Shown: positions 1 to 64,000 of the stretch, piece by piece
Layout of the letters: each line of letters starts with the position of its first letter
Position numbering within the stretch: the stretch's first letter is position 1
Assembly (NCBI RefSeq): GCF_001650195.1
Contig: NZ_LXYR01000007.1
Span: forward strand, 1-64,000
Direction: 5' to 3'
Length of the DNA stretch: 64,000 nucleotides
DNA from: Phormidesmis priestleyi BC1401
GTDB taxonomy: Bacteria > Cyanobacteriota > Cyanobacteriia > Leptolyngbyales > Leptolyngbyaceae
Made by a program: the position numbers and the translations under genes
The notes under the pieces: model-generated
What the model was told of the DNA's origin: nothing
Seen by the model: only the letters and a program-made list of their open reading frames with translations
Databases searched by the model: none

Positions 1-199
1 CAAGGCTAGAAACAGAACCAACCAGAGGGGATGGCTTTGACCGCGCTTGCTTCGCGGATCGGGAATCGTTTTTAATTGGTCTATGAGGGACATGGACGGC
101 TACTTTTATGATGATTCCAGTCCATCCTCATTTTTCTCTCTAGACCTTGAAACCACCCTGCCTCTCCCTGGGGAGAGGGGGGTGAGAGTCATTCCACAG
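1..199. repeat. Intergenic, fragment of a CAGGG-ended repeat
   Basis: No gene is visible. Positions 149-160 (GAAACCACCCTG) followed by CCTCTCCCT match positions 19079-19099, the right end of an inverted-repeat element described there. The stretch 161-180 is a CTCTCCC/GGGAGAG palindrome that recurs beside other repeats in the window. It lies just downstream of hpnH on the minus strand and may act as a transcript-ending hairpin; that is inference. Confidence 0.5.
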
Positions 200-1216
200 T
201 TATGTACCAAAGACCGCTCCGATCGAGCGTCCGATATTTTCGGGCTGCATCGAGTCCATTGCGGCGGTTGGCTCATAGCCACAGTGCACCATGCAATCGG
301 CACAGCTAGGGTTTCCGCTCTTGCGACCATATTGATCCCAGTCGGTCTTCGCCAAGAGTTCTTTATAGGTTGTGTAGTGCCCTTCGTTGAGCAAATAGCA
401 GGGTTTTTGCCATCCAAGAACGCTGTAGCTAGGCATTCCCCAAGGGGTGCATTCGTAGTCTTTTTCACCAATCAGAAAATCCAGAAATAGAGGATTGTGG
501 TTAAAGTTCCACTTTTTCTGACCTGTTTTCATCGGAGCCAAGATTTCTCGAAACAGCGATTTCGTTTGTTCGCGCTTGAGAAAATGGTCTTGGTTAGGTG
601 CCCACTCATAGCTATAGCCCGGAGACACCATCATGCCGTCAATGTTAAGCGTGTCGAGAAAGTCGAAAAACGCCTGCATTTCTTTGGGGTCAGCCCCTTC
701 AAAAATCGTCGTGTTGGTCGTGACGCGAAACCCGTTTGCTTTCGCGGCTTTGATTGCTTTGATAGCAGTGTCAAACACGCCCTTGCGATCGACGCATTTA
801 TCGTGTAATTCCTGTAAGCCATCGAGATGAACGCTAAACGTCAGATAAGGCGACGGCGTGAATTTGGCAAGACTTTTTTCTAAAAGAATGCCGTTGGTGC
901 AGAGGTAAACAAACTTTTTGCGCGCCACTAACCCACGCACAATTTCGTCAATCTGAGGATGCAAAAGCGGCTCACCGCCCGGAATCGCCACCACAGGCGC
1001 ACCGCATTCTTCAACGGCGGCAAAGCACTGTTCAGGAGTCATGTTTTGCTTGAGAATCTCGGTCGGATGCTGAATTTTGCCACACCCAGAGCAAGCCAGA
1101 TTGCATCGAAACAGCGGCTCTAACATCAGCGTCAACGGAAACCGCTTGCGTCCTTTGAGGCGCTGCATCACCAGATATTTGCCAACCTCGATCGCTTGCT
1201 GTAATTGAATTGCCAT
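200..1216 (-). CDS. hpnH: HpnH, hopanoid radical SAM protein (adenosylhopane synthase type)
   Basis: Radical SAM enzyme that adds the adenosyl group of SAM to diploptene to make adenosylhopane, the first step in extended hopanoids. The iron-sulfur motif CNLACSGC (CxxxCxxC, Cys38/42/45) is clear, followed by [10 protein letters not shown], the SAM-binding GGE. The C-terminus has a second cysteine set ([11 protein letters not shown]) typical of the HpnH family. I chose ATG 1216 because GAGGAG lies about 12 nt upstream; an earlier GTG at 1237 lacks this. Length 338 aa fits the family. It is last in a minus-strand run after the RND permease and hpnA, 45 nt behind hpnA. Confidence 0.9.
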
Positions 1217-1261
1217 AAGTCTTTGCGTTCTCCTCACAGGGACAGAGATGCTGGATCTCTG

Positions 1262-2251
1262 CTAATTTACGTAGCCATTCGATACAAACCAGTCTACGGC
1301 ATCTTTTAAAGCTGTGTGGATGGGGGTTTGGGGCAGCCCTAGATCGCGCACTGCTTTAGTAGCATCGTAGTACATTGCGTGTTGAGACATTCTCACCCCA
1401 TCGATCGGCACGGTCGGCGTTTTGCCCAGAGGTGCCAAAATTCGCTCATCGACCCAGGCGACGCTGAGAGGAATCCAGGCAGGAATCGATCGAGACGGGG
1501 CAGGCAGTCCTGTGAGTTGACTGAGTTGGTCGAGCAGTTGTTTCAGCGTTAGATTTTGGTGTCCGAGAATGTAGCGATCGCCGCTCTTCCCTTTCTGTAA
1601 TGCCAGCAAGTGACCCTGAGCAACATCTTCCACATGGATGAAGTTTAAACCTGTCTCGACGTAAGCAGGCATTTTTCGCCGCAGCATTCGCAAGATGATG
1701 TCTTCGCCCGTGGGGGTTGGTTTGAGATCCCACGCGCCAATCGGAGTGCTAGGATTCACAATCACGATATTTTGTCCAGCTTGAGCGGCTTTAACAGCTT
1801 CTTGCTCTGCCCAATATTTTGATTTCTTGTAATATCCGATCAGGTCTTCGACCGGGGATTGATGAGTTTCGTCAACGGGTTGGCTGTGATCACCGACTCC
1901 GATCGCCGCGACCGAACTGGTGTAAACGCTGCGCTCGATCCCGGCTTGACGGGCAGCCGCGAGAACGTTTCGGGTTCCCATCACGTTGGCTTGATAGAGC
2001 CGATCGCGATCGGTTTGCCACAGCGAATAGTGCGCCGCGACGTGAAATAAGACCTCACATCCGGTCATCTGGTTTGCTAAATCGGGATTGGTCAAATCGC
2101 CTTTGACGAGTTCAACGTCAAGTCCCTGCAAGTTATCTAATCGGCTGTCTTGTCGGACTAATGCCCGAACCTGATAGCCTTTTTTCAGCAACAGCCGGAC
2201 TAGATTTGCGCCGACAAAGCCCGTTCCGCCCGTCACAAATGCTTTACTCAT
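1262..2251 (-). CDS. hpnA: HpnA, hopanoid-associated NAD-dependent sugar epimerase/dehydratase
   Basis: Extended short-chain dehydrogenase. The Rossmann motif TGGTGFVG sits at residues 7-14 and the catalytic YxxxK at Tyr141-Lys145 (YKKSK); the SSVAAIG segment supplies the usual serine. At 329 aa it matches the HpnA family found in hopanoid clusters, where its exact substrate is not settled. Its ATG overlaps the stop of the upstream RND permease by ATGA, so the two are probably translationally coupled, and hpnH follows 45 nt later. Confidence 0.85.
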   Translation of the reverse strand: MSKAFVTGGTGFVGANLVRLLLKKGYQVRALVRQDSRLDNLQGLDVELVKGDLTNPDLANQMTGCEVLFHVAAHYSLWQTDRDRLYQANVMGTRNVLAAARQAGIERSVYTSSVAAIGVGDHSQPVDETHQSPVEDLIGYYKKSKYWAEQEAVKAAQAGQNIVIVNPSTPIGAWDLKPTPTGEDIILRMLRRKMPAYVETGLNFIHVEDVAQGHLLALQKGKSGDRYILGHQNLTLKQLLDQLSQLTGLPAPSRSIPAWIPLSVAWVDERILAPLGKTPTVPIDGVRMSQHAMYYDATKAVRDLGLPQTPIHTALKDAVDWFVSNGYVN

Positions 2252-4851
2252 GATTTGACCTCACGTGGTCGGGGTTTAAGATCATCCAGCAGCGTATAGA
2301 CAACCGGAACAACCAGCAGGCTGAGCAGCGTCGAGGTGACGAGACCACCCGCGATCGCAACTGCCATTGGCGATCGTAACTCCGACCCCGCACCCAAACC
2401 GAGGGCGATCGGAGCCATACCCAAAATCGTTGCCGCCGTCGTCATCAAAACCGGTCTGAGCCGAATCGGTCCTGCTTTGAGAATGGCTTCTGTCCGCTCG
2501 AAGCCGTCTTTGCGTAACTGATTGATACAGTCCACGATTAGGATTGCATTCTTCGTCGTTAACCCCAACAGAAACACGAAGCCGATCAGCGAGATCATCC
2601 CAAAATCGCTTTGGGTCAACAGCAACGCCAACATTGCTCCCACTAATGCTAACGGCAATGAGAGTCCGACGACTAACGGATCGACCCAACTGCGAAACAA
2701 CCCCACTAAGACCACCACAATACACAGAGCAGACAACGCCAACGTAGACCCAAAACTGCTAAAGATTTGGCTACTCGTCGCAGAATCGCCGCCCAAATTC
2801 AGGGTGACTCCGGGCGGAATTAAAGCTTTAGCTTCTTTGACGATCGTCTCCGTCGCGTCTCCCAACGCCAAACCTTTGCCTAAGTTAGCGCTGACATAAA
2901 CGACTCGCTTACCCGCTTTGCGCTCAATTTGCTGAATTTCGTTGCTAGATGCCCCGACGATCGTCACATCTACAAAACCGGGGAGCGTTTGCACTTTTGC
3001 TTTTAACTCAGTGGCAACTCGACTCAACACCGCAAGATCGTCACCCTGAATCGCGATTTGCAGCGGCTTCTGACTTCCCGCCTCGACAAACGGAATATCT
3101 TCAACGCTCGTTGTCACCCCGTCTAGATTGGGGAGCGTCGATCGGATTTGGTCTTGCAGCTTTGCAGTGGAGGTGGCGCGATCGTTCTTCAACTTCACAT
3201 AGAGACTACCTTTATTCGGTTCTCCTTCGCGGGAGCCGACGATCGTAAACACCGTGTCAATTTCTGGCGATTTTCGCACCTGATCTTCTAGCTGTTTTGC
3301 CACTGCCAGCGATGCCGTTAGCGGGTTGGTTGAGGCAGTCGCCTGAGTCGGAAGCGGAGCCGCATAGCGAACATAAAACTCGCCCCGATCGAGCTTAGGA
3401 ATAAACCCTTGAGGAATCAGAGGAATCAGCGCAATTCCGGCGACGAAGTTGAGAAGTGCAATTCCAGTAACAGTGGCACGATGGCGCAGTGACCAAGCCA
3501 ACAGCCGCCCATAAGCCGCCGAAAACCTCGTCCAAATCGCGCCCGATCGGGGTGGAGCGCCCACTTTTTTGGGGCGCAGCAGGTAGATCGACAAAACGGG
3601 CGAGAGGGTTCGCGCCACCAGCAGCGAGATCAACATTGAGGCGGCGACGGTAATGCCAAACGGTTTAAAGAACTGTCCGATTACGCCGCCCATTAGCCCG
3701 ATCGGCAGAAACACCGCAACCGCCGTTAAAGTCGCTGCCGTCACAGGCAAGCCGATCTCGTCCGTCGCGTGTAAAGCAGCTTGTTTGGGCGATTCGCCAT
3801 TGTCGATGTGACGGCTGATATTTTCAACATCGACGATCGCGTCATCGACCACACTGCCAATTACCAGCGCTAACGCCAACAGCGTAATCGTCTCTAGGTT
3901 AAACCCGAAGATTGCCATGACGATAAACGTCCCAAGCAGCGAAATCGGAATCGCTAGAGCCGAAATTAAGGTGGCTGACCAGCTTCTCAAAAAGGGAAAA
4001 ATCACGATCACGGCAAGGGCAATCGCTTCGATTAAGGCATCGATCGTCGATTGAGTCGCTTTCTGAATGTAGTCTGCCTGAGTCGCCGCTACGGTCAGCT
4101 TTAAGTCCGGCAACGTTCGCAGTCGCGCCACTTCTTTTTCAACCGCACTCACCACTTCGAGCGTGTTGGCATCGCCCCGCTTGATCACCTGAAACGCTAG
4201 CGCGTCTGCCCCATTGAACCGCACCAACGTTCCCAACTGTCCCGCTTGAGGCGTGGGATCTGCCGAGAGTGGAGTTTGTCCGCCCGTCCCCAACAGTGAG
4301 ACTTTGAGCACACCGGGGAGCTTGGCGATCGCAGGCACAATTTGCTCGTTTGCCACGGTCGTCAAGTCAGCCAGACTGCGAGAGGAACTATCGAGCACAT
4401 AGCTCACCGCCGCCGACTCATTTAAGTTGAGCGCGATCACCTTAAACGTCCCATTTTTGGGCAACGTCACCGTCTTCATCGCCGTCTCAACCTCACGAGC
4501 TGACTCTTCTAGGCTCGTCCCCACTTTAAACGACACGCTCACCGCCGACTGACTCGGATAGGTCGAAGACTGAATCTCATCTAAGCCTTTGAGCGATCGC
4601 AGAGTCTGCTCGATCGGCTGAGTCAACTCGCGCTCAGTGTCGAGGGCGGTCGTCAAGGGTGCGTTGGCAGTCACCACCACCACCGGAAAGGCAATGTCAG
4701 GAAACAGCGCATATTTAAGAGAGCTAAATGCCATGATCCCCGCGACGGTGACGGCGATCCAAAAGCCGATGGTGAGCCACGGGGCGGCGATCGCCAGTCG
4801 AGAAATATTAAAGCGCTCTTGCGAAGAGTGGTTACGATTTGGCTGTACCAT
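2248..4851 (-). CDS. RND-family efflux permease (AcrB/HAE1-like)
   Basis: Inner-membrane proton-driven exporter. It shows the two-fold RND architecture: TM1 near residues 25-45, a periplasmic porter loop, a TM2-TM6 block with the proton-relay segment GSVVDDAIVDVENI, a second loop, and a second block with LLGLTTKNAILIVD. At 867 aa it is shorter than the roughly 1030-1050 aa of AcrB, the difference lying in shorter periplasmic loops; it looks intact. It is the first gene of the minus-strand unit RND-hpnA-hpnH. The position suggests lipid or hopanoid export, but the sequence resembles HAE1/AcrB more than HpnN, so that role is inference. Confidence 0.8.
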   Translation of the reverse strand: MVQPNRNHSSQERFNISRLAIAAPWLTIGFWIAVTVAGIMAFSSLKYALFPDIAFPVVVVTANAPLTTALDTERELTQPIEQTLRSLKGLDEIQSSTYPSQSAVSVSFKVGTSLEESAREVETAMKTVTLPKNGTFKVIALNLNESAAVSYVLDSSSRSLADLTTVANEQIVPAIAKLPGVLKVSLLGTGGQTPLSADPTPQAGQLGTLVRFNGADALAFQVIKRGDANTLEVVSAVEKEVARLRTLPDLKLTVAATQADYIQKATQSTIDALIEAIALAVIVIFPFLRSWSATLISALAIPISLLGTFIVMAIFGFNLETITLLALALVIGSVVDDAIVDVENISRHIDNGESPKQAALHATDEIGLPVTAATLTAVAVFLPIGLMGGVIGQFFKPFGITVAASMLISLLVARTLSPVLSIYLLRPKKVGAPPRSGAIWTRFSAAYGRLLAWSLRHRATVTGIALLNFVAGIALIPLIPQGFIPKLDRGEFYVRYAAPLPTQATASTNPLTASLAVAKQLEDQVRKSPEIDTVFTIVGSREGEPNKGSLYVKLKNDRATSTAKLQDQIRSTLPNLDGVTTSVEDIPFVEAGSQKPLQIAIQGDDLAVLSRVATELKAKVQTLPGFVDVTIVGASSNEIQQIERKAGKRVVYVSANLGKGLALGDATETIVKEAKALIPPGVTLNLGGDSATSSQIFSSFGSTLALSALCIVVVLVGLFRSWVDPLVVGLSLPLALVGAMLALLLTQSDFGMISLIGFVFLLGLTTKNAILIVDCINQLRKDGFERTEAILKAGPIRLRPVLMTTAATILGMAPIALGLGAGSELRSPMAVAIAGGLVTSTLLSLLVVPVVYTLLDDLKPRPREVKS

Positions 4852-4975
4852 AGTGTGCGACTGAATAGTAAATGCGTAGGTCTACCAGATTAGAGTATGG
4901 AGTCGTTTGTAGGGACGTTCCATAATCCTACAGATCCTCAAAATAGAATTCTGTCACACTTTATCCTCATACTTT

Positions 4976-5641
4976 TTGCTGACTCTCCTCGTCCCCCAAG
5001 GTGCAGAATATCAAGCGGTCTGTCGCGGTTTAAAGTCCCGCAAAAGTCCACCGCAGGTGGTAGCCCTTCCGATCGGCGTTGAGCCAGTCACCCAGTTTTT
5101 GACCCACTGGCAGCGCTCCCCATCCTTTACGGAAGTCCTGCAATCAGGCGTTTTAGTCATGGGCTTATGTGGGAGTCTTACCGCAAAATTGAGCGTGGGC
5201 GATCGGGTGCTCTACCAGTCCTGTCGAAATGCGTCGGGCAAGATCTGGGAGTGCGATCCCACCCTGACAGACCAAATCCAACAACATTTGACAGAAACAA
5301 CTCTGGTTCGGGGGCTTACGAGCGATCGCGTCATCTCCTCGGCTCACGAAAAGCAGCAGCTTGGACAAATTCATCAAGCCGATGTGGTGGATATGGAAGG
5401 ATCAGCCATTATGACGACCTTGGCTCAGGCAGGAGTTCCCGTTGCGATGGCGAGAGTCGTCAGTGATGACATTGACCATGATTTACCCGACCTATCGGCA
5501 GCAATTAGCCCAGCCGGGAAACTACGATCGCTGCCTCTCGCACTTGGGATGATCCGTCAACCGATCGCCGCCCTGCGACTGATTCGAGGCTCTTTAAAAG
5601 GATTGCAGGCAATAGAAGCGATCGCCGCCCATCTTCCCTAA
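4976..5641 (+). CDS. HpnG-like phosphorylase/nucleosidase family protein
   Basis: A 221-aa member of the nucleoside phosphorylase fold. Supporting motifs are LVPQGAEYQAVCRGL at the start, VMGLCGSL in the middle, and VVDMEGSAIMTTLA with VARVVSDD-type residues (MARVVSDD), the MEs/ribose-binding region of this family. HpnG removes adenine from adenosylhopane to give ribosylhopane, so the pairing with hpnH nearby fits. It is divergent from the RND permease. The start is uncertain: TTG 4976 is the most upstream sensible codon and no clear ribosome binding site is seen. Confidence 0.7.
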   Translation: MLTLLVPQGAEYQAVCRGLKSRKSPPQVVALPIGVEPVTQFLTHWQRSPSFTEVLQSGVLVMGLCGSLTAKLSVGDRVLYQSCRNASGKIWECDPTLTDQIQQHLTETTLVRGLTSDRVISSAHEKQQLGQIHQADVVDMEGSAIMTTLAQAGVPVAMARVVSDDIDHDLPDLSAAISPAGKLRSLPLALGMIRQPIAALRLIRGSLKGLQAIEAIAAHLP

Positions 5642-5652
5642 CTTTTTTCGGC

Positions 5653-5752
5653 ATTGCGAATGAGCTTCCCTCACACCCTGCACACTGGGTTGGTGGGCGC
5701 GCACAATCGTTGAGTCAATCATCGCGTATTCGTTGTCGGCATCCTCTGCCAA
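5653..5752 (-). pseudogene. IS5-family (IS427/ISL2 type) transposase fragment
   Basis: Reading the minus strand gives about 30 residues including EDADNEYAMIDSTIVRAHQ, the first-Asp region of the IS5-family DDE transposases (family form DSTIVRAHQH). Nothing of the rest of the gene is present and the reading frame diverges after HQP. It abuts the IS66 remnant on its right, so this is a junction of two old insertions. Confidence 0.65.
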
Positions 5753-5771
5753 GTGCTAAGGAGAAGACGCG

Positions 5772-6480
5772 ATGATTGCTTTGGTGGAGGGGTTGTTTGT
5801 CCAGATTGCGACCTTAGAAGCCTGTATCGAAACGTTAGAGAATCAGCGACAGAAGGATAGTCAGACCAGCAGTAAGCCGCCATCGAGTAATGGGTTTGGG
5901 AAACGAACCCGGAGCTTGCGGACGAAGAGTGGGGGACAGAAGGGACATCCAAATAACCCATGGAACGGCGCGACGAGGTGGATGAAATCGAGACCCATCA
6001 AGTCAGTTAGTATCAAGGGTGTGGAGCGTCCTTGGAGTTCGTCGAAGTCTTGAGTTGGGATGTGCGGCAAGTGCATGACTTGCTGCCGATGCGGTTAGTC
6101 GTGAGAGACCATCAGGCAGAAGTGAAGTGCTGCCTAGATTGTGAAGTGCTGAACCGAGGAGAATTCCCAGTTGGAGTCTCGAACGTCGTGCAGTACGGGT
6201 CTGGGGTGAAAAGCCTGCTGGCGTATTTGTCAGAGTATCAAATGTTGCCACCCGAACGGGTCTGTCAATTGATGCAGGATGTGTTGGGATAAATCGTTTT
6301 AGAAGGTGCGCTGTTCAACAGTTGAGTGCGTTGTTTCGAGCAACTGGCGGAGGTGTCCAGGCAGACCAAAGCAGGAATGCAAGGGTCTGCGGTGAGACAC
6401 TTTGACGAAACAGAACTGCGGATCAACGGGGATTGTATAAATGTTGTGTCAAAGGAGTGACGCACGACCTCCACCGTCTA
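5772..6480 (+). pseudogene. IS66-family TnpC transposase remnant, frameshifted and truncated
   Basis: The first frame (from 5772) carries the IS66 N-terminal signature: a coiled segment then SQTSSKPPSSNGF and RSLRTKSGGQKGHP. Homology moves to another frame near 5960 (DEVDEIETHQVS), meets a TAG at about 6009, and continues as CGASLEFVEVLSWDVRQVHD through LMQDVLG. Further stops follow, then HFDETELRING, the first catalytic Asp region. Homology ends near 6480, so most of the catalytic domain is lost. At least one frameshift and four in-frame stops make it clearly dead. Confidence 0.85.
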
Positions 6481-6757
6481 TCTTTCTTTTTTCAACAAAC
6501 CAACCCTGCCATTCTGGGGAACTTTGAGCCAGAAAGCGGTTTAGCGTTCAAGCCATTGCTCAGGGTCAACGTCCCCTAATTTTGGGGGATTTAGAGGCTG
6601 AAGCCGACTGAAACGAGGTGACAAAGACTTGCGTATGCACAGTAGCTCACAGGAGAGGGAACAAGATTTTTCGCTCTCTTCTCCTGCGGGAGCGGGGTTG
6701 TCGAGGGCTTGCCCCACTTCGTGAGGAGGGCAATTCGTAATTGGATTCAGCAACGCC
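6481..6757. repeat. Interspersed repeat ending GGCGTTGCTGAAT, inserted in a dead regulator gene
   Basis: No gene. The block includes a CCCCTAATTTTGGGGGATTTAG palindrome near 6569-6590 and a CTCTTCTCCTGCGGGAG-type stem, then the shared stretch GGGCTTGCCCCACTTCGTGA (about 6706-6725), also found near 24603 and 32915. It ends at GATTCAGCAACGCC (about 6743-6754), the complement of GGCGTTGCTGAATC at 24486. That terminus resembles ends of IS5/IS903-group elements (GGCTTTGTTGAA). It interrupts the end of the GntR/FCD pseudogene. Confidence 0.6.
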
Positions 6758-7275
6758 GTGATTTGAAGGGTTTGAATCTCACGAATGACTCGCTCTTTGC
6801 TTGCCATCAAGTGGCTTTGAATAGCTTGCGTAGCAACTTGAGGCTGACGATCGACAATCCCTTGATGAATGTGTCGATGTTTGCTGAAAATCTCCAACCC
6901 ATGAGGGTTGTGCTGCATCGTCCGAATTCTCGGCAGAGTCATCTTGTCGAAGACTCGATCGAGCAAAGACATTAGCCAGGAGTTGTCCGCACTTTTGGCG
7001 ATTAGGCAATAAAATTCATAGTTGAGGTGCAGCAGTTACTAGGTCGTTGACGAGTGCGATTCTTTTGCGATTGCTTTTTCGACCTGTGTGATGGCTCGAT
7101 CGGTCTCGTCTAGCTGCTCAGATCGGGGTTCTGACAACCTGTAGCCTGTCTGCTAACTTGTTTTCGCTTATCTTGATCGCCCCCTGCCCATTTACCCACA
7201 AGAATTGCCGTTCGCAGAGCTTGACAGGTCTGCTCGTGAAGAGATTGAGAACGGTGTAGCGATCGTGGCGAAAGA
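6755..7275 (-). pseudogene. GntR-family regulator with FCD domain, decayed
   Basis: Three frames on the minus strand together rebuild a FadR-type regulator. The start of the winged helix reads SLHEQTCQALRTAILVGKW; after a frameshift ISENKLADRLQVVRTPI continues the DNA-binding helix and ends in TGA. The next piece, QLDETDRAITQVEKAIAKE, begins the FCD ligand domain; a further shift gives NYEFYCLIAKSADNSWLM, then SLLDRVFDKMTLPRIRTMQ to ERVIREIQTLQ, the usual FCD end. The last codons are replaced by the repeat at 6757. It lies beside a FGGY kinase and may once have controlled it; that is inference. Confidence 0.8.
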
Positions 7276-7336
7276 CCTGCTGCGAAAGCTCCAAAATGGT
7301 AGATATCACAACCTAATACAGCTTGAGACTATCGAT

Positions 7337-8599
7337 ATGAATCTCTATTTAGGGTTAGATTTTGGCACATCTGGCGCTCGATCGATGCTCATCGATTTGA
7401 GCGGGGCGATTCAATTTCAATCCCGTTGTCCGTTTGTTCAGCGTTCTGTGGAGATGTCTACAGATTGGCAAACTGCACTCTTCAGTTTAATCGAGCAAAT
7501 TCCTCGGTCGATGCGATCGCAGATCGGCGCGATCGCAATTAACGGCACATCTTCAACGGTGCTGCTCTGCGATTCACACGGGCAACCCATTTGTGAACCG
7601 ATTCTCTATAGCGATGCTCGCGCTGCTGACGTGCTGGATCAGGTGAGGGCGATCGCTCCCCCAAACCACACCGTTGTGAGCGCCACTTCTAGCCTTGCCA
7701 AGCTAATTTGGTGGAGTCAACAGCCCGATTTTTCATCAGCTCACGTTTTTCTTCATCAAGCTGATTGGTTGGCGTATTTGCTGCACGGGCAACTGGGCAT
7801 CAGCGACTATCACAATAGCCTCAAGTTGGGCTATGACGTAGAGCGGCTCTGCTATCCTGACTGGATCGATGCCCTCCCGTTTCGAGCCTTGCTGCCTCGC
7901 GTCGTTGCGCCTGGCACCCCAATTGGAGAAGTTACGCCGACGATCGCAACCCAATTCGGCTTGCCCTCCACCTGCCTTATCTGTGCAGGAACGACCGACA
8001 GCATCGCCGCATTCTTAGCGAGTGGAGTCAAAAACCCCGGTGAGGCAGTGACTTCTCTCGGTTCAACGCTGGTGCTAAAGTTGCTCAGTCAAACCCGTGT
8101 CGAAGATAGCCGCTATGGAATTTATAGCCATCGGCTCGGAGATTTATGGCTGGTCGGCGGAGCGTCTAACACAGGCGGGGCAGTGCTTCGACGCTTCTTT
8201 AGCGACGCAGAATTAGCAGAATTCAGTCGGCAAATTCCTCTCGATCGAGCTAGTCCGCTCGATTATTACCCTCTGCTCAAACCAGGCGATCGCTTTCCTA
8301 TCAATGATCCTGATCTGTCGCCTCGGTTAGAGCCACGCCCTAGCGATCGAACTGCGTTTCTGCACGGTCTGCTAGAGAGCATTGCCCGACTTGAAGCTGA
8401 AGGCTATCGCCTGCTACAATCTTTTGGCGCGAGTAAATTAACACAAGTCTATACCGCTGGAGGAGGCGCGACTAACGAGTCTTGGGCTGTGATTCGAGAG
8501 CGTCACCTTCGAGTTTCTGTGCGTCGATCGGCTCAAACTGAGGCAGCTTATGGAACGGCTAACTTAGCAATGCAGTCACGCGATCGAGTTTTTCGATAA
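7337..8599 (+). CDS. FGGY-family carbohydrate kinase (D-ribulokinase/XK-1 type)
   Basis: ATP-dependent sugar kinase of 420 aa. Evidence is the phosphate-1 motif YLGLDFGTSGARSMLID at the N-terminus, the second segment INGTSSTVLLCD, and the C-terminal ATPase-fold segments CAGTTDSIAAF and YTAGGGATNESW. Cyanobacterial and plant members of this short FGGY group have been described as D-ribulose kinases, so ribulose is a likely substrate; the sequence alone cannot prove it. I chose ATG 7337 because homology starts there and upstream sequence belongs to the opposing regulator pseudogene. The gene stands alone. Confidence 0.8.
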   Translation: MNLYLGLDFGTSGARSMLIDLSGAIQFQSRCPFVQRSVEMSTDWQTALFSLIEQIPRSMRSQIGAIAINGTSSTVLLCDSHGQPICEPILYSDARAADVLDQVRAIAPPNHTVVSATSSLAKLIWWSQQPDFSSAHVFLHQADWLAYLLHGQLGISDYHNSLKLGYDVERLCYPDWIDALPFRALLPRVVAPGTPIGEVTPTIATQFGLPSTCLICAGTTDSIAAFLASGVKNPGEAVTSLGSTLVLKLLSQTRVEDSRYGIYSHRLGDLWLVGGASNTGGAVLRRFFSDAELAEFSRQIPLDRASPLDYYPLLKPGDRFPINDPDLSPRLEPRPSDRTAFLHGLLESIARLEAEGYRLLQSFGASKLTQVYTAGGGATNESWAVIRERHLRVSVRRSAQTEAAYGTANLAMQSRDRVFR

Positions 8600-8674
8600 A
8601 CAGAGAGTTGGATTTCACAGTGGGAATACTGAAAACAAGCGAGGAAATCACCTCTTTTAACAACATCATTCAGC

Positions 8675-9100
8675 ATGTGGCGCAGGTTGATCAATTTAAT
8701 TCAAAGCTTAAAAACCTATGGAGATCTGAGTCCTGATTTACGGCTCAGACAGCGTGTTAATTCTGCCTTGCGCGATCGCCCATTCTATGGCTCAAGGGCA
8801 TGGTATAAAACTTTTTGGCAACCCTTAGAAGTCTCTAGCGAGATTGCAGAATTTGTCTATCAGCAGATGGAAGTCTATTCTGGCTTGATGTCAGCTCACC
8901 TATTGCCCAGCGATCGCCTCATCGAAGATCTGAACCTCCCCCTAGTCTGCTGGTTTGATTGGGAAGCCAATCTCTGTGACGATTTTTACGATCGCTTTGG
9001 AGTCGATATCAGCCATTGCTTTGATCTGCATCACCTTTCCACCGTCAAAGAACTCGTTGTTTTTCTCAATCACCAATTGCTCTCAGTGAACTACTCTTGA
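8675..9100 (+). CDS. Conserved hypothetical protein (possibly acyl-carrier-like)
   Basis: 141 aa, soluble, no signal peptide. I do not recognise a named family. The C-terminal half (SDRLIEDLNLPLVCWFDWE through TVKELVVFLNHQL) has the pattern of small helical acyl-carrier-like domains of the DUF1493 kind: an early DRL-DL stretch, an acidic helix and a final LVxFLN helix. There is no Asp-Ser-Leu phosphopantetheine site that I can place. It has normal host codon use with HIP1-like sites (GCGATCGCC at 8774 and 8921), so it looks native. Confidence 0.55.
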   Translation: MWRRLINLIQSLKTYGDLSPDLRLRQRVNSALRDRPFYGSRAWYKTFWQPLEVSSEIAEFVYQQMEVYSGLMSAHLLPSDRLIEDLNLPLVCWFDWEANLCDDFYDRFGVDISHCFDLHHLSTVKELVVFLNHQLLSVNYS

Positions 9101-9125
9101 GATAGTGATTTGTGGTGGGTCGCAG

Positions 9126-9599
9126 ATGGATAAACCATTGGATGTTGAGCAATCTCAAGCGGTTGCCAAACAGGTAAAGACGAAAGGAAAAGCCAGTTTT
9201 GACAATGCTTATAAAGCGGCGTTGGTCACAGAAGACGCAACGTATGTGCAGGGGTTTTTAGTCTACGAGGGTGCGCCCTTTAAGCCGATCGAGCATGGTT
9301 GGTTAGAGTTGAACGATCGCTTAGTCGATCCGACGTTTCCCCATCTCAATCGCAAAGCCGATCAGCTTTTTTATTTTCCGGCTCAACGGCTGACGGTTAA
9401 GCAGTTAAAGAAGGCGATCGAGGAAGCTCAAGAAGACTATCCCGAAGATGAGTCGCTGCCCATTTATGGCAAATCGCCTTACGAATATTATGGTGATGTG
9501 ATGTTAGGCGGCAAGGAATATGTCGAAGCGCATCAAGCCGCAGACGCGAAGTGCAAAGAATTAAACAAGCCAAAGTCAAAGAATGGCACGGGTGATTAG
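9126..9599 (+). CDS. Hypothetical protein with HGW-VDPT segment
   Basis: 157 aa from ATG 9126; a GTG at 9105 would add seven residues. The notable segment is EHGWLELNDRLVDPTFPHL, a pattern seen in small papain/transglutaminase-like proteins in which the His and Asp of HGW...VDPT belong to the active site. No obvious catalytic Cys precedes it, so enzymatic function is not supported. The C-terminus is charged and probably flexible (NKPKSKNGTGD). It starts 26 nt after the previous gene and may be cotranscribed with it. Confidence 0.5.
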   Translation: MDKPLDVEQSQAVAKQVKTKGKASFDNAYKAALVTEDATYVQGFLVYEGAPFKPIEHGWLELNDRLVDPTFPHLNRKADQLFYFPAQRLTVKQLKKAIEEAQEDYPEDESLPIYGKSPYEYYGDVMLGGKEYVEAHQAADAKCKELNKPKSKNGTGD

Positions 9600-9614
9600 T
9601 TTTTACCTCGTCCC

Positions 9615-9800
9615 CTCTAGCAATACTCCGGACATTTTTTTGAACGGTTTCAAAAGGCTTTCAGGGCTTATGGCTTCAGGACTGAGCTATTTTTTCAAAG
9701 TTAGCTCCACCTCTGACTTTGAAAAAAAGATCAAGCCTACGGCTGAATCAGGGTTTGAGGTCTGAAACCTGCTCAAATTTTGTCCGAAGTATTGCTCTAG
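9615..9800. mobile_element. MITE-like element, CAATACT family copy 1, with 6-bp target duplication
   Basis: Non-coding, 9621-9794. Left end CAATACTCCGGACA and right end TGTCCGAAGTATTG are inverted repeats with one mismatch. CTCTAG flanks both sides (9615-9620 and 9795-9800) and looks like the target-site duplication. The inside has no coding capacity. The right duplication contains the stop codon of the DUF433 remnant, so the element landed exactly at the end of that reading frame. Confidence 0.75.
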
Positions 9801-9991
9801 CGGCTACTTGTAATACCTTCAGCATGGTTAGTGAAGTAAAACGCGATCACTCCGTAAACTTGTTCAAGAGTTAGCAACGGAAAAGACTGAACAATGCTTT
9901 CAGGCAATCCCCACTTAGAGCAGTGAATCTCAATTGGTAAATCAGAGAGCCGGAAATCGTCTTCGTCCGTCGATACCTGTGTGCCCTCCAA
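9797..9991 (-). pseudogene. DUF433-family antitoxin remnant
   Basis: The C-terminal part, GLPESIVQSFPLLTLEQVYG then VIAFYFTNHAEGI, is a very good match to DUF433 proteins, small antitoxins often paired with a DUF5615 PIN-like toxin. The N-terminal GTQVSTD corresponds to the family's GTRVS motif, but the sequence before it is missing (in-frame TAA just upstream of TTG 9991) and residues 10-28 are unlike the family. No toxin partner lies nearby. A mobile element sits directly behind the stop. Confidence 0.6.
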
Positions 9992-10098
9992 TGCTTAACG
10001 GTCTGTGCTGTGTGTCACCGGATGACATTACTACTTTGCATCATAAACCGATAGCGTATTCCTCCGTTCCGAGTGCATACACTTTTTAGACAGGTTTG

Positions 10099-10221
10099 CA
10101 ATACTCCGGACATTTTTTGAGGCAGAGGCTGAAACCCTCATTCCACCGTTGGTATTTGCCTCAGTGATGATGCTGAAACCCGCATTCCACCGTTGGCGAT
10201 TTAAAATTGTCCGGACTGTTG
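10099..10221. mobile_element. MITE-like element, CAATACT family copy 2
   Basis: Left end CAATACTCCGGACATTTTTT, right end TGTCCGGACTGTTG, an imperfect inverted repeat. Inside, the segment CATTCCACCGTTGG occurs twice as a direct repeat (about 10139 and 10183). No target duplication is evident. It is followed 28 nt later by the end of the patatin gene. Confidence 0.65.
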
Positions 10222-10249
10222 ATTTGAGAGTATCAATAATACAGGCTAT

Positions 10250-11218
10250 TTACACTTCTTCAAGAAGAAGCTTACAGAGCTTATCAATCAACCTATCGTT
10301 GTCTCGAATCACATTATCTGCCAGAACTTTTAGTGCGACGATATTATCTCGCTTGGCATTATCCATTCTCTCATCAACTCCCATGAGACTTGGTTGAATA
10401 CGGTAATACTTGTCTTCAGGAATCAACTGCTGAAGTTGGGAATGTACAGCATCACTAACACCATCAAAAACAACGTCTAGAATTGGTTGAGCCCATTTAG
10501 CTAACCCCCATGTTCTTGCTTCTTCATATGGCATTCTCAGAGAGAGTTCTCCAGTACCCAGTGAAATAAGCAAGAAATCATTTACATCTTTATGAACTCG
10601 TTTTGCCTCTGCATAAGCATACAAGGTAGGATTATTGGCATAAACACCACCATCTACTAAAGCATAATAATCCGATGAGTTAGGCTTGTTTAGTTTAAGA
10701 GGCTCAAAATACGTCGGTGCAGCAGAAGTTGCTCGTCCGACCAATTTCATTGGAAAGTCTTCGCTAGCTTTTTTCTTCGCTTGACTACTGAGGAAAATCT
10801 GAGGACAGCGACGTTCCAAGTCATAACTTGTGATTAGAACATCCTTTAGAGACTCACTGAGACGAGTATCACCAAAGTAGGTATCCAAAACTTCTTCAAG
10901 TCCTTTATGGGGATATTTAGGATGAAGAGCCATGCCTGTGGTAGTCCAAACACCCTCAAGTAAATCAAGACGAAAGATTTTACTGCCTTCCTTCTCATAC
11001 AGATTTACCAATTTCTGAGCATTGTATTTTGGCTTTCCCTCAGAATCTAAGTCTGGCTTACTGAGTCCCAAAGCTAAAATTCCGCCAGTGGAAGTACCAG
11101 CAATTAAATCAAACAATTCTACAGTTGTTCTGTTTGTTCGCTTTTCAATTTCGGCTAACAACATTGCTGGAAGAATGCCTCTAATGCCTCCTCCATCGAT
11201 CGACAAGATTTTAATCAT
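10250..11218 (-). CDS. Patatin-like phospholipase
   Basis: Lipid acyl hydrolase of 322 aa with the Ser-Asp dyad of patatins. The oxyanion motif GGGIRG is at residues 9-14, the nucleophile in GTSTGG (Ser43), and the aspartate in DGG (Asp189). ATG 11218 is preferred over 11314: it begins directly at the patatin motif MIKILSIDGGG and has AAGGA about 10 nt upstream. Base composition is more AT-rich than the flanks. Homologous patatins (CapV) act as effectors in CBASS defence, but no nucleotide cyclase lies beside it, so this is a stand-alone gene. Confidence 0.85.
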   Translation of the reverse strand: MIKILSIDGGGIRGILPAMLLAEIEKRTNRTTVELFDLIAGTSTGGILALGLSKPDLDSEGKPKYNAQKLVNLYEKEGSKIFRLDLLEGVWTTTGMALHPKYPHKGLEEVLDTYFGDTRLSESLKDVLITSYDLERRCPQIFLSSQAKKKASEDFPMKLVGRATSAAPTYFEPLKLNKPNSSDYYALVDGGVYANNPTLYAYAEAKRVHKDVNDFLLISLGTGELSLRMPYEEARTWGLAKWAQPILDVVFDGVSDAVHSQLQQLIPEDKYYRIQPSLMGVDERMDNAKRDNIVALKVLADNVIRDNDRLIDKLCKLLLEEV

Positions 11219-11428
11219 AGCTACAAATCCTTGTTCTACGGAACTGGCGTGGATGTAGTATTCCCAACAAGTGACATTGAACTTCTTATCAGAGAGCAAG
11301 TCTCCGTATATCATCCTAAGTTAGGCGAATAGGCAGAAACTTTCTAGATAGTACCTCGATCGAGCTAAATCAACAAAACCTTCCTCTCATTTTTAATTGA
11401 CTGCTCATGGAACCACGATCGAACAAGC

Positions 11429-11641
11429 TTATGCAAACAGTAGCCGCCCTTTAGGTTCTGGGATGGGTCGCCCTAATTCTTGTGCAGTTTCAATCCATTG
11501 TTGAATCACGACTTCGACATTTTGCACAGCTTCCTGATACGTTTCGCCATCTGCCACACAACCAGGCAGTTCGGGCACTTCAACAATGAAGACTTGATCG
11601 ACCTCGCTCCAATAAATAATCAGTTCATACTTAATCTTCAT
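11429..11641 (-). CDS. hicB: HicB-family antitoxin
   Basis: 70 aa with the partial RNase H fold typical of HicB: a beta start (KYELIIYWSE), then VFIVEVPELPGCVADGETY, a helix, and the terminal PIPEPKGR. No C-terminal DNA-binding helix is present, as in short HicB types. It lies directly behind a frameshifted hicA; in the restored frame the hicA stop (TAA 11633-11631) overlaps the hicB start ATG at 11641. Confidence 0.8.
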   Translation of the reverse strand: MKIKYELIIYWSEVDQVFIVEVPELPGCVADGETYQEAVQNVEVVIQQWIETAQELGRPIPEPKGRLLFA

Positions 11642-11892
11642 CTTGACCTCCGAGTTGATACTTCAAAATTATGTTACGAACTTGCTTAACCTGATAGGCT
11701 TTGGCTTTTCCTTGCTTGGGCTTGAAGATTTAAAATTTCTTCAACCCCTTCCTTTGAGAAAATGTGATGGCTTCCTTGGATACGTTCATCAAAACCAAGG
11801 CTGACTAGCAGTTGACACAGTGGCTCAAAGGGCATGTTCGCATCGGAGGTTCCCAGTAAGATTTTGACCAGTAGCTTATCTCGCTGACTCAC
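11631..11892 (-). pseudogene. hicA: HicA mRNA interferase, frameshifted
   Basis: The first 60 residues match HicA: MSQRDKLLVKILLG, then LVSLGFDERIQGSHHIFSKE with the catalytic GSHH, and EEILNLQ. After LQAQ the frame runs into TAA at 11686. Reading one base off restores the family end: GKAKAYQVKQVRNIILKYQL then GGQDED, stopping inside the start of hicB. Total length 262 nt equals 87 codons plus one base, so a single extra base in the A-rich GCAAGGAAAAG stretch explains it. It may be real inactivation or an assembly error. Confidence 0.8.
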
Positions 11893-12022
11893 TGAGTTTT
11901 CCTTTCCACTTCTTCAGGCTCAAATTTTTGACATTCAAAGTAAGGTTCTTAATTTTACCTGACTGACCCTAAAACTTGAAGAAGCTGCGGATCTGGTTAT
12001 GCAGTTGACAGTAACGATCTAT

Positions 12023-12463
12023 TTATCGAGACTCAGACTTTGCCTCATCTTTAGGAGTGCAAACATAGTCTACGACTGCATAGGCACTGCTTCCGGGCTT
12101 TGGCTGAGAGAGCATTCCGCTATCGCCATACTCAAACTTTTGAATCAGCTTCCTGTTTTTAGTGTAGGCATTAACCTTTCTCATGCGCTGCGATTTGGTC
12201 GTGCAGTCTACCGACCAGCGAATCACAGCACCGTGTAACGGCTGATCGACTTTAGTGTCTAAAAAAGCGTTGTTTGGTTGGGGAAACTCGCGATATTCCC
12301 AATACCAGACGCTTGAGCCATTGCGCTGAATCGAATTTGTATCGACAAAGAACTTGTCATTTACAGAATTCTCAGAAATCTTTGTCCATTCGACAGCAGA
12401 CGCGATCGGAGCATACGCCACCATTGCTCCAACCATGACCCATTGAAAAAGTTGTTTAATCAC
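12023..12463 (-). CDS. Secreted protein with surface-adhesin E-like domain
   Basis: 146 aa beginning with a signal peptide (hydrophobic residues 6-20, cleavage near SAVEW). The mature part, with W-TKI-ENS, a KFFVDTNSIQRNG segment, WYWEYREFP and a late pair of cysteines (VDCTTKS, DYVCTP), resembles the small adhesin-E-like (PF16747-type) secreted domain found across cyanobacteria. Function is not known. It follows the next upstream gene by 6 nt, so they form an operon. Confidence 0.55.
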   Translation of the reverse strand: MIKQLFQWVMVGAMVAYAPIASAVEWTKISENSVNDKFFVDTNSIQRNGSSVWYWEYREFPQPNNAFLDTKVDQPLHGAVIRWSVDCTTKSQRMRKVNAYTKNRKLIQKFEYGDSGMLSQPKPGSSAYAVVDYVCTPKDEAKSESR

Positions 12464-12469
12464 GATCGG

Positions 12470-13177
12470 TTAACGCTTAAGAGAGGGTTGTTCGGCTGAG
12501 GGTTTAGAAGACGGTTTAGCGGATTGCTCGATCGATGCCTGCGCGTTTCGCATCGCCTGGATCGCGAACGGATCATTTGGACGCTCATCTAATGCCCGTG
12601 AGAAGTAGAGCAACGCAGTCGCCGCATCTTTTTGCTGCTCGGCAGCATAGCCTGCTTGCATATAGCGATCGAAGATCGAGGTCTGATTGCCATTCGTCCT
12701 AGGGGTAGGCGCGGTTGCAACGGTTGGAGTCCGCCATTTATAGAGACTGACGACTTCCTCGACATAGGGCGCGATCGCCGTTTTGCTATAGCTGGTGGCA
12801 TCGCCTGTCATCCACCAAGCAGCCACTCGTCGCACCGCTATAAATTCGTTGTTGCCGCTGGCGCGATATTCGTCACGCAGGGCATCGCGAACGACGCAAG
12901 TGACGACCGATCGTGCCGTTGTGGAGTTCGCTTCAAACTCGGTTGATGAAAGCTGGCGACCCGTGCATTGCTTTGACCATCGAGAAATCGCGTCTGGCTT
13001 CACCTGCCATTCGCTATAGAGACCATCATCTTTAGTTGCCGTTTTGGGGGCTGCTTGCCGCAGAGCTTCGACCATCTTCCCAACCTGAGTTTCTGAAATT
13101 TGAGCTTGAGCAGGCAGTGCGCTCAGGCAAAGGCTGACCCCAAAACCACCGATTAATCCGACCCATCGCGATCGCAT
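12470..13177 (-). CDS. Secreted hypothetical protein with TPR-like C-terminal segment
   Basis: From ATG 13177 (MRSRWVGL) it is 235 aa with a clear signal peptide ending in ALPAQA; an in-frame ATG at 13249 would add 24 residues before the hydrophobic stretch and is less likely. The middle (residues about 50-130) has two cysteines and tryptophans without a family I can name. The end, YMQAGYAAEQQKDAATALLY then FSRALDERPNDPFA, is one TPR-type helix pair. It is first in a two-gene unit. Confidence 0.55.
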   Translation of the reverse strand: MRSRWVGLIGGFGVSLCLSALPAQAQISETQVGKMVEALRQAAPKTATKDDGLYSEWQVKPDAISRWSKQCTGRQLSSTEFEANSTTARSVVTCVVRDALRDEYRASGNNEFIAVRRVAAWWMTGDATSYSKTAIAPYVEEVVSLYKWRTPTVATAPTPRTNGNQTSIFDRYMQAGYAAEQQKDAATALLYFSRALDERPNDPFAIQAMRNAQASIEQSAKPSSKPSAEQPSLKR

Positions 13178-13249
13178 AAGTTGCCCCGTGAATCTAAAGC
13201 TAATGGATAAATGCTTTTGACGGCTTATCTTAAAGATTGGTTGCTTCAC

Positions 13250-13578
13250 TGAATCAAAATTTTTGTCATGGAAGTGAATAAGAATGAACCTTTTGAGAAG
13301 GTCAAGAGATGCTAACCCAGTTTAAAAGTGTCACCCTAACAGAATAGGTTTGATCTCAGTATCCATGATGTGAACAACATCACCACCGTAATTCTTGTTC
13401 ACATATTAGTAAACTTTGCTATCGAATTTCTCACAATCTGAGCGATTCCTTCTAACCTTGAAGATAAAGAGTCTGAAAAACCTTTTGCACAAAGTTGATT
13501 TTCTCAACTTTATCGATGCATCTGCAAAAGGTTGTTTATGTTTGGCTCTCACTATCATCACAAATGAGGGATAAAATT
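13250..13578 (+). promoter_or_regulatory. Intergenic with nested hairpin ahead of the Nif11-type gene
   Basis: No gene. At 13479-13533 there is a nested inverted repeat: outer arms AACCTTTTGCA/TGCAAAAGGTT (11 bp, perfect) and inner arms AAAGTTGA/TCAACTTT (13491-13498, 13504-13511). It ends 45 nt before the ATG of the Nif11-type gene, so it is either a leader structure or a terminator. There is no T-run directly after it, which weakens the terminator reading. Confidence 0.45.
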
Positions 13579-13812
13579 ATGTCTCAACATCGCGCCGCAG
13601 AATTTTTTAAAGCTGTTAGGAAAGATCAAGCGCTGCAATCAAGAGTGCGAGCTACCAGCGATCCTAAAGCGTTTGTTCAGATTGCCTCTGAGCGGGGTTA
13701 TCACTTTACAGAAGATGACTTAGAAAGCGCTCTCGATCAGATTTCTGAAGCTGAACTTGCGTCTCTATTTAACCCTGGCGTTGGAGGTCGCGAACGCATC
13801 GTTCCCCGATAG
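13579..13812 (+). CDS. Nif11-like leader-type small protein
   Basis: 77 aa of the Nif11/NHLP leader family: SQHRAAEFFKAVRKDQALQS, then the SDPKAFVQIASERGYHFT core and the acidic helix DLESALDQISEAELASL. Start ATG 13579 has GAGGG 10 nt upstream. After the leader comes NPGVGGRERIVPR: a Gly-Gly followed by only seven residues without Cys, Ser or Thr. No modifying enzyme or C39 peptidase transporter is near, so it is more likely a free-standing Nif11 protein than a working natural-product precursor. Confidence 0.75.
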   Translation: MSQHRAAEFFKAVRKDQALQSRVRATSDPKAFVQIASERGYHFTEDDLESALDQISEAELASLFNPGVGGRERIVPR

Positions 13813-13831
13813 AAAATGGGGTGAACCCTTT

Positions 13832-13856
13832 AGAGACGTTCTGGTGGAACGTCTCT
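13832..13856 (+). terminator. Stem-loop terminator after the Nif11-type gene
   Basis: Perfect 10-bp stem AGAGACGTTC/GAACGTCTCT with a 5-nt loop, 20 nt after the stop codon. There is no strong T-run, which is common in cyanobacteria. A similar hairpin with CGTCCCTCT arms lies at 60684-60711. Confidence 0.6.
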
Positions 13857-13949
13857 ATCGCGTGAAATTAGAACAAATGATCTAATAAATTTGTGAGAAA
13901 TGTGACTGGGTAACGGACGATCGCTTAGCATATCTTGAGAAACGCTGTG

Positions 13950-15296
13950 ATGTTGTGGCAGTTCTTCTCTAAAATCATGCTCAAATCTCGTCCCTTTTCG
14001 CTGGCGTTACTCATTCTAGGGTTGACGACTGGCTGCACGGCTGAAGCGTCTAAATCGATCGCGCCTCAAGTGATTTCTTCACCCGCCTCTTTGCCGTCTA
14101 GTCAAAGTCCTTTTGTGCTTGCTGCGACCACTTCACCCGATGCGGCAACGAGTGGCACGATTCAGCAATATCTCAAAAAATTAGCGAGTCAGGGGTTTTC
14201 CGAAAAATCTCAAGGCGTGTGGATGCAGTCGGGCACAACGCTATTAGTCAATCATCAAGGGACAACGCCTCTATCGGCGGCATCGCTCACCAAAGTGGCG
14301 ACTTCTTTAGCGGCGCTGCAAACCTTTGGCGTTGACCATCGATTTGTGACCGAAATTGGCTCAACGGGACTGATCGAGAACGGCGTTCTCAAAGGAGATT
14401 TGATTATTCAAGGCGGCAGCGATCCCTTATTGGTGTGGGAAGACGCGATCGCATTAGGGAATCTGCTCAATCAGCTACAAATCCGCCAGATAACGGGCAA
14501 TGTGATTGTCGTCGGCAGATTTTATATGAACTTTGAGGTAGACACTCAAAAGTCTGGTGCGTTGCTCAAACAGGCATTCAACGCCGCCACCTGGACTGAA
14601 GAAGTCAAAGCCCAACATCTCACTTTGCCACCCGGAACGCCTCGTCCGCAAGTGGCGATCGCGGGGTCTGTCAAAGTCGCAAATACGATTCCTGCTAACG
14701 TTAAGCCGCTGTTGCGTCATCAATCGCTGCCGCTGGCTGAACTGCTCAAGAAAATGAATCGCTACAGCAACAACGTGATGGCAGAAATTATCGCTAGCAC
14801 GGTGGGCGGGGCAAAAGTTGTTTCGTTTAAAGCGGCTCAAGCGGCGAATGTTCCTCAGTCAGAAGTGCTGCTGGTCAACGGGTCGGGGTTAGCCGCCGAA
14901 AATCGGATTTCTCCTCGTGCGGTTTGTGCAATGTTTTTGGCGATCGAGCGATTTCTCGAACCCTCTAAGCTGACAGTTGCCGATATCTTCACTGTTGTCG
15001 GACAGGATACGGGAATTTTAGATGCGCGTAAAATCCCGACGTTGGCAGTTACGAAGTCGGGCAGTTTGGATGCGGTTAGTGCGCTAGCGGGGGCGTTGCC
15101 GACGACCAAAAAGGGCGTTGTTTGGTTTGTGGTGATGAATGGCGGCAGCGCAAATCTAGAGGGGTTTCGGTCAGAGCAAGAATCCCTTTTACAACGGCTG
15201 TCAAGTCAGTGGGGCGCAGCGCAAACGTCTCCAGCAGAGCTGTCTGTGAACGGGGAGCGATCGGGCAAAGCAACCGTGAGTGAACGGATCAACTAA
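13950..15296 (+). CDS. dacB: D-alanyl-D-alanine carboxypeptidase, PBP4/DacB family (S13)
   Basis: Periplasmic peptidoglycan carboxypeptidase/endopeptidase, 448 aa. The three penicillin-binding motifs are seen: SLTK (in SAASLTKVATSLAALQ), SNN (YSNNVMAEI) and KSG (TKSGSLDAVS) in place of KTG. The N-terminus is a lipoprotein signal: hydrophobic LALLILGLTTGC with the lipobox Cys, so it is probably membrane-anchored. ATG 13950 has GAGAAA upstream. It overlaps the convergent DUF1460 gene by 4 nt, both being peptidoglycan-related. Confidence 0.85.
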   Translation: MLWQFFSKIMLKSRPFSLALLILGLTTGCTAEASKSIAPQVISSPASLPSSQSPFVLAATTSPDAATSGTIQQYLKKLASQGFSEKSQGVWMQSGTTLLVNHQGTTPLSAASLTKVATSLAALQTFGVDHRFVTEIGSTGLIENGVLKGDLIIQGGSDPLLVWEDAIALGNLLNQLQIRQITGNVIVVGRFYMNFEVDTQKSGALLKQAFNAATWTEEVKAQHLTLPPGTPRPQVAIAGSVKVANTIPANVKPLLRHQSLPLAELLKKMNRYSNNVMAEIIASTVGGAKVVSFKAAQAANVPQSEVLLVNGSGLAAENRISPRAVCAMFLAIERFLEPSKLTVADIFTVVGQDTGILDARKIPTLAVTKSGSLDAVSALAGALPTTKKGVVWFVVMNGGSANLEGFRSEQESLLQRLSSQWGAAQTSPAELSVNGERSGKATVSERIN

Positions 15297-16285
15297 GGCG
15301 TGCGCAGATCGACGGGACGGGCGACGAGGATTCCGATCGCGTCGTCTACTCTCTCGACATAGCGCTGAAGATTGGGAGAAATCATCACGCCTCTCACGGG
15401 GGCAGAATGGATTAAGCCGATGCCTCCGTTTGGGCTGCGATAAACCAACCCCGTATGAGTCACATCTAAACCAGGGATTTTGGTCGCGATCGCGATCACA
15501 TCTCCCGATTCTAACAACGCATATTTGCTTTGAATCTGGTCAGTGGGAATATAGCGAATGCTGGCATTGTCTAGGGTTGACTCCATCTCAGAAATGCACT
15601 GACGATTGGCTTCGCTGTGGGCAAGCTGCGGATAAGCCTGCCAGTGAGTGCTCATAAAATTTAAGGTCTTGTTGATCGGAACGCCATCTAATTTTGAGGT
15701 GAGGCTTTTCATAATGTTTCGTTTTTGATTCTCGGCAAGCCATTCTGAAAAGTAGTGCAAACGGCTGCAATATCCGTTCAGTTCACCATTCACATAACGT
15801 TGCTCACGAATATTCTGAATGTATGTAGACGTTGAGTAATCTCGCTTAACAATTCCTCTCGTGATTGCCAATACGCTTTCTATCAACAATACGCAGTCAA
15901 ATTTCTGAAGCGATAGGGTTAGCGTTTCGGCTGATGATTCTTCTAGCAGATTTTCTTGATAGGGAGTAGCCAATAGCTGTTCTGCGACCGCTTGCATCAC
16001 ACGTCCCATTGGACGCTGATATAAGTCACGATCACGGGCGTATTTCATAATTCGTTGAAAACTAACCTCATCTTGAGCAGACAAAGCCATCTCAGTTGAG
16101 AGAGTTTTAGCTTCCATAACAGGATTCTGGGTAAGGCTTGACGGCTTTAGATAAACTGATTGGAGGGTTGGACTAGACAATGCCTGTTGCCCAATTGTCC
16201 AGATCCACGGAGACACAGCCGCGCAGCCCAATAGCATCCCCACGATCGAAAGCCTAACTCGTTTTTTCATACCCGGTGTTCTCAT
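15293..16285 (-). CDS. DUF1460 protein, N-acetylmuramoyl-L-alanine amidase-like
   Basis: About 330 aa with a membrane-anchor/signal segment (residues about 8-30). The DUF1460 (PF07313) fold is shown by LATPYQENLLE, FDCVLLIESVLAITR (nucleophile Cys), NGYCSRLHYFSEWLAEN and the histidine segment DVTHTGLVYRSPNGGIGLIH. Family members are NlpC/P60-like cysteine amidases acting on peptidoglycan fragments. ATG 16285 (AAGG 6 nt upstream) is chosen over TTG 16288 and ATG 16270. It ends inside the end of dacB. Confidence 0.8.
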   Translation of the reverse strand: MRTPGMKKRVRLSIVGMLLGCAAVSPWIWTIGQQALSSPTLQSVYLKPSSLTQNPVMEAKTLSTEMALSAQDEVSFQRIMKYARDRDLYQRPMGRVMQAVAEQLLATPYQENLLEESSAETLTLSLQKFDCVLLIESVLAITRGIVKRDYSTSTYIQNIREQRYVNGELNGYCSRLHYFSEWLAENQKRNIMKSLTSKLDGVPINKTLNFMSTHWQAYPQLAHSEANRQCISEMESTLDNASIRYIPTDQIQSKYALLESGDVIAIATKIPGLDVTHTGLVYRSPNGGIGLIHSAPVRGVMISPNLQRYVERVDDAIGILVARPVDLRTP

Positions 16286-16591
16286 CAACTAACCTTGCGG
16301 AGGCTAACCTACGATCGCCCCCCTACTTGTGTTAAATAATATACCCAGACTTAAGTATTTCTAGAAGACTTGCTGAAAGCTCTCTAGAAATCATTTAATT
16401 ATTTATCTTTAATAATTTCCTGATCTCGTTTATGGAAGACGAATAGGATAGATTATGCGGAATAAATCTCGTTGACTTTATATAGTTCCTATGAAAACTC
16501 AGCAATCTCATCAGGTTCGCGTTTCATCCTCAATCGTCCTGTGGTAGGCTCAAAATAGTTCAGGCTAGGGAAGTTTTTAATAGATCCAGCC
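16286..16591. other. Divergent intergenic region
   Basis: AT-rich spacer between two divergent genes, so it must hold promoters for both. A possible plus-strand promoter is TTGACT near 16472 followed 16-18 nt later by TATGAA. No repeat or RNA gene was recognised. Confidence 0.3.
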
Positions 16592-17668
16592 ATGCTCGAT
16601 ACCGATCGTCTTCCCCTGACGGGTGATGCTCTTGCGTGTTTCCGCCACGGGCTTGACTGTGCCGCTGCTGGAGAACATGAGAAAGCGGTTGCCCACTACA
16701 ACAAAGTTTTGCAAACACGATCGGACTTCTGGGAAGCCTGGTATGAACGCGGGTTGTCTCTAGAGAGTTTGGGCTTCTATTCTGAAGCGATCGAGAGTTA
16801 CGATCGGGCGTTAGAAACTGACCCCAATCGCGGATCGGTTGATGAGATTTGGCACGATCGCGGCAATGCCCTGCAGTATGGACTAGGAGACTATGAAGCG
16901 GCGCTCAAATGCTATGACCAGACGCTGCAACTCAATCATGCTCATGTCAGAGCTTGGCAAAATCGCGGTAACGCTTTGCTCTATGGGTTGAGTCACTATG
17001 AAGACGCGATCGCCAGCTACAATCGCGCCTTGCAGCTTAACTCTGAAAGCTATTTGACCTGGCGCAATCGTGGCAACGCCCTGGTCGAGCTAAAACGCTA
17101 TACCGAGGCGATCGCCAACTACGATCGTGCCCTCTCTCTGCAAGCAGATGATCAGGTTTCGTGGCAAGCTCGTCTGTTAGCCTCTCAGCAGCTTGGACTA
17201 AACTCACTGCGGCAGCCGACCACTAAGCCAACCTGGTATGGAGATGGCTACGACGATTCAGCGCCGATAGATGAATCAACTTCGCCTAAAGAGGGTGGTG
17301 AGGTTGAATCGGCAGGATGTCCGCAGCCTCTATTCATCGTTGAGGATGATGCCGGACAGCGCGAGATTGCGTTAGAAAACAAACACTACACGATCGGACG
17401 AGATCCGAAGAATGACATCTGTTTACGATCGCAGTTTGCATCTCGATATCATGCAGTGCTGCGGCGAGTCAACCACGAAGATGGCAGCTATACCTACACG
17501 ATTACAGACGGCAATTTAGATGGGAAACCGAGCACCAATGGGCTTCTAGTCAACGGGCAGAAGCAGCAGACTTGGGCACTCAAAACAGACGATTTGATTG
17601 TCTTTGGTCCTCGTGTGCGGGCGACTTATCACAGGGCGATCGGGCAGGCGATTTTAGTGACTGACTAG
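16592..17668 (+). CDS. TPR protein with C-terminal FHA domain
   Basis: 358 aa. Residues about 10-200 are five TPR units (WYERGLSLESLGFYSEAIES, WQNRGNALLYGL and similar), a protein-binding scaffold. A short acidic linker leads to a forkhead-associated domain (about 265-350) with YTIGRDPKNDICL, SRYHAVL and NGLLVNG, the phosphothreonine-binding residues of FHA. It therefore probably reads Ser/Thr kinase signals; the genome has such kinases (one at 46.2-48.5 kb). Its TAG stop lies at the left edge of a mobile element, which may have set the present C-terminus. Confidence 0.85.
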   Translation: MLDTDRLPLTGDALACFRHGLDCAAAGEHEKAVAHYNKVLQTRSDFWEAWYERGLSLESLGFYSEAIESYDRALETDPNRGSVDEIWHDRGNALQYGLGDYEAALKCYDQTLQLNHAHVRAWQNRGNALLYGLSHYEDAIASYNRALQLNSESYLTWRNRGNALVELKRYTEAIANYDRALSLQADDQVSWQARLLASQQLGLNSLRQPTTKPTWYGDGYDDSAPIDESTSPKEGGEVESAGCPQPLFIVEDDAGQREIALENKHYTIGRDPKNDICLRSQFASRYHAVLRRVNHEDGSYTYTITDGNLDGKPSTNGLLVNGQKQQTWALKTDDLIVFGPRVRATYHRAIGQAILVTD

Positions 17669-17804
17669 ACCTCTTACAAAAGTCTGAAGATGCCCTCATC
17701 CCCTTCTCCCAAGTTTGAGAGAAGGGGAGCCAGATTTCAAAGTCCCTCTCCCAAGTTTGGGAGAGGGATCTAGGGTGAGGGTAGGGACTTTTGCAAGAGG
17801 TCTA
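17666..17804. mobile_element. MITE-like element with TA flanks, GACCTCTT ends
   Basis: 17668-17802, 135 bp. The ends GACCTCTTACAAAAGTC and its complement (GACTTTTGCAAGAGGTC) differ at one position, and TA flanks both sides, the pattern of IS630/Tc1-mariner-type elements. The inside holds two palindromes with CTCTCCCAAGTTTG. The left TA is part of the TAG stop of the TPR-FHA gene. No coding capacity. Confidence 0.7.
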
Positions 17805-17998
17805 CGATTTATTGAGTGAGATGTTTTGCCTCTAGGGGTTCGGGTTTACGCACTCGGCGCACCAAACTGGGTTGCTACATTGGAAGTCGCAGGTGTTTCA
17901 AGGGGTTTTGGCTAAATGGGCGACTGACTTCATTCTGCGTGGAGTCTAGTCTAAAGACTTTATCGATCGACTGATTCAAGCCAGCCCTCACTGAAACC

Positions 17999-18877
17999 GT
18001 GAAAATAAAACTCATCTTTGCAATCGCTTTAGCGCTTTTGGCATTTACTATGGTCATGTTTGCAACGTTGCTACCGAGTTCTGATAGCAAAAATCAGGCA
18101 GTCAGCCCCATCAATCAGCTCTACGTGTTTGGCGACAGCCTTTCAGATACGGGCACCATTTATAACGCCACTGGAGGAGCCTATCCTCCTAGCCCACCTT
18201 ACTTTCAAGGACGCTATTCAAACGGTCCGGTTTGGGTTGAGCATCTGGCTTCTAAGCTAGCAGTCACCCTCGATCGCGCTCACAACTTTGCGGCAGGAGG
18301 GGCAACCACCGGAGCGAACGGTTCTTATGGAGTTCCTGGGTTGCTCACTCAGGTGAAGAGTTTCACAACGGCTCACTCCCAGGCAGACCCACAGGCACTC
18401 TACGTCATCTGGGCAGGCGCAAATGATTATCTGCAAGGGGCAACCAGTCCGACGATCGTGGTCAAAAATCTGATGCAGGCGATCGAGTCTCTCTCAAAGG
18501 TGGGTGCCCAAAACATCTTAGTCGGCAACTTACCTGATTTGGGGCAGCTTCCATCGACGCGAAACACGAGCAATTCTAGCCCTCTCAGTGCGGTTACTCA
18601 GGCTCACAACCTCAGTTTGGCTCAGTCTCTTAAAGGAGTTGGAGCCAAAGTTAAAATCATTTCACTAGACGCAAACACGCTTTATCAAGAAGCCGAAACT
18701 AATCCAGCTAAGTTTGGGTTTACCAACGTGACGACGGGTTGCCTCTCGGCTCCCGATCGCTGTCGTCAACCCGACACCTTCTTGTTTTGGGATGGCATTC
18801 ATCCGACTACGGCAGCGCATCGAGCACTGAGCGAAATTGCCTTTTCAGCCCTGCAAGTTGGGCAGAGATCGAGCTAA
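17999..18877 (+). CDS. SGNH/GDSL lipase-esterase, thermolabile-hemolysin-like
   Basis: Secreted or membrane-anchored hydrolase of 292 aa. N-terminal hydrophobic segment (residues 4-24), then block I FGDSLSDTG with the nucleophile Ser, YSNGPVWVEHLA, block III WAGANDYL and block V WDGIHPT with the Asp/His pair. This is the GDSL subgroup with a long block I, seen in bacterial lipases and hemolysin-like proteins. GTG 17999 starts directly before the hydrophobic segment; I see no better ATG. The stop codon falls in the terminal motif of a repeat beginning at 18874. Confidence 0.8.
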   Translation: MKIKLIFAIALALLAFTMVMFATLLPSSDSKNQAVSPINQLYVFGDSLSDTGTIYNATGGAYPPSPPYFQGRYSNGPVWVEHLASKLAVTLDRAHNFAAGGATTGANGSYGVPGLLTQVKSFTTAHSQADPQALYVIWAGANDYLQGATSPTIVVKNLMQAIESLSKVGAQNILVGNLPDLGQLPSTRNTSNSSPLSAVTQAHNLSLAQSLKGVGAKVKIISLDANTLYQEAETNPAKFGFTNVTTGCLSAPDRCRQPDTFLFWDGIHPTTAAHRALSEIAFSALQVGQRSS

Positions 18878-19165
18878 GGATCGTGGATTAAATAACCTGT
18901 TATTTTGAGCTGACGCTAACTTGCTTGACAGTCGCCCCCTAAATCCCCCAATCTGGGCAGGGTGGTTTCATTGTCGCCAGAGGAATTCTGAAAGGCTTAT
19001 CGCTTCGTTCCCATTGGAGCAACGCTGTGACAAGAGGGAACGAGTTTTCAATGCTTTTGAATTTTCTTCAATGACAATGAAACCACCCTGCCTCTCCCTA
19101 GGGAGAGGGGAGCTAGAAATCTTGTTCCCTCTCCCCAGGGAGAGGGCTAGGGTGAGGGTAAATTC
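18874..19165. repeat. Composite repeat region with CAGGG-ended element (18958-19090)
   Basis: 18874-18900 matches the left end of the element at 32856 (CTAAGGATCGTGGATTAAAT). 18934-18957 is half of the CCCCTAAATCCCCC palindrome. 18958-19090 is a 133-bp element with perfect 18-bp terminal inverted repeats, CAGGGTGGTTTCATTGTC. Its two flanks do not match each other, so it has probably recombined. 19091-19165 carries CTCTCCC/GGGAGAG palindromes. No gene was seen through 19216. Confidence 0.7.
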
Positions 19166-19216
19166 TTTGGTTGATATCTGGATTCAGAAACATTGCATTT
19201 CTGACGATCGCTGTTC

Positions 19217-20860
19217 ATGAAACGGTTTTCTTACTCTCGGCTGCTGCCCTACTTGACGCTGTTGCTCTGGGTCTTGCCTCTCGTGCTGCTCAGAAGTGGA
19301 CAGCAAAGCCTGATGGCGCACGACGAAGGCATTTATGCGGCTCAAGCCCGATCGATTCTGCAAACGGGCGATTGGGTCAGCGTGCAGTGGGGCGGCGAAG
19401 CGGGATTTGATCGGACGATCGGAATTCAGTGGCTGATAGCTGCCTGTTATCTGATGTTTGGCACCAGTGAAGGAACGGCGCGACTGCCAAGCGCGATCGC
19501 GTTCGTTTTCAGCGTGTTGTTAACTTACCGAATCGGCTGCTATCTCTTAAATCCCCGTTTGGCGTGGTTAGGAGCCGCGATTTTTAGCGTCATTCCGTTA
19601 GTCGTACAATATGGGCGATTGGCAACGCAAGATTCTGTCCTTGTCTCGATCGAGCTACTCGGAATCTGGGCGCTTTTAGAAGCAACCAATCCTCAACTCA
19701 AAACTCGAAATTCTTTGTGGTTACTGCTGGCGGGCTGTAGCGTTGGCTGGGGATTTTTGATTAAAGGATTTATGATCATTCCGGCGGCGGTGGCGCTTTT
19801 GCCCTATCTAATCGGGCAACAGTCGCGTCATCGGCATCTCACAAATCCCTGGTTGTATGTGGGTTTAGGGTTGGGCGCTTTACCTACGATCGTGTGGTTG
19901 AGAGCCGCGATCGCGAACTATGGTAATAAACCGATCGCAGAATTGTTCGGCAAACTCATTCATCTCAAAGGACAGACTTATTTGGGAGCAGGTCCGTTTT
20001 ACTATATCTGGAACATCCCGGCGAATGGCTTTCCGTGGGTATTTTTTGCGTTGGCGGGATTGTGGTTGGCGTTCTACGATCGCGATGTCCGACAACTTCT
20101 AAAAGACAATCACGCTCGATTATTATTGCTGGGATATCCCATTTTATTATTCGTCGAACTGACGTTATTTGGGACTCGCACTCACTATTACCCGCTTCAG
20201 TTAATGCCCTTTGTGGGATTGTTGGCAGCGATCGCGCTCAACCAACTCGCTATTCTCTACGCAAACCGCAAACAATATCGACTTTTCACGAGCTTAAACT
20301 TAGTTTTTGGTGGTTTTGCTGTCATTCTGATCGCGATGAGTTTCGCAATTTTGACTCGTCTGATTACGATTCCGGGTGTGAAGTTAGAGATTTTATTTTT
20401 AGGCTCGATCGTGGCTCTTGTTGTAGGGTTTGGGTGGCTAACTTTACCGATTGTCTGGCTGAGACGACATCAGACAGACTTGACGAAATCATCGCAGCAA
20501 TGGCTAGCAGGATGGCTACTCACCTCTTGGATGGGACTAGCGATGCTCGGTTTAACAGGATTGTGGGGAAACTATGTTCCTCAACTAAAGACATTTTTGC
20601 AAACGCCCCAGATTGAAGCCGTTCTGAAATCGCATCGCGTCAGTTTTGTAGTGAACGACGATCGGATGAGTCGCGACGATCGTAAAACTTATCTGCTGCT
20701 CAACTTTTACACACCGCACATCGGACGACCTCTTACCCAAATAAATCTTCTAGAACGAGATGACTATGCGTGGCTCGATCCGAGTATTGCAGCCACCAAA
20801 CCCGCTCAATATCCCGTCATCGGCTCATTTCAAAAGTGGCAACTGATTAAGAAACCGTAA
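19217..20860 (+). CDS. GT39/ArnT-like membrane glycosyltransferase
   Basis: 547 aa with about twelve predicted membrane segments. The first loop has HDEGIYAAQAR, the acidic DE pair that the GT-C (PMT/ArnT) superfamily uses for catalysis, followed by DWVSVQWGGE. A soluble C-terminal tail starts near residue 470. These enzymes move a sugar from a polyprenyl-phosphate carrier to lipid A, protein or polysaccharide outside the membrane; the acceptor here cannot be told. A distant paralogue lies at 49598-51064. Confidence 0.8.
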   Translation: MKRFSYSRLLPYLTLLLWVLPLVLLRSGQQSLMAHDEGIYAAQARSILQTGDWVSVQWGGEAGFDRTIGIQWLIAACYLMFGTSEGTARLPSAIAFVFSVLLTYRIGCYLLNPRLAWLGAAIFSVIPLVVQYGRLATQDSVLVSIELLGIWALLEATNPQLKTRNSLWLLLAGCSVGWGFLIKGFMIIPAAVALLPYLIGQQSRHRHLTNPWLYVGLGLGALPTIVWLRAAIANYGNKPIAELFGKLIHLKGQTYLGAGPFYYIWNIPANGFPWVFFALAGLWLAFYDRDVRQLLKDNHARLLLLGYPILLFVELTLFGTRTHYYPLQLMPFVGLLAAIALNQLAILYANRKQYRLFTSLNLVFGGFAVILIAMSFAILTRLITIPGVKLEILFLGSIVALVVGFGWLTLPIVWLRRHQTDLTKSSQQWLAGWLLTSWMGLAMLGLTGLWGNYVPQLKTFLQTPQIEAVLKSHRVSFVVNDDRMSRDDRKTYLLLNFYTPHIGRPLTQINLLERDDYAWLDPSIAATKPAQYPVIGSFQKWQLIKKP

Positions 20861-20935
20861 TCGGCAGTCTCACAACCACGATCGTTCCTTGATTGACCTC
20901 ACTTTGAATCGTGAGCAGGTATCTTTTAAGAGCGT
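20861..20935 (-). pseudogene. Histidine kinase C-terminal remnant
   Basis: The minus strand reads LLTIQSEVNQGTIVVVRLPI, the usual last strand of a HATPase_c domain (family form LTVxSexgqGTtFtxxLP). The upstream ATP-binding boxes (N, G1) are absent, so only the end of a kinase gene remains. It sits directly behind the GT39 stop. Confidence 0.5.
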
Positions 20936-21002
20936 CAGCGCTGTTTGATGCGAGTCAGCAACCCCAGTAACCTGATAGTGGGCTGCCTCTAATCGCATTT
21001 GA

Positions 21003-21039
21003 AGGTATCAGACAACGACACTTTCATTGTCTGATACCT
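21003..21039. terminator. Perfect 13-bp inverted repeat, likely bidirectional terminator
   Basis: AGGTATCAGACAA and its exact complement TTGTCTGATACCT separated by 11 nt. It lies between two convergent genes (GT39 ending 20860, DUF1643 ending 21139) where a shared terminator is expected. No T-run follows, so a repeat remnant is the alternative. Confidence 0.5.
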
Positions 21040-21138
21040 GGTGGTCTAATTCGATCCTAACGCTACGATCTCGCGTCCTTCTCATTGTGTGGTCATTGTT
21101 TACCAAAAACCGCTCGACTGAACCGGAGTAGCCTGAGT

Positions 21139-21621
21139 TTAGCAAGATCTCAAAATGAGTTGAGTCAGCAGAGTATCGCGTTTGAGATAGAGCGGATGTC
21201 GAGGTTGTCCAGTTTTTGTGACACCCAGACAATAGAGATTTTGCTGAGAATTCAACCGTTCAATCACCGCCTGATCGCGCCCTCTCAAAGTCCCCCAATT
21301 TCCCCAGGCAAGAACGATCGTCTCGACTCGATCGCTCAAACTAGAGAGATAGCGATCGTTGTCTTCACCGATCGGGTCTGCAATTTGCTTGAGAAGTGGC
21401 GGACTTTTTGCCCGATATGCAAACAGATTCACCACTTCTAAACCGCCATAGCCCCAGTTTTGAGCAAACCCGATACATCGTCGAATCGTCGGATCGTTGA
21501 CGGTCGCATCAGCTCGATTGGGGTTGAGCATCACAAACCCGACTTTGGGCAACTGGCTCCACGATCGCCAAAGCGAATATCGATATGTGCTTGAATCGTC
21601 AAATACTGCACCTGAATGCAT
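21139..21621 (-). CDS. DUF1643 domain protein
   Basis: 160 aa, soluble. The family pattern is clear: YRYSLWRSW, FVMLNPNRADATVNDPTIRR, FAQNWGYGGLEVVNLFAYRA, and ETIVLAWGNWG. DUF1643 proteins occur in bacteria and phages; the function is not established. It starts 3 nt after the stop of the upstream 203-aa gene, so the two are cotranscribed. Confidence 0.85.
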   Translation of the reverse strand: MHSGAVFDDSSTYRYSLWRSWSQLPKVGFVMLNPNRADATVNDPTIRRCIGFAQNWGYGGLEVVNLFAYRAKSPPLLKQIADPIGEDNDRYLSSLSDRVETIVLAWGNWGTLRGRDQAVIERLNSQQNLYCLGVTKTGQPRHPLYLKRDTLLTQLILRSC

Positions 21622-21624
21622 CGC

Positions 21625-22236
21625 TCACCCTAATGGAAATCTCCCTGGAAGCACGGCATGAATATATTCACTGCCCGACTCAGGAAAACCCCGGTGATAG
21701 AGCGCTTCTTCGGGTCTGCCCCAGCCTAATTGCAGCAAAATTTCTAGTGTGTCATTGCTGCCTTGGCGCGTCAGCGTCGCCCATTCGGTGCGATCGAGAA
21801 GGCGATCGAAATCATTGCCTGACATCGGCTGATAAAACTTCCCGCAATTCATACTTAAATAGAAATTCATCCCGTCGGTGACTTCTTGCCAAAACGCCAC
21901 GATCGACGTTTTTGCCGCTCTTAGAATCATGCGATCGCTGTTGAGACTAATCAACTGATCGTCAATTCTAGGATAGCGAAACGGGCTACCTTTAATCGTC
22001 ATGGTTTGCCACACGATTCCAGAAACCTGATGCTCTCGCTGATAGAGGTGCACTGTGTTGCGAAAGTCATTGTAAGCAGTGAATTTTTGAATGCCGTCAG
22101 ATTTGACAAAGCGATCAATAATCGGATTGATGCCCGATGGCGTTGCAGCCAAGTTTAGACGCTGCCCATTTATGCAGGCTCGTCGCTCGTCAGCGAGAAT
22201 TTTGACCAACTCTTCGGTGCTGTAGATTTTTGACAT
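21625..22236 (-). CDS. Conserved hypothetical protein
   Basis: 203 aa, soluble, no signal. I do not recognise the family. It begins with a charged helix (SKIYSTEELVKILADERRAC) and is mixed alpha/beta with several tryptophans near the C-terminus. HIP1-like sites and normal codon use suggest a native gene. It lies 3 nt before the DUF1643 gene and 114 nt after the Nudix gene, all on the same strand. Confidence 0.6.
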   Translation of the reverse strand: MSKIYSTEELVKILADERRACINGQRLNLAATPSGINPIIDRFVKSDGIQKFTAYNDFRNTVHLYQREHQVSGIVWQTMTIKGSPFRYPRIDDQLISLNSDRMILRAAKTSIVAFWQEVTDGMNFYLSMNCGKFYQPMSGNDFDRLLDRTEWATLTRQGSNDTLEILLQLGWGRPEEALYHRGFPESGSEYIHAVLPGRFPLG

Positions 22237-22350
22237 CTCAAAATCCTCTAGCCAGAGTATCTGATGCTCAAGTTCCCTTTGGTTGAATCCTAGCGCGTCA
22301 TGCCCGTTTGAGCCGTGTTTGTCGGGGTCTTCTTAAGAATTTCTCGATCG

Positions 22351-22842
22351 TCACCTCAAACGCGGACGAATTCCATAATGACGGAGCTGCAGATAATCGT
22401 GCAAGATCCGATCGTGATCAAAGCAAAGATTGCGCGGTAGCTCCCAAACGTTGACAATTTTCGCGTTTTTGGCATCGTCTCCTGCGGTCGGTTCGCCCTG
22501 AGCGGTGGCGACATAAACCATGCTGACTGTGTGCTGTCGGGCATCTCGCGCCGGGTCAGAATAGACATTGAGCAACTCGACTAATTCCACCTCTAAGCCG
22601 ATTTCTTCCATTGCTTCTCGACGAGCGGTGGCTTCTGCGGGTTCGCCATAGTCCATAAATCCGCCTGGGATCGCCCAACCGTAAGGAGGATTTAGGCGCT
22701 CAATCAGAATAATCGGACGATCGGGGCGATCGATCATCTCAATAATAATGTCCACTGTAGGAGAAGGATTTTTGTGAGCCACCAGCACATCTAGGAGGAT
22801 AAAGGACAATGGGTGAAAGTCGGGGTTCAAGCCAAATTCCAT
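22351..22842 (-). CDS. Nudix hydrolase (ADP-ribose pyrophosphatase-like)
   Basis: 163 aa. The Nudix box GX5EX7REUXEEXGU is complete, from GGFMDYGEPAEA to REAMEEIGLEV, binding Mg2+ for hydrolysis of a nucleoside diphosphate linked to another moiety. The PYGWAIPGG approach and the later YSDPARDAR segment match the short ADP-ribose or NADH pyrophosphatase-like Nudix proteins of cyanobacteria. It is divergent from malQ, with 91 nt between. Confidence 0.85.
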   Translation of the reverse strand: MEFGLNPDFHPLSFILLDVLVAHKNPSPTVDIIIEMIDRPDRPIILIERLNPPYGWAIPGGFMDYGEPAEATARREAMEEIGLEVELVELLNVYSDPARDARQHTVSMVYVATAQGEPTAGDDAKNAKIVNVWELPRNLCFDHDRILHDYLQLRHYGIRPRLR

Positions 22843-22933
22843 CCTTTCTTTTGACCGATTCTAACGTTCAGCGTGCCATGCTACAGTCTTCACATCTTAT
22901 TGCTAATTCGTCCTTCACTCTTCACCCTTGCTT

Positions 22934-24457
22934 ATGCCTTTTCCCAGATCAAGCGGCATTTTGCTGCATCCTACTTGTCTTCCCAGTCGGTTTGGCGTGG
23001 GCGAATTAGGCTCAGAGGCACAGCGCTTTATCGATTTTATGGCAAATAGTGGACAGCAGTTTTGGCAAGTGCTGCCATTGGGTCCAACCGGGTATGGCAA
23101 CTCGCCCTATGCGTCTTATTCAGCGACAGCAGGCAACCCACTGCTGATCAGTTTGGAGGTGCTGCAAAAACAAGGGCTGCTGTGGGATGAAGATCTGTGG
23201 AATGTGCCTGAGTTTCCGATCGGGTGGGTAGACTTCGATCGCGTCACTGCCTTCAAGATGCCTCTGTTGCAGAAGGCGTGCGATCGCTTCAAAACACAAG
23301 CCTCTCCTGAACAACAGCAAAAATTTGCAGACTTTTGCCACAGCAAAGCCTATTGGCTCGATGACTATGCGCTGTTCATGGCGCTGAAGGGAGAACACGA
23401 CGGCAAAAGCTGGCACCACTGGGAGCCAGACCTGGCGCATCGTCAGCCCAGCGCGCTTGAACCAGCCCGTCAACGCTTAAATGGCGAGATTTATTATCAC
23501 AAATATCTTCAGTTTGAGTTCTTTCACCATTGGGCAGAGATCAAACAATACGCCAACGATCGTCATATCGAAATCATTGGCGACATTCCCATTTACGTGG
23601 CTCACGACAGCGCGGATGTGTGGGCAAACCCCGAAAACTTCTCTCTTGACGAAAAGACGGGCGAACCTAAACTAATGGCGGGCGTTCCTCCCGATTATTT
23701 TAGCGATACGGGGCAACTGTGGGGCAACCCGGTCTATAACTGGGAGCATTTGCAAGAGACGGACTTTGCCTGGTGGCTGCGGCGATTTGAGGCAATGTTA
23801 GATTATGTAGATATCATCCGCATTGACCACTTCAGAGGGTTTGAGGCTTATTGGGCGGTGCCTCAAGGTGAGACAACGGCGATGAATGGTGAGTGGATTA
23901 AAGCGCCTGGTGAAGAGTTTTTTGAAGTGCTGCGGCTCAAGCTAGGCAGACTGCCGATTATGGCTGAAGATTTGGGTGTGATCACTCCAGAAGTCGAAGC
24001 TTTGCGCGATCGCTTCGACTTCCCTGGCATGAAAATTCTACAGTTTGCATTCGGCTCTGATCCGGGCAATCCCTTTCTGCCCTTCAACTTTAGGCACAAC
24101 AGCGTCGTCTATACGGGCACTCATGACAACGACACGACGATCGGGTGGTATGACTCTGCATCCGATTGGGAGAAGGAGCAACTCTGGCTTTATATGGGTA
24201 ACATCGGCAATGACGGGGTGCACTGGGAGTTGATTCGCATGGCGTTGACTTCGATTTCAAATCAAGCTCTGATTCCCCTGCAAGATTTAATGGGACTCGA
24301 CAACTCGGCAAGAATGAACTTTCCGGGCACTGCCGAGGGAAATTGGGGATGGCGCTATCGATCGGAGATGTTGAGTCACGAGTTAGGCGAAAAGCTCAAA
24401 ACTCTGACGCGCGTTTCGGGTCGGCTGCGACAACATCAAGAAAGTGAATCCAATTAG
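22934..24457 (+). CDS. malQ: 4-alpha-glucanotransferase (amylomaltase, GH77)
   Basis: 507 aa, full length for bacterial GH77. It transfers alpha-1,4-glucan segments in glycogen and maltooligosaccharide metabolism. Motifs: RSSGILLHPTCLPS, FWQVLPLGPTGYGNSPY, DIPIYVAHDSADVWANP, IIRIDHFRGFEAYWAVP with the nucleophile Asp, MAEDLG with the acid/base Glu, and YTGTHDNDTT with the third carboxylate. ATG 22934 is taken rather than TTG 22928. Confidence 0.93.
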   Translation: MPFPRSSGILLHPTCLPSRFGVGELGSEAQRFIDFMANSGQQFWQVLPLGPTGYGNSPYASYSATAGNPLLISLEVLQKQGLLWDEDLWNVPEFPIGWVDFDRVTAFKMPLLQKACDRFKTQASPEQQQKFADFCHSKAYWLDDYALFMALKGEHDGKSWHHWEPDLAHRQPSALEPARQRLNGEIYYHKYLQFEFFHHWAEIKQYANDRHIEIIGDIPIYVAHDSADVWANPENFSLDEKTGEPKLMAGVPPDYFSDTGQLWGNPVYNWEHLQETDFAWWLRRFEAMLDYVDIIRIDHFRGFEAYWAVPQGETTAMNGEWIKAPGEEFFEVLRLKLGRLPIMAEDLGVITPEVEALRDRFDFPGMKILQFAFGSDPGNPFLPFNFRHNSVVYTGTHDNDTTIGWYDSASDWEKEQLWLYMGNIGNDGVHWELIRMALTSISNQALIPLQDLMGLDNSARMNFPGTAEGNWGWRYRSEMLSHELGEKLKTLTRVSGRLRQHQESESN

Positions 24458-24703
24458 CCCCTCTGTTTATCTACCATAAAATTAAAGGGCGTTGCTGAAT
24501 CTAGATATGAACCGCTAGATTCGCCCTCACCCTAGCCCTCTCCCAGAAGGAGAGGGAACAAGAATTCTGGCTCCCTTCTCCTCGGGGAGAAGGGTTGGCG
24601 AGGGCTTGCCCCACTTCGTGAGGAGGGCAATTCATGTGTTTTGCTAATCTTGGAGGCAGGCTGAATAGGGCATCTAGACTCTCAAAACAGCTACCTTCAA
24701 CCT
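24458..24703. repeat. Intergenic repeat, GGCGTTGCTGAATC-ended
   Basis: No gene. GGCGTTGCTGAATC begins at about 24489 and recurs inverted at 6743-6754 and 36834-36850. It is followed by paired CTCTCCC and CTTCTCC palindromes and the stretch GGGCTTGCCCCACTTCGTGA (about 24602-24621) shared with 6706 and 32915. Probably a decayed non-autonomous element; it separates malQ and ispH, which converge here. Confidence 0.6.
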
Positions 24704-25906
24704 TCAAACCACGGCTGCGGCTTTTAACTCAAAGATTTTCTCAATCACATCGGCGACGACTTTATCAGGTGTAGACGCGCCGGAGGTGATGCCGACCACG
24801 ATTTTGCCGTCAGGGAGCCAATTTTGAACGACTTCTAGCTCGCAGTTGAGAGGCTTGTGCTCGATGCCATTTGCCCCAATGCGTTCGGCGCTGTCAATGT
24901 GATAAGAAGGAATCTGACGATCGACCGCAATCTCCTGCAAGTGCGTCGTGTTAGATGAGTTATAGCCTCCAATCACGACCATCAGATCGAGTTTTTCGTC
25001 TACTAGCTCAAACATGGCATCTTGCCGTTCTTGGGTGGCATCGCAAATAGTGTTGAAGCTGAGGAAGTGCTGATTAAGCTGATCGGGACCATATTTTCGC
25101 ATCATCGTGTGCTCAAACAGTTTGCCGATCTGCTCGGTTTCGCCTTTGAGCATCGTGGTTTGATTGGCGATGCCGACGCGCTCTAAGTCTCGATCGGGGT
25201 CAAATCCTACCGAAACCGATTGCTGAAATTTGGTCAAAAATTCGTGACGATCGCCGCCGTTGAGAATGTAGTTTGCCACATATTCGGCTTCTGCCAGGTT
25301 CAACACGATCAGATAGATCCCGGCAAACGAACTCGTGGCAACGGTTTCCTCGTGGTTATATTTGCCGTGAATAATCGAGGTGTGCGCGACTTTTTTGTGC
25401 TTCTCGACGGTGTTCCAAACTTTTGACACCCACGGGCAGGTCGTATCGACAATTTTGCAGCCGCGATCGTTGAGAATCTGCATTTCTTGAACGCTGGCAC
25501 CAAACGCAGGCAAAATCACCACGTCGCCCACTCCGACCCCAGAGAAGTCTTTTTCGCCATTAATCAACGAGATAAAATGTACGTTCATCTCTCGCAACCG
25601 CTGATTGACTGAGGGATTGTGGATAATTTCATTCGTGATCCAAATCCGCTCGGTGGGGAAGTGTTGCCGAGTTTCATACGCCATCGCCACAGCCCGCTCA
25701 ACGCCCCAACAAAACCCAAACGCCTCCGCTAATCGAATCGTGACATCGCCTCGCGTCAGGGTGTATTGCCGATCTCGGATTTGCTGAATCAAATCGCTTT
25801 GATATTCAGACTCCATAACCCCCGCAACCTCGGTCTCGTGACCAAACCCTTTGCGGTGATAGTTTTCAGAACTGTTGAGCGATCGCTTAAACGCTTTGGT
25901 ATCCAT
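24704..25906 (-). CDS. ispH: 4-hydroxy-3-methylbut-2-enyl diphosphate reductase (IspH/LytB)
   Basis: Last enzyme of the MEP pathway: reduces HMBPP to IPP and DMAPP with a 4Fe-4S cluster. At 400 aa it is the long cyanobacterial/plastid form. The three cluster cysteines are in [21 protein letters not shown] and [12 protein letters not shown]; the [12 protein letters not shown] and GGYNSSNT segments bind substrate. It supplies precursors to the hopanoid, tocopherol and undecaprenyl steps also in this window. It is convergent with malQ and divergent from an unknown cassette. Confidence 0.95.
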
Positions 25907-26220
25907 CCCGTCTTTTTCCCTTAAGTGCCGCCAATGTACTCACCATTTATTATGTGATCATAAGCGGTTGGGTGACAGACCGTTGAAATGTGCTCCAGGG
26001 TTGAGCGCATCAGTGGTTGAGCTAACCAAATGACAATAATATTTGTATCTTAATAGACATCTTATAAGTTTCGTTCTGGTTCAGTGGTCTGTTACGATGG
26101 CAAATATCCCTTCGCTGAAACTACAGGGTTCAACTCTTTACGTTACTGCCCCCCACGGGGTAGATTAGGGTTGAGATAGACAAGGAATGGCTCTCTAGAA
26201 TCCGTGCTACAGGTGGTTGA
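25907..26220. other. Divergent intergenic region
   Basis: Spacer between ispH and the three-gene cassette; should hold both promoters. It is AT-rich near 26030-26075 and contains a small CCCCCCACGGGG palindrome at about 26149-26160. No clear box was assigned. Confidence 0.3.
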
Positions 26221-26994
26221 ATGTCTGAGTTAGAGGGTAAACAAAATCCCAATTCTATCTATTGGCAGGCTGAGAGCTTTAGGTTAACAGCTTTCCTTAG
26301 TCCATCTGCCCAGATTGTAGAGCAGGACTCGTGGAAAAAGCTGACAGGAGAATTGCCAGAGCGAAAGACCTCTGAACCCAGAACAGGTATTAGACAAGAA
26401 GAAGGAAGATTTAAAGATGAACGGGTCGATGGGCAGTTAGTTTTAATAACTCAGCCAACTAGAGCAGATTGGCAATTAGTTCCAATCACAGACGTATCTG
26501 ATCCAGAATTTCCCACGCTAGGTCTATTCACGGAATCAGTGGACTCATTTCTTAAACTAATGATTCGCTGGCTGGAAGAAGCTCCTCCAACACAACGCTT
26601 GGCTTTTGGAGCAGTCTTGATTAAACCCGTCAACAGTTCAAAAGAGGGTTATGAGTGGGTTTCTGCTTATCTCCCATTCAATTTAGATGAAAACTCATCT
26701 GATTTTTCTTACCAAATTAATCGACCTAGAAAATCTGCTTCTACCAAAACCTCTGACTTATCAATCAATCGCTTGTCTAAATGGAGTGTCAGTCTTTTGA
26801 CGAGTTTTGCTTTTGATCCAAGCAGGCTTGAGCAGTACATTACTAAACCACCTCGATTTTCTGTCCGTCTTGAATTAGATATAAACACCACACCAAACTT
26901 TTCAGAAGAGGTAGGCTCGGAGAAACTGTCTCATGTCTTTCAAGAATTGGTTGAACTTGGTAGAGAAATAGCAAGCAAGGGAGATATCAAATGA
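26221..26994 (+). CDS. Cassette protein A, unknown function
   Basis: 257 aa, soluble, no signal or membrane segment. I do not recognise it. It has a WQAESFRLTAFL start, a central hydrophobic block QRLAFGAVLIKPVNSS and a middle part SDFSYQINRPRKS followed by NRLSKWS, a pattern of mixed alpha/beta with conserved-looking Trp and Arg. Codon use is AT-rich and no HIP1 octamer occurs in the cassette. Its stop overlaps the next gene by ATGA, indicating tight coupling. Confidence 0.6.
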   Translation: MSELEGKQNPNSIYWQAESFRLTAFLSPSAQIVEQDSWKKLTGELPERKTSEPRTGIRQEEGRFKDERVDGQLVLITQPTRADWQLVPITDVSDPEFPTLGLFTESVDSFLKLMIRWLEEAPPTQRLAFGAVLIKPVNSSKEGYEWVSAYLPFNLDENSSDFSYQINRPRKSASTKTSDLSINRLSKWSVSLLTSFAFDPSRLEQYITKPPRFSVRLELDINTTPNFSEEVGSEKLSHVFQELVELGREIASKGDIK

Positions 26995-27620
26995 ACGTAA
27001 CTGGAGAAACTTATACTCTGTCAGGCACAGATTCTGCATACACACTACAGCAATCTGCTGTGACGTTTCCTAGCTCAACTCAATCAAACCGAGCGGTTCG
27101 AGTTCAAGCCCTTTCAGCAAGTACTCAACCCGCGAAAGCTCTGAAAGCTTCTCAGAGAAGGAAACCTGTCGGAGCTTCAACTGAGTTTTATGAACCTTCA
27201 GATGCTCTTTACTCAAAAACCGAAGCTATCTTCTGGACAGCAAAAGGAGAGGTTTTTGAGGATGGAATGGAAAGTGCATTCTCACGGAAGCTCAGTTACT
27301 TTGTCAAAAAATATAGCGAGGATGCACTGGAGGCAATAACTCGTTTGATTGTGTGTGAGGAAGTTGATCCAGAAATCGCTGGCGAAGCTCTACGGTGGCT
27401 GGGTCGTGTAGATCATGCAGAATCCTACGAATACCGTCGATGGTTACTTGAGCGAAGTCTAAGTTTGTCATCTACTCGTGTTAGAGACGGGGCAATCTTG
27501 GGTCTTGCTTCCATGGATGACAGACGTGCTATCCCTTACTTGAAGATTGCCATTAAAAAAGAGCAGTGTTCTGAGCTTAAAGCAGATATGGAGTCAGTTC
27601 TGGAGCAGTTGGAGAGCTGA
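26991..27620 (+). CDS. Cassette protein B, HEAT-like repeat protein
   Basis: 209 aa. The first 65 residues are low-complexity (rich in Ser, Thr, Gln, Ala) and likely disordered. The C-terminal half is helical with HEAT-like pairs: DPEIAGEALRWLGRVDHAES, then STRVRDGAILGLASMDDRRA and IPYLKIAIKKE, ending DMESVLEQLE. Such repeats bind other proteins. Overlaps protein A by 4 nt and precedes protein C by 46 nt. Confidence 0.6.
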   Translation: MNVTGETYTLSGTDSAYTLQQSAVTFPSSTQSNRAVRVQALSASTQPAKALKASQRRKPVGASTEFYEPSDALYSKTEAIFWTAKGEVFEDGMESAFSRKLSYFVKKYSEDALEAITRLIVCEEVDPEIAGEALRWLGRVDHAESYEYRRWLLERSLSLSSTRVRDGAILGLASMDDRRAIPYLKIAIKKEQCSELKADMESVLEQLES

Positions 27621-27666
27621 ATTAGTGCCGCTACTTTTGAGGGCTATACGAAAAAATAGGTGGTAC

Positions 27667-28116
27667 ATGAGCGATGATATACCCTGGTTGCCAAAAGGAG
27701 AAATCCAAGCTGACCCTTTAGGAGATCTTGCTACAGGAAATAACACCCTATCAGTGTGGCAGGTGGAAGATGATAATTCCAACCTAAAGCAAGTTATAGC
27801 TGCGCTTGCTTCAAATCGAGATTCAATTTCTAATCTTGATTATGCTGTATTTGATATCGACTTGCTTGCAGACACTGGAATCAAAGTCAAGATCAATCAA
27901 GGAGCAACTCCCTACGAAATGGCAAATTTTTGGCATAGAGATCTTGTAGAACTTACAGCTACCAAGCTTGTAAAATTAGCCGAAACTATGTTGATACACT
28001 CATGCAGAGAGCGAATTCCAGAGAAAACAGTTCTCAACTGGATCAAGGATGCTGTAGAAAATGGGCAGATCGATAAAACGAAGTTGAGCGCAGGTATCAC
28101 CAAAAAGTTGGACTGA
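27667..28116 (+). CDS. Cassette protein C, unknown function
   Basis: 149 aa from ATG 27667 with AGGTGG just upstream. No family recognised. It has an acidic N-terminus (MSDDIPWLPKGE), a beta-rich middle with NLDYAVFDIDLL and a helical C-terminus with NFWHRDLVELTATKL. The end, KTVLNWIKDAVENGQIDKTK, is helical. Same AT-rich codon use as proteins A and B. The stop codon lies within an inverted repeat shared with the opposing gene. Confidence 0.6.
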   Translation: MSDDIPWLPKGEIQADPLGDLATGNNTLSVWQVEDDNSNLKQVIAALASNRDSISNLDYAVFDIDLLADTGIKVKINQGATPYEMANFWHRDLVELTATKLVKLAETMLIHSCRERIPEKTVLNWIKDAVENGQIDKTKLSAGITKKLD

Positions 28117-28170
28117 TCAAGATTCGACGCTCAAAAAGAACCAGTGAGATCGGCGAGTATCTTGATCAGT
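28112..28170. terminator. Perfect 12-bp inverted repeat spanning two convergent stop codons
   Basis: ACTGATCAAGAT at 28112-28123 and its complement ATCTTGATCAGT at 28159-28170, 35 nt apart. The left arm contains the TGA of cassette gene C, the right arm the stop codon of the SGNH hydrolase. Its position makes a bidirectional terminator or an insertion footprint possible; the long loop argues against a simple intrinsic terminator. Confidence 0.45.
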
Positions 28171-29035
28171 TAGAGAGTGTTTGGGGTTTCTCGGCTGGTT
28201 GAGACAGCATCAATTGGCTAAAGGTTTGAATCGCCGATCGCCACACTAAATATCCCTGCCGATTTAGGTGCAAGCCATCGGTGGTGAGTTCCGATCGCAG
28301 ATATCCTTCGCTGTCAGCAAATAGCGGCTGCAAATTGAGATAAGAAACTCCTGACTCTTTGGCGATCGTCTCGATCGCTTGATTGAGGGTGTGAATCCGC
28401 TCATTGGACGTGTCCAAAATCTGCTGACGGTTTTCTAGACTTGCATCTGGGTTCGCGCTGTGAGGCAAAATTGACTGCACAACCAGCTTAGATTTTGGGT
28501 GAGCCTGCTTTAACTGGTCAATGATTTGCCGATAGGTGTCCAGCACTTCCTGATCAGAGGAACCTTTTGTCAGGTCGTTGATGCCGATCATCACAAAGAC
28601 GGCTTGTGGCTCGGTGTCCTTCAACAGATTTAAGCGTTTGAGCAACCCGGTTGACGTTTCGCCAGAGATGCTTTGATTAAGCCACGTCCGATCGCTCGGC
28701 AACAACTCAGACGGAAACCACAGACTGAGCGAGTCTCCGGCTAAAATGGTTAAGCGATCGGGCTTGTTTTTGGCGACGGCTTTTGCTTCATGCCCCAACA
28801 AGTCAACCCATTGACTATAAGTAAGCTGTTGTCGCGATTTTAGCTTGGTAGCCAGCGCAGCAGCTTCTTCGGCGCTAGACATAGGGGACGCGATCGGAGA
28901 GATTTTGATCTGAGAAGGACTCGGCGATCGCCCATATCTAGCGATCAGCAAGACCACCGTTGCGACTAGCAGAACGTTGGCGGCTAAAGACAAAAATGCC
29001 CAGCTAGGAAAGGACTTGTGAGTTGCGACTGCCAT
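28166..29035 (-). CDS. Membrane-anchored SGNH/GDSL hydrolase
   Basis: 289 aa from ATG 29035, beginning just before a membrane segment (FLSLAANVLLVATVVLLIAR); an ATG at 29134 would add 33 charged residues. The SGNH blocks are ILAGDSLS (Ser), the Gly in SISGETSTG, MIGINDLTKG (Asn) and TDGLHLNRQG (Asp and His), typical of the TesA/PAF-acetylhydrolase-like group acting on acyl or acetyl esters outside the cytoplasm. It is convergent with the unknown cassette. Confidence 0.8.
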   Translation of the reverse strand: MAVATHKSFPSWAFLSLAANVLLVATVVLLIARYGRSPSPSQIKISPIASPMSSAEEAAALATKLKSRQQLTYSQWVDLLGHEAKAVAKNKPDRLTILAGDSLSLWFPSELLPSDRTWLNQSISGETSTGLLKRLNLLKDTEPQAVFVMIGINDLTKGSSDQEVLDTYRQIIDQLKQAHPKSKLVVQSILPHSANPDASLENRQQILDTSNERIHTLNQAIETIAKESGVSYLNLQPLFADSEGYLRSELTTDGLHLNRQGYLVWRSAIQTFSQLMLSQPAEKPQTLSN

Positions 29036-29232
29036 GATGAACCGCGTAGAATGACATCGATTGTAGTGGAAGAACGCGAGTGTGAATTTTTTAAGTGAGC
29101 GATCGACGATCAGAGGGTCTTGCACGCGATTCATCAGAAAATTGCGCGACCGAGAAAACCATAGGGCATACTAACAAGCACCATCTCTCACCAAAAACGC
29201 ACTTTTAGATCGACGAAGCAGGTAAATTTAGT

Positions 29233-29610
29233 ATGTCTATCGAGCAACTACAGCCCGCACCTCCACAGCAAGTTGGGGTTTATGTGCCTTATTATCCTCA
29301 GGCAAACAAAAAACAAATGTTGCCTTTTGCTATCAGCTTGCATCAAAAAGGTGCGCTAGAAGGTCAGCGCAAAATCGAGGGAGGCGACAGCATTCCCTTC
29401 ATTGCGACTTGGAATGTCTCATCATTGCCTGCTGATCTGTGCCGCTGTCGCATCCAATTTGACGGCAATGCTGAGTTGAGCTATGAAGTCATGATGGCAA
29501 ACTTTGAGTTTATCGATTTTTTGATTGAAGTAATTATGAACTTCAGACGCGCCCGTCTCGCCGATTTCTCTCAGTCGTTTTATCGCAAACTGCTGCGATT
29601 GGAAGATTGA
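29233..29610 (+). CDS. ebsA: EbsA-like type IV pilus/biofilm protein
   Basis: 125 aa conserved cyanobacterial protein. MSIEQLQPAPPQQVGVYVPY, then EGGDSIPFIATWNVSSLP, CRIQFDGNAELSYEV and the terminal SFYRKLLRLED agree with my memory of EbsA, a protein that binds the pilus motor ATPase PilB and affects biofilm formation in Synechococcus elongatus. No signal peptide, so cytoplasmic. No pilus genes are near, so the call rests on sequence memory only. Confidence 0.55.
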   Translation: MSIEQLQPAPPQQVGVYVPYYPQANKKQMLPFAISLHQKGALEGQRKIEGGDSIPFIATWNVSSLPADLCRCRIQFDGNAELSYEVMMANFEFIDFLIEVIMNFRRARLADFSQSFYRKLLRLED

Positions 29611-29797
29611 AGGTGACGGCTTGAATTTTGGCAAGCTCGTTGTGATAAATAATACAAACCCTGTAGTAATTCCTCTCAGAACTCTGAGCACGATCTTCTA
29701 GGGTCGTGACTACAGTTATTTTTTATCTATAAACATTACTATCACCCTAGAATAAGCATATCGAATTGCTCACCAAAGATTTAAACGGAGTTAGGAC

Positions 29798-30883
29798 GTG
29801 CCAAAGTCCGCGAAGCATTTACTGATTGGGTCGCTAGAAGCTTATAGCGGTAAGTCAGCAACAATTTTGGGTATCGCGCATCAACTCAAAGCGAGGGGGC
29901 TAGACATCGCCTATGGAAAGCCCTTAGCAGGTGGGTGGGGGCAATCTAAAATGGATGATGATGATGGCGATGTCCAATTTGTTGCCCAAACGCTAGAGCT
30001 TCCTCAAAACCGTCTGCAACCGACTCTGTTAACGCTTGGCAATGACACCGTTCAAAAGCGATTGCTGGGAGAGGATCAGGTCAACTACCAGGAGCTATTG
30101 GCGCAACAGTCTCGGCAGCAGCAGGGAGACCTAGTGATTTTAGAAGGTTCAGGAACTTTAGACGAGGGCAGATTGTTTGACCTGTCGCTCTTGCAGATTG
30201 CTGAAACCATTCAAGCATCGGTGCTGTTGGTGACTCGATTCCACTCATTGCTGCTTTTAGATGGGCTGATTTCAGCGAAGCAGAGCCTGGGCGATCGACT
30301 CTTGGGCGTGCTTATCAACGATGTGTCTACTGAGCAGTTTGATGTTGTCAACGCGTTAGTTATTCCCTTTTTAGAAAAGCACGGCATTAAAGTATTCGGC
30401 GTGATGCCCAGCAGCACATTGCTTCGCAGCGTCAGCGTGGGTGAGTTGGTGCGTCAGCTTAAAGCCGAGGTGCTGTGTCGCGCCGATCGCATGGATCTGA
30501 TGGTCGAAAGTCTGACGATCGGGGCAATGAATGTCAATTCTGCGCTCAAATATTTTCGGGCACGTCACAATATGGCGGTCGTGACAGGGGGCGATCGCAC
30601 AGATCTGCAACTCGCTGCGTTGGAAACTTCGACTCAATGCTTGATTTTGACGGGTCACATTTCGCCGTCAAAGGAGATTGTTAGTCGGGCTGAAGATTTA
30701 GAGATTCCGATTTTGTCAGTTGATTTAGACACGTTATCGACCGTGGAGATCGTCGATCAGGCGTTTGGTCAAGTGCGGTTCCATGAGCCGATTAAGTTTC
30801 AATGCGTTTGCCAAATGATCGACGAATATTTTGACAGCGATCGCTTGCTGTCAGAACTCGGCTTAGAATCTAAAGCGGCGTGA
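29798..30883 (+). CDS. Phosphotransacetylase-family protein (BioD-like plus DRTGG domain)
   Basis: 361 aa. The N-terminal half resembles a BioD-type P-loop fold: LLIGSLEAYSGKSATILGIA with a Walker-like GKSA, then DLVILEGSGTLDEGR. The C-terminal half is the DRTGG domain with VTGGDRTDLQLAALE. This two-domain protein is widespread in cyanobacteria and is related to the N-terminal half of long Pta; lacking the catalytic Pta domain, it probably senses or regulates. GTG 29798 has GGAG about 12 nt upstream. Confidence 0.75.
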   Translation: MPKSAKHLLIGSLEAYSGKSATILGIAHQLKARGLDIAYGKPLAGGWGQSKMDDDDGDVQFVAQTLELPQNRLQPTLLTLGNDTVQKRLLGEDQVNYQELLAQQSRQQQGDLVILEGSGTLDEGRLFDLSLLQIAETIQASVLLVTRFHSLLLLDGLISAKQSLGDRLLGVLINDVSTEQFDVVNALVIPFLEKHGIKVFGVMPSSTLLRSVSVGELVRQLKAEVLCRADRMDLMVESLTIGAMNVNSALKYFRARHNMAVVTGGDRTDLQLAALETSTQCLILTGHISPSKEIVSRAEDLEIPILSVDLDTLSTVEIVDQAFGQVRFHEPIKFQCVCQMIDEYFDSDRLLSELGLESKAA

Positions 30884-31021
30884 TCTCGTTAAGGTGTGTA
30901 GCAATGAACCTATCACATCGATCGTGCAGGGAAAGTCCTCATATTCAATGGTTTGATCAGCATAGAGAGGTTCGATGCTGCGACAGTTTAGGGGAATGAC
31001 CCAACGAGAGAATTTACTCAT
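30863..31021 (-). CDS. Small ORF (52 aa) coupled to the methyltransferase
   Basis: ATG at 31021 overlaps the end of the methyltransferase gene by 8 nt, so reinitiation is likely. The product, beginning MSKFSRWVIPLNCRSIEPLY and including TIEYEDFPCTIDVIGSLLH, is protein-like in composition. The frame also runs 21 nt into the end of the opposing phosphotransacetylase-family gene. No family recognised; conservation is untested. Confidence 0.5.
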   Translation of the reverse strand: MSKFSRWVIPLNCRSIEPLYADQTIEYEDFPCTIDVIGSLLHTLTRSRRFRF

Positions 31022-32075
31022 ACCTGTTGATTAATTGATTCGTGAACGGAGCTTGAGCCTTTACGGTTGAGGCGAGTTGTGACTGCATTGCGTTAGCCCG
31101 GACAGCACGAAACATCCCAAATCGACACAACCCAGTGCCAAACGCTAGCCGCATCAGGAGCAGCGTCGGCACTTCTCGCAGCGATTTGGTCAAACCCGCT
31201 AACCCAAATTGCACCAGTCCGCTCGGTCGAGCGATGCCCTGCCAGATGGAATCGAGCCAGGAAGGAAGGGTTGGTTCTGTCCAGTCTGCGGTGGTCACGT
31301 CTCCCTCAACCCATCCCGTTGCCTCTAAAAGTTCAGCAAATTCCTCAATGCTGGCAAAGGCGGGATGAGACCACTGATCGAGCAGTTGCCGCATCACAGG
31401 TTTTTCCCAGACGTTGAGCGGGATTTGGCGATCGTCTCGCTGATTCCAATCCGCTACCACCAGCACCCCGCCCGGCTTGAGGACGCGCAGCAGCTCTCTG
31501 GCAAAAATGGCTTTGTCGGGCATATGGGGACCTGCCTCGATCGACCAGACCACATCAAAACTTTCATCTGGGAAAGAGAGCGCCATTGCATCATCGACCT
31601 GAAACTGTGCGGTCAGTTCCTCAGACGTAAGTTCCTGTGCCCGTTTAACCTGCTGGGGGCTAATCGTAATTCCAGTCACATCAAACCCATAATCGTGTGC
31701 GAGGATGCGACTGCTTCCCCCAATGCCACAGCCGACATCTAGGACGGTTGTGCCGGAGGAAAGGCGATCTAAACCACCCCACTGCACCATCTCGTGCACA
31801 AAGTCAGATTTCGCGGTCAAAAAATCCTTACGGCGAGGCGGTGAGCCGTAATGACCCAGATGAATATGGTCGCCCCAATAAAACTCTAAAATGCCGTCTT
31901 TTGTCCATTGGTCATAGGAACGGGCAACAGAATCAGACGATTGATAACGGCGAGCGGTGATTAAATACAGCCCGATGCTCACTGTTAGCAGAAGGAAAAC
32001 GACAAGTACAAAAAATAAACTCATGAGGACAAAGCTTGACTCAATTGTGGGAGGAGCATACGGCAGTTTTGCCAT
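31014..32075 (-). CDS. MPBQ/MSBQ methyltransferase (Sll0418 type)
   Basis: SAM-dependent enzyme methylating 2-methyl-6-phytyl- and 6-solanesyl-benzoquinols on the way to tocopherol and plastoquinone. After an N-terminal membrane anchor (residues about 18-41) come ARRYQSSDSVARSYDQW, EFYWGDHIHLGHYG, SAM motif I VLDVGCGIGGSSR, and WSIEAGPHMPDK. The C-terminal part (REVPTLLLMRLAFGTGLCRF) matches Synechocystis Sll0418 closely. The start is uncertain: ATG 32075 or ATG 32024, nearer the membrane segment. A small coupled ORF follows. Confidence 0.9.
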   Translation of the reverse strand: MAKLPYAPPTIESSFVLMSLFFVLVVFLLLTVSIGLYLITARRYQSSDSVARSYDQWTKDGILEFYWGDHIHLGHYGSPPRRKDFLTAKSDFVHEMVQWGGLDRLSSGTTVLDVGCGIGGSSRILAHDYGFDVTGITISPQQVKRAQELTSEELTAQFQVDDAMALSFPDESFDVVWSIEAGPHMPDKAIFARELLRVLKPGGVLVVADWNQRDDRQIPLNVWEKPVMRQLLDQWSHPAFASIEEFAELLEATGWVEGDVTTADWTEPTLPSWLDSIWQGIARPSGLVQFGLAGLTKSLREVPTLLLMRLAFGTGLCRFGMFRAVRANAMQSQLASTVKAQAPFTNQLINRYE

Positions 32076-32201
32076 TCGTTAGCGAAGCGGGACGCGATCG
32101 CGTCTTTTGCTCGGTGGCAATCGAGAGGATTCACTTGCAGCAGTGAACTTTATGGCACACCTGCTGCATCTCGTGCTTGGAATCTGAGTTGCATAGGTGA
32201 C

Positions 32202-32366
32202 TTATTCTGCCCTGACCCCAAATATTTTGTCGCTTCGGCTTCCAGTGGAATTGCTTGAGCGATCAGCGGCTTGGGGCGATTGAGAAAAGCCAATGACTGC
32301 AAAACACAGAACGCTGAGAGCGCAAGATGCGCCTAGTAGCCCAGACCATTTAAACATTGAAAACAT
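32202..32366 (-). CDS. Small secreted/membrane protein (54 aa), second ORF after the B12 riboswitch
   Basis: ATG 32366 lies inside the end of the preceding 55-aa ORF in another frame, with AGGAG about 10 nt upstream, so the two are probably coupled. The product has a hydrophobic N-terminal segment (about residues 8-28) with signs of a signal peptide ending in SPQAA, then a short polar tail rich in Ser. No known family recognised. Confidence 0.5.
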   Translation of the reverse strand: MFSMFKWSGLLGASCALSVLCFAVIGFSQSPQAADRSSNSTGSRSDKIFGVRAE

Positions 32367-32517
32367 GATGAGAGACTCCTATGAACAGGAGGGTAAGTGC
32401 TGAAATAAACCAGACAATGAGTGACCACGGCACACCGTGAAGAATTGCTTGGGCTGGCATTGATGAAACGAATCGATCGGTTCGCTGCCATCGTGAAACC
32501 TGCATAGAGGTTCTCAT
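32350..32517 (-). CDS. Small single-span membrane protein (55 aa), first ORF after the B12 riboswitch
   Basis: ATG 32517 has GAGG 8 nt upstream. A charged N-terminus (residues 1-19) is followed by one membrane helix, VPWSLIVWFISALTLLFIGV, and a short tail with His-His (SHHVFNV). It is the first ORF after a cobalamin riboswitch, so a role in cobalt or cobalamin handling is likely. Size and single span recall CbtB cobalt-transporter subunits, but the CbtB C-terminal histidine/cysteine motif is not present, so I do not name it. Confidence 0.55.
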   Translation of the reverse strand: MRTSMQVSRWQRTDRFVSSMPAQAILHGVPWSLIVWFISALTLLFIGVSHHVFNV

Positions 32518-32529
32518 TCTATACCTCGC

Positions 32530-32690
32530 AGATGAAACAGTGTGGACTACACATCGGCGGGCATTCTGACTTAGCGCGCGCGATCGCTCTCATGACAGTT
32601 GCGGGACAGCGCCGGACTTGCACCAGACTTTCCCCGTTTCCTCTGGCGACTGCTCCTCGTCAGAACGGATAGATTATTTTAGTACCATAT
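32530..32690 (-). ncRNA. Cobalamin (B12) riboswitch
   Basis: The minus strand carries the class I cobalamin core: GGGAAAGTCTGGTGCAAGTC, followed by CGGCGCTGTCCCGCAACTGT (about 32603-32641), the classic conserved B12 box. It is preceded by GAGGAAACG and followed downstream by AGTCAGAATGCCCGCC, the L5-side segment. Cobalamin binding would normally switch off the genes that follow, here two small ORFs whose first ribosome site is within about 10 nt of the element's end. Boundaries are approximate. Confidence 0.9.
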
Positions 32691-32729
32691 CAGCGCCGAA
32701 GGTCAATGAACTACTGAATGCTTATGCAA

Positions 32730-32852
32730 CAATACTCCGAACATTTTTTGAGACAGAGGCTGAAACCCGCATCCTTACTTAGCCTTTGACCTAAGTAAGG
32801 ATGCTGAACCCCGCATTCGATCTTTTGAAATTTAAAGCTATTCGGACTGTTG
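32730..32852. mobile_element. MITE-like element, CAATACT family copy 3
   Basis: Left end CAATACTCCGAACATTTTTT, right end ATTCGGACTGTTG, like copies 1 and 2. Inside is a hairpin, CCTTACTTAG/CTAAGTAAGG (about 32772-32799). No target duplication was found. It abuts the next element at 32856. Confidence 0.65.
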
Positions 32853-32855
32853 ATC

Positions 32856-33173
32856 CTAAGGATCGTGGATTAAATAACCTGTAAGACTTGTGAGCGTCTT
32901 CTGCCCTCCTCACGAAGTGGGGCAAGCCCTCGCCGACCCTTTTCCCCAAGGAGAAGCAGGGCTAATTTAAGGTCGAGAAAGAAAATCTGTACCCTTTATC
33001 TTGCGTTAAGGCATCATTCTGATGCTGAACGAAGACTCAAGCTTGTAGATTTTATCTGGTGACAACTAATCAGCCCTGCAAGGAGAAGGGAGCTAGAGTC
33101 ATGTTCCCTAGCCTTGGGGAGAGGGCTAGGGTGAGGGTAAGAAGTTGCACTTTAATAAATCCACGTTCCTAAG
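32856..33173. mobile_element. Inverted-repeat element CTAAGGATCGTGG, carrying a nested insertion
   Basis: The left end (CTAAGGATCGTGGATTAAAT) and the complement of the right end (CTTAGGAACGTGGATTTATT) form an imperfect terminal inverted repeat. The inside has the CTTGCCCCACTTCGTGA-type and CTCTCCC palindromic repeat material. A 122-bp element (32957-33078) is inserted into it. The left end also occurs at 18874-18900. No gene is seen from here to 33308. Confidence 0.6.
32947..33088. mobile_element. 122-bp MITE, copy A, with 10-bp target duplication
   Basis: Element 32957-33078, ends CAGGGCT...AGCCCTG, non-coding. CAAGGAGAAG flanks it on both sides (32947-32956 and 33079-33088). The CAGGG terminus and a 10-bp duplication are hallmarks of the ISAs1 family. 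The copy at 36615-36736 is identical over all 122 bases, so both moved recently; the transposase would have to be supplied from elsewhere. Confidence 0.9.
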
Positions 33174-33308
33174 AGACTTGCGAGAAAAATCTCTTGCTGT
33201 CGTTGTCCATCGGTTTCGACATCGCTCAACCTACCAAAGCGCTGACGAGGACTGAGCAATCCACAATACTTCCATCACTCTGCAATTCCTAAAGGCGTGT
33301 GAGTTGCG

Positions 33309-35216
33309 TCAGGTCAACACTTCTGCATTTTGACGCGATCGGATCTCTAAATAGACCAGCAGGGCGTTGATGTCTGCGGGGTTTACGCCACCAATGCGAG
33401 TCGCTTGCCCGATCGTCATCGGTTGCACCTTTGCCAATTTCTCTCTTGCTTCTTTTGACAGGGTTGTAATGGCGGCGTAATTTAAATCTTTGGGCAGTTT
33501 GCGATGTTCTTGTCGGGCAGTTTGATCGATCTGATGCTGCTGGCGTTGAATGTAACCCGAATATTTGATGTCAATTTCTGCGCCTTCTTTTTCAGCCCGA
33601 TCGAGCGCACCATTTCCTAATCCATGTTGGTCTAAATCGCCATAGTGAAATCCAGAACGGCGTAAGAGTTCTGCCAGAGTGATTGATCCTTTGATTGCCT
33701 GTTGAGTATTTTTAGCAATCGCTTTGCCAATCTCATCGTGTTCTTTAACGCGAGTCTCGTGCAATCGCTCTTTTTCAGCCGTAATGTTTTCTTGTTTGGT
33801 AGCGTAGAGTTGCCAACGGCGATCGTCAATCAGTCCAATCTCTCGACCCAAGGGTGTGAGACGCTGATCGGCATTGTCTGAGCGGAGTAGCAAGCGATAT
33901 TCCGATCGAGAGGTCAGCACTCGATAAGGTTCGCGCAAATCTTTGGTACACAAATCATCAATCAGCGTCCCGATATAGCTCTGCTCACGCGGAAAGACGA
34001 TCATCTCCTGATGACGACAGAATCGAGCCGCATTCACGCCAGCCACAAGTCCCTGAGCCGCCGCTTCTTCATAGCCTGTGGTGCCGTTAATCTGACCTGC
34101 ACAAAACAGCCCATCCACTTTTTTGGTCATCAAAGTGGGATAGCACTGCGTCGCGGGTAAGTAGTCATAATCGACTGCATAAGCGGGACGAAGCATTGCG
34201 CAATTTTCTAAACCAGGGAGCGATCGCAGCATTTGTAGCTGAATTGTTTCTGGCAATCCGGTCGAGAATCCTTGAATATAAAGCTCTGGAATGTCGCGTC
34301 CTTCTGGCTCGATAAAAATCTGATGGCTTTCTTTATCGGCAAAACGGACAATTTTATCTTCGATGCTGGGGCAATAGCGCGGACCTTTAGAATCGACCCA
34401 GCCGCCATACACAGGCGAGAGGTGAAGATTTTCTCTGATAATGCGATGAGTTTCAGCCGTGGTGCGAGTCAGATGACAAGGAATCTGCTCACGCTCGACC
34501 CACAAATCGGGATCAAAACTAAACCAGCGAACATCGGTATCACCGGGCTGCGGTTCGAGTTGAGAGAAGTTGACAGAGCGCCGATCGACTCTTGCAGGGG
34601 TTCCAGTTTTCAAGCGCCCCGTCTCAAATCCCATTCGATTTAGCGTCTCAGTCAATCCGACTGCCGCAAACTCTCCGGCTCGTCCTGCTGCCATTGATTT
34701 GTTGCCGACCCAAATCATTCCGCCCAAAAATGTCCCGGTGGTTAACACAACGGCTTTGCATTCAAATGCCACCCCAAAGTAGGTTTGCACTCCGATAATC
34801 TCATCGTTTGCGCCCAAGACGAGATCCGTCGCCATGCCTTCACGGATGGTTAAATTCTCCTGATTTTCGACTACGCCTTTCATCACGGCTGCATATTCGC
34901 GTTTATCAGTTTGCGCTCTTAGTGCCCACACCGCCGGACCTCGTGACGCATTGAGAATTCGCTTTTGTAAGTAGGTTCGATCGCTGACCTTACCGATCTC
35001 GCCGCCCAGCGCATCGACTTCATGCACAAGCTGCGACTTTGCCGGACCGCCGACCGCTGGGTTGCAGGGTTGCCACGCGATTTTATCGAGGTTGAGCGTC
35101 AGCAGTAACGTGCGACAGCCAAGCCGAGCGCTTGCCAGTGCTGCTTCACAGCCAGAATGTCCGGCTCCGACGACGACCACATCATAAGCATCAATAAAAT
35201 CGATCGGGGCGTTCAT
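33309..35216 (-). CDS. mnmG: tRNA uridine-5-carboxymethylaminomethyl(34) synthase, FAD subunit
   Basis: MnmG (GidA) works with MnmE to modify the wobble uridine of tRNAs. 635 aa from ATG 35216 ([11 protein letters not shown]); an ATG at 35270 would add 18 residues not typical of the family. FAD-binding [20 protein letters not shown] lies at the N-terminus, then [30 protein letters not shown], the conserved [11 protein letters not shown] and [17 protein letters not shown], and the C-terminal helical MnmE-binding part. Complete and ordinary. Confidence 0.95.
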
Positions 35217-35351
35217 AGCAATGGGGAACTGCAAGAGGTCAGGCTCTATTTTAACGGCTAGCGCTGGCATTCAACGGGGTTGCAGTCATTCACAGCTTAG
35301 AGGGAACTTTAAATGTTAGAGCGTCTCGATCGCTTATTCTGATCTATTATC

Positions 35352-35365
35352 AGTACACCTGTTCT
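35352..35365 (+). promoter_or_regulatory. LexA operator (SOS box) upstream of lexA
   Basis: AGTACACCTGTTCT fits the cyanobacterial LexA box consensus RGTACNNNDGTWCB at every defined position. It ends 7 nt before the lexA ATG, covering the ribosome-binding region, which implies autoregulation. The match was made by eye; chance occurrence directly before lexA is unlikely. Confidence 0.75.
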
Positions 35366-35372
35366 TATTGCC

Positions 35373-36005
35373 ATGACTGATCTCTCTTCCCCTAAACAAC
35401 GGCTTCTAGATTGGATTGAAGACTACATTGACTGGCACCACTACGTTCCATCGCGTGAAGAGATGGCGTTCGCAATGGGTTACGCCTCAAAAGATACGGT
35501 GCAGGTTCACTTAAAAGATTTACGAAACGCGGGTTATGTCGATTGGGAGACGGGACGAGCGCGATCGCTGAAGATCCGCCGACCGAGATCACGAAAGATT
35601 CCGGTTTTAGGTGTGATTGCGGCAAGCGGGTTAGTCGAAACCTTTCCACAGGAGACGATCGAAGAGTTTATCGATGCTTCAACCCTGACCTATTTTGCAG
35701 GCAAATCGCGTCATCAAATGGCGAGTTATTTTGCGTTGCGCGTTCGCGGCGACAGTATGATCGGGGCAGCAATCGCCGATGGAGACACCGTGATTTTGCG
35801 TCAAGAGTTAGAACCGAGAACCATCAAAAACGGTGAAATTGTCGCGGCTAGATGTCAGACTCAGACCACCCTAAAATATCTGTTTTGGAGCGATCGCAAA
35901 GTCATCTTGCAACCTGCCAATTCCAGCTATCCGGTGATCGAAAAGAATGCAGACGAGGTAGACATTGATGGCGTTTTTGTCGGGTTGATACGCAAACTCG
36001 CTTGA
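35373..36005 (+). CDS. lexA: LexA-type repressor (S24 peptidase)
   Basis: 210 aa. N-terminal winged helix (residues 1-70) with the LexA pattern VPSREEMAFAMGYASKDTVQ. The C-terminal S24 latent protease has Ser128 (RGDSM) and Lys168 (TTLKYL), the catalytic dyad. The cleavage region reads GVIAASGL: the usual Ala-Gly bond is Ala84-Ser85 here. Dyad retention suggests it can still self-cleave, unlike Synechocystis LexA, but the changed scissile residue leaves this open. A LexA box lies directly upstream. Confidence 0.85.
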   Translation: MTDLSSPKQRLLDWIEDYIDWHHYVPSREEMAFAMGYASKDTVQVHLKDLRNAGYVDWETGRARSLKIRRPRSRKIPVLGVIAASGLVETFPQETIEEFIDASTLTYFAGKSRHQMASYFALRVRGDSMIGAAIADGDTVILRQELEPRTIKNGEIVAARCQTQTTLKYLFWSDRKVILQPANSSYPVIEKNADEVDIDGVFVGLIRKLA

Positions 36006-36604
36006 TCAGCACATCAAAAAATTCCTTAAAAGTGAACCAAAATGCCTCACAAAACATAAAAGAATCTTCTCGACGCTTGAATGTCCCATTGACGGAGGAT
36101 GTGATTTTCACCTTCAAGCAATGTTGCACAGTGCTGCTTGCTTACAGTAAATACACCTTGATTCTATTTAGAACCCTCATGTCAGAATCCACCACTAGAA
36201 CCCTCACTCAGAACCCCCACCGGAAACCTGACCCTCAGCATCCCCTAGATGATCGCCAACGCCCTCAACATCACTCCTGGTACTGAACTCCAATTCGAGA
36301 TCGTTGACGGTAATATCCTGCTCAAACCTCAAACGCATCCCCAATACACCTTAGATGAACTTCTAGAAGGGATCACCCCCGAAACCATTCACAGCGAAAT
36401 TGACTGGGGCAACCCCGTTGCCCAGCGTTCCTACTCCCGTCAGGTATCCTGTTTTCTCTTAGGGTTAATCGTGCTGCCGTCGCTCCTCATCCGGCAGCAA
36501 CCGCTGACGATGTCGCCCCTTGTCCCTCAACTGACGCTTTCACTCTCATTCAACTCTTCTTAACAGCTTCACCGCAAACCTACACCTGTAAGCCCCTAAA
36601 TCCC
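36006..36604 (+). other. Region between lexA and repeats, with degraded coding sequence
   Basis: Apart from the MazE-like remnant below, no gene is supported. Two open frames here (36002-36286 and the 3' half of 36249-36563) lack protein-like character outside the remnant. Confidence 0.4.
36218..36425 (+). pseudogene. AbrB/MazE-like antitoxin remnant
   Basis: The frame reads LTLSIP, TAG, then MIANALNITPGTELQFEIVD, GNILLKPQ and YTLDELLEGITPETIHSEID, ending WGNPVA. This is the MazE pattern of an AbrB strand-helix followed by the tail that binds MazF. The stop at 36246 stands where MazE has a Lys (IPK), and the start of the AbrB domain is not recovered. After GNPVA the sequence is unlike the family and no MazF follows. 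The piece could still be translated from ATG 36249. Confidence 0.5.
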
Positions 36605-36746
36605 CCAGAATGGGCAGGGCTAATTTAAGGTCGAGAAAGAAAATCTGTACCCTTTATCTTGCGTTAAGGCATCATTCTGATGCTGAACGAAGACTCAAGC
36701 TTGTAGATTTTATCTGGTGACAACTAATCAGCCCTGCCAGAATGGG
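36605..36746. mobile_element. 122-bp MITE, copy B, with 10-bp target duplication
   Basis: Element 36615-36736, base-for-base identical to 32957-33078. CCAGAATGGG is duplicated on both sides (36605-36614 and 36737-36746). Removing the element and one duplicate rebuilds a CCCCTAAATCCCCCAGAATGGG palindrome pairing with GGGGGATTTAGGGG, showing that it landed in the loop of another repeat. Repeat material continues to about 36850, ending with GATTCAGCAACGCC. Confidence 0.9.
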
Positions 36747-36868
36747 GGATTTAGGGGGCGAAAGATTTTGGCAATGACGGATCGATCAACTTGTGTGTAC
36801 ACAGTAGCCCGCAGAAGAGGAGGGAATTCATCCCTAGATTCAGCAACGCCTAAAATCCTCAAAATGCA

Positions 36869-36897
36869 AAGAGAGCGAACATTGCGTCCGCTCTCTT
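36869..36897 (-). terminator. Stem-loop terminator after the VOC protein gene
   Basis: AAGAGAGCG and its exact complement CGCTCTCTT, 11-nt loop. On the minus strand it lies 20 nt after the stop of the VOC gene and is followed by TGCATTTTGA, a short T-run. Confidence 0.65.
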
Positions 36898-36917
36898 AAA
36901 TGGTTACCGACTTTGCT

Positions 36918-37442
36918 TTAATTAGAAACTTCTGCAAGCTCGACAACATGACCAGAGAAATCTTTGACTAAGAAATTAAGCGGTTTCTCACGTCGAATCT
37001 TGTGTTTCAAACTCGATGCTTGAACGCGCAGCAGAATTTGGTCGAGACAGTCTCGATCGAAGCACACATGACGCTGACGCTCTTTTTCGCCTAAACTCGC
37101 GCCCGAAATGACATGAAGCTGCGTGTTCTTTTTAAGCTGATACCACAAACCATCATTGCCATTGCCGCGCGCTGTCGTGCTGCCCAGACTGCCAGACAGA
37201 TACATGGGGCTGATGCCTGCGGTGCCCAGTGACTGCTCGTAGTTGTAGTAATAGTGCAGCGGCACATCCGCCACCGGAAGATTGAGCATTCCTTCATAAA
37301 AATCTCGTGCCAACTCCACATCTGACACCATCACCGTATGCACCTTGGGCGCACTGGTCAAAAACATCCACATAGCAGCCGCGTAAGCACCCAGCAGCAT
37401 GACCATGATTCCCTGGGTGGAGAATAAACTATCTAATCCCAT
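36918..37442 (-). CDS. Glyoxalase/VOC-fold protein with N-terminal membrane anchor
   Basis: 174 aa. One membrane segment (residues about 11-29: IMVMLLGAYAAAMWMFLTS) precedes a vicinal-oxygen-chelate fold with KVHTVMVSDVELARDFYEGM, LNLPVADVPLHYYYNYEQ, RQRHVCFDRDCLDQIL and FLVKDFSGHVVELAE. The usual metal ligands (His, Glu) are partly present: the first His of KVHTVMVS and the last Glu of VVELAE. Substrate unknown. Confidence 0.7.
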   Translation of the reverse strand: MGLDSLFSTQGIMVMLLGAYAAAMWMFLTSAPKVHTVMVSDVELARDFYEGMLNLPVADVPLHYYYNYEQSLGTAGISPMYLSGSLGSTTARGNGNDGLWYQLKKNTQLHVISGASLGEKERQRHVCFDRDCLDQILLRVQASSLKHKIRREKPLNFLVKDFSGHVVELAEVSN

Positions 37443-37700
37443 AGAAGACCAAAACGAGTGGACGATCGGAGCCGATTAACAAACTTAGTGATCAGTATCC
37501 CTGAGTCTATTCATTCTATCAAGCTCAATCTGCTCAAATCCGTAACAAAGGGGGTAAAAACTTAGAAATTTGGGTGATCAGAGCGGAGATCTAAGCCATC
37601 TCAGCCTCAAAAGACGCTACATTTTGCAAAAAAAGATCTCCCAATCGAGAAAGACGCTGTATATAGTTACAATGCACGTCCTATAGTTTGAATCCAAGCT
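37443..37700. other. Divergent intergenic region
   Basis: Spacer between the VOC gene and the sigma-like gene. GTATATAGTTACAATGCACG near 37660-37679 could be an extended -10 region for the plus-strand gene. Nothing else was recognised. Confidence 0.3.
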
Positions 37701-38366
37701 GTGGCTATCCCAACTTTTCCAGAAGCCAATCACCCGGTCGTCAAGTCGCTGTCTCATTACAATGACCAAGAATTACTGACGCTATTTCAGCGATATCCCG
37801 ATGCTGGACAACACTTTACAGCCATTTTTTGCCGATATAGCCCGATGGTCTATACGCTGATTCAGCATCGAGCTAAGTCGCCCGTCCAGGCTGATTATTT
37901 GTTTGCTCGGCTGTGGCGACACCTCTTTTTTGAAATGGGCGGACTCGATCTGCGATCGTTTGGCTCCGAAGAAATCACGTTTCAGAGTTGGTTGATTAAC
38001 GTCACAGCCCTCTGCATTAATCAGGCAGAACTGCCGCCCGTGGAGGAAATTCACTATAACCTGCGGGCAATGTCGCCGCCCTTTTGGTGCTATCTCGATC
38101 GAGCACTCGATCACCTGCCGCCGACGCTGCGATTGATGGTGACGTTAGCGCAAACCTTTCGTTGGAGCGACACGCGAATTTCTGCCTATCTGCAAGCAGA
38201 GGGCGAATACGTTCCTCCGGCAGAAGTCAAAGCACGGCTGAGTGAGGGCTATCAGCTACTAGAAACGACTTTGCCAGACGATATTAGAGCTATCTATCTA
38301 GATGGGAACGCTAGCGTTCAAGGATACGGATTGGATTCAGCGTCTTTAGAAGCTAGTCTGGATTAG
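37701..38366 (+). CDS. Sigma-70-like protein, ECF type
   Basis: 221 aa from GTG 37701. An N-terminal sigma region 2-like helix bundle (LLTLFQRYPDAGQHFTAIFC, RYSPMVYTLIQHRAKSP, ADYLFARLWRHLFFEMGG) and a C-terminal region 4-like part (YLDRALDHLPPTLRLMVTLA with DTRISAYLQAEGE). Many cyanobacteria carry this divergent sigma-like protein. The DNA-binding helix of region 4 is unusual, so activity as a true sigma factor is uncertain. It heads a plus-strand run of TPR and ATPase genes. Confidence 0.65.
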   Translation: MAIPTFPEANHPVVKSLSHYNDQELLTLFQRYPDAGQHFTAIFCRYSPMVYTLIQHRAKSPVQADYLFARLWRHLFFEMGGLDLRSFGSEEITFQSWLINVTALCINQAELPPVEEIHYNLRAMSPPFWCYLDRALDHLPPTLRLMVTLAQTFRWSDTRISAYLQAEGEYVPPAEVKARLSEGYQLLETTLPDDIRAIYLDGNASVQGYGLDSASLEASLD

Positions 38367-38411
38367 TCACGATTCTGTGTTCGCTTAATATTGCTGGCTG
38401 GAGGTTCTGAA

Positions 38412-39455
38412 ATGCGTTGGACGTTAGCACGAGTGGCGGTTGGGATGGGATTCGCTCAACTGTTGGCGGGTGGAGTTGCGCTGACTCCAGCGATCGCGTC
38501 AGACCTGAGCGATCAGTTAAGCATCAAACTCTACAACGGCACACGCGGAACTTCTCGCGTTGAAGCCGATCGGCTCGTGCGCTTGGGCAATCAGCAGCAG
38601 CAAGTAGGATATTCTGATAAAGCGATCGGGTCTTGGCTGCAAGCGCTAGAAATCTATCACACCATTAAAGAAGTTGAGGCAGAAGGCACTACCTACGAGT
38701 CGCTGAGTAAAGCCTATTCGCAAGTAGGACGGTTTACTGAAGCCGAAGATGCGGTGCGGCGCAGTTTAGCGATCGCCCGTGACACTAAAAATTTCCAAAA
38801 TCAAATCTATGCCGCTAACAATTTAGGAACCTTGCTGTTGCAGCGTGCCAGCGTTTCGGAGGCGCAAAAAGCGTTTGCAGAGGGCTTTAAAGTCGCTAAA
38901 GACATCAATGATCCCGCTGGGCTAGGCTTGTCGTTGAGCAACCTGGGACTCGTCGCCTACTCACAGGGCAACTACAGAGATGCAATTCGCTACTATGAGC
39001 AGGCGAAACCGTTGCGTGAGCAAGCCAGCGATCCGGGTGTAGCCAACACGCTGAACAATTTGGGCGATGCCTACCAAGCGACTCGCGATTATCGGACGGC
39101 ACTGGTGAGCTATCGACAAGCGCTGTTTGTCTCACAGAATAGTCTCGATCGTCCCAGTCAGTTCCGTGCGTTAGAAGGGCTGACTCGCGCATTCTACGGC
39201 TTGGGACAAAACTCCAATGCGTCTGAAACCCTCGATCGACGACTGGCACTGGCGTTGGAGCAAAACGATTCTAAACAGGTGATCTCAGCGCTGAAAGGTT
39301 TGGCGCAATTCTACAAAGCCAAGGGCGATTTGACTGCCGCCGATAGCTATTATCAACAAGCGTTCGCCATCGCTCAAGGGATTAACGACACGCAAGAGCA
39401 GCAGGGACTGTTGACGCAAATTGGGACGCTGCGATCGCGCAAGTTTATTCGTTGA
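38412..39455 (+). CDS. Secreted TPR-repeat protein
   Basis: 347 aa from ATG 38412, preceded by GGAGG. Signal peptide to about residue 32 (ending ALTPAIASDLS), then about seven TPR units such as QQVGYSDKAIGSWLQALEIY, FTEAEDAVRRSLAIARDT and YRDAIRYYEQAKPLREQAS, the longer MalT/kinesin-light-chain type. It would act in the periplasm or at the envelope. It lies 45 nt after the sigma-like gene and 22 nt before the ATPase gene. Confidence 0.7.
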   Translation: MRWTLARVAVGMGFAQLLAGGVALTPAIASDLSDQLSIKLYNGTRGTSRVEADRLVRLGNQQQQVGYSDKAIGSWLQALEIYHTIKEVEAEGTTYESLSKAYSQVGRFTEAEDAVRRSLAIARDTKNFQNQIYAANNLGTLLLQRASVSEAQKAFAEGFKVAKDINDPAGLGLSLSNLGLVAYSQGNYRDAIRYYEQAKPLREQASDPGVANTLNNLGDAYQATRDYRTALVSYRQALFVSQNSLDRPSQFRALEGLTRAFYGLGQNSNASETLDRRLALALEQNDSKQVISALKGLAQFYKAKGDLTAADSYYQQAFAIAQGINDTQEQQGLLTQIGTLRSRKFIR

Positions 39456-39477
39456 CGTGGAGGAGTGGCGCAAATCA

Positions 39478-40779
39478 ATGAATCCAAAACTGTTAGATGA
39501 TATTTACAATGCGTTTGATCCGTTTCGTCCGCTTCTGCCAGGAGACCCGTTTTATGTCGATTGTCATGCAGTGCGAGGCAACGACGATATTCTGCGCGAA
39601 CTGGGAAAGAAGATTGAGCGATCGAACAAACCCACTTGCCAAATTTATACTGGGCATCGCGGAGTCGGAAAATCAACCGAACTGCTGCGACTGAGAGCAG
39701 ACCTGGAGAGCAAGGGAATCAAAGTCGTCTATTTTGCGGCAGATGATGATATTGATGAAGAAGATGCCCAATATACCGATGTTTTGCTCTCTTGCACTCG
39801 CCACATTCTTGAAGACTTGCAAAACCAGGCAAATCCTTCACCGTTAACCAATTGGCTTAAGTCGCGTTGGCAGTCGCTTAAAGATCTGGCGCTAACTGAG
39901 ATCAAATTTGATGATTTGAAAATCGAACAGCAGGTTTCACAGTTTGCAAAGCTGACGGCAACGCTGCGGCAAGTTCCCAGCACCCGTCAAAAGATTCGTG
40001 AACAGATTGATATTCACTCCATCTCGCTGATTGAAGCGTTGAATGAATTTATTCAGGAAGCCACACAGAAATTAGCAACGAAAAAGCTGGTGGTGATCGT
40101 GGATAATCTCGATCGCATTGTGCCGTCGCCGCGTGGGGAAGGGCGCACTAATCATGACGAGATTTTTATCGATCGCAGCAATCAACTGCGCGGCTTAGAG
40201 TGTCATGTCATTTATACGGTGCCGATTTCACTCGTGTATTCTAATCGAGCGTCTGTGCTGCGAGATAATTATGGTGATTGTCAAGTTTTACCCATGCTGA
40301 TGATACACCAGCGCAATGGAGATGTTTACGCTGACGGTATCGCTAAAGTGAAGGAACTGATTCACCAGCGCATTGCTCAATTTGCTCAAAATGTGACGTT
40401 GGAGCAAGACATTTTTGACGCTGCGGGAACGGTCGATCAACTCTGCTTAATGAGTGGGGGACATCTGCGGGAATTGATGCAGTTGATTCAAGGCTCCCTC
40501 GATTGGACAGATACGCTACCGATTCCTGCAAGTGCTTTGCGACGAGCCATAGCCCGCGCTCGAAACACTTACCGCGATACGGTGGATGAGGGCGATTGGG
40601 AAAAGCTGTCGGCTGTGTTTAAGACCAAGCGCATTGCGAATGATGACGACTATCGAAATTTGCTGTTTAAGCGCTGTGTGTTGGAGTATCGATATACTGA
40701 TACTAATGGGGAGATGATTCGTTGGCATGACATTCATCCCCTGCTGAGAGGCGTTGAGGAGTTGCAGCGTTATCCATAG
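39478..40779 (+). CDS. P-loop ATPase (STAND/AAA-like), cyanobacterial TPR-partner type
   Basis: 433 aa. Walker A GHRGVGKST (Lys65) and Walker B KLVVIVDNLDRI (Asp209) are intact; the middle is a helical lid and the C-terminal part (from about residue 330: GGHLRELMQLIQGSLDW) looks like a winged-helix lid of AAA/STAND ATPases, ending in a beta-rich stretch YTDTNGEMIRWHDIHPLLRG. Start ATG 39478 has GAGGAG 12 nt upstream. It is followed 17 nt later by a TPR protein whose own N-terminal domain seems to be a degenerate version of a similar fold, so the two probably act together. Confidence 0.7.
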   Translation: MNPKLLDDIYNAFDPFRPLLPGDPFYVDCHAVRGNDDILRELGKKIERSNKPTCQIYTGHRGVGKSTELLRLRADLESKGIKVVYFAADDDIDEEDAQYTDVLLSCTRHILEDLQNQANPSPLTNWLKSRWQSLKDLALTEIKFDDLKIEQQVSQFAKLTATLRQVPSTRQKIREQIDIHSISLIEALNEFIQEATQKLATKKLVVIVDNLDRIVPSPRGEGRTNHDEIFIDRSNQLRGLECHVIYTVPISLVYSNRASVLRDNYGDCQVLPMLMIHQRNGDVYADGIAKVKELIHQRIAQFAQNVTLEQDIFDAAGTVDQLCLMSGGHLRELMQLIQGSLDWTDTLPIPASALRRAIARARNTYRDTVDEGDWEKLSAVFKTKRIANDDDYRNLLFKRCVLEYRYTDTNGEMIRWHDIHPLLRGVEELQRYP

Positions 40780-40796
40780 GTTCTAGGACAACAATC

Positions 40797-42269
40797 ATGC
40801 AAGAGGCTTTTGATTGGAATGAAGAACCGCCCCTTGATCCGGCGATCGAATATCAGGGGTTGCTGCGAGGGCTGCGCCGCAAAAAAGGTTTTGGCTTATA
40901 TTTTGTCCAGTGTTCGCCATCAGAGGGAACGAAACTGATAGCCCGCATTCGACAGGATTTGCCGCAGAAGATTGAGGTTCTAAAGTTTGATGCGGCGATG
41001 GATGGAAATTTCTATCAGTGTGTTGCAGATTATTTGCAAGCGCATGACGACACTGAGGTTCTGTTTGTGCAGGGGTTGGAGTATTCGCTGTTGAGCTATG
41101 AGGCGACTAAACGAGAAGAGGGCTGGAGCAGTGAGGAGATTTATTCTTACAGTTGGAAAGCGGTTCCGCGACTGTTAGGCAATCTCAATCTACAGCGAGA
41201 ACGGTTTCGCGATAATTTTCCTATTCGCTTCGTGTTTCTGCTGCCATTATTTGCGATGAAGTATTTGATTCGTCGTGCGCCCGATTTTTTTGATTGGCGA
41301 TCGGGTGTATATGAGTTTCCAACTAATTCAGATGCCTTAGAGCAAGAATCTCTGCGGCTGTTGGGAAAATATGACGAGTATCTGACTTGGACGCAAGCAG
41401 AAAGAAACCGCAGAGTTGCAGAAATCCAATGCTGGGCTAGTGAACCTGAGCAAACGCCGGAAGTCAAGGTACATCTGTTGTTTGAGCAAGGCAATATTTT
41501 CTTTGTCTCTGAACGATATGAAGCGGTGATCGCTAACTTTGATCAAGTACTGAAATACAAAGCGAACGACCATTACGCCTGGTACTTTCGTGGCATCGCC
41601 CTGAGTAAGTTGCAACGATACGAAGCAGCAATCACTAGTTACGACCAGGCGCTGAAACTCAAGCCAGATTTCTATATAGCTTGGTACATTCGCGGCATTG
41701 CACTGTCTGAGTTAAAACGTTACGAGGAGGCGATCGCTAGCTTTGACGAAGCGCTGAAGTACAAGCCAGACGACCATTATGCCTGGTACAGTCGCGGATT
41801 GGTATTGAATAAGCTACAACGCTACGAGGAAGCGATCACCACCTATGACCAAGCCCTAAAATACAAACCGGACGACAATTACGCCTGGTACAACCGAGGC
41901 ACTGCATTGGGTAAACTACAACGCTATGAAGATGAGATCGTCAGCTATGACCAAGCACTGAAATACAAACCGGGTAAATATGAAGCCTGGCTTGTGCGTG
42001 GCATTGCACTGAGTAAATTACAACGCTACGAAGATGCGATCGCGAGCTGTGACCAAGCCCTAAAAATTAATCCAGACTACGATAGCGCAATCTACATCAA
42101 AGCTCGTTGTTATGGGTTGCAGGGTCAGGTTGAGTTAGCGATCGCCACTCTCAAGCAAGCGATCGACCTCGACCCTAAATATCGTGAGATGGCAGAAACC
42201 GATGCTGATTTTGAGAGGGTTCGCAGTGACGATCGTTTTCAAGCTTTAATTCAAGGACAACCAAAATGA
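40797..42269 (+). CDS. Degenerate P-loop-like domain fused to TPR repeats
   Basis: 490 aa. Residues 1-215: GFGLYFVQCSPSEGTKLI stands where a Walker A would be but lacks GKS/T; TEVLFVQGLEYSLLSYE fits Walker B; and RFVFLLPLFAMKYLIRRAPD then FFDWRSGVYEF is a pattern I know only from cyanobacterial TPR proteins. Residues 222-460 hold six nearly identical 34-residue TPR units (such as YAWYSRGLVLNKLQRYEEAI), whose DNA repeats every 102 nt. Possibly an adaptor or pseudo-ATPase for the upstream ATPase. The stop overlaps the next small ORF by ATGA. Confidence 0.7.
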   Translation: MQEAFDWNEEPPLDPAIEYQGLLRGLRRKKGFGLYFVQCSPSEGTKLIARIRQDLPQKIEVLKFDAAMDGNFYQCVADYLQAHDDTEVLFVQGLEYSLLSYEATKREEGWSSEEIYSYSWKAVPRLLGNLNLQRERFRDNFPIRFVFLLPLFAMKYLIRRAPDFFDWRSGVYEFPTNSDALEQESLRLLGKYDEYLTWTQAERNRRVAEIQCWASEPEQTPEVKVHLLFEQGNIFFVSERYEAVIANFDQVLKYKANDHYAWYFRGIALSKLQRYEAAITSYDQALKLKPDFYIAWYIRGIALSELKRYEEAIASFDEALKYKPDDHYAWYSRGLVLNKLQRYEEAITTYDQALKYKPDDNYAWYNRGTALGKLQRYEDEIVSYDQALKYKPGKYEAWLVRGIALSKLQRYEDAIASCDQALKINPDYDSAIYIKARCYGLQGQVELAIATLKQAIDLDPKYREMAETDADFERVRSDDRFQALIQGQPK

Positions 42270-42436
42270 AGAATAAAGACTTTCATTGTGTTGAAATGAA
42301 GCGATCGGGAGCCAAAAAAGTCCACGAATACACCAAAAACATGACGCTTTTAGAAGAACTTTCGTACTGGCAACAACAGAAAGAAAAGCTACAGCAGCAA
42401 CAGAGCGATCATTTTCAAGCACTACTCAAATATTAA
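42266..42436 (+). CDS. Small protein (56 aa), coupled to the TPR gene
   Basis: ATG 42266 overlaps the TPR gene stop (ATGA). The product starts MKNKDFHCVEMKRSGAKKVH and continues MTLLEELSYWQQQKEKLQQQ, the layout of a common family of small bacterial proteins (F-D/H-CVxMK-x-GA-x-K-I/V, then EEELxYWQxxxxELxxxQ). Their function is unsettled; many lie next to small toxin genes. Here hicAB follows 34 nt later. The final codons (FQALLK) resemble the sequence at about 43063-43086. Confidence 0.65.
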   Translation: MKNKDFHCVEMKRSGAKKVHEYTKNMTLLEELSYWQQQKEKLQQQQSDHFQALLKY

Positions 42437-42470
42437 AGAAGCGATTGAGCTTGACTCTATGTGACCTGCA

Positions 42471-42737
42471 ATGACCAAGAAGCGTAAGCTACTCGCAAAA
42501 ATCCTCAATAATCAGAGAAATGTTTCGTTCAATGACATAGTTACACTGGTAGAAGCATTTGGATTCTATCAATCTAGAGTGGGAGGAAGTCACCACGTCT
42601 TCGAGCATCCTGATATTCCTGAGCTTGTCAACCTTCAAAATCAAAAAGGACAGGCAAAATCTTACCAAATTCGACAATTTCTAACGCTGCTTGAGCAATA
42701 TAGTCTCACTATAAAAGACGCTGGAGAGAAAGAATGA
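42471..42737 (+). CDS. hicA: HicA-family mRNA interferase toxin
   Basis: 88 aa. dsRBD-like fold with KKRKLLAKILNNQRNVSFND, FGFYQSRVGGSHHVFEHPD containing the catalytic GSHH, then LVNLQNQKGQAKSYQIRQFL. It degrades mRNA until neutralised by HicB. Complete, unlike the copy at 11.6-11.9 kb. It overlaps hicB by ATGA. Confidence 0.85.
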   Translation: MTKKRKLLAKILNNQRNVSFNDIVTLVEAFGFYQSRVGGSHHVFEHPDIPELVNLQNQKGQAKSYQIRQFLTLLEQYSLTIKDAGEKE

Positions 42738-42952
42738 ACAACTACCATATCAATGTGTTCTACAGCAAAGATGATGAAGGCTACATCGCTGACATTCCAG
42801 ACCTAAAGTTTTGCTCTGCATTTGGTGCCACTCCTGAAGAAGCCGTCCACGAAGTCGAGATTGCCAAATCTGTATGGATTGAAGCGGCAAAAGCGTCAGG
42901 GAAGCCAATTCCTGAACCTAAATATCGACCTGCAATCTACCAACTCAATTAA
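42734..42952 (+). CDS. hicB: HicB-family antitoxin
   Basis: 72 aa. HicB fold: INVFYSKDDEGYIADIPDLK, then CSAFGATPEEAVHEVEIA and the closing GKPIPEPKYRP. It overlaps hicA by 4 nt, the usual order and coupling for this toxin-antitoxin type. No extra DNA-binding domain. Confidence 0.85.
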   Translation: MNNYHINVFYSKDDEGYIADIPDLKFCSAFGATPEEAVHEVEIAKSVWIEAAKASGKPIPEPKYRPAIYQLN

Positions 42953-43083
42953 AAGTCAACCCTTTTCCTTACAAGGTCAGCCTGAAGTCTGTGGTAAAAC
43001 TGAATGCCAATCTTAAGATCATTTGGGGTGACGATCGCGCCGCAATTCTTGGAGGATAATTGTTTTCAAGTATTACTCAAAGA

Positions 43084-43305
43084 TTAAGCAACTTGTGGAA
43101 TCATTGGTTGAGGAGGGGTGATGCCTTCTTCCTGGCAATAGGCTAGATAACTCTCGATCGCTTCTTGAGCGTTCCGAACTGCCTCTTCATAATTTTCTCC
43201 ATGCGTACAGGGTTGCATCACTAATTGTGAAAATTCAGGAATTGTGATGAGGTAAAGTTGATCTTCTTCTGACCATTGAATGATTAAGCTATGGCGGTAA
43301 TTCAT
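43084..43305 (-). CDS. HicB-like orphan antitoxin
   Basis: 73 aa. RHSLIIQWSEEDQLYLITIP, then CTHGENYEEAVRNAQEAIES and YCQEEGITPPQP follow the HicB pattern. No HicA is found upstream: 43306-43466 holds no convincing toxin gene. It is convergent with the hicAB pair just left of it. It may be a solitary HicB-like regulator or the rest of a former pair. Confidence 0.7.
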   Translation of the reverse strand: MNYRHSLIIQWSEEDQLYLITIPEFSQLVMQPCTHGENYEEAVRNAQEAIESYLAYCQEEGITPPQPMIPQVA

Positions 43306-43466
43306 TCGTCTAGCTCCTATTGTTCCGATTCCAGTTCTAGCTTTGCCTTCCGCAGTTGTTTTTCTAGATAAAGGGGAACATCATCACCATTCTTGAATGC
43401 GATTATTACGATCACACTCAATTGAGGATTTTTTCAGGTATCTAGCAGGTCTCAGTCGTGATGCAT

Positions 43467-44315
43467 TTACTTAAGTGCTGGGGTGTTTGAAACAGTTCGC
43501 AATCGCTGCGTCACCATTGTGGTGCCTCCGTGCCGCACCAACACCGCAGAAATCCAGCGAGCGTCGGGGGTGTTAGAGGCGCGACCAATTTTAAAGATGC
43601 CCCCAGACGGAAGTAGTTCTAAATCTGCGATCGTTGGATTTAAGTAGCCGCTCGGTTTAACCAATTCTTCTAGCGCTGACCCTAAGAGCAGATCACTGCC
43701 GAGAGGATCTTGAACGATCGCATCAAAATTAAAGTCTTGCCCGACTCGCACTTGCTCTGGCAAACTCACCTTCACATCGGGCGGGTTTTCACCTGACATG
43801 ACTTTGCTCATCTCGGCTAACACGTCTTGCTGAACGATGGTTTGCCCCTCAAATCGCTGCCGCGATCGCAACGTCGAATCGAGCTTAAGCGGTTGCCCAT
43901 TCACTGTCTGCGTGCCTGAAATATAAGTCACCGTCTCAGCGCGAACGCCTCGCCCGTCTGGTTGCCAAGATTTTAGCTCAGTGCGATAAGTCAGATTTGG
44001 ATACTGTGCCCAGAGCTGCTGTAACGCCTGTTCGAGCGAGCGCCGATTTAGCCCATCTGAGTGCGTAAAAGTGGGGCTATAGAACTGCATCACTCCCTGC
44101 AAATTCTTGCGATTTGCCGCCGCATCGATCTGCGTCAACGCCTGTTTTAGCTGCGGAGGAACCGTTTCTGGCGTGGCAGCGCTTGCCCGATCGCTCCGTA
44201 AGCTTCCGCCTCCCGCAATCGCCAACCCCAACGTCAGCAAAAACAGCGATCGAAACGGGTTCTGTCTAGAATTTTGAGAAGCAAGAGTCGATCGAACAGT
44301 CAGAAAATGACGCAT
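43467..44315 (-). CDS. Secreted protein with NTF2-like domain
   Basis: 282 aa from ATG 44315 (MRHFLTVRS); ATG 44330 is possible. Signal segment with FRSLFLLTLGLAIAGGGSL. Residues about 50-155 follow the NTF2-like pattern (LKQALTQIDAAANRKNLQGV then MQFYSPTFTHSDG, and LTYRTELKSWQ), a fold used for binding or small-molecule catalysis. The C-terminal part (DVKVSLPEQVRVGQDFNFDA) is beta-rich. Located outside the cytoplasm; function unknown. Confidence 0.6.
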   Translation of the reverse strand: MRHFLTVRSTLASQNSRQNPFRSLFLLTLGLAIAGGGSLRSDRASAATPETVPPQLKQALTQIDAAANRKNLQGVMQFYSPTFTHSDGLNRRSLEQALQQLWAQYPNLTYRTELKSWQPDGRGVRAETVTYISGTQTVNGQPLKLDSTLRSRQRFEGQTIVQQDVLAEMSKVMSGENPPDVKVSLPEQVRVGQDFNFDAIVQDPLGSDLLLGSALEELVKPSGYLNPTIADLELLPSGGIFKIGRASNTPDARWISAVLVRHGGTTMVTQRLRTVSNTPALK

Positions 44316-44463
44316 AGGAAATCGCTTCAATAATTAGGGCAGAGGTCAGCCATCTAAGATAGTAATCAATTTACGGAACTCTGTGTGATTGATCATTTGA
44401 ATTCATAAATGACCGCAACTCGAAATTAGCGGTAAAATCACTCTGTCATTTCCAAACTTGCTT

Positions 44464-45564
44464 GTGCAATCTACCTTAAAACCAATTCGTTTATTGATTG
44501 CTGCAAGCGGCACCGGAGGACACGTTTTTCCGGCGATCGCCACGGCTGAACAGCTTCCTGAGTTTCAAATCGAGTGGTTAGGCGTGCCCGATCGGTTAGA
44601 AACGCAGTTGGTGGGCGATCGCTATCCCCTACACACTATTTCTGTCACCGGATTTCAACAAAAATTAGGACTCGGCACCTTAAAGATACTTTTAGGATTG
44701 ATTCGCTCGATTCGTCAGGTCAGAGCGCTGCTCAAGCAAGGCAACTTTGACGGCGTATTCACCACGGGCGGATATATTGCGGCTCCAGCGATTTTGGCGG
44801 CTCGGTCGCTCGGCTTGCCCGTGATTCTCCACGAGTCAAACGCTCTGCCGGGAAAAGTGACTCGCTGGTTTGCGCCCTGGTGCAGTGTCGTCGCGATCGG
44901 ATTTGCTGCCGCTGCAACCTGTTTGCCTCGCAGTCAAACGATCTGTGTGGGAACTCCCGTGCGATCGCAGTTTCGCTCTGCCCTAGACGGTCTAGACGAT
45001 TTGTCCATTCCTAACCAGGTGCCGCTGATTGTGGTGGTTGGCGGCAGTCAGGGAGCCGTTGCGCTCAACAAAATGGTGCGACAAGCTGCTTCGACTTGGT
45101 TTGACGCAGGCGCGTGGATTGTGCATCTCACGGGTGAAAGCGATCCAGACGCAACCAGTCTTCAGCATCCTCACTACGTGGTCTTGCCTTTCTACAACAA
45201 TATGGCGGCTCTGTTTCAACGGGCAGATTTGGCGATTAGTCGATCGGGTGCTGGCACTCTAACTGAGTTGGCAGTCACTCACACCCCATCGATTCTGATT
45301 CCTTACCCCTTTGCGGCGGAGGATCACCAAGCCTTCAACGCGGCGATCTTTGCCCAAGCAGGTGCCGCAGAGGTTTATCGACAGGCAGATCTCACGCCAG
45401 ACCTTTTAGAAAAGCAAGTTTTGAGGTTGTTGAAATCGCCTGATCGACTTCAGCAAATGACAAAACAAGCCGCTTCTTTAGCGATCGTGGACAGTGCCGA
45501 ACAGTTGGCGCAATTGATTCGACAACAAATCCAGGCTTCTGCTTATAGATATAATCATGGCTAG
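44464..45564 (+). CDS. murG: UDP-N-acetylglucosamine-N-acetylmuramyl-(pentapeptide) pyrophosphoryl-undecaprenol GlcNAc transferase
   Basis: MurG makes lipid II from lipid I on the inner face of the membrane. About 366 aa, GT28/GT-B fold: the N-terminal G-loop ASGTGGHVFPAIATAE, a second loop TTGGYIAAPAILAARSLG, ILHESNALPGKVTRW, then the C-terminal VVGGSQGAVALNK and SRSGAGTLTELAV with the GlcNAc-binding Glu. The start is ambiguous between GTG 44464 and TTG 44458; neither has a clear ribosome site. Confidence 0.92.
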   Translation: MQSTLKPIRLLIAASGTGGHVFPAIATAEQLPEFQIEWLGVPDRLETQLVGDRYPLHTISVTGFQQKLGLGTLKILLGLIRSIRQVRALLKQGNFDGVFTTGGYIAAPAILAARSLGLPVILHESNALPGKVTRWFAPWCSVVAIGFAAAATCLPRSQTICVGTPVRSQFRSALDGLDDLSIPNQVPLIVVVGGSQGAVALNKMVRQAASTWFDAGAWIVHLTGESDPDATSLQHPHYVVLPFYNNMAALFQRADLAISRSGAGTLTELAVTHTPSILIPYPFAAEDHQAFNAAIFAQAGAAEVYRQADLTPDLLEKQVLRLLKSPDRLQQMTKQAASLAIVDSAEQLAQLIRQQIQASAYRYNHG

Positions 45565-45581
45565 GCGCTTTCGGAAAATCT

Positions 45582-45995
45582 ATGAACCTACAGAATCCTC
45601 AACCTAGCGGATTAAAAGTGACTCTAAGGCTAGAAACTCAGCCATCAGGCACGATCGTCACAGTTCAAGAGATCTTCAACGGATGGATGGGACGGTTGAA
45701 TAATTTATCTGATCTGCGTAATTTAACAGTTGAATATGAGAATCTTCGGCTAACCGTTGAGTTTATTCGCAGTTTTCGGGTGCTTAAATTTGATGCCGCT
45801 GCCGATGATTGCTACGTTCAAATCCTTCAAGCCAATCCACCTTTACGGAAGAAGCGTTTGCGGCAAGATATGCGGATTGCAGCGATCGCTCTTTCCCTGA
45901 ATGCTACCGTTGTCACCCGCGATCGACGAGATTTTGAGCAGATGCCGGGGTTGGCGATCGTAGACTGGAGCACAACCGAACTCATAGGCAAATAA
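45582..45995 (+). CDS. VapC-type PIN-domain toxin, N-terminally truncated
   Basis: 137 aa. Residues 20-137 match the VapC PIN pattern: SGTIVTVQEIFNGWMGRLNN, a helical middle (NLTVEYENLRLTVEFIRSFR) and RQDMRIAAIALSLNATVVTR then DRRDFEQMPGLAIVDW, holding the later acidic residues of the active site. The expected first 20-25 residues with the LDTDH aspartate are missing; the frame starts 18 nt after murG. Probably inactive. No antitoxin gene was found. Confidence 0.65.
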   Translation: MNLQNPQPSGLKVTLRLETQPSGTIVTVQEIFNGWMGRLNNLSDLRNLTVEYENLRLTVEFIRSFRVLKFDAAADDCYVQILQANPPLRKKRLRQDMRIAAIALSLNATVVTRDRRDFEQMPGLAIVDWSTTELIGK

Positions 45996-46116
45996 CTCTA
46001 ACGGGTCAGGACGTTAAACGGTGTTCTTAGATTCAGATGCGGCAAATGATCGAACTTTACACTTGGGTAGCGCTAACAATCTCTTAAGGAGGTAGATGGA
46101 ATTGATTGGAAGACGC

Positions 46117-46176
46117 GTTTCGGCTCCGCTCAACGCTCAAAGCTAGAACTCCCAGCGGGTTGACCGGAGCCGAAAC
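46117..46176. repeat. Perfect 12-bp inverted repeat in intergenic region
   Basis: GTTTCGGCTCCG (46117-46128) and its complement CGGAGCCGAAAC (46165-46176), 36 nt apart. It lies between the PIN gene (+) and the convergent kinase gene, whose stop is at 46214, so it may serve as terminator. AAGGAGG at 46086-46092 just left of it is followed by ATG 46096 but no lasting frame. Confidence 0.45.
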
Positions 46177-46213
46177 CCATCCCCACAAGCCGACTTTAAT
46201 TGCGCCTGTCTAC

Positions 46214-48517
46214 TTATTTCTGCTTTGAGAGTGCTCTGAACTCGTATTGCTTGCCCGATCGTACTGCCATTACTTTCACCAGTTCGAGATCGATCGTGCG
46301 ATCGCCACTTTCAGAAAACTTGACGGGATGAATGGCTCCCATGACTGAGAAATCGGGACTAGCCAGCGATCGCTGAATGCCCTTCCGAGTTGACGTGCGC
46401 TGAAGTGCCCCAATCAACGCCTCGGTCGCGTCGTATGCTAACACCGTTCGCCACCGCACAGATCTGCCCCACAGCGTCTTGGCTTGCTTTTGAAAGGCAG
46501 ATTTTGATAGCTCAACCTGATAAGACGGCACCGATAAAACCATGCCTGCGGCTGCTCTGCCTCCAATTTGCAAAGTTTTGGTTGAATAGAGCGCGTCTCC
46601 TGCTAGCAAAGGCAATCGATTTTGATTGGCGCTGATGACCAGAAGGGCACGATCGAAGAAGTCATTATTAGGTGCCAGCATGATCACCTGTGCCCCTTTC
46701 TGAATCGCTCGATCGACACTGGCAACCGGGTTAAAGTCGGGTTTGCTTAAGTCGATTTCTTCGACAACCTTACCTTGATCGCCATAAAATAAAGCCTTGC
46801 TAAACTCATCTTTCAGCGACTTGCTATAAGCGCTGGTAGAGTTGAAAAAAACAACGGCTTTGCGTTTCTTAAGCTGCGTCACCATATAGCTGCCAAGCTG
46901 TTTTGCCGGGAGTTGGTCGCTGGGCATGGTGCGAAACACGTAGGGGCTGAACCCCGATAGCGCGACGGCTGAACTGACGGGAGAGATGGCGACGAGTTCG
47001 CCCGATTCATAGATCTTGGCGGCGGCGAGGGTGGTATCGCTGGTGCCGTGACCAATCACGCCTAAGACTGTCGGATCGTCTACAAACGCCTTGGCGACTT
47101 GTTTGGCGACTTCTGGATTGCTGTTGTCGGTGGCGATCGCGACTTTCAACCGGACTCCGTTAATTCCCCCAGATTGATTGACCTGATTTTGCGCTTGGGC
47201 GACTCCTTGCAAAACCTCTTCCGAAGAACTGGGTTGAGTGCTGAGGGGCACGATTACGGCAATGGTATAAAATTTTTGCGGACCGATTTGAGCGTTATTC
47301 AAGTAGATCAACGTCTCTGGATCGGCACGATCGGCTCGACGCACTTTTTCTAACAGAGTGGTGGCTTGTCCAAAATTTCCGGCGGCAATCTGTTCAGCGG
47401 CTTCTTGCTTGAGGGGCGAAACGGGTCCCGGTGTAAGGATTTTCTCGCCAAAACTGATTTGGTTTTGAATTGGAGCCGGAGTTGTCGTCGATAGTGTCGT
47501 GGGCGTTAGAGTGCGAGTGATTGCCCAAGCAGCGATCGCTAGGGAGACAGCCGCGCCGATGCCAGTCGCGATCGTCAGCGGCATCGAGGCACTGTCTAAA
47601 AATCGATGGCGAGGTTGCCTAGATAAGGAGGCATCTTGATGGGGACTTCCTGCACCCCGAACGGCATCAAATCGAGACAGCGGAACTTTGGTTTGATTCT
47701 CTAATGCCTGGAGTTGCTGAAGGGCATCGGCGGCGGTTTGATAGCGTTGACTAAAGTGAAATTTAGTCATTTTTTCTAACACCGCCGCGAGGTCTTGCCG
47801 CACGTCGATTAGGTCGCGCCACACTAATTCGCAGGTGTTGGGGTCTTGCGGCAACTGGATCGGACGTGCCCCCGTTAAGGCTTGAATGCCAATCACGCCC
47901 AAGGCGTAGACATCACTGCTAAAGCGAGGTTTGCCTAAACACTGTTCGCTGGCTCCATAGCCTGACGTGTAGACAGGCAGACTCATCTCGGTGATTCCGG
48001 TGGCTTCGGCGATCGTGTGTTCGATATTTTTAACCGCACCAAAATCGATCAGGACTAATTTTTGATCCCGATCGCGACGCATCAAATTATCAGGTTTGAT
48101 GTCGCGGTGAATCACGTTTTGAGCATGAACAAATTCCAGGACGCTCAACACATCTTCTAACAGCAAAATCACCTGATCTTCTGACAGCTTTTTCCCTGGC
48201 AGCAGTTCGTCGCTGAGGGGATGTCCTTCAACAAATTCTTGAACGAGATAAAACTCTTCGTCTTCCTCAAAATATGCCAGCAGTCGCGGAATTTGATCGT
48301 GTTCGCCCAGCTTCTCTAGGGTTTCTGCCTCCGAGAGAAACATTCGTCTCGCTTGCTGCAAAATAGCGGGGTTGTGGCTGGCAAAGCTGAGGTGCTTTAA
48401 GACACATAGAGGATGCCCAGGACGCTGAGTATCCTGAGTAACATAAGTGTGACCAAACCCTCCTGAACCCAGCACCCTAACGATTCGATATCGCGAACTG
48501 AGCAATCGTCCTAGCAT
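46214..48517 (-). CDS. Ser/Thr protein kinase fused to a periplasmic branched-chain-amino-acid-binding-like domain
   Basis: 767 aa from ATG 48517; longer starts would run into the divergent nfi gene. Residues 1-280 are a Hanks kinase: LGSGGFGHTYV, Lys41, HRDIKPDNL with Asp139, and DFG at 158-160. A membrane segment (about 313-335) leads to residues 415-767, a type I periplasmic binding protein of the LivK class: FYTIAVIVPLSTQPSSSEEV, NQSGGINGVRLKVAIATDNS, VIGHGTSDTTLAAAKIYE and GDALYSTKTL. It would thus be a one-piece receptor kinase with an outside ligand sensor and an inside kinase. Confidence 0.85.
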   Translation of the reverse strand: MLGRLLSSRYRIVRVLGSGGFGHTYVTQDTQRPGHPLCVLKHLSFASHNPAILQQARRMFLSEAETLEKLGEHDQIPRLLAYFEEDEEFYLVQEFVEGHPLSDELLPGKKLSEDQVILLLEDVLSVLEFVHAQNVIHRDIKPDNLMRRDRDQKLVLIDFGAVKNIEHTIAEATGITEMSLPVYTSGYGASEQCLGKPRFSSDVYALGVIGIQALTGARPIQLPQDPNTCELVWRDLIDVRQDLAAVLEKMTKFHFSQRYQTAADALQQLQALENQTKVPLSRFDAVRGAGSPHQDASLSRQPRHRFLDSASMPLTIATGIGAAVSLAIAAWAITRTLTPTTLSTTTPAPIQNQISFGEKILTPGPVSPLKQEAAEQIAAGNFGQATTLLEKVRRADRADPETLIYLNNAQIGPQKFYTIAVIVPLSTQPSSSEEVLQGVAQAQNQVNQSGGINGVRLKVAIATDNSNPEVAKQVAKAFVDDPTVLGVIGHGTSDTTLAAAKIYESGELVAISPVSSAVALSGFSPYVFRTMPSDQLPAKQLGSYMVTQLKKRKAVVFFNSTSAYSKSLKDEFSKALFYGDQGKVVEEIDLSKPDFNPVASVDRAIQKGAQVIMLAPNNDFFDRALLVISANQNRLPLLAGDALYSTKTLQIGGRAAAGMVLSVPSYQVELSKSAFQKQAKTLWGRSVRWRTVLAYDATEALIGALQRTSTRKGIQRSLASPDFSVMGAIHPVKFSESGDRTIDLELVKVMAVRSGKQYEFRALSKQK

Positions 48518-48583
48518 TGCACCCGCAGATGGTAGACAACCTGATTGTAGAGCGATATGCAGAGGAAGGACGAGGGATGAAAA

Positions 48584-49243
48584 ATGAAGATTGAGCAGCG
48601 ACATGAATGGGTGTTGACGGCAGAAGCGGCGATCGAGATTCAGCAAACCTTACGAAAAGAGGTGGTCACCCACGATCGATTCGGGGTGGTGAATTACGTT
48701 GCGGGGGTCGATGTCGGGTTTGAGGCAGATGGGACGGTGACTCGTGCGGCGGTCGCGGTGCTGAGTTATCCAGAGTTGCAGTTGTGTGATCAGGCGATCG
48801 CTCGTCGTCCCACCACGTTTCCTTACATTCCGGGATTTCTCTCATTTCGAGAAGTTCCGGCAGTTTTAGACGCGTTGGCAGCGGTCAAAATCGTGCCCGA
48901 TTTACTACTCTGTGATGGTCAGGGAATCGCGCACCCTCGGCGGTTTGGCATCGCGTGTCATCTGGGAGTGTTGATCAACTTGCCGTCGATCGGGGTAGCA
49001 AAATCTCGTTTGATCGGCAAACACGCTGACGTGCCAGATATTCGCGGGACTTGGGAGCCACTCTCCGATCGCGGTGAAACAATCGGCGCAGTGCTCAAAA
49101 CCCGCCCCAACACGCTTCCACTCTACATTTCACTCGGTCATCGCATTAGTTTAGAAACCGCGATCGCCTATGTGATGGGCTGCACCACAAAATATCGCCT
49201 GCCCAAAACGGCTCGCTTTGCTCACAAATTAGCGTCTGGCTGA
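48584..49243 (+). CDS. nfi: Endonuclease V (deoxyinosine 3'-endonuclease)
   Basis: 219 aa. Cuts DNA or RNA one bond 3' of inosine in deamination repair. Catalytic carboxylates are in place: Asp43 (AGVDVGF), Glu90 (SFREVPAVLDAL) and Asp111 (LLLCDGQG), with the strand-separating YIPGFLSFRE wedge and the H-PRRFGIACHLGV segment. It is divergent from the kinase-sensor gene with 66 nt between, and overlaps the convergent folB by 15 nt. Confidence 0.93.
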   Translation: MKIEQRHEWVLTAEAAIEIQQTLRKEVVTHDRFGVVNYVAGVDVGFEADGTVTRAAVAVLSYPELQLCDQAIARRPTTFPYIPGFLSFREVPAVLDALAAVKIVPDLLLCDGQGIAHPRRFGIACHLGVLINLPSIGVAKSRLIGKHADVPDIRGTWEPLSDRGETIGAVLKTRPNTLPLYISLGHRISLETAIAYVMGCTTKYRLPKTARFAHKLASG

Positions 49244-49597
49244 TTGACTGCGCGTTAGGTCGATCGTGATTTTGCCGCTAAAGTCAGGAATCGGAGCCGC
49301 AGGTTTAATCAACTGCACCCGTACCTGAGTGACGCGATCGAACGTGAGAATCGAGTCTGCAATCAGCGTCGCTAATCGTTCTAGCAGCACTAGGCGCGAA
49401 GTCTTGATTAAGTGTTGAACGACTTCGATCACATCGCAATAGTTTAAGGTATCTGCCAATCGATCGCTCTGTCCGGCGTGCGAGAGATCGATCCACAGCG
49501 TTAAATCGACTTCAAACCACTGTCCCAAGATCTGTTCTTCCGGTAGCGCGCCTGTGTAGCCATACGCGCGAATGTTAGTGAGGTGAATGCAGTCCAT
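49229..49597 (-). CDS. folB: Dihydroneopterin aldolase
   Basis: 122 aa, the family's usual size. It cleaves dihydroneopterin to hydroxymethyl-dihydropterin in folate synthesis. Motifs: NIRAYGYTGALPEEQILGQW, then FEVDLTLWIDLSHAGQSDRL, ADTLNYCDVIEVV, LERLATLIADSIL and the VRVQLIKPAAPIP end; the Lys in QLIKPAAP is the catalytic lysine. It starts directly after the GT39 stop, so the two form an operon. Confidence 0.92.
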   Translation of the reverse strand: MDCIHLTNIRAYGYTGALPEEQILGQWFEVDLTLWIDLSHAGQSDRLADTLNYCDVIEVVQHLIKTSRLVLLERLATLIADSILTFDRVTQVRVQLIKPAAPIPDFSGKITIDLTRSQSARR

Positions 49598-51064
49598 TTA
49601 TTTAAACCCATAGCCTTTTTGAATATAGTAGTTCTTGATCCACACCCCAAACCGGATTACGGGAACAGCGATCGGCTGCGAGACGCGATCGAACTTCGCA
49701 ACTAAACTTGACTGAACCGGAAACCAATCATCCGATAAAATGACTGCGTTTTTACCTTGAAAGGGGCGATCGCTCGGATACCAGAAGTCAAATTGATCGA
49801 CTCGATCGGAGATTGCCCTCACCGTTTTGTCATTGAGTTGATATGCCAACGCCGATGCCGATCGATAATCGGTTGTGATCAATAAGGGAGATGGCTCTAA
49901 CTCTGCTGCTTGCTGCTTAACGACAACTGCGACTTCCTGCCATCCATACAGCATTCGCGAATCTGGATCAGCATCTCTACTAATCAACGCAGATAATGGC
50001 AAAAAGCAATAATGTATAACCAACAGCGTTGCAAAAAATAAACCGTAAATCTGAAAGCCCAAAAATGCTTTTGGCTTCACGTTTGAAGGTCGAATCAAAA
50101 CGGATGGAAGTAATGGAAATAATAAAAGGTAAGCCGTAATATTCCAGTAATAAAGCGCAGCAGAGATTAGAGAAATAACGGTAAGAATGACGGTCGAAAC
50201 AGTAAACACCCAAAATGCAATAGTAGAATAAACAGAATCAGAGCGAATTAACTGACTGGGTTGCTTGAGACTATGATAAAACCCGCTCCAATAGAATGGA
50301 GAAACAACTAGAAATGAAATACCAACGAATGCAGTGAATGAACCTAATTTAATTCCAGAATTAACCGGATGAACACTGCGATCGACATAATAATGAAATG
50401 ACTGAAAATCATTCGAGAGATTCCACAGCAAAATTGGAATCAGCGCAGTCGCGGCGATCGCGATCGCAACATAGAGCCGTCGATCCCAGAAAAGAGGTCG
50501 CAGTCGGCGATCGGCAATCATAGCGGCGAGAAATCCGAGGGGCACAAATATCGCATTGTATTTGGATAGAACTGCAAGCCCGATCGCCACCGCCGATCCA
50601 TAAAGTCGCCACGTCTCTCCTTTTCGATCGACTGTGTAACCATCAAGAAATGTAACGAATAAATACCCAGAGGTTAATGAAAACAGAATCAATAAATGGT
50701 CGTGCCATGCCAACGCTAAAAATAAAAAATATAAAGGGGATGCAGCGACTAAACTGATTACGAGCCAAAACCGTTGCTGAATGGAATCTCGATAAAGATA
50801 ATGAACGATTCGACCATAAATATAAGCGATTATGACGCTACTGATTACGGTTGGTAACCGCAGCGTGAACGTCGATCGCCCGAAAGCTGCCGTAAACAGC
50901 CCTTGAATCCAAGCATTTAGGGGCGGATGGTCATAGTAAGACCAGTTTAGATGCTGACCCCAAAGCCAATAATAAGCTTCATCAGAATTTGGGAACGCTG
51001 TCAACCAAAACACGAGACGCAGCAAAATAAAGGCAATTAGAGAAGGCAACCAAGATTTGGGCAT
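49598..51064 (-). CDS. GT39/ArnT-like membrane glycosyltransferase
   Basis: 488 aa, about ten membrane segments. The first loop FPNSDEAYYWLWGQHLNWSY then DHPPLNAWIQGLF is the ArnT/PMT_2 signature with the DE catalytic pair and the D-PP motif. The C-terminal soluble part begins near residue 390. It acts on a polyprenyl-linked sugar at the periplasmic face; acceptor unknown. It is immediately upstream of folB with no gap, an unlikely functional pair. Confidence 0.8.
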   Translation of the reverse strand: MPKSWLPSLIAFILLRLVFWLTAFPNSDEAYYWLWGQHLNWSYYDHPPLNAWIQGLFTAAFGRSTFTLRLPTVISSVIIAYIYGRIVHYLYRDSIQQRFWLVISLVAASPLYFLFLALAWHDHLLILFSLTSGYLFVTFLDGYTVDRKGETWRLYGSAVAIGLAVLSKYNAIFVPLGFLAAMIADRRLRPLFWDRRLYVAIAIAATALIPILLWNLSNDFQSFHYYVDRSVHPVNSGIKLGSFTAFVGISFLVVSPFYWSGFYHSLKQPSQLIRSDSVYSTIAFWVFTVSTVILTVISLISAALYYWNITAYLLLFPLLPSVLIRPSNVKPKAFLGFQIYGLFFATLLVIHYCFLPLSALISRDADPDSRMLYGWQEVAVVVKQQAAELEPSPLLITTDYRSASALAYQLNDKTVRAISDRVDQFDFWYPSDRPFQGKNAVILSDDWFPVQSSLVAKFDRVSQPIAVPVIRFGVWIKNYYIQKGYGFK

Positions 51065-51218
51065 TATTGTAGAGAGTCAGATATCAATCGCCACAGATTT
51101 TCGTCAATCTTCTAGGGACATTCGATCGCCTGTCACGATCGTTAAATTTAGTCCACTATGATGCACTTTTATTCAACAAAAAGGATTATATTCATTTATC
51201 ATTCTTACCCGGTTGCGT

Positions 51219-52313
51219 ATGCTGACTTACTCTCGCTGGCGCAGAACCCTCGAAGCCGTTTCGATTCCGATCGCTGCCCTGATTTTCTCACTCTTTCTGT
51301 TTGGGCTGTTTTGTGCTGCCGCTGGCGCAAATCCCTTCGCGGTGTATGGGGCGATTTATAAAGCGGCGTTTGGCAGTTGGTTCGCCTTTCAAAACACCTT
51401 GATTCGGGCGGCACCGTTGATGTTGACCTCTTTGTGTACCGCGCTTCCTGCACGATTGGGGCTGGTGATCATCGGCAACGAAGGGGCGCTCGTCATGGGC
51501 GGAATCGCCGCGGTCGCTGCTGGGTTAAGCGTCGCCGATTTTGCCCCCCCGATCGTCGTCCAATTGGCAATGGCGATCGCGGGAATTATTGCCGGAGGGC
51601 TATGGATCGGCGCAGTTGGAGCATTGCGTCACTATCGAGCCGTTAACGAGACGATTAGTAGCCTACTGATGAACTACATCGCGATCGCGCTGCTCAACCA
51701 TCTGGTCGGCGGTCCGATGCGTGATCCGTCTTCGCTCAACAAACCCTCTACTTTCCCGATTCCTGATATCGATAAGCTGGGTACGATTCCCTTTACGCGA
51801 GTCCATTATGGGTTGCTTTATGGCATTGTTGTGTGCATTATTGCTTACTATTTGATCCAGCGCACCACGTTCGGGTTTGCAGCGCGGACGGCAGGTGGAA
51901 ACGTCAAAGCCGCTCGAATTGCGGGATTGCCCGTTGGGAAGTTGACGATCGCTATCTGCTTTCTAGCCGGATCATCTGCTGGGTTAGCGGGAATGGTCGA
52001 AGTTGCGGCAGTTCACGGTCGGGCAAACGAATCACTCAACGCCAACTACGGCTATGCGGGAATTTTGGTGGCATTTATTGCGCGACATAACCCGATCGCG
52101 GCTAGTGTCGTTGCCATTCTGCTCGGTGGCATTCTCGCAAGCGGCAGCATCTTGCAGCGACAGTTAGGCTTACCCGATGCTACAGTCTACGTCTTTCAAG
52201 GCTTGGTGTTTCTCGTCGTTCTCTACAGCGAATCTTTATACGGACGATTTGCCATCTTTAAAGAACCCGACGTAGTGACTCCACCCACATCTTCAGCACC
52301 TCTAGCGGGATAA
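51219..52313 (+). CDS. ABC transporter permease, nucleoside/BMP family (first permease)
   Basis: 364 aa from ATG 51219, with about ten membrane segments. The BPD_transp_2 signature is seen in RLGLVIIGNEGALVMGGIAA and AVNETISSLLMNYIAIALL, with RAARTAGGNVKAARIAGL-type loop (FAARTAGGNVKAARIAGLPV). These permeases (YufP/NupB type) work with a BMP lipoprotein and a double-domain ATPase to import nucleosides or related compounds. It is the first gene of a four-gene plus-strand operon; no binding-protein gene precedes it in the window. Confidence 0.85.
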   Translation: MLTYSRWRRTLEAVSIPIAALIFSLFLFGLFCAAAGANPFAVYGAIYKAAFGSWFAFQNTLIRAAPLMLTSLCTALPARLGLVIIGNEGALVMGGIAAVAAGLSVADFAPPIVVQLAMAIAGIIAGGLWIGAVGALRHYRAVNETISSLLMNYIAIALLNHLVGGPMRDPSSLNKPSTFPIPDIDKLGTIPFTRVHYGLLYGIVVCIIAYYLIQRTTFGFAARTAGGNVKAARIAGLPVGKLTIAICFLAGSSAGLAGMVEVAAVHGRANESLNANYGYAGILVAFIARHNPIAASVVAILLGGILASGSILQRQLGLPDATVYVFQGLVFLVVLYSESLYGRFAIFKEPDVVTPPTSSAPLAG

Positions 52314-52360
52314 ACTCTCGGAAATTAATTCGCGATCGCATCTAACAAAAGGACATTGAA

Positions 52361-53308
52361 ATGGCAACAGAAGCACTCGGATGGTGGGGCGTTCCGTTAG
52401 GAATCATGGCTGGTATGTTACGCGGCAGCGCTCCGTTTTTGTTTGTGAGTTTGGGCGAGTGTTTGACCGAGAAAAGCGGCAAAGTCAACCTTGGATTAGA
52501 AGGGACGCTGTTGACCGGAGCCATGAGCGCCTACGCAGTTTCCTATCTGAGCGAAAAGACGGTCGGCTCGGCGATCGCACCCTGGCTGGGCGTATTAGTC
52601 GCAGGTTTGGCAGGAATGGTGTTAGGCTTCATCCACGCGTGGCTCTCTCAACAGCCCAAAGTCAATGATGTCGCGGTCGGCATCGCCATGATTATCTTCG
52701 GCAGTGGCATCGCCTTCTTTTTTGGTAAACCCTTTATTCAACCGTCTGCGCCTCAACTTCCTGCATTTGAACTGGGCGCATGGAGCAACATTCCTCAGAT
52801 TCAGTCTGCTTTAAAGGTGAGTCCTTTGCTGATGGTTGGAGTGTTGATTGCGCCGTTAATGGCGTGGTTCTTTAAGTCTACTCGCTGGGGTTTGTTTATT
52901 CGTGCTGTGGGCGATAGCCCCGATGCGGCGTTAGCGATGGGAATCTCGATTAAGAAAGTGCGAATGCTGTGCATTATTGCAGGCAGCTTTTTGGCAGGAA
53001 TCGGCGGAGCGTATCTGTCGCTCTACTACCCCGGTAGCTGGACAGAGCGGATTTCTAGCGGTCAGGGCTTGATGGCGGTTGCATTAGTAATTTTTGCTCG
53101 CTGGAATCCGATTCAGTGTCTTTGGGCATCGCTGCTGTTTGGTGGGGCACAATCGATCGGACCTGCGCTGCAAGCTGTCGGCATTGAGGGCGGCTATTAT
53201 CTTTTCAACGCGTCGCCCTATATTTTGACTCTGCTGATTATGATTATCACCTGTTCTCCTAAAAAGACGCTGACTGGCGCACCGGGCGCGTTAGGAACTC
53301 TGACCTAA
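52361..53308 (+). CDS. ABC transporter permease, nucleoside/BMP family (second permease)
   Basis: 315 aa, about eight to nine membrane segments. LRGSAPFLFVSLGECLTEKS then GKVNLGLEGTLLTGAMSAYA matches the YufQ/NupC-type permease signature, with the loop RAVGDSPDAALAMGISIKKV. It starts 47 nt after permease 1 and precedes the ATPase by 36 nt. Together they form the membrane channel. Confidence 0.85.
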   Translation: MATEALGWWGVPLGIMAGMLRGSAPFLFVSLGECLTEKSGKVNLGLEGTLLTGAMSAYAVSYLSEKTVGSAIAPWLGVLVAGLAGMVLGFIHAWLSQQPKVNDVAVGIAMIIFGSGIAFFFGKPFIQPSAPQLPAFELGAWSNIPQIQSALKVSPLLMVGVLIAPLMAWFFKSTRWGLFIRAVGDSPDAALAMGISIKKVRMLCIIAGSFLAGIGGAYLSLYYPGSWTERISSGQGLMAVALVIFARWNPIQCLWASLLFGGAQSIGPALQAVGIEGGYYLFNASPYILTLLIMIITCSPKKTLTGAPGALGTLT

Positions 53309-53344
53309 GTTTGCATCGGTATCATTCTAAATGTGGTGAACCCT

Positions 53345-54892
53345 ATGAAGCCAGCCGTCAAAACGATCGAGATGAAAGAACTTACTTTGCCTCCCGAACT
53401 CGAAGTCGTCAATATGACCAAGCAATTTGGTCAACTGATCGCGTTAGATAATGTCTCGCTGACCTTAAAACCCGGAACGTTTCACGCGCTGTTGGGGGAA
53501 AACGGAGCCGGAAAAAGTACGCTCGTAAAGTGCGTCATGGGCTTTTATAAACCGACCTCTGGGGAGGTGCGATTTAATCAGCAGGTGCAGGCGATCGACA
53601 GTCCTCGTGATGCCCAGAAACATGGGATCGGGATGGTCTATCAGCATTTCACCTCTGTCCCCGCGATGACGGTAGCCGAAAATCTTGTGCTTTGTCGCTA
53701 TGAAAGTGCTGCGCTGATTGATTGGAAAGCTGAATATGAAGTGCTAAATGCGTTTATGGCAACGGCTCCATTCAAACTGCCGTTAAGCGTGCCCGTGGCG
53801 CAACTCGCGGCTGGGGAAAAGCAGAAGCTAGAGATTCTCAAACAGCTTTATCTCAAAAGTAAAATCTTGATTCTAGACGAGCCAACCTCAGTGCTAACGC
53901 CTGGTGAAGCCGATGAGGTGCTGGGCTTGATTCGTGAAGAAGTCGTCGCGGGGCATTTGAGCGTGCTGCTGATCAGCCACAAATTCCGTGAGGTGACTGC
54001 CTTTGTAGACGAGATCACCATTCTGCGAAAAGGCAAATTTGCTGGCAGCGGCAGAGTTAAAGATCTGACGATCGCCGATATGGCAGAGATGATGATGGGC
54101 GAAAAGCGCATTCCGCAAACCGTTCAAAAGACGCTGCATCCCGATCCTGCCCCGGTGCTGCAAATTCAAGCGATTCACGCCAACAAAGACAACGGGTTAG
54201 AAGCGGTTTCGGGCGTAGACCTGACCGTCAACAGTGGCGAAATTGTCGGCATCGCGGGCATCTCTGGCAATGGTCAGCGCGAATTAGTCGAAGTGTTAGC
54301 GGGTCAGCGCACCGCCACCGATGGGCAGGTGTTGGTGAATGGCGAAGTCTATCGAGCTAGCCGCACCGAAATGTTCCAACATCGAGTCTTTGTGCTGCCA
54401 GAGGAGCCGCTCAAAAATGCCTGCGTTCCTCACATGAGCGTGGCAGAAAACTTGGCACTGCGAACGTTCGATCGTCCTCCCCAATCCAAAGGTTGGGTGC
54501 TGCTGTTTAAACCGATTCGAGAGGCGGCTCAGAGTTTGATCAAAACCTTCAACATCAAAACGCCTTCCCCCGAAACCCCGATCAGCAATCTCTCTGGCGG
54601 CAACGTCCAGCGCACGGTTTTGGCACGAGAGCTTTCCTCGGATCATATCAACCTTCTGATTGCCGCAAATCCCTGTTTTGGTCTAGACTTTGCCGCCGTC
54701 GATTATATTCACAGTGAAATCTTAGAAGCTCGAAATCGAGGGGTTGCCGTGCTGTTAGTCAGCGAAGACTTAGACGAGTTGCTGAAATTATCCGACCGCA
54801 TCCTCGTGATCAGTGAAGGCAAATTTGCCTATGAAAGCTCGATCGCGGAGGCTGATTTTGCCTCGATCGGACGCAGCATGGCAGGACATTAA
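53345..54892 (+). CDS. ABC transporter ATP-binding protein with two nucleotide-binding domains
   Basis: 515 aa from ATG 53345; GTG codons at 53333 and 53336 are alternatives. Domain 1: Walker [10 protein letters not shown], signature-like [17 protein letters not shown], Walker [16 protein letters not shown]. Domain 2: a [11 protein letters not shown]-loop equivalent without GKS/T, and [16 protein letters not shown] with [17 protein letters not shown]. This is the RbsA/YufO-type double ATPase in which only the first site is fully catalytic. It is followed at once by a hydrolase gene. Confidence 0.88.
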
Positions 54893-54896
54893 CCCT

Positions 54897-55586
54897 ATGA
54901 CGGTTATCTCTGCACAGCCCTATGACTACGAATTGCCTGAAGACAGCAACATCGCGCTGATCGTCATTGATATGCAGCGCGACTTTATGGAACTGGGCGG
55001 ATTTGGCGACATTTTGGGAAACGATGTCAGCCTGTTACAGGCGATCGTGCCGACTCTCAAGCGGTTATTAGACGGCTGTCGATCGCGGCACCTTCCCATT
55101 TTTCACACCACTGAAGGTCATCAACCTGATTTGTCAGACTGTCCCGTCTCAAAGCTCAAACGGGGGAAGGGGAAACTGACGATCGGAGATGCTGCACCGA
55201 TGGGACGCATTCTCGTCTTGGGCGAACCGGGGAACGGCATCATTCCCGAATTGGCTCCCCTTCCCGGTGAGATTGTGATTTCTAAACCCGGCAAAGGCGC
55301 GTTCTACAACACCAACTTAGAACCGTTGTTAAAAGAGCGTAACGTGACTCACCTGCTGATCACCGGGGTGACGACCGAAGTCTGTGTGCAAACGACCATG
55401 CGAGAAGCCAACGATCGCGGCTATGAGTGTCTCTTAGTCGAAGATGCAACCGAGAGCTACTTTCCAGAATTTAAGCGATCGACGTTAGAGATGGTACGCG
55501 CTCAAGGCGGCATTATTGGCTGGACTGCCACCACCGATCGAGTTCTGCAAGGCTTGCGATCTTGGAGTAACCCAGCAATAGTTTAG
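54897..55586 (+). CDS. Cysteine hydrolase of the isochorismatase fold, biuret-hydrolase-like
   Basis: 229 aa. The catalytic triad is Asp25 (VIDMQRDF), Lys130 (ISKPGKGAF) and Cys163 (TTEVCVQTT), with a 33-residue Lys-Cys spacing, as in biuret amidohydrolase BiuH. Other stretches recall BiuH strongly: [34 protein letters not shown] and [20 protein letters not shown]. It would hydrolyse a small amide or ureide. It starts 4 nt after the ABC ATPase stop, so the importer probably brings in its substrate. Confidence 0.8.
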
Positions 55587-55697
55587 AGTTGCAGCAGTTC
55601 AACACTTTATGGCAACGGTTGGTTGAAAGCTACCGATGAGGTTTCTGAGATCACTTTCTGCCGCAAATTTGAACTATTAGAACCCATCACTTACGTC

Positions 55698-57674
55698 TCA
55701 TAAACGTGCGCTGACGGCACTTGGCTCAGAGACAGCCGCCTCGATCGTGTGAGATTCTTCGGCTAGCTTTAGAGCTTCGATCGCTGCCACTTCATCCTGA
55801 TAAACCGCCAGATCAAACCAGAATGTCGTTCCGACTCCAACTTCACTGACGAGACAGACTCGGCTGCGATGACGTTGAATAATATTGCGGACGATCGAGA
55901 GTCCTAAGCCCGTTCCTTCTAGCGTGTGAACGCGATTTTCAACTCGGAAAAAGCGCTCAAAAATCGCGTTCTGGTCTTCCTGATCAATACCGAGACCTGT
56001 ATCTGTGATCTCGATTCGCACGATTTCGGGAGCCTGTAGATGAGCACGAATCATCACCTTGCCGCCCGTTTCGGTAAACTTGAGGGCATTGCCCACTAGA
56101 TTGGCAAACACCTGCAAGAGCAGATCGTAATGTCCTAAAACCGGAGGTAAATCGACCTCGACTTCTTGCAGCAACTCAATGCCTTTATCTCTAGCATTGA
56201 GTTGATAAGTGCGAAGAATTTGCTCGATCGGCTGTGCCAAATCAACCGCTTCGAGGTGGTAAATCTTGCATGACTCTAAACGCGACAGATCCAGCACATC
56301 ATTGACGAGGCGAGTCAAGCGATCGGTCTCTCGATTTGCCGTCTCTAGAAACTCTTGCCGTTCTGCCTCGGTCAAGTCTTCGCCATATTCATACAGCGTT
56401 TCGATGAATGACTTGATGTTAAACAACGGCGTTCTCAACTCGTGAGACACATTGCTAATAAACTGACTTTTCGCCTCATTTAGCTCCGCTTCGCGAGTCA
56501 CATCTTGCACCGTCACCGCTACACCTTTGACATTTTCCTTAGAAGCATCTAGAACGGTGTTTAACAAAATTCTCAGCGTCCGGCTGACGGGTTCAGTTAG
56601 CGTAATGCGAAACTCCACTTCTTCACGCAGTTCACCTCGTGCAATTTGATAGAGCGGACGAGTTAGCTCGACCTGCACCGGAACAGGGAAACAATACAGA
56701 GCATTCGTGCCTTCAACGGGCTTGCCTTCCCAGCCAAAAATGCGCCGAGCCGTTGGGTTCACTAACACCACTTGCAGATTGGTGTCGAGCAACACAGCAC
56801 CATCGGCGATCGTTGCCACTAACGTCTCCAATTTCGCTTTTTCTGCCGTCAGTTCTTCAATGTTTTGTTCTTCATAGCGTTCTAACTTTTCTGCCATCTC
56901 GTTAAAGCTAGCAATCAGCTCACTCAGCTCAACGCCGCCCCCAACGGGCAGATCGACCCGTTGCTGAAAGTTGCCCTTGGCGATATTTTTAACGCCCACG
57001 ACCAGTTCTTTAATCGGCTTTGTGATCTGCAGAGCGTTAAACACCGCGCCTAAAATCACCATTACCCAAATCGAGACAAAAACCGCCACCGTCACGTCTC
57101 GCGTCAGGTGAGACGATGCCGCCACCGTTGGGTTGGGATTGGTGCCGATCGCCAATACGCCCAGATACTTCCCTTCATAGACCAAGGGCACAAACACGTC
57201 GGTCACTTCACCGTCGGGGGTTAGGTGTTGACGCACCATCGGCAGATCTGAAGTCTCGGCAAAATTATCGGGAAGCTGAATGCGGCGGCGAATGGTGAGC
57301 GAATTTTGCACCTCAGAATCTGAGAAGGGAATCCCAAAGAAAATTTCGCCATTGGCATCGGCATACAGCATGTAGCGCACGCTAGACGTGCTGCCATAAA
57401 AGCGGCGAGAAAAGCGTGCCAATTCTGTGCGGTTGTCTTCTCCGACGAGCGGAGCCACGTTTGCCGCTAACAGCAGCCCCAAATCACTGCCAAACCGGGT
57501 ATCGTTGACACGCGCATCTTGCTGAATGGTATTGACTGCCCAAAAGGTGAGACCGCTCATAATCAGCGACACGACCAATGTTGCAGCCGCCATCAGCTTA
57601 GTCTGGAGCGTAAACTCCGACCACCAGCGCACCAAAACTTCTCGAACAGATTTTAAGGAGGAATCCAAGGTCAA
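55698..57674 (-). CDS. nblS: Sensor histidine kinase NblS (Hik33/DspA)
   Basis: 658 aa. Conserved cyanobacterial kinase for high light, nutrient and cold stress, acting with RpaB. Order: N-terminal FTLQTKLMAAATLVVSLIMS helix (about 28-48), an extracytoplasmic sensor (50-190), second helix (193-215), HAMP (215-270), PAS (283-395), HisKA with His411 (SHELRTPL), and HATPase_c with NLVGNALKF, DTGLGI and GTGLGLSIV. The start is TTG 57674, unusual but the only codon giving the usual N-terminus. It lies downstream of purD, an arrangement seen in other cyanobacteria. Confidence 0.92.
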   Translation of the reverse strand: MTLDSSLKSVREVLVRWWSEFTLQTKLMAAATLVVSLIMSGLTFWAVNTIQQDARVNDTRFGSDLGLLLAANVAPLVGEDNRTELARFSRRFYGSTSSVRYMLYADANGEIFFGIPFSDSEVQNSLTIRRRIQLPDNFAETSDLPMVRQHLTPDGEVTDVFVPLVYEGKYLGVLAIGTNPNPTVAASSHLTRDVTVAVFVSIWVMVILGAVFNALQITKPIKELVVGVKNIAKGNFQQRVDLPVGGGVELSELIASFNEMAEKLERYEEQNIEELTAEKAKLETLVATIADGAVLLDTNLQVVLVNPTARRIFGWEGKPVEGTNALYCFPVPVQVELTRPLYQIARGELREEVEFRITLTEPVSRTLRILLNTVLDASKENVKGVAVTVQDVTREAELNEAKSQFISNVSHELRTPLFNIKSFIETLYEYGEDLTEAERQEFLETANRETDRLTRLVNDVLDLSRLESCKIYHLEAVDLAQPIEQILRTYQLNARDKGIELLQEVEVDLPPVLGHYDLLLQVFANLVGNALKFTETGGKVMIRAHLQAPEIVRIEITDTGLGIDQEDQNAIFERFFRVENRVHTLEGTGLGLSIVRNIIQRHRSRVCLVSEVGVGTTFWFDLAVYQDEVAAIEALKLAEESHTIEAAVSEPSAVSARL

Positions 57675-57810
57675 GACCAGAGATGAAGGACTAGAGCGCG
57701 CTGACCGTTTCGCAGTTCTTAGACAGTTGCCTAATGCTAGACAATTAAGCCCACCTTCTCAGGTTGAAGAACGGCTGCAAACGCTTATCTTTTCTGATCT
57801 TAAATATAAG

Positions 57811-59103
57811 TCAATTTTGAGTTGAGCTAACCGTTCTGACTCGGTAGCCGATATCTCGACGGTAATACATCCCCTCAAATTGGATTGACTCGATCGCTTC
57901 ATAAGCCTGAGCGATCGCTTGCTCAAGATTCTCTCCAACAGCGGTCACTCCGAGCACCCGTCCTCCATCGCTGACCAGAATTTGATGTTTGCGCTGAGTC
58001 CCAGCGTGAAAAACCACCGCTCCTGTCATCTCAGCTTGCTCAATGCCTGCAATCGGCAGCCCTTTTTTAAAGCTGCCTGGATAGCCCTCTGAGGCAATCA
58101 CCACACAGGCAGCGGCTCCAGATTTCCACTCAAGGGGAGGAAACTGCTCTAGTTTCTGTTGAGTGCAGGCAAACAGCAGTTTTTCTAGGGGCGTTTCAAG
58201 CAGGGGCAAAATCGCCTGAGCTTCAGGATCGCCGAAGCGGCAGTTAAACTCAATCACTTTCGGGTCGCCTTCGGGCGTAATCATCAAGCCTGCATAGAGA
58301 ATGCCGCGATAGTCAATAGCACGATCGCGCAAAGTGGCGATCGTCGGGTCTAAAATCTCGGTTTGAATGCGCGCCATCAGAGCCGGGGTGACGATCGCAG
58401 CCGGAGCGTATGCCCCCATTCCGCCCGTGTTTTCTCCGGTGTCACCGTCGCCGATGCGCTTATGATCTTGGGCAGGCAGCAGAGGGCGGATCGTCAACCC
58501 GTCGGTGACTGCCAAAATCGAGACTTCTTGCCCTATCAGGCATTCTTCAACAACAACCCGATAGCCAGCAGAGCCAAACTGCCCCTCGAAGCAGTCGTCG
58601 ATCGCGGCTTCGGCGGCTTCCACGGTTGATGCAACGGTGACTCCTTTGCCAGCAGCGAGTCCGTCTGCTTTGATTACGATCGGGGCACCTTGACGGCGAA
58701 CATACGCTTTGGCAGCCTCCGCACTTGTAAAGACCTCTGCCTGAGCAGTCGGAATTCCGGCTTCCTGCATCAGCGCTTTTGCCCACGCCTTGCTCGACTC
58801 GATTTGAGCACCTTCACGAGTCGGACCAAACACCGCTAACGTCTGCTCAGTCAGAAAGTCTGTGATCCCTTGAGACAGCGGAACTTCGGGACCGACGACC
58901 ACTAATGAAATATTGTTCACTAAAGCAAATCGCGCAATGCCTTCAAAGTCGTCTAAAGACAGGGCTAAATTGCTACAGCGATCGAGCGTAGCGGTGCCTC
59001 CATTGCCCGGAACACAGACCACCTGCTGAACCTGCGGCGACTGCAATAGCTTCCAAGCCAGGGCATGTTCACGACCCCCATTACCGACAATCAAAACCCT
59101 CAC
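57811..59103 (-). CDS. purD: Phosphoribosylamine-glycine ligase
   Basis: 430 aa from GTG 59103. PurD joins glycine to phosphoribosylamine with ATP, the second step of purine synthesis. Features: VLIVGNGGREHALAWKLLQS, FGPTREGAQIESSKAWAKAL, the ATP-grasp segment VIKADGLAAGKGVTVA, the GENTGGMGAYAPA signature, and EFNCRFGDPEAQ with the Mg-binding Glu. It precedes nblS on the same strand with 136 nt between. Confidence 0.95.
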   Translation of the reverse strand: MRVLIVGNGGREHALAWKLLQSPQVQQVVCVPGNGGTATLDRCSNLALSLDDFEGIARFALVNNISLVVVGPEVPLSQGITDFLTEQTLAVFGPTREGAQIESSKAWAKALMQEAGIPTAQAEVFTSAEAAKAYVRRQGAPIVIKADGLAAGKGVTVASTVEAAEAAIDDCFEGQFGSAGYRVVVEECLIGQEVSILAVTDGLTIRPLLPAQDHKRIGDGDTGENTGGMGAYAPAAIVTPALMARIQTEILDPTIATLRDRAIDYRGILYAGLMITPEGDPKVIEFNCRFGDPEAQAILPLLETPLEKLLFACTQQKLEQFPPLEWKSGAAACVVIASEGYPGSFKKGLPIAGIEQAEMTGAVVFHAGTQRKHQILVSDGGRVLGVTAVGENLEQAIAQAYEAIESIQFEGMYYRRDIGYRVRTVSSTQN

Positions 59104-59384
59104 ATTACCCTCGCTCAGACCTTACTAAATGGTGTTTGACAGCCCAGCCTATCGGTGGTTTAAATCTCAATGGGGTTTCCTGAATCGGTGTTTCTAATTC
59201 GGTAGAATATTAAGCCTATCGAGCAATCCTACTGACCTGCCAAATAGCATCTCATTATGTCATGGGAATGTAGAGTTTTGAAGCAGCTTGTCATGAATTA
59301 GGGTCAGATGTCAGTTTAAACCCTGAAACCTTCTAGGCTAAATCTGAGTCGCTCACCATATTAAGGATCGCTAACATTTGTCTC
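59104..59384. other. Divergent intergenic region
   Basis: Between purD and a TPR gene; promoters for both should lie here. GTAGAATATTAAGC near 59201-59214 is AT-rich. A purine riboswitch was looked for and not seen. Confidence 0.3.
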
Positions 59385-60677
59385 ATGACTGCCAATTTTC
59401 TTCGCCAGCGCTGCCTTGAAACGATCGTCTTTATCTGCCTAATCGGGACGCTTCCCGGACAGGCGGCGACTTCGCCCACTCCCCAACCGACTCCTGCTCA
59501 AACTCCTCAAAAGAAACCGCCTCAGCCCGACCAGTTTCCGCCTAGCCCTTTAGAGTTGACGGCACCTGACCCATTATTGCCTGGGGGATTGCAGCGTCCT
59601 TTAAGCGAATCGGAGCGTCAGACGTTGGGCATTGCCCTCGATGACCTCAACGCCCAAGCGATCGCCCAGTATCGATCGGGCGACATTCTCAACGCTTTTG
59701 AGATTTGGAACCGCGAGTTGCGCCTGCGTCGAGCGTTGGGCTTCTTAAACGAAGTCACCGCGCTGGGCAGAGTCGGCGATAGCGCTTGGAAGCAGAATCA
59801 GCCCAATGAAGTGAATCTGATTACGAGGCGGCTGCAAGCGATTCAGAAACAGGTGCAGACCCCAACGACGAATGAAATGAACCTGTCACGTCCTCAAACC
59901 ATGCAAGCGTTGGGGACAGCCTATCAGCTTGTGCGATCGCCCGGATTAGCTGTCAACATTTACGAGCAATTATTGGCAGAAGCCCGTCAGCGCAAAGATG
60001 CCACCGAAGAGGTGAGCTTGTTGAACACGATCGGGCAACTGCATCTCAGTTGGTTTGACTATCCCAATGCCGCCGCGACTTATACAGAGTTGCTGAAACT
60101 GGCTCAGACCAGAAGCGATCCATCCGGTCAAGCCTTCTATCTGACTCAACTGGCTTATGGTTACGAGCAAGCCAAGCAACCTGCCCAAGCCGTTCAATAT
60201 CAGCAGCAACTCGCGGATCTTTATCAAAAAAATCCTCAGCCTGAGTTGATCCCTGCCCTCAAAATTAGAATTGCTGACAACTATGCGGCAAGCGGGCAGG
60301 TGAATCTAGCCGAGCAAAATTATCAGGAAGCCTTTAAGCTAGCACAACCTGTCTTTCAACTCGCCTATGCCAGTGATGCGCTGCGAAAGTTAGGAGCGCT
60401 ATATAGATCGCACGATCGCTTAGATGCCGCACTGCAGGTCTATGAATATCTCGCAGGAGTTCAGCAGCAAACCTATGACACCTATGGGCTGATGGAAGCC
60501 TATGACCAGATGGGTCAGATTTATCTCGCGCGTAAAGCCTATCCTCAGGCGTTGACAGCGTTTAATCAAGGGTTAGTCGCCGCCAAACAACTCAACTACC
60601 GAACCGATTATTTCACCCGTCAGATTCAGCAAGTGTCTCAAAAGATTGGGCGATCGCTTCAGCCAAGCCCGCCCTAA
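59385..60677 (+). CDS. Secreted TPR-repeat protein
   Basis: 430 aa. Signal peptide (IVFICLIGTLPGQAAT), then a Pro/Gln-rich linker (residues about 30-60), then at least seven TPR-like units: YRSGDILNAFEIWNRELRLR, SPGLAVNIYEQLLAEARQ, FDYPNAAATYTELLKLAQ, AYPQALTAFNQGLVAAKQL. A cyanobacterial periplasmic scaffold type; partner unknown. It is followed by a terminator hairpin. Confidence 0.7.
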   Translation: MTANFLRQRCLETIVFICLIGTLPGQAATSPTPQPTPAQTPQKKPPQPDQFPPSPLELTAPDPLLPGGLQRPLSESERQTLGIALDDLNAQAIAQYRSGDILNAFEIWNRELRLRRALGFLNEVTALGRVGDSAWKQNQPNEVNLITRRLQAIQKQVQTPTTNEMNLSRPQTMQALGTAYQLVRSPGLAVNIYEQLLAEARQRKDATEEVSLLNTIGQLHLSWFDYPNAAATYTELLKLAQTRSDPSGQAFYLTQLAYGYEQAKQPAQAVQYQQQLADLYQKNPQPELIPALKIRIADNYAASGQVNLAEQNYQEAFKLAQPVFQLAYASDALRKLGALYRSHDRLDAALQVYEYLAGVQQQTYDTYGLMEAYDQMGQIYLARKAYPQALTAFNQGLVAAKQLNYRTDYFTRQIQQVSQKIGRSLQPSPP

Positions 60678-60683
60678 ACGCTG

Positions 60684-60711
60684 AGAGGGACGCTCTATAG
60701 AACGTCCCTCT
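60684..60711. terminator. Stem-loop terminator between convergent genes
   Basis: AGAGGGACG and its complement CGTCCCTCT, 10-nt loop, directly after the TPR stop and 29 nt before the end of the opposing regulator gene; TTAATAA follows on the plus strand. It resembles the hairpin at 13832-13856. Confidence 0.65.
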
Positions 60712-60739
60712 TAATAATGAGATGAATGGTTGCTAATGA

Positions 60740-61390
60740 CTACGCCATGCCGTTCTCGATCGCCCACCGGGCTAGCTCAGTGCGATTGTGTAGCCCCGTT
60801 TTGCCGAGCATATTGCTGACGTGACTCTCGATCGTGCGTTGACTGACCTTTAACTCTTCAGCAATTTCTCGGTTTGCCATGCCTCGCGCGACAAAATGCA
60901 CAACCCGCAGCTCGGTTGGGGTCAAATCAACATCAAACGGCACTTGAATTTTGGGTGAGCTGTCTCCCCCCTTAGAGTCTTTGTGCTGAATCAGCCGCGA
61001 AGCTTGCTTTAGAGAAGACTCGACCTGAGCGACCAGTTCTTCTGGCTCAAACGGCTTGACCATATAAACATCTGCACCGATGTTCAGCCCTTTCACGCGG
61101 TCTTGGCTCTGCCCCTTTGCAGAAAGAAAGAGCACCGGAACCCAACTGGTTTTGGGATCTTGACGAATGGCGCTTACAAGAGAATAGCCGTCCATTTCTG
61201 GCATCATGACATCACAGATGATCATATCTGGCGTTTCTTGTTCTAACACCTCTAGAGCCTCACGCCCGTTTTCGGCAGTGATGACATCATAGCCACGAAA
61301 CTCTAGATAGTCTTTCACTAACAAAATCAGGTTGGGGTCATCATCGATCAACAGCAATCGTCTGTGATTCCCTGCGCTAGTTTCCTTCAT
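60740..61390 (-). CDS. NarL/LuxR-type response regulator (Ycf29/Rre1-like)
   Basis: 216 aa. Receiver domain (residues 10-130) with acidic pocket LLLIDDDPN, phosphorylated Asp60 (MIICDVMMPEMDGYS), the Ser/Thr position FLSAKG and KPFEPEEL; then a LuxR helix-turn-helix (about 153-212) with LTPTELRVVHFVARGMANRE and VSQRTIESHVSNML. Length and sequence agree with Ycf29/Rre1, a stress regulator kept in cyanobacteria and some plastids. No kinase gene is adjacent, but Rre1 partners are usually unlinked. Confidence 0.75.
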   Translation of the reverse strand: MKETSAGNHRRLLLIDDDPNLILLVKDYLEFRGYDVITAENGREALEVLEQETPDMIICDVMMPEMDGYSLVSAIRQDPKTSWVPVLFLSAKGQSQDRVKGLNIGADVYMVKPFEPEELVAQVESSLKQASRLIQHKDSKGGDSSPKIQVPFDVDLTPTELRVVHFVARGMANREIAEELKVSQRTIESHVSNMLGKTGLHNRTELARWAIENGMA

Positions 61391-61695
61391 GCTGTGACAC
61401 TCGCTCTGCCTTGATCAGGATTGACGTTCTAAAAACCGATAGAAACTAAGTTCTATCAACTGCCATATTCTACAGAACTGACCGTTTAAGTTAACGGAAA
61501 TCTGATTGAAGCCTATTTTTCTGGTGAAAAGTCTCGAAGTAGTCATCGACTAAGTTGATTATTTCTAATCATTGACTAACGCCTAGAGCGATCGCCCCTG
61601 TTTCTCGTGTCATTATATACGACTGCTCAGTGAATTTAACATTGTCAGTCGAACGTCTAATCTCAATCTGAGTCAGCGGCACGTTTTTTACATCA
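61391..61695. other. Intergenic region
   Basis: 305 nt between two minus-strand genes; must contain the promoter of the response regulator. There is a short GATAGAA/TTCTATC inverted repeat at about 61439-61457. No gene or repeat family was recognised. Confidence 0.3.
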
Positions 61696-62112
61696 TTACT
61701 GATGATCGTGATCTCCTTCAAAATTGGCGGGAGTTGGAAGCGGATGAGTCAAGAATGCACAGTCTTGCACGATTTGATTGCCAATTAGATGTTCTTGAAT
61801 GATGCGATCGATGATGTCTGGGCTAGTGGCTCGATACCAAACTCCATCAGGGTAAACCACCATAATCGGACCTTGATCACAAACGCGCAAACAGTTTGCT
61901 TTGGTGCGAAAAATGCAGGTTGGGCGCTCGATCGTGGGTTTGTCGAGGTTGAGTTCTTTTAGGCGACTTTTCAGATAGTCCCAAGCGGCTAACCCGTCTT
62001 CTTTAGAGCAGCACAGGGGTTTGGTCTGGTCAGCACAGATAAATACGTGTCGCTGAATTTGGGCGAGTCCCAACGATTCAACCCGTTTTGTCAGATCAGA
62101 TTGAGAGGTCAT
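61696..62112 (-). CDS. (2Fe-2S) thioredoxin-like ferredoxin
   Basis: 138 aa. Thioredoxin-fold ferredoxin: VFICADQTKPLCCS with Cys26 and Cys34/35, then CIFRTKANCLRVCDQGPIMV with Cys74 and Cys78, the usual ligand spacing for this 2Fe-2S type, followed by VVYPDGVWYRATSPDIIDRI. Electron carrier in the cytoplasm, partner unknown. The tail GDHDHQ is His/Asp-rich. Confidence 0.88.
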   Translation of the reverse strand: MTSQSDLTKRVESLGLAQIQRHVFICADQTKPLCCSKEDGLAAWDYLKSRLKELNLDKPTIERPTCIFRTKANCLRVCDQGPIMVVYPDGVWYRATSPDIIDRIIQEHLIGNQIVQDCAFLTHPLPTPANFEGDHDHQ

Positions 62113-62274
62113 TGTTTAAAGCGCTGTGAGTAACGATGATCCTAATTCCTTTCTCTAAATGGGCATCTGATCAAGCACTGTTGGTTGAATTTGCAGTAGA
62201 GCATCAATCTGATACTCTAGAGATAGTAGCTCAGATGAACTACTATCTCTAGATAGATGGACACGGCAATTAAA

Positions 62275-63691
62275 TTAAGGCGTTTCTGGAGAATGCGGTT
62301 CAGGTTGGGGAGGCTGTAGTTCTGTGCGCTTTGGGCTAAGAGGCGGCTCTAGCGACTCCATGCGGCGAGTGAAATACATGATGATCGCTAAGAAGAGGAA
62401 TAGCCCGATCGAACCCATCAATAGCGAATAGTCCTGGTTTGCCAGCACCACATAGAGGTAGCTGTAGAGCGCAACCTGCATGACTCCAATAATCGCGCCT
62501 CGTTTTCTGGCTCGCAGAACGGCGATCGAGTATGCCGTGATCAAAACAACCACTGCACCCGTTGCAATCAGATAGCCGACCTTAAAGCCGAGATGCTCAG
62601 AAATCGCCAGTTGCAGCAGATAAAACATCGACATCGCCACCCCAACTAGCAAATATTGCAACGGGTGAACGCGCAAGCGAGTGGCGGTCTCAAACAGCCA
62701 AAACACTGCAAACGTCAGGATTAAAAACAAATAGTTGTATTTAATGCTGCGATCGCTCATTCGATAGTTATCGACGGGCGAAATCAAATCGACTCCAAAC
62801 AAAGATGTCTGAATCAGCTCAGGATTCACAGGTGATTCGTTGTTCCACTGTTGAGGATAGTTGCGACCGAGCGAGGGAATATCCCAGGTGGCATTAAAGC
62901 CTTTGGTCGTCACCGATCGCTGATCAGGCAACCACACGCCCTGAAAGCTAGGATTTGTCCAGTCAGAATTGAGGCTGACTTTGGTGACTTTGCCGAAGGG
63001 CGCAAAGGAAATTTTCTCGCTGCCGTTTACCGTGAGCGGAATGGTGAAATCAAAGCTGTCGCCCTTAAGCTGATCTTTTAGATTGGCGTGAATGCCTTGG
63101 TCTGCGCCGCCATATTTGCCCTGACCTGCGGTAAACGGAATCGATTTTTGATTCCAGTTCAACGTCGCTTGAGTTTGAATGGCATGAGCATCTGAGATCT
63201 GCAAACTCAGTTCGGCGCGATCCCACAGAATATCTTCTGGGCGCACTCCCCAACTCGTGACATCAGGACGGACAAATCCGACCCCGAATATCGAGTTTAG
63301 TCTGGTAGATCGGGACTTCAAAAATGCCGCGATAGCGCACTTCTGTCTTAAGATTGCCCGTCACCTGCAAATCATCCGGCAGAAATGTGCCGTATTTCAC
63401 ATCAGCTTTTTCATCTTTGCCGACCTGAGATCGTCGAATATAAGGCACATAGAGCTGCGGTCCTAAAATGGCTTGCTCTCGCCCCCAATTAGACGTGATG
63501 CTGCTGATGGCTTCTTGACGGAGATTTTGGCGATCGCTCACCAACCCCTGAAGCATCGCAGTCGGAATTTGGAGAACGAGTATCAGGAACGTAATTAGAA
63601 GCAGTCGGGCGAATTGAGAATTTTTTAGCTGCTCGTACATAAGTGACGATCGAGAGGACTGAACGCGGGTATTCATTTCCCAATGATTCAC
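62275..63691 (-). pseudogene. creD: CreD-family inner membrane protein, split by a +1 frameshift
   Basis: Two overlapping frames build one CreD. The first (63691-63263) has the membrane start ARLLLITFLILVLQIPTAML, then DRQNLRQEAISSITSNWGRE and YRGIFEVPIYQTKLDIRGR, then stops. The second continues FVRPDVTSWGVRPEDILWDR through the beta-rich outside domain (FTIPLTVNGSEKISFAPFGK) and the C-terminal membrane helices (FLILTFAVFWLFETATRLRV). The break is near 63290, where one extra A in CGGATTTG explains it; 1417 nt is 472 codons plus one base. E. coli CreD is about 450 aa. Real decay and an assembly error both fit. Confidence 0.8.
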
Positions 63692-63745
63692 CTCTGCTGG
63701 CAGAAATTTCGGAGGAGGAAGTTTAAGAAACGTAAAGCAGATAGT

Positions 63746-64000
63746 CTACTTACTAGCTGAAAACCGCAGCCTCACATAATCGGCAGCCCACTGCCCAGAC
63801 GCATCGCACAGAGTAGGCTTTAAACTAGCAGTCACCTCATCTAAAAAAACATCTCGTTCTGAACTGGGCAGCGCCGTTGTAAACGGATTTGCAAAGGTTG
63901 TCAGCCATCCTCTAATCCCGGTAGGTAGAGGAGTGGGGCGAGGAATCAGCGCAATTCTGCCGACTTCAAACCCTCTTGATTCCAATCGCGTCTGATAGTC
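63746..64000 (-). CDS. SAM-dependent methyltransferase, C-terminal part (runs off window)
   Basis: The open frame goes on past the window edge (YQTRLES at 64000); 84 codons are visible. RGFEVGRIALIPRPTPLPTG then IRGWLTTFANPF and WAADYVRLRFSASK match the end of class I methyltransferases of the trans-aconitate methyltransferase-like group. The SAM-binding part lies outside the window, so the exact family is not settled. It precedes creD on the same strand. Confidence 0.7.
   Translation of the reverse strand, partial: DYQTRLESRGFEVGRIALIPRPTPLPTGIRGWLTTFANPFTTALPSSERDVFLDEVTASLKPTLCDASGQWAADYVRLRFSASK

Follow-up and report, generated by a model that had tools for sequence, protein, structure and literature searches.

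Results

A cobalamin riboswitch lies upstream of two short ORFs and an intact methyltransferase gene

The 64-kb window, by which we mean the whole stretch of DNA analysed here, holds a single Rfam match above the gathering score, a cobalamin riboswitch (RF00174) on the minus strand found by cmscan (E 3.3e-06). The match covers model positions 1-189, that is, the full aptamer, with a score above the curated cut-off (Table 1), and the riboswitch, which an earlier note had recognized from the letters of this DNA, is genuine. Two short ORFs follow it, both as that note had described them: ORF1, with a GAGG ribosome site, and ORF2, which has an AGGAG at 32380-32376 and overlaps ORF1 by 17 nt. Beyond 518 nt of broken genes follows the first intact one, which encodes a methyltransferase. 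Altogether, most of 30890-32685 consists of B12-operon parts, and among these a single gene is intact.

Table 1. Features of the locus, listed from the riboswitch downstream
Feature	Position	Strand	Evidence or remark
Cobalamin riboswitch aptamer, RF00174	32539..32685	-	cmscan, 38.5 bits vs cut-off 31.5
Expression-platform motif CATCTGCGAGGTA with cbtB ribosome site GAGG (32527-32524)	32522..32534	-	exact match before relatives' cbtB
ORF1, 55 aa, cbtB relic	32350..32517	-	codons 1-36 (32517-32410) in frame, remainder out of frame
cbtB continuation in another frame (VYFSTYPPVH)	32382..32410	-	tblastn and three-way alignment
ORF2, 54 aa, gene 2 start	32202..32366	-	out of frame from ~32263 on
gene 2 continuation in another frame	32153..32263	-	stop at 32152-32150, where homology ends
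SAM-dependent methyltransferase, intact, 335 aa	31014..32021	-	Pfam Methyltransf_11, E 4.6e-24
DUF7676 (PF24724) relic, truncated	30890..31021	-	50% identity to residues 2-45 of the L179 homologue, E 3.6e-9

The aptamer core GCTGTCCCGCAACTGT is unaltered in the window, and relatives such as L001, L064, L067, L069, L087, and L089 share the platform motif exactly before cbtB. Core and motif were both present within our mismatch limits in 26 of 85 scanned sequences, which comprised the window, four family loci, and 80 gene 2 loci, with two loci present twice. Judging from complementarity, the TGCG of the motif would pair with the CGCA of the core, consistent with a loop-loop interaction that blocks the ribosome site, a mechanism by which riboswitches act. 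The window aptamer (38.5 bits) scores below those of L064 (61.9), L069 (59.8), L067 (54.7), and the one other RF00174 match in the same genome (53.1; contig C28, 45410-45576). We considered a drifted aptamer structure and dropped it, since the 12 non-standard pair marks in the window lie within those of the same four relatives (12, 8, 14, and 8), and the lower bit score alone remains. In the Nostoc-type cbtB loci L073-L081, the ribosome-site motif is mostly retained (as GCGAGGTACAAAATG or a near variant) with no aptamer found nearby, as if the switch had been lost while the platform stayed.

A scan of 31950-33320 found no sigma-70-like promoter, and so none before the methyltransferase either. 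Terminator-like sites in the scanned region numbered 2, compared with 1.5 in shuffles, and a weak one lies at 32323-32311 on the minus strand, between the riboswitch and the methyltransferase. A 140-nt interspersed repeat occurs in the window at 32943-33082 and 36601-36740 (96% alike), with more copies on contigs C3, C17, C40, C119, and C131.

The short ORFs match cbtB and gene 2 in changing frames

Since 32 ORFs of at least 30 aa overlap 31000-33600, ORF length by itself is no evidence of a gene, and we turned to homology. We use "gene 2" as a name for the second gene of cyanobacterial cbtB loci, which encodes a membrane protein of ~390 residues. By tblastn, cbtB residues 1-38 lie at 32517-32404 and residues 38-52 at 32410-32366 in a different frame. 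ORF1 residues 1-38 are 60.5% identical to the cbtB of L064, and the continuation, in frame -2, is 53% and 60% identical over 15 residues when the cbtB genes of L063 and L065 are the queries. Gene 2 is likewise split between two frames, with residues 1-33 at 32363-32265 and residues 39-78 at 32272-32153. ORF2 is 59% identical to L064 gene 2 over residues 2-33 and the continuation 72.5% identical over residues 39-78; the latter is also matched by a gene 2 profile built without the window (E 6.4e-6). Frame-aware alignment scores reached 95 against L065 cbtB and 220 against L064 gene 2, compared with maxima of 42 and 55 in 20 shuffles each. The homology of the ORFs to intact cbtB and gene 2, across changing frames, is above chance.

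A three-way DNA alignment with the intact loci L067 (Aphanothece hegewaldii) and L069 (Acaryochloris sp. CRU_2_0) revealed deletions of 4 nt between 32411 and 32410, 71 nt between 32382 and 32381, and 23 nt between 32264 and 32263. As a fourth lesion, gene 2 homology ends after residue 78, at 32153, leaving ~310-320 of about 390-400 codons missing. ORF1 consists of the first 36 cbtB codons plus an out-of-frame stretch, and ORF2 of ~33 codons from the start of a gene of ~390 codons plus an out-of-frame stretch. With the 71-nt deletion, the CbtB tail (DTVHSLRHHTLGVSCH in L067) is lost together with its stop codon and the greater part of the spacer, so that the His-rich C-terminus ending in CH is deleted in the window and present in relatives. 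The His-His tail of ORF1 arises from reading TCTCATCATG of the gene 2 leader in the cbtB frame, and the AGGAG before ORF2 is the ribosome site of gene 2 itself. A frame-aware protein alignment had presented this HH tail as the His tail of CbtB, which we rejected since the DNA alignments show gene 2 leader after the 71-nt deletion. Neither ORF matches a Pfam or NCBIfam family above its curated cut-off, and ORF1, as a broken copy, has no match to Pfam CbtB (PF09489, cut-off 27 bits).

The relic DNA as a query matched 2 of 42 order genomes at E ≤ 1e-6, its own and G038, and the broken forms of ORF1 and ORF2 were not found in the other 41. Short ORFs of this kind, for which the earlier note had proposed to look behind riboswitches in other cyanobacteria, do not recur there; relatives carry a CbtB of ~63 aa with a ~390-aa partner. 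When ORF1 alone was searched in the family, it gave one clear relative, G038 (53%, E 1.8e-10), with all other matches weak. No cbtB or gene 2 was seen in the ORF lists of two weak matches, L005 and L006, while those in G032 (E 0.19), G023 (E 0.73), and G014 (E 0.36) adjoin gene 2 directly upstream. Because of that placement we regard these three as real cbtB genes, and since real cbtB genes appear at E 0.19-0.73, the single-sequence search is too weak for judging conservation and we used the gene 2 alignment instead.

The dN/dS ratio, a check that had been proposed for the ORFs, was computed for cbtB codons 1-36 and came to 0.20-0.25 for the window against relatives, a little above the 0.14-0.17 among relatives. 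This suggests that the decay is recent; less likely, the short ORF1 would still be partly constrained. The broken copy is known from one genome, a draft assembly of 213 contigs, although sequencing error would not yield lesions of 23, 71, and ~1000 nt. We hold with high confidence that ORF1 and ORF2 do not form a small-protein unit and are accidents of gene decay in cbtB and gene 2. The undescribed small cobalt or cobalamin transport or sensing pair of the earlier note gives way to fragments of two longer genes, and its second guess, the remains of a CbtB-type gene, proves right for ORF1. It had also reckoned with a frameshifted known transporter, which applies to ORF1; the full-length counterpart of ORF2 is annotated as a hypothetical protein.

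Intact cbtB and gene 2 form a recurrent pair in cyanobacteria

The same genome possesses an intact riboswitch-cbtB-gene 2 copy on contig C28, in which a CbtB-type ORF ending in HHTLTVSCH precedes the gene for a 407-residue membrane protein. This order also occurs in G006, G032, and G038. The locus of G038 (L064), the closest family relative, reads riboswitch, insertion-split cbtB, gene 2, p193 (a gene for a ~193-residue protein), a gene on the opposite strand, and a C-terminal methyltransferase relic. Since the cbtB of G038 is split by an insertion, the operon is decaying independently there. We read the ORF of this insertion (L064:2196-2790) by eye as a transposase of the IS200/IS605 type.

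Gene 2 was found at 105 places in genome contigs and on 15 plasmid records, one of them holding a fragment, and it is present in 14 of the 41 family genomes, in one (G011) as a 29-residue fragment only. Among the best 80 of the 105 places, a regular expression for the CbtB motif detected a CbtB-type ORF within 900 nt upstream at 69; the other 11 include the insertion-split L066 (Lyngbya sp. HA4199-MV5) and L125, which has just 275 nt upstream. At the same 80 loci, nhmmer found an aptamer within 1 kb upstream of gene 2 in 22. A cmscan of 16 of these loci (15 without an nhmmer match, plus L072), whose genera we take to be Nostocales, yielded one aptamer, in L072. With these counts we rejected the idea that gene 2 is generally preceded by an aptamer. 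Both plasmid loci examined (L228 and L229) have one.

The CbtB proteins of L067 (31.2 bits), L069 (33.8 bits), and G006 (30.2 bits) pass the PF09489 cut-off of 27, while the C28 copy (24.8 bits) falls below it; for NCBIfam TIGR02459, the C28 copy (18.1) and that of G006 (22.1) are far below the cut-off of 64.4. On a Pseudanabaena plasmid, NCBI annotates the homologue as "CbtB-domain containing protein" and gene 2 as "hypothetical protein", the name that gene 2 bears in both annotated records examined. Two intact copies of gene 2 matched no Pfam or NCBIfam family above cut-off. The predicted fold of the L067 copy, modelled from a 24-row alignment, has four long helices and two beta-sandwich domains (pLDDT 81.4, pTM 0.73). 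Among its 50 best PDB matches, query-normalised TM-scores run from 0.17 to 0.23; matches this low and this generic do not allow a functional assignment, which we dropped. CbtA (PF09490) matched none of the 41 family genomes at E ≤ 0.001, including that of the window, in a search that gave a match in Haloferax volcanii among 14 control genomes. No paper linking CbtB to a cyanobacterial partner gene was found in the literature searched, which lay outside most subscription journals.

The methyltransferase recurs behind cobalamin riboswitches

The start of the methyltransferase at 32021 is that of its relatives, with an earlier in-frame ATG at 32075 in the ORF list, and we presume the protein to be of the cyanobacterial Sll0418 type (2-methyl-6-phytylbenzoquinone methyltransferase). 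A close orthologue is found in 24 of the 41 family genomes, with 73-84% identity in the 23 others than its own; 15 of the remaining genomes hold only a paralogue of 35-41% identity, and two have no match at E ≤ 1e-40. Against three relatives its dN/dS is 0.05-0.08 at a dS near saturation, values that speak for a gene under strong constraint.

Of the 25 places of the orthologue in the family, counted after leaving out a second fragment in G010, 9 (in 8 of 24 genomes) have a cobalamin riboswitch on the same strand no more than 5 kb upstream. Random placement would give ~0.03 of 25 places, by an estimate that ignores the kinship of the genomes. One of the nine, in G032, is a sub-threshold aptamer of 24.3 bits that ends 33 nt before the matched stretch. 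The other 16 places, some near contig ends, have no such riboswitch. Across the phylum, 50 of 194 genomes gave a match at E ≤ 1e-110, and we examined the upstream stretches of 40, leaving out two from the same family, five at 55-58% identity, and three others. Here a same-strand riboswitch was present at 5 of 40 places and none within 5 kb at 35, one of which has a divergent riboswitch. All three plasmid regions examined, out of the six closest matches (76-80% identical), have a same-strand riboswitch upstream, one of them with an intervening transposase gene.

The genes between riboswitch and methyltransferase vary, from a p193-like gene (L170) or a p193-like gene with HupE (L171) to metE with two genes for ~150-aa proteins (L173), where DUF1636 and CobW follow the methyltransferase. 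The loci with the orthologue behind a cobalamin riboswitch, far above chance in number, are the window, L170-L177, L191, L192, L196, L197, L201, and L230-L232, and several also carry metE, cobW, DUF1636, btuB-like, or hupE genes. In the same literature search we found no paper tying the methyltransferase to cobalamin.

Other elements of these operons recur as well. The L179 homologue of the DUF7676 relic matches PF24724 with 125.1 bits (cut-off 27) and is itself cut by the locus end, while the relic ORF in the window has no Pfam match of its own; in L179 and L194, DUF7676 stands behind a btuB-like gene. Two adjacent proteins of ~150 residues, encoded for example at L171:3478-4382, recur in the cobalamin-riboswitch operons L171-L174 and L177-L179. 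In L171 the two are ~30% alike and have no Pfam match, and in L175 the second is a remnant. The metE behind the riboswitch is fragmentary in G012 and G016 (L175 and L178), which are further cases of a riboswitch left before a broken gene, and pieces of metE also occur in L192 and L201.

Discussion

The locus is almost certainly a decayed B12-responsive operon, as its sequence and those of its relatives indicate. Its ancestral order would have been riboswitch, cbtB, gene 2, and then the methyltransferase, with p193 probably in between. Since G038 has a methyltransferase relic behind gene 2 and p193, the order in the window is best explained as the same operon minus most of gene 2 and p193. Working copies elsewhere encode a single-helix protein of the CbtB type whose tail is rich in His and Cys, together with a membrane protein that contains two beta-sandwich domains. 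Four lesions broke both genes in the window, and the riboswitch core and the ribosome-site motif that it should control remain unaltered. With core and motif in this state, the RNA may still bind B12 and would then block the ribosome site of a dead cbtB fragment. Regulating a broken gene would make sense only if something downstream benefits, and any useful effect might now be exerted, via a shared mRNA, on the intact methyltransferase that lies 518 nt further on, a step that we propose tentatively.

How the riboswitch came to outlast its genes can be read in several ways. It may have been kept for controlling the methyltransferase, with the cbtB and gene 2 remnant as an untranslated or briefly translated leader, so that B12 would lower the methyltransferase mRNA through lost translation and transcript decay or Rho. 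The recurrence of same-strand riboswitches upstream of the orthologue in the family, the phylum, and the plasmids, the low dN/dS of the methyltransferase, and an aptamer with no more non-standard pair marks than its four relatives all favour this. A long polycistronic mRNA of Anabaena is reportedly under the control of a cobalamin riboswitch (PMC10878165), which makes such downstream control plausible. However, the 518 nt of broken genes with their weak terminator-like site, the low aptamer score, and the majority of family and phylum places without a same-strand riboswitch within 5 kb count against methyltransferase control, and we consider it possible while somewhat doubting it. Evenly balanced in our judgement is the opposite account, that the riboswitch is, like cbtB, gene 2, and DUF7676, a relic on its way to being lost and that the methyltransferase runs on its own promoter. 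The four lesions, the truncated DUF7676, the reduced aptamer score, and the intact second copy of the operon fit a dead locus, whereas an unaltered core and platform motif, a non-standard pair count that is not raised, and a strongly constrained methyltransferase do not. That no sigma-70-like promoter was found before the methyltransferase counts only weakly against this account, since none was found anywhere in the scanned region either.

ORF1 and ORF2 might also be new small membrane proteins that arose from the old genes and have a function. In ORF1 the ribosome site and the first 36 CbtB codons are preserved, and its open frame includes a hydrophobic stretch, and ORF2 retains the start of gene 2 and its first, helix-forming stretch. 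Yet ORF1 lacks the CbtB tail and owes its HH to the gene 2 leader, ORF2 lacks everything beyond about residue 33 of gene 2, the broken forms were found in none of the other 41 order genomes, and neither ORF has a Pfam or NCBIfam match above the curated cut-off, all of which makes new small proteins highly improbable.

Taking up methyltransferase control once more, the riboswitch could have outlived its original genes with the methyltransferase as its lasting client. The enzyme might then be a B12-repressed cyanobacterial function that we have not found described, possibly a B12-independent stand-in when cobalamin is short, although we think this rather unlikely. Client classes of cobalamin riboswitches are reported to include transporters and isozymes of B12-dependent enzymes (PMC3766115), and the methyltransferase as such an isozyme would be the boldest reading left. 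That this conserved enzyme sits behind cobalamin riboswitches far above chance makes it testable whether, and why, B12 represses a methyltransferase, of the quinone type or otherwise, in cyanobacteria. The analysis also closes a false lead, in that the pair of small membrane ORFs that looked attractive behind a riboswitch is in all likelihood debris of a longer operon.

Compared with known systems, the window aptamer resembles other RF00174 riboswitches in its match to model positions 1-189, its conserved core, and its ribosome-site motif, but it scores below four relatives and leads into pseudogenes. Of intact gene 2, the first ~78 residues are recognisable, whereas ~310-320 codons are missing. 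The methyltransferase is like the Sll0418 type in its Methyltransf_11 domain and its orthologues across the phylum, while none of the functions that the earlier note had named would account for its repeated occurrence behind cobalamin riboswitches. CbtAB has been listed among the predicted cobalt transporters and occurs mostly in Proteobacteria and Actinobacteria (PMC2667541), and 43-fold repression by B12 is reported for the cbtBA genes of P. denitrificans (PMC8123684). Intact ORF1 orthologues share with CbtB (PF09489/TIGR02459) a small size, a single hydrophobic segment, and a His-rich C-terminus that ends in CH, but their neighbour is gene 2, not CbtA, and the window gene is broken. The cbtB-gene 2 pair is thus like CbtAB in its small subunit, in part in its riboswitch, and presumably in its cargo, and differs in the absence of CbtA; from the family assignment and the riboswitch context, it most likely takes up cobalt under B12 shortage. 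The partner of CbtB in these cyanobacteria is an unnamed membrane protein of two domains in place of CbtA.
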